Of a DNA stretch of 9,459 nt, positions 1 to 9,459 are shown in pieces. The stretch comes from Bathymodiolus azoricus thioautotrophic gill symbiont. Lineage in GTDB: Bacteria; Pseudomonadota; Gammaproteobacteria; PS1; Pseudothioglobaceae. Below the pieces are notes generated by a model, which was not told the DNA's origin, ran no database searches, and saw nothing but the letters and a program-made list of their open reading frames with translations. Location: NCBI RefSeq assembly GCF_001298715.1, contig NZ_CDSC02000398.1, positions 1 to 9,459 of the forward strand, in the 5' to 3' direction. Every line of letters starts with the position of its first letter. Position 1 is the first letter of the stretch. Made by a program: the position numbers and the translations under genes.

Positions 1-474
1 GAGTGTGTGGTAGAGTGTTATTTTAATGGGGTTACCCACTCAGGATTTGAAAGAACCTTTAAATTGTTGTCTGAAATTGTTGGGGTTTTATATCATTGGC
101 GTTTAATCTTAAAAGAATGGTGATTTTAAATGAAGAGTATGGTTTTTAAGGGAGGGGTATTGTTTGTTTTTTGTTGATTTTAAGGGAAATTGACAAAAAA
201 TGGGAAGACAGCGGGGTTTAATGGGAGAAATATGAAAAAAAATAGGGAATAGCGGGGTTTGATGAGAAAAATATGAGAAAAATTGGGTTTTAGATTTTTT
301 TAAAAAAATTCTTTAAATTCAACGGTCTCATTATACAAAGGTCTCTACTATGAATATGCTAATGCCAATAAAAAATTTCCAAAGATCTGCAGTGGCAGGC
401 AATTTCATTGAAGTTTATCCGCCTTATTGACAAACAAAAAATAGCATTGGTGTTAGTGGAAAACAAAAAAACTA
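1..474. other. Gene-free upstream region
   Basis: I see no credible gene on either strand here. The first 300 bases are strikingly poor in C on the plus strand, with G/T-rich stretches followed by G/A-rich ones. They contain a degenerate repeat, annotated separately. A perfect 16-bp A/T palindrome (seven T then seven A, flanked by A and T) lies at 294-309. The hexamer GGTCTC occurs at 324-329 and again at 340-345. A 26-codon ATG ORF at 350-430 has no ribosome binding site and no recognisable product. The region may be decayed sequence from a lost gene, but nothing identifies it. Confidence 0.6.
141..287. repeat. Degenerate tandem repeat, period about 35-41 bp
   Basis: Similar units begin near 141, 176, 215 and 256. 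Each starts with a GGTTT- or GATTT-like block, continues into a purine-rich block resembling AAGGGA or ATGRGA, and the last two continue with an ATATGA/A-run segment. The last two units are the clearest: AGCGGGGTTT at 210-219 recurs at 251-260, followed by ATGGGAGAAATATGA and ATGAGAAAAATATGAG respectively, a 41-bp period. Earlier units are much more diverged, and their membership is a judgement by eye. There are no conserved unique spacers, so this is not a CRISPR array. No function can be read from it. Confidence 0.5.
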
Positions 475-483
475 TGTTATAAT
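475..483 (+). promoter_or_regulatory. Extended -10 promoter for the lemA operon
   Basis: The sequence TGTTATAAT is a perfect extended -10 element (TG, one base, TATAAT with the hexamer at 478-483). No good -35 hexamer sits 16-18 bases upstream, which is common for extended -10 promoters. Transcription would start near 490, giving a leader of about 20 bases before the lemA ATG. It is the only strong sigma-70-type signal between the gene-free region and the five-gene run. In AT-rich DNA chance matches to TATAAT are frequent, so confidence is moderate. Confidence 0.55.
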
Positions 484-509
484 TAAATTTTAAAAATTAG
501 AGGCTTGAT

Positions 510-1118
510 ATGGATTTCATCGTACAAAATTGGTTAATAATCGCTATCATTACAATGGTAGTTATTTGGGTTGTTAAAATTTACAACAATCTGGTTTCTT
601 ATAAAACGCAATACCAAAACGGTTTTGAGCAAATCTCAGTGCAGCTCAAGCGTCGCCTAGACTTGATTGGCAACTTAGTTGATGCTGCTAAAAAATACAT
701 GGAACATGAAAAAGAAACATTAATGGCAGTAACACAAGCACGCTCTGGTCTTCTACAAGCGACACAAGCAGCTGAAAATAACCCTGGTGATGCAAATGTC
801 ATGGCAAATTTGGCAAGCTCACAAGTGGCACTGGAAGGTGCAATGGGTGGATTCAACCTAAAGATGGAAGACTATCCTGAGCTTAAAGCCAGCGAAAATA
901 TGATGCAGTTAAGTGAAGAGATGACCACCACAGAAAACCGCATTGCTAGCGCCCGTCAAGGTTATAACGACTTAGTGCAAAAATTCAACGAATACAAAAA
1001 ATCATTTCCAAATGTTATTTTGGCAGGTTTGTTTGGCTTTAGTACGGATGCACAAAACTTAGAATTTAACGAAAGTCTTGAGCAGTTGAATGAAGCGCCA
1101 AAAGACTTGTTTAAGTAA
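510..1118 (+). CDS. lemA: LemA family membrane protein
   Basis: This is a 202-residue LemA family protein. One N-terminal membrane helix is visible at residues 7-23, followed by a long, largely helical extracytoplasmic or cytoplasmic part. Family hallmarks are the segment around residues 44-57 (VQLKRRLDLIGNLV) and the helix at 129-154 containing ENRIASARQGYND. The length is close to the usual size of about 185-205. The molecular role of LemA proteins is poorly defined; they recur beside M48 metalloproteases, exactly as here, which suggests a shared envelope function. The start is supported by AGAGG at 499-503, six bases before the ATG. It appears to be the first gene of the run to aspS, 14 bases ahead of the protease. 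Confidence 0.93.
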   Translation: MDFIVQNWLIIAIITMVVIWVVKIYNNLVSYKTQYQNGFEQISVQLKRRLDLIGNLVDAAKKYMEHEKETLMAVTQARSGLLQATQAAENNPGDANVMANLASSQVALEGAMGGFNLKMEDYPELKASENMMQLSEEMTTTENRIASARQGYNDLVQKFNEYKKSFPNVILAGLFGFSTDAQNLEFNESLEQLNEAPKDLFK

Positions 1119-1132
1119 AACTTTATACAAAT

Positions 1133-2149
1133 ATGGACTTTAGGGAGCACCAAGACCGTGCCAAAAGAAACAGTAGAATCATTTGGTTCTTATATATTTT
1201 GTTATTGTCAATTTCTTCTCTTTTAATTGGCTGGACTTTTATAGTTGGTCTTAATTTAGCAGAACTTTATCAGTCTGGTTACGAGCAATACAGTTTTGGG
1301 CAGAAATTTTCTGCCAGTAATTCTCATGCTTTTGACAGTGAACAAATCCAAATTTTGCTTAGTTTTTCTGCGATTGCCTTTATTGTTCAAGCCTCAACGA
1401 CAGCATTTGGTTTTTTCAAAAAATCAGATGGACACAAAGTTGCTGTTGCCTTTAACGCTCGACTGTTAGATGAAAATAGCGCTAATTCTTTAGCAGAAAA
1501 ACAAGCTCTAAATATTGTTACCGAACAAGCTTTAGCGGCAAGCGTGCCAACACCAAGTTTGTACCTTATTCCAGAACAAGGTATCAATGCTTTTGCTGCT
1601 GGAAAAAGCAATAAAAACGCTATCGTTGCAATCACTGAAGGTGCATTAAATAGTTTTAATCGAACTGAACTCTCAGGGGTTATTGCTCATGAAATAGGGC
1701 ATATTGTCAATCAAGATATTAAGTTAAATATTCAAATATCTGCTTTTGTTTTTGGCTTTACTGCGCTGTTCTTCTTAGCAAGATTTATCTTTTATAATGC
1801 GATGTACAATCGCAGGATGGATGGACGAGCCAAGTTAGTCATGTTTGCAATGGCTGCTGTTATCGCTATTATTGGCGCTCTAACAGTATGGATGGGTAGA
1901 ATACTACAAGCTGCGATGAGCAGACAAAGAGAATATCTGGCTGATGCCAGTGCAGTACAATTTACACGATACCCCGATGGTCTCGTGCAAGCTTTTGAGG
2001 TGTTAGAAAATGGTGGAAAATCCACTAAAATGGAAAACCCTTCGTCTAAAGAATACGCCCACGCTATGATGTTTGGCATTGGGGGTGAGTTGTTTGCGAC
2101 ACACCCACCACTTAGAGAGCGTATCGCTAGAATTCAAAATCAAAAATAA
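1133..2149 (+). CDS. M48 family membrane zinc metalloprotease (HtpX-like)
   Basis: The 338-residue product is an integral-membrane metalloprotease of the M48 family. The zinc site is HEIGH at residues 186-190, with His186 and His190 as ligands and Glu187 as catalytic base. The third ligand is probably Glu267 in REYLADASAV, and the THPP motif at 323-326 is also typical. Hydrophobic segments lie at about 17-42 and 74-95 before the site, and 202-224 and 234-257 after it, so the active site should face one side of the inner membrane. It is longer than classical HtpX (about 290), with an extra N-terminal region, so I do not assign htpX. The family degrades damaged or misfolded membrane proteins. 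It is paired with lemA and ends directly against the map ATG with no intervening base. No strong ribosome binding site precedes the start. Confidence 0.9.
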   Translation: MDFREHQDRAKRNSRIIWFLYILLLSISSLLIGWTFIVGLNLAELYQSGYEQYSFGQKFSASNSHAFDSEQIQILLSFSAIAFIVQASTTAFGFFKKSDGHKVAVAFNARLLDENSANSLAEKQALNIVTEQALAASVPTPSLYLIPEQGINAFAAGKSNKNAIVAITEGALNSFNRTELSGVIAHEIGHIVNQDIKLNIQISAFVFGFTALFFLARFIFYNAMYNRRMDGRAKLVMFAMAAVIAIIGALTVWMGRILQAAMSRQREYLADASAVQFTRYPDGLVQAFEVLENGGKSTKMENPSSKEYAHAMMFGIGGELFATHPPLRERIARIQNQK

Positions 2150-2941
2150 ATGGCTATTGACATTAAATCCGCCGATGAAATAGAAAAAATGCGTATTGCT
2201 GGGCGCTTAGCAGCACAAGTGTTAGATATGATTACACCTCATGTTAAATCAGGTGTTAGCACTGATGAACTAGACACAATTTGCCATGATTATATTGTTA
2301 ATGTCCAAGACGCTATCCCTGCTCCGCTTAATTATCACGGTTTTCCAAAATCAATTTGCACCAGCATTAACAATGTTGTTTGTCACGGCATACCCGGTGA
2401 AAAAAAACTCAAAAAAGGTGATATTGTGAATATCGACATTACGGTTATCAAAGACGCTTATCACGGTGATACCTCTAAGATGTTTATCATTGGCAAATCT
2501 AGCGTCAAGGCACAACGCATTTGCCGTATTGCACAAGAATGCTTATATATTGGCATTGAAAAAGTAAAGCCTGGTATTCACTTAGGCGAGATTGGTAAAG
2601 CCATCGGTGCTCATGTAATTAAAAATAATTGCTCTATCGTGCGTGATTATTGTGGGCACGGTATTGGTAGCACATTCCACGCTGAACCACAAGTGGTGCA
2701 TTATGATGATGGTAATATCGCTAACAGTCCAATACTTGAAGAAGGCATGACTTTCACCATTGAGCCTATGGTGAACTTAGGCGGTTTTGAAGTGGCAACC
2801 TCCACCATTGATGGCTGGACAGTAACCACCAAAGACCGATCACTTTCCGCACAATGGGAACATACAATTTTAGTCACAAAATCAGGCTATGAAATCCTAA
2901 CACTTAGAGATGAAGAAGCAGATGCGCCTGTGCTAAAATAA
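2150..2941 (+). CDS. map: Methionine aminopeptidase, type I
   Basis: This cytosolic enzyme removes the initiator methionine from nascent proteins whose second residue is small. The 263-residue length matches bacterial type I enzymes. The five expected metal ligands are all visible: Asp96, Asp107, His170, Glu205 and Glu237. His79 in NNVVCHGIP and His177 in STFHAEP match the conserved substrate-site histidines. The motif GDIVNIDITV around Asp96 and FTIEPMV around Glu205 are diagnostic. The gene starts immediately after the protease stop codon (TAA followed by ATG), implying cotranscription and probably coupled translation. In many gammaproteobacteria map sits near rpsB-tsf; here it is in a protease/aspS run instead. 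Confidence 0.97.
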   Translation: MAIDIKSADEIEKMRIAGRLAAQVLDMITPHVKSGVSTDELDTICHDYIVNVQDAIPAPLNYHGFPKSICTSINNVVCHGIPGEKKLKKGDIVNIDITVIKDAYHGDTSKMFIIGKSSVKAQRICRIAQECLYIGIEKVKPGIHLGEIGKAIGAHVIKNNCSIVRDYCGHGIGSTFHAEPQVVHYDDGNIANSPILEEGMTFTIEPMVNLGGFEVATSTIDGWTVTTKDRSLSAQWEHTILVTKSGYEILTLRDEEADAPVLK

Positions 2942-2966
2942 TGCTTTTTAAAGTTAGTAGAAACAA

Positions 2967-3575
2967 GTGTTAAAAAACCTAAGAAATTATTTTGTCTCTG
3001 GATTGCTTTTTTGGATTCCATTAGGACTTAGTGTTGTACTTATCAAGTTCTTTTTAGAAACGCTAAACAACCTAATACCTTCACAATATTTACCAAAAGT
3101 ATTGTCTGATTTAAGCAGCAGTATTCCAGGCTCTGGCATTATTTTAGTGCTGCTTATTATGCTGGTCACTGGCATACTGGTCAATAATTTTATTGGGCGT
3201 AAATTACTACAACTTTGGAACAAACTGCTCAATAAAATCCCCGGATTTAGAGGGATTTATAACGCCCTAAAACAACTATCAGATACCGTGTTTAGCCCTT
3301 CTGGGAAGAGTTTTAAAAAAGCTTTATTAATACAATATCCTCGCAAGGGGCTATGGACAATTGCTTTTCAAACCAGTGATTATCAAGGTGAAGTCGCAAA
3401 AATAATTGGCAAGGAGTTGGTTAATATTTATGTACCAACCACACCCAACCCCACTTCTGGATTTTTCATTATGCTGGCAAAAGAGGAAGTGATTGAACTT
3501 GATATGAGTGTTGACGAGGCATTCAAACTGGTTATTTCTACTGGTGTAGTAACACCAACTAAAAAGGACAAATAA
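2967..3575 (+). CDS. DUF502 family membrane protein
   Basis: This is a 202-residue DUF502 protein of unknown function. Two membrane helices are visible, at about residues 11-30 ([18 protein letters not shown]) and 55-73 ([18 protein letters not shown]). The soluble C-terminal part carries the family features [14 protein letters not shown] at 91-104 and [12 protein letters not shown] at 156-167. The start is a GTG at 2967: an in-frame TAG lies at 2958-2960, so no longer form is possible, and the next residues fit the usual N-terminus of the family. Only a weak ribosome binding site is seen. It lies 25 bases after map, and the aspS Shine-Dalgarno sequence is inside its last codons. DUF502 genes are often found next to aspS in proteobacteria, which agrees with this context. 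Confidence 0.92.
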
Positions 3576-3576
3576 A

Positions 3577-5331
3577 ATGATGAGAACACATTATTGTGGA
3601 GAATTAAACAAAGAAAATATTGGTCAAACTGTTGACATCTGTGGCTGGACAAATCGTCGCCGTGACCATGGTGGCGTTATCTTTTTGGATGTGCGTGATA
3701 AGCGTGGCATCGTGCAAGTGGTCATCAATCCAGATAACAAGGATTTTGCTTTGGCTGAAACTATTCGCAACGAGTTTGTATTAAAAATTACCGGCGAAGT
3801 GATTGCCAGAGAGGATAACTTAATCAACACCAAACTTGCCACAGGTGAAATTGAAATTGTTGCTAAGCAAATTGAGATTCTTAACACTTCTAAGCCAGTG
3901 CCCTTTCAAATTGATGCCGTAGACACCTCAGAAGAAGTGCGTCTTAAGTATCGTTTCTTAGATTTGCGTACCGATGTGATGCAACAGCGCATGAGACTAC
4001 GCTCGAAAGTAACCCACTATATGCGTGAGTTTATGGACAATCATGACTTCTTAGATATTGAAACGCCATTTTTAACCAAAGCAACACCCGAAGGTGCACG
4101 AGACTATTTAGTGCCTTCGCGTACTTACCCTGGTGAGTTTTTTGCCCTACCACAGTCTCCACAACTGTTTAAGCAGTTGTTGATGATGTCGGGTTTTGAG
4201 CGTTATTACCAAATCGTAAAATGCTTTAGAGACGAAGACCTGCGTGCTGATCGTCAACCAGAATTCACTCAACTTGATGTTGAAACTTCATTCATGAATG
4301 AAAATGAAATTATGCAGATGATGGAAGAAATGACACGAGGGCTATTTAAGTCAGTCATTGATGTAGATTTGGGAGGTAAATTCCCAACCATCACTTATGC
4401 CGATGCCATGGATAAATACGGCATTGACCGCCCTGATATGCGCATCCCATTAGAGATTGTTGGTATTGATGATCTACTAAGTAACATTGAATTTAAAGTG
4501 TTTGCCGAGCCCGCTAAAAATCCAGCCTCACGCGTCGGCGCAATGAAAATACCTAACGGCGCCACTATCTCACGCAAGCAAATTGATAATTACACTAAAT
4601 TTGTTAGTATTTATGGCGCCAAAGGTTTGGCTTATATTAAGATGAATGACGATGGCCCAGCCTCACCAATTTTAAAATTCTTAGGGGCAGAAGTCACACA
4701 AAGCATTATTGATAAAGTTGATGCAAAAACAGGCGATATTATTTTCTTCGGTGCAGATAAAATAAAAATTGTGAATGAGGCCTTGGGTAATTTGCGTGAA
4801 AAAATTGCCAAAGATTTGGATATCTACACTGATAAATGGGCGCCGATTTGGGTGGTTGACTTCCCTATGTTTGATACCAATGATGATGGCTCTTTAAGCG
4901 CTATTCATCACCCATTCACTGCGCCAAGTGTTGATGCTACCACTTTAGAGTCCACCGCCACTACCGCCCTATCTCGTGCTTATGACTTGGTCATTAATGG
5001 CTCTGAAGTCGGTGGTGGCTCAATTCGTATTCACCAAGTTGAAATGCAACAAACCGTATTAAAATTATTGGGCATTAGCGATGAAGAAGCACAAGACAAA
5101 TTTGGCTTTTTGCTTAATGCACTTGAATACGGTTGCCCGCCACATGGTGGTATGGCATTCGGCCTAGACCGTTTGGTCATGATTATGGCACACTGCGATT
5201 CTATTCGTGATGTAATCGCTTTTCCTAAGACCCAAACAGCAGCTTGCCTGTTAACCAACGCTCCTGCACCCGTGCCAAATAAGGTGCTAAGAGAGTTAAG
5301 TGTTAAGGTAAGTTTGCCTAAAAAAGATTAG
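3577..5331 (+). CDS. aspS: Aspartyl-tRNA synthetase, bacterial type
   Basis: This class II synthetase of 584 residues charges tRNA with aspartate. Visible parts are an N-terminal OB-fold anticodon-binding domain (about 15-105), motif 1 near 158-180, the QSPQ substrate loop at 193-196, motif 2 as [18 protein letters not shown] from 217, the GAD insertion (about 300-410), and motif 3 GLDRL at 529-533. The length matches bacterial AspRS (about 590). Residue 31 is histidine in RRRDHGG, the position reported to be His in the tRNA-Asn-charging (non-discriminating) Pseudomonas enzyme and Leu in E. coli. AAGGA at 3564-3568 serves as ribosome binding site. Two ATGs are adjacent; the first gives the MMR start seen in related enzymes. 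The stop lies 41 bases before the ATPase gene. Confidence 0.98.
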
Positions 5332-5344
5332 ACAAACCTCCAGC

Positions 5345-5363
5345 ATAAGTAAAAAATACTTAT
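5345..5363. repeat. Perfect 7-bp inverted repeat before the ATPase gene
   Basis: The arms ATAAGTA (5345-5351) and TACTTAT (5357-5363) are exact reverse complements around five A residues. The stem is A/T-rich and weak, and it is not followed by a run of T on the plus strand, so it is a poor rho-independent terminator for aspS. Its right arm overlaps the TATAAT of the putative cassette promoter, which makes a repressor operator a reasonable alternative. No regulator is encoded in the cassette. Confidence 0.5.
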
Positions 5364-5366
5364 AAT
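5361..5366 (+). promoter_or_regulatory. Possible -10 element of the ATPase-nuclease cassette
   Basis: A perfect TATAAT lies only six bases before the ATPase ATG. If used, transcription would begin at or within a base or two of the start codon, giving a leaderless message; this fits the lack of any Shine-Dalgarno sequence before that ATG. No good -35 box lies 16-18 bases upstream. AT-richness makes a chance match possible, and readthrough from aspS could also supply transcripts. Confidence 0.35.
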
Positions 5367-5372
5367 AAAAAA

Positions 5373-6686
5373 ATGAAACTGACAATAAAAAACATTGGTG
5401 TTATTGAAGAAGCAGATATTGAATTATCTGGTTTGACCGTTATTGCTGGTGAAAACGATAGTGGCAAAAGTACTGTTGGTAAATTAATGTTTTCTATTAC
5501 TAAGGCGATTGGAAAATACAAAGATGAAATAAAGGAGAACAAAGAAAACGATATTGAAGAAGCGGTAGAACATATTTATTTTTCTATTAAGAAAGATGTG
5601 TTTAGAGATGAAAAACGCAGATTCAAAGAATCAAAAAAATCGTTTCGCTTGCATAACAGCTATAGAGAATTATTTCACCCACGCTATTTTATAGATGAAG
5701 TTAATGATAATGGCGTTGAGGCGATAAACAGCAGAATAGAATACTTAAAAAGAGAAGATATTTATAACGATAAAATTGAGAAATTATTTACTGATTTACA
5801 AAATATTGTTGAACGAGACGACGATACAAACTCTGCCATTAAAAGAGCCTTTACAAAATTAATCTACTCGGAATTCAAAGGTGAGATTGGTAATAAAAAA
5901 TCAAATAAATCAACTATAAAAATTATTGAAGGAAATAATGAAATTTTAAATATAGAGTTAAATCAAAACAAAGTTACAAAGTTTGACCCCAAAGATGAAT
6001 TTTATTTTAATGATAGCATTATTATAGAAACACCAATGATTTTAAATTTTAGAGATTCTATTAGAGATTCTAAGTCATTATTTGAAAAACGAAAAAATAG
6101 AGGACGATATTTAGGCAGAGCAAACATAGCTTTTCACATTAAGGACTTAGAGGTTAAATTAAGAGAATCTGGGTATGAGGCAGCGTTATTTTTAGAAAAT
6201 GATGATTTATACAAAAAAATATCAGCAATTATTAATGGAAACATAAAATATCAAAACGATCAAAGTGAATTTGTTTATTTTAAAGATGACGAACAACATA
6301 ATATTTTAAATGTTGCTAGTGGTATTAAATCATTTGGCATATTGCAAATGTTGTTATCGGGAGATTTTATCAAAGCAAGGACTTTGGTAGTTTTGGATGA
6401 ACCAGAGGTGCACTTACATCCAAATTGGCAGCTAAAATACGCCGAAATTATCACACTTTTGGTTCAAAATAATAGGAATATTTTGGTAACAACACACAGC
6501 CCTTATATGGTGGAAGCCTTAGAAAGATATGCTGAAAAATACAAAATAGAAGAAAAAACACATTTTTACTTAGCCAAAGAAGGGGTTATTAAATCAAAAA
6601 ACAATAACAAAACTTTGTCAGAAATAGCGTCCAAACTCTCAGAGCCCTTCTCTGTTTTCGATGAGATGGATGCAGAAAAATTATAA
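5373..6686 (+). CDS. AAA15/OLD-like ABC-type ATPase, accessory
   Basis: The 437-residue protein is an SMC/Rad50/OLD-type ATPase of the AAA15/AAA21 group. The Walker A motif GENDSGKST covers residues 26-34, a signature-like NVASGIKSFG lies at 313-322, Walker B plus D-loop LVVLDEPEVHLHP at 338-350 (Asp342, Glu343), and the switch histidine is His375 in TTHSP. Between Walker A and the signature is a charged, mostly helical insert of about 250 residues, too short for a Rad50 coiled coil, with IIETPMILNF at 217-226. The protein ends about 60 residues after the switch histidine, so there is no TOPRIM domain as in OLD or Gabija GajA. It overlaps the next gene by one base (TAATG), so the two products probably act together. 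The gene is visibly more AT-rich than aspS. A role in phage defence is inferred from family and context; the specific system is not recognised. Confidence 0.88.
   Translation: MKLTIKNIGVIEEADIELSGLTVIAGENDSGKSTVGKLMFSITKAIGKYKDEIKENKENDIEEAVEHIYFSIKKDVFRDEKRRFKESKKSFRLHNSYRELFHPRYFIDEVNDNGVEAINSRIEYLKREDIYNDKIEKLFTDLQNIVERDDDTNSAIKRAFTKLIYSEFKGEIGNKKSNKSTIKIIEGNNEILNIELNQNKVTKFDPKDEFYFNDSIIIETPMILNFRDSIRDSKSLFEKRKNRGRYLGRANIAFHIKDLEVKLRESGYEAALFLENDDLYKKISAIINGNIKYQNDQSEFVYFKDDEQHNILNVASGIKSFGILQMLLSGDFIKARTLVVLDEPEVHLHPNWQLKYAEIITLLVQNNRNILVTTHSPYMVEALERYAEKYKIEEKTHFYLAKEGVIKSKNNNKTLSEIASKLSEPFSVFDEMDAEKL
6049..6072 (+). repeat. Exact 12-bp tandem duplication inside the ATPase gene
   Basis: TTAGAGATTCTA occurs twice back to back (6049-6060 and 6061-6072). 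Being a multiple of three, it keeps the frame and produces the tandem peptide RDSIRDS at residues 227-233. It lies just after the IIETPMILNF segment. An exact repeat inside coding sequence suggests recent replication slippage, though it could be a long-standing part of the protein. Confidence 0.75.
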
Positions 6687-7228
6687 TGAGTGTAAAAAAC
6701 AAGTTTCAAGCCGAATATTCACAATATTTAGAAAACTTTAAGGAACTGAGCTATGACAACAGAAACAAGCGATCTTTGTGTCAGAATACAACGCATCAAT
6801 ACTATAACTTTGATAAAATCGTTAAAGATAGAAGTAACAAGTCTACTCCCGCTTCACCTGATACCCTTATTTTTAAAAAAAATAAAATATATTGCGTAGA
6901 ATTCAAAAATTCATTTTTTAACCAAATCAGTGCATCAAATATTAAAAAAAAACTTGAAAACGGACATCAAGTTTTATCAGCTATTTTTAAAGAATTAGAT
7001 TTACAACTTAAAGATTATCAACTTATTTTTTGCGTCGTATGCAAGGGATTTGACGAAAATGAAGCAGAAAAGCAAAGATGGTCAGAAATACGCCGTGGAA
7101 TTGAATCCGAAATTCGATTTGACTTAAAACAGTACATAGGCGTGTATTGTGACGACATTCTTACCAAGGATATTGATTTCTTTAGAGAGCAATTTATTAA
7201 AAAAATAAATAAAAACCTACCTTGCTAA
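6686..7228 (+). CDS. Small PD-(D/E)XK nuclease-like partner of the ATPase
   Basis: I do not recognise this 180-residue protein by family name. Residues 59-74 read as a D, a short beta-hairpin and then ExK: Asp59 in SPDT, followed by Glu72 and Lys74 in YCVEFKNS. That spacing, with hydrophobic strands on both sides, is the pattern of the PD-(D/E)XK nuclease core. A helix follows with Gln95 in NGHQVL, a place where this superfamily often has a conserved Lys or Gln. The rest is charged with no membrane segment or signal peptide. Its ATG overlaps the ATPase stop by one base, implying translational coupling and near-equal synthesis. The likely role is the effector nuclease of an ATPase-gated pair; this is inference from motif and operon. 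It is as AT-rich as the ATPase gene. Confidence 0.72.
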
Positions 7229-7229
7229 A

Positions 7230-8174
7230 ATGATAACGCAAATAAAACAACTCTTAAAACAAAAAAACGCCGTATTAGTAGCACACTACTATGTGAGTGG
7301 TGATTTACAAGATTTAGCACAAGAGACAGGTGGCATTGTTTCAGACAGTTTAGAGATGGCACGATTTGGACAGAACTGTGATGCAGATACCATTATTGTT
7401 GCAGGGGTTAAATTTATGGGGGAGACCGCTAAAATCCTCTCTCCTGAAAAAAGGGTTCTAGTACTTGATGAACAAGCCACTTGCTCGTTAGATGAAGATT
7501 GCCCGATTGAAGAATTTTCCAAATTTTGTGATGCACACCCTGATAGAAAAGTGGTGGTATATGCCAACACCTCAGCCGCTGTTAAGGCGCGCGCTGATTG
7601 GGTGGTTACTTCTGGTAGTGCACTCACAGTCGTAAAACACTTACATGAAAATGGTGAAAAAATCCTCTGGGCACCTGACAAACATTTAGGGCGTTATGTG
7701 CAAAATAAAACTGATGCTGACATGCTACTTTGGCAAGGTGCTTGCGTAGTACATGAGAGATTTAAAGCAGATGCTTTAAGCGCACTTAAGGTCAAACACC
7801 CTGAGGCTTGCATCTTAGTGCATCCAGAATCACCACAAGCCGTGGTAGAATTGGCTGATGTGGTAGGCTCAACCACCGCACTTATTAATGCTGTTAAAGA
7901 CAGAGACGAACAAACTTTTATTGTGGCAACTGACAATGGTATTTTTCATAAAATGCATCAAGTTGCACCCAGTAAAACACTGCTTGAAGCGCCGACTATG
8001 GGGGAAGGTGCAGATTGTGAATCGTGCGCACATTGTGAGTGGATGGCAATGAACAGTTTAGAAAAATTATTAAGTGTTTTACAAACGGGTGAGAACGAGA
8101 TTAAAATTGACAAAAACACCTCGCAACAAGCACAACATTCAATACAAAAATTACTAGATTTTACGGAGAAATAA
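7230..8174 (+). CDS. nadA: Quinolinate synthase A
   Basis: NadA condenses iminoaspartate with dihydroxyacetone phosphate to make quinolinate in de novo NAD synthesis, using a 4Fe-4S cluster. The three expected cluster cysteines are Cys85 (QATCSL), Cys172 (QGACVVH) and Cys269, the last of the CESCAHC motif (263-269). Other hallmarks are VAHYY near residue 18, [10 protein letters not shown] at 38-47, [18 protein letters not shown] from 111 and HPESPQA from 198. At 314 residues it lacks roughly 28 N-terminal residues present in the E. coli enzyme, but shorter forms exist and the catalytic core is complete. A longer start is impossible because an in-frame TAA lies at 7206-7208. It begins one base after the nuclease stop and has no evident ribosome binding site. 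yebC follows after one base. Confidence 0.97.
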
Positions 8175-8175
8175 A

Positions 8176-8916
8176 ATGGCAGGACACAGTAAATGGCACA
8201 ACATCCAACACCGAAAAGGCGCTCAAGACGCTAAACGCGGTAAGATTTTTACCAAATTAATCAAAGAAATTGTCATTGCCGCCAAAGCAGGCGGTGGCGT
8301 AATAGAAAACAATCCGTCTCTTAGAATGGTGATTGATAAGGCTTTAGCCGCCAATATGAAGCGCGACACCATTGAAAGTGCAGTCAAACGAGGCAGTGGC
8401 GACCTTGACGGTGATAACTATGAGGAAGTGCGTTACGAAGGTTACGGGCTGGGTGGTACAGCGATTATGGTCGACACACTCACAGACAATCGCAACCGCA
8501 CTGTGGCGGATGTGCGTCACGCATTCTCTAAGCATGGTGGCAACTTAGGCACTGATGGTTCGGTGGCTTATCTGTTCAACAAGCAAGGTTTTATTAGTTT
8601 TTCCTCTGGTGATGAAGACCAAATTATGGAAGTCGCACTAGATGCAGGCGCACAAGATGTGATTAGCAACGAAGATGGCTCAATTGATGTGGTTACCACG
8701 CCTGAGGATTTTTTCACTGTGAAAGATGCACTGGCAGATAGTGGGCTTGAGTCCAGCCATGCTGAAGTAACCATGGAGCCTGCTAACCGTGTTGAGCTTA
8801 ACCTTGGTGATGCGGAAAAATTCATGAAACTGATTGAGCGCCTAGAAGACTTAGACGACACGCAGGAAGTGTATCACAATGCAGATATTTCTGATGAAGT
8901 AATGGCGCAGTTGTGA
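8176..8916 (+). CDS. yebC: YebC/PmpR family protein (TACO1 homologue)
   Basis: This 246-residue cytosolic protein is a full-length YebC. It opens with the family signature [20 protein letters not shown] (2-21) and contains [27 protein letters not shown] from 46, and [20 protein letters not shown] from 89. Members were long described as DNA-binding transcriptional regulators (PmpR); more recent work connects YebC and mitochondrial TACO1 to translation, easing ribosome stalling at proline-rich stretches. GGAG at 8165-8168, in the tail of nadA, gives a well-spaced ribosome binding site. In many gammaproteobacteria yebC is followed by ruvC, ruvA and ruvB; here it is instead overlapped by a methyltransferase remnant (GTGA at 8913-8916), so the ancestral order appears interrupted. 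Confidence 0.97.
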
Positions 8917-9290
8917 CCCCTTATTTTCAAGCAAAATCAGTTAAATTATTTTTAGGTGACAGTTTGGAATTGTTAAAAAAAATCCCCAAAGAAAGTGTAG
9001 ATATGATTTTTGCCGATCCACCTTATAATTTATCCAATGGTGGCTTTACCTGCCATAATGGCAAAATGGTTAGCGTTAATAAAGGAAAATGGGACAAAAG
9101 CAAGGGCATTAAAGAGGATTTTAAATTTCATAATAGCTGGATAAAGGCTTGTAAAAAAGTATTAAAACCCAATGGCAGTCTATGGATTTCTGGCACTTAT
9201 CATTCTATTTATTTGTGTGGTTTTGCTTTGCAAAAACAAGGCTGGCATATTGTTAACGATATTTCTTGGTTAAAATCTAATGCAGCGTAA
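8913..9290 (+). pseudogene. Truncated DpnA/HinfI-like adenine DNA methyltransferase
   Basis: The 125-residue product matches the first half of a beta-class N6-adenine DNA methyltransferase resembling M2.DpnII (DpnA) or M.HinfI. Visible features are GDSLELLKKIP at 15-25, catalytic motif IV DPPY at 35-38, NGKMVSVNKGKWDKSKG at 49-65, ILKPNGxxWIS-like sequence at 84-93, and NDISWLKSNAA at the end. In this class the SAM-binding FxGxG motif lies in the C-terminal half, which is absent: the frame closes at TAA exactly where family members continue into PNLSCR. Neither other forward frame resumes the missing part, so this looks like a deletion or recombination junction rather than a point frameshift. 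It should be inactive alone. The start is a GTG overlapping the yebC stop; an in-frame TGA at 8895-8897 rules out a longer form. Confidence 0.85.
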
Positions 9291-9459
9291 AAAATTATTA
9301 GATCTTTTAACTGAATATTATAATCAACAAGGTGGTAGGACTTTTTCTCTTAAACAGTTGAATAAATATTATCAAGATTATAGTATTATAGGGATTAATG
9401 GAAACACGCCCCAAGCAACAATAAGAAGACTATTACAAGAATTAAGAAACAATAATATG
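9280..9459 (+). CDS. Start of a winged-helix, restriction-enzyme-like ORF (partial)
   Basis: Sixty codons are visible from an ATG at 9280 before the window ends. The peptide has a basic helical start (MQRKKLLDLLTEYY), then GGRTFSLKQLNKYY and NTPQATIRRLLQELRNNN. A GGRTF-type turn followed by a recognition helix with TIRRLLQELR resembles the winged-helix DNA-binding domain seen in DpnI-like, Dam-replacing-protein-like and some other type II restriction enzymes; this is family recollection, not a search result. An in-frame TAA at 9271-9273 means it starts at this ATG or is an interior fragment of a gene joined here. It overlaps the methyltransferase remnant by 11 bases and lacks a ribosome binding site. 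Beside a methyltransferase, a restriction endonuclease is the leading guess; a transcriptional regulator is possible. Confidence 0.55.
   Translation, partial: MQRKKLLDLLTEYYNQQGGRTFSLKQLNKYYQDYSIIGINGNTPQATIRRLLQELRNNNM

What the first reader, a model, noticed from the sequence alone, without database searches (positions are those of the whole stretch)
5373..7228. Coupled ATPase plus PD-(D/E)XK-like nuclease: candidate uncharacterised defence pair
Seen: an OLD/AAA15-type ATPase with Walker A at residues 26-34, Walker B at 338-343 and switch His375 but no TOPRIM or other nuclease domain, overlapping by one base a 180-residue protein with Asp59, Glu72 and Lys74 arranged like a PD-(D/E)XK core. 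Known: related ATPases drive two-gene defence systems such as Septu (HNH partner), PARIS (TOPRIM partner) and RloA/RloB-type pairs. A small PD-(D/E)XK partner matches none of these as I know them. Inference: the ATPase senses or clamps DNA and gates the nuclease.
Basis: partly seen in the sequence, partly recalled or inferred. Interest (0 to 1): 0.75.

Follow-up and report, generated by a model that had tools for sequence, protein, structure and literature searches.

The report
Paired ATPase–nuclease phage-defence genes
In the genome of a close relative of deep-sea mussel symbionts, two overlapping genes encode a predicted ATPase and a small predicted nuclease that occur side by side in several bacterial phyla and likely act together as an anti-phage self-sacrifice switch, a recently described kind of defence pair.

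Summary
A 437-residue OLD-type ABC ATPase overlaps by one base a 180-residue protein; its predicted fold and five invariant residues (D43, D59, E72, K74, K89 in 73 sequences, mean column identity 19%) mark a PD-(D/E)XK nuclease. The two are a unit: 75 of 80 ATPase loci have a homologous nuclease ORF downstream (72 intact), and with a profile built without using adjacency, 62 of 62 hits among 2,998 ORFs lie beside an ATPase. Our nuclease fails PADLOC's PD-T4-4_B and matches HEC-02B only marginally; kinship to WonB could not be tested. Unexpectedly the pair shows no defence-island neighbourhood: it is a low-GC insertion between housekeeping genes (aspS–nadA here, present in 4 and absent in 6 compared genomes; beside glyQ in Campylobacterota). 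Most likely mechanism: the ATPase senses infection and activates the nuclease, aborting growth, perhaps by cutting RNA.

The parts
5373..6686 (+). OLD-type ABC ATPase, 437 aa (stop included in end)
5448..5474 (+). Walker A, residues 26-34 (GENDSGKST)
   Evidence: G26, N28, G31, K32, S33 invariant in 63 ATPases
6309..6338 (+). signature-like motif NVASGIKSFG, residues 313-322
   Evidence: G317, K319 invariant, N313, F321 nearly so; role as ABC signature is inferred
6384..6422 (+). Walker B and the HLHP stretch behind it, residues 338-350
   Evidence: D342 E343 P344 E345 L348 H349 P350 invariant
6495..6497 (+). switch His375
   Evidence: invariant
6686..7228 (+). PD-(D/E)XK-type nuclease (predicted), 180 aa; ATG overlaps the ATPase stop by one base
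6812..6814 (+). Asp43 of the nuclease
   Evidence: invariant in 73 sequences
6860..6862 (+). Asp59 (the D of PD)
   Evidence: invariant in 73; just before strand 60-64
6899..6907 (+). Glu72-Phe-Lys74 (ExK)
   Evidence: E72 and K74 invariant in 73; in strand 67-74
6950..6952 (+). Lys89, in the helix after the core strands
   Evidence: invariant in 73; helix 83-103
3577..5331 (+). aspS, upstream flank of the insertion site
   Evidence: directly before nadA in genomes without the pair
7230..8174 (+). nadA, downstream flank; one base after the nuclease stop
   Evidence: Pfam NadA 350.8 bits; gap 1

Best explanation
The two overlapping genes encode an OLD-type ABC ATPase and a small protein with a predicted PD-(D/E)XK nuclease fold, and they are likely a WonAB-like phage-defence pair in which the ATPase would sense infection and switch on the nuclease to stop the cell before phage is made. 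Shown here: motifs, predicted folds, invariant putative catalytic residues, strict adjacency, correlated history of the two proteins, and a presence/absence insertion at one locus. Inferred by analogy with WonAB: ATP-dependent dimerisation, a complex with the nuclease, gating by ATP hydrolysis, defence and its abortive outcome. The target is the least certain step; RNA of the translation machinery is preferred over DNA.
For: Partner homologue downstream in 75 of 80 ATPase loci, 72 of them ORFs of 150 aa or more; 3 of the 5 exceptions are contig ends. First-pass profile, built without adjacency: 62 of 62 hits adjacent. Distances of the two proteins correlate, Mantel r 0.762, 0 of 2000 permutations as high, 63 pairs. 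D43, D59, E72, K74, K89 invariant in 73. Folds: SMC/Rad50/PtuA/AriA heads and PD-(D/E)XK nucleases. Mobility: pair GC 0.295-0.317 against 0.41-0.43 for aspS and nadA in 4 genomes, no pair at the site in 6 of 10, copies on a 5.9-kb plasmid and a phage contig. dN/dS 0.08-0.34 with dN well above that of the flanking genes. WonAB precedent: ATPase and nuclease mutants abolish defence, WonB toxicity needs WonA, genomic DNA stays intact, translation block inferred (PMC12137116; sections 7 and 8; passages of section 9).
Confidence: 0.68

Rival explanations
1. A restriction-like DNA defence: the ATPase clamps invading DNA, as Rad50/SMC heads do, and the nuclease cuts that DNA without killing the cell.
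For: The ATPase head matches Rad50 and SMC, several of them DNA-bound; the best nuclease matches by Z are DNA enzymes, N.BspD6I, R.BspD6I2, FokI, BsmI. In the window a truncated DNA methyltransferase ORF lies 1.7 kb downstream.
Against: The nearest tested system leaves genomic DNA intact. The methyltransferase is also beside yebC in G010, which lacks the pair at this site. Among the repeated neighbour clusters none was recognised as a restriction gene (named by eye).
Confidence: 0.2
2. A toxin-antitoxin-like or addiction module with no dedicated role against phage: the ATPase restrains a toxic nuclease and the module persists as a selfish insertion among housekeeping genes.
For: Two overlapping genes, single insertions next to housekeeping genes, present or absent between species of one genus.
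Against: In WonAB the ATPase is needed for the nuclease's toxicity instead of neutralising it. Invariant ATPase motifs in a 437-aa protein fit a sensor better than a plain antitoxin (inference).
Confidence: 0.1
3. A housekeeping DNA-repair pair comparable to Rad50/Mre11.
For: SMC/Rad50-type head; position among housekeeping genes.
Against: Patchy: the partner is in 4 of 58 related genomes, own included, and the ATPase near family strength in 2 of 369 of the class, own included; GC and divergence differ from the flanks.
Confidence: 0.02

Closest known systems
WonAB (Vibrio cholerae WASA-1 prophage; PMC12137116)
   Same: Two-gene order ATPase then nuclease; OLD-type ABC motifs; small PD-(D/E)XK effector with a key Lys (K71 there, K74 here); rare among genomes.
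   Different: WonB is 16.1 kDa by the paper, ours 180 aa; the Walker B Glu is residue 300 in WonA and 343 here, so ours is longer before it; WonAB sits in a prophage, ours between housekeeping genes.
OLD-ABC ATPase + novel REase (Krishnan et al., as cited in PMC12137116 and PMC12409358; original not read)
   Same: Same domain pairing; said to include all detected WonAB homologues.
   Different: Its exemplar (Anaerovibrio lipolyticus) was not found by name here; a pair of our family is in Centipeda periodontii (L057), which I recall to be in the same or a neighbouring family.
PD-T4-4 (E. coli)
   Same: ATPase matches PD-T4-4_A models (87.5 and 65.4 bits); its partner is also listed as PD-(D/E)XK.
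   Different: Our partner has no PD-T4-4_B match up to E 1; profile comparison probability 5.6%.
HEC-02 (candidate system in PADLOC-DB; no paper on it in the library)
   Same: Best PADLOC match of the ATPase (102.5 bits) and the only one of the partner (15.1 bits, E 0.0044).
   Different: HEC-02A models are 337-338 positions, our ATPase 437 aa; nuclease profile comparison probability 5.8%.
Septu, PARIS, retron Ec78/Ec83 (PtuA/AriA ATPases)
   Same: Same ATPase head fold.
   Different: Their partners are HNH (PtuB, recalled) or TOPRIM (AriB, passage), not PD-(D/E)XK.

Membership tests
OLD-type ABC ATPase | Walker A, Walker B Glu, switch His and SMC/Rad50-like head fold | tested here: met
   (fold by prediction)
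OLD nuclease proper / Gabija GajA | C-terminal TOPRIM domain in the ATPase | tested here: not met
   no TOPRIM in the Pfam scan up to E 1; the protein ends 62 residues after His375
PARIS | separate TOPRIM partner (AriB) | tested here: not met
   no TOPRIM in Pfam and no AriB in PADLOC for the partner, E up to 1
Septu | HNH partner (PtuB) | tested here: not met
   no HNH in Pfam and no PtuB in PADLOC for the partner, E up to 1
WonAB | ATPase gene followed by a PD-(D/E)XK gene in one operon, with the key Lys | tested here: met
   feature as described; operon inferred from overlap
WonAB | sequence homology to WonA and WonB | not testable with these tools
   I had no route to the WonA/WonB records; no family of that name appears in the PADLOC or NCBIfam tables
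WonAB | abortive defence; nuclease toxicity that depends on the ATPase | not testable with these tools
   needs the bench
OLD-ABC ATPase + novel REase | homology to the Anaerovibrio exemplar pair | not testable with these tools
   exemplar not held; the protein search from the L057 partner names no Anaerovibrio among 120 shown of 135, but most rows carry no name
PD-T4-4 | ATPase matches PD-T4-4_A | tested here: met
   87.5 and 65.4 bits
PD-T4-4 | partner matches PD-T4-4_B | tested here: not met
   no PADLOC match up to E 1; hhalign probability 5.6%, E 0.0068, against only 3 sequences; one PD-T4-4_B member scores 15.9 bits, E 2.9e-05, with the rebuilt nuclease profile
HEC-02 | ATPase matches HEC-02A | tested here: met
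   102.5 bits
HEC-02 | partner matches HEC-02B | tested here: inconclusive
   15.1 bits, E 0.0044 over residues 59-114; hhalign probability 5.8%, E 0.0066, against 4 sequences
Cap-snatching endonuclease family PF15518 (L_protein_N) | Pfam gathering score | tested here: inconclusive
   26.8 bits against a cut-off of 27; precomputed PF15518 on 8 of 26 close homologues, own protein included; 2 of 73 broad sequences at E 0.01, own included; Foldseek E 0.01, TM 0.24

The most novel reading that the evidence does not exclude
A widespread, uncatalogued branch of OLD-ATPase/nuclease immunity that does not live in defence islands but spreads as single co-directional insertions among housekeeping genes (aspS–nadA, purE–glyQ, map), so that guilt-by-association screens pass it over, and whose nuclease is a cap-snatching-like RNA endonuclease that stops translation when the ATPase senses phage.
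Probability: 0.25. Interest if true: 0.65.

Novelty: new member of a known kind. Interest (0 to 1): 0.42.

Why it matters
WonAB and its kin are so recent that trigger and target are not settled. This branch gives 72 further pairs with an intact nuclease ORF, from several phyla, with the putative catalytic set laid bare, evidence of co-inheritance, and small portable operons: good material for finding the trigger and the target. That it sits among housekeeping genes and not in defence islands suggests that island-based discovery undercounts this kind of immunity.

Tried and rejected
The first genome-contig scan, with the window nuclease alone, found no relative; the ATPase profile succeeded.

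Defence-island association was tested and not found: 140 of 222 neighbour ORFs of the pair (31 loci) and 140 of 248 neighbour ORFs of aspS (31 loci of the same 31 genomes), sampled at random, ORFs over 700 aa, ORFs under 100 aa and relatives of the pair left out. Thirty-five loci with long flanks had been chosen of the 80; four (L015, L026, L042, L065) were dropped for want of a usable control region. PADLOC at E 1e-15 gave 25 model rows for the pair set, at most 2 members each, and 28 rows, 25 shown, for the control, at most 5 members each. The tool counts members per model, so distinct proteins cannot be told, and the cut at 700 aa may hide large defence genes.

Co-directional flanks: pair 62 of 70 upstream, 57 of 66 downstream, 47 of 61 both; aspS 20 of 29, 24 of 30, 15 of 29, with one of 31 control loci lacking an intact aspS ORF. 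Not corrected for shared ancestry (14 loci share a glyQ-like neighbour, 13 of them downstream), no test made, so told as a tendency only.

Membership in PD-T4-4 was rejected on its nuclease; in Septu, PARIS and OLD proper on the partner or domain. Housekeeping repair was rejected on patchiness. tblastn with the ATPase gave 1 phage and 7 plasmid records, 3 of the 8 looked into; in L114 the downstream ORF has a D...ExK pattern by eye but no profile match at E 1.

Full report
What is there. The window is a contig of a genome of 1.86 Mb in 515 contigs (G000). The genes around the finding are housekeeping: LemA, an M48 peptidase, an M24 peptidase (map), DUF502, aspS, nadA, yebC (aspS was not scanned there and is named from its sequence). 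Between aspS (ends 5331) and nadA (starts 7230) lie the two genes. The ATPase (5373-6686, 437 aa) and the partner (6686-7228, 180 aa) share base 6686. GC is 0.295 in the pair against 0.417 and 0.411 in aspS and nadA.

The two are one unit. A scan of named genomes with the ATPase profile kept the best 80 of 410 loci, the list of matches itself being capped. By record title they come from Gamma- and Betaproteobacteria, Campylobacterota, Bacteroidota, Bacillota and others. With a nuclease profile rebuilt in four rounds, 75 of 80 have a homologous ORF downstream (E-values are for 2,998 ORFs). The five others: three end at the contig edge (L023, L030, L038), L013 has the ATPase alone, L086 has a 266-aa ORF with no Pfam or PADLOC match. 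Of the 75, 72 ORFs have 150 aa or more; L019 and L072 are fragments, L029 is cut by the contig end. Distances among the ATPases and among the nucleases correlate (Mantel r 0.762, 0 of 2000 permutations as high, 63 pairs); this shows shared history, not contact.

Where it sits. In the genus, nadA was found in 11 of 12 genomes, in one of them only as a fragment. Nine regions were cut out besides the window; G001 and G004 were not examined. aspS-[pair]-nadA is in the window and three regions (L105-L107); aspS is directly followed by nadA in six (L108-L113). In L105-L107 protein identity to the window is 77-96% for the flanking genes, 57-68% for the ATPase and 42-60% for the nuclease. dN/dS is 0.08-0.18 for the ATPase and 0.09-0.34 for the nuclease, with synonymous sites near saturation in most comparisons. 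The pair is thus constrained but divergent or replaced, as expected of a conflict gene. Among the 80 loci some sites recur: a glyQ-like gene in a cluster of 14 neighbours (13 downstream, all Campylobacterota by title), a purE-like gene upstream in 10, a map-like gene upstream in 7 (names from Pfam tallies of a sample and by eye). A matched comparison with aspS neighbours in the same 31 genomes shows no excess of PADLOC matches, so no defence-island habit. Some loci hold arrays of several ATPase ORFs (L016, L041, L062, L076). Mobile copies exist: a 5.9-kb mobilisable Klebsiella plasmid that otherwise carries replication, mobilisation and a toxin-antitoxin pair, and a phage contig from human faeces, both with a nuclease ORF that the rebuilt profile recognises at E 9e-13 and 6e-36.

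How rare. At E 1e-40 the ATPase profile rings in 4 of 369 genomes of the class, own included; two score near family level (474 bits, and 396 bits with two in-frame stops), the others (164-178 bits) belong to a second family. The nuclease is in 4 of 58 relatives, own included, all in the genus.

What is known. WonAB (PMC12137116; sections 7 and 8 read, passages elsewhere) is a two-gene operon of an OLD-type ABC ATPase and a PD-(D/E)XK-type nuclease. ATPase (K34, R182, E300, H333) and nuclease (K71) mutants lose protection; overproduced WonB kills only with WonA present and its ATPase active; genomic DNA stays intact, translation appears blocked, and the authors suggest rRNA or tRNA as target. 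The paper places WonAB in a larger, uncharacterised family with 'OLD-ABC ATPase + novel REase' (0.96% of genomes examined) and PD-T4-4. A 2026 survey reports OLD-ABC ATPases paired with HNH, PD-(D/E)XK or PIN nucleases in 594 taxa around BREX (PMC12839542, passages). PMC12409358, PMC10952713 and PMC9519451 were seen in passages. Library searches.

Membership. The class 'OLD-type ABC ATPase + PD-(D/E)XK nuclease' fits on the features tested. Inside it, PD-T4-4 fails on the nuclease, HEC-02 is inconclusive, and kinship to WonAB or novel REase could not be tested. Of 73 nucleases no more than 4 match any one PADLOC model at E 0.01, none better than 2.8e-05, so PADLOC-DB 2.0.0 does not hold this nuclease branch; the ATPases by contrast match several of its ATPase models in all 63 cases.

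Verdict. A real, functional-looking two-gene system, a new member of a recently described kind. Its surprise lies in breadth, in absence from PADLOC's nuclease models and in its place among housekeeping genes, not in a new principle.

Noticed in passing
G000:C332, locus L132 1489-2892 and 2849-3322: The same genome holds a second ATPase + small nuclease-like pair (157 aa, VDYIE...LIELKD) of another family (hhalign probability 30% to ours), flanked by hemE- and trpA-like genes named by eye; the same arrangement is in G002 (L130).
   Followed up: partly
window 8913-9290 and 9280-9459: A DNA methyltransferase ORF of 125 aa overlaps the yebC stop and matches only the first part of the Pfam domain; in G010 (L113) the matching stop-to-stop frame has 266 codons, so the window copy looks truncated. 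The next ORF has weak HTH matches (DpnI_C, HARE-HTH).
   Followed up: partly
L016, L041, L062, L076: Two to four ATPase ORFs of this family in a row, some with their own nuclease ORF, in Campylobacterota.
   Followed up: no
L086 1370-2170: In a Persephonella record the ATPase is followed by a 266-aa ORF with no Pfam or PADLOC match: a different partner, or an unrelated neighbour.
   Followed up: partly
L013 5001-6281: A sponge symbiont keeps the ATPase (63% identical) without a nuclease ORF downstream.
   Followed up: no
L116 2362-4327: A 5.9-kb mobilisable Klebsiella plasmid carries the pair beside a RelE/ParE-type toxin, an NadS-family gene, replication and mobilisation genes.
   Followed up: partly
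window 6770-7003 (nuclease residues 29-106): Match to Pfam PF15518, the N-terminal domain of some RNA virus L polymerases, at 26.8 bits (cut-off 27); PF15518 is precomputed on 8 of 26 close homologues.
   Followed up: partly
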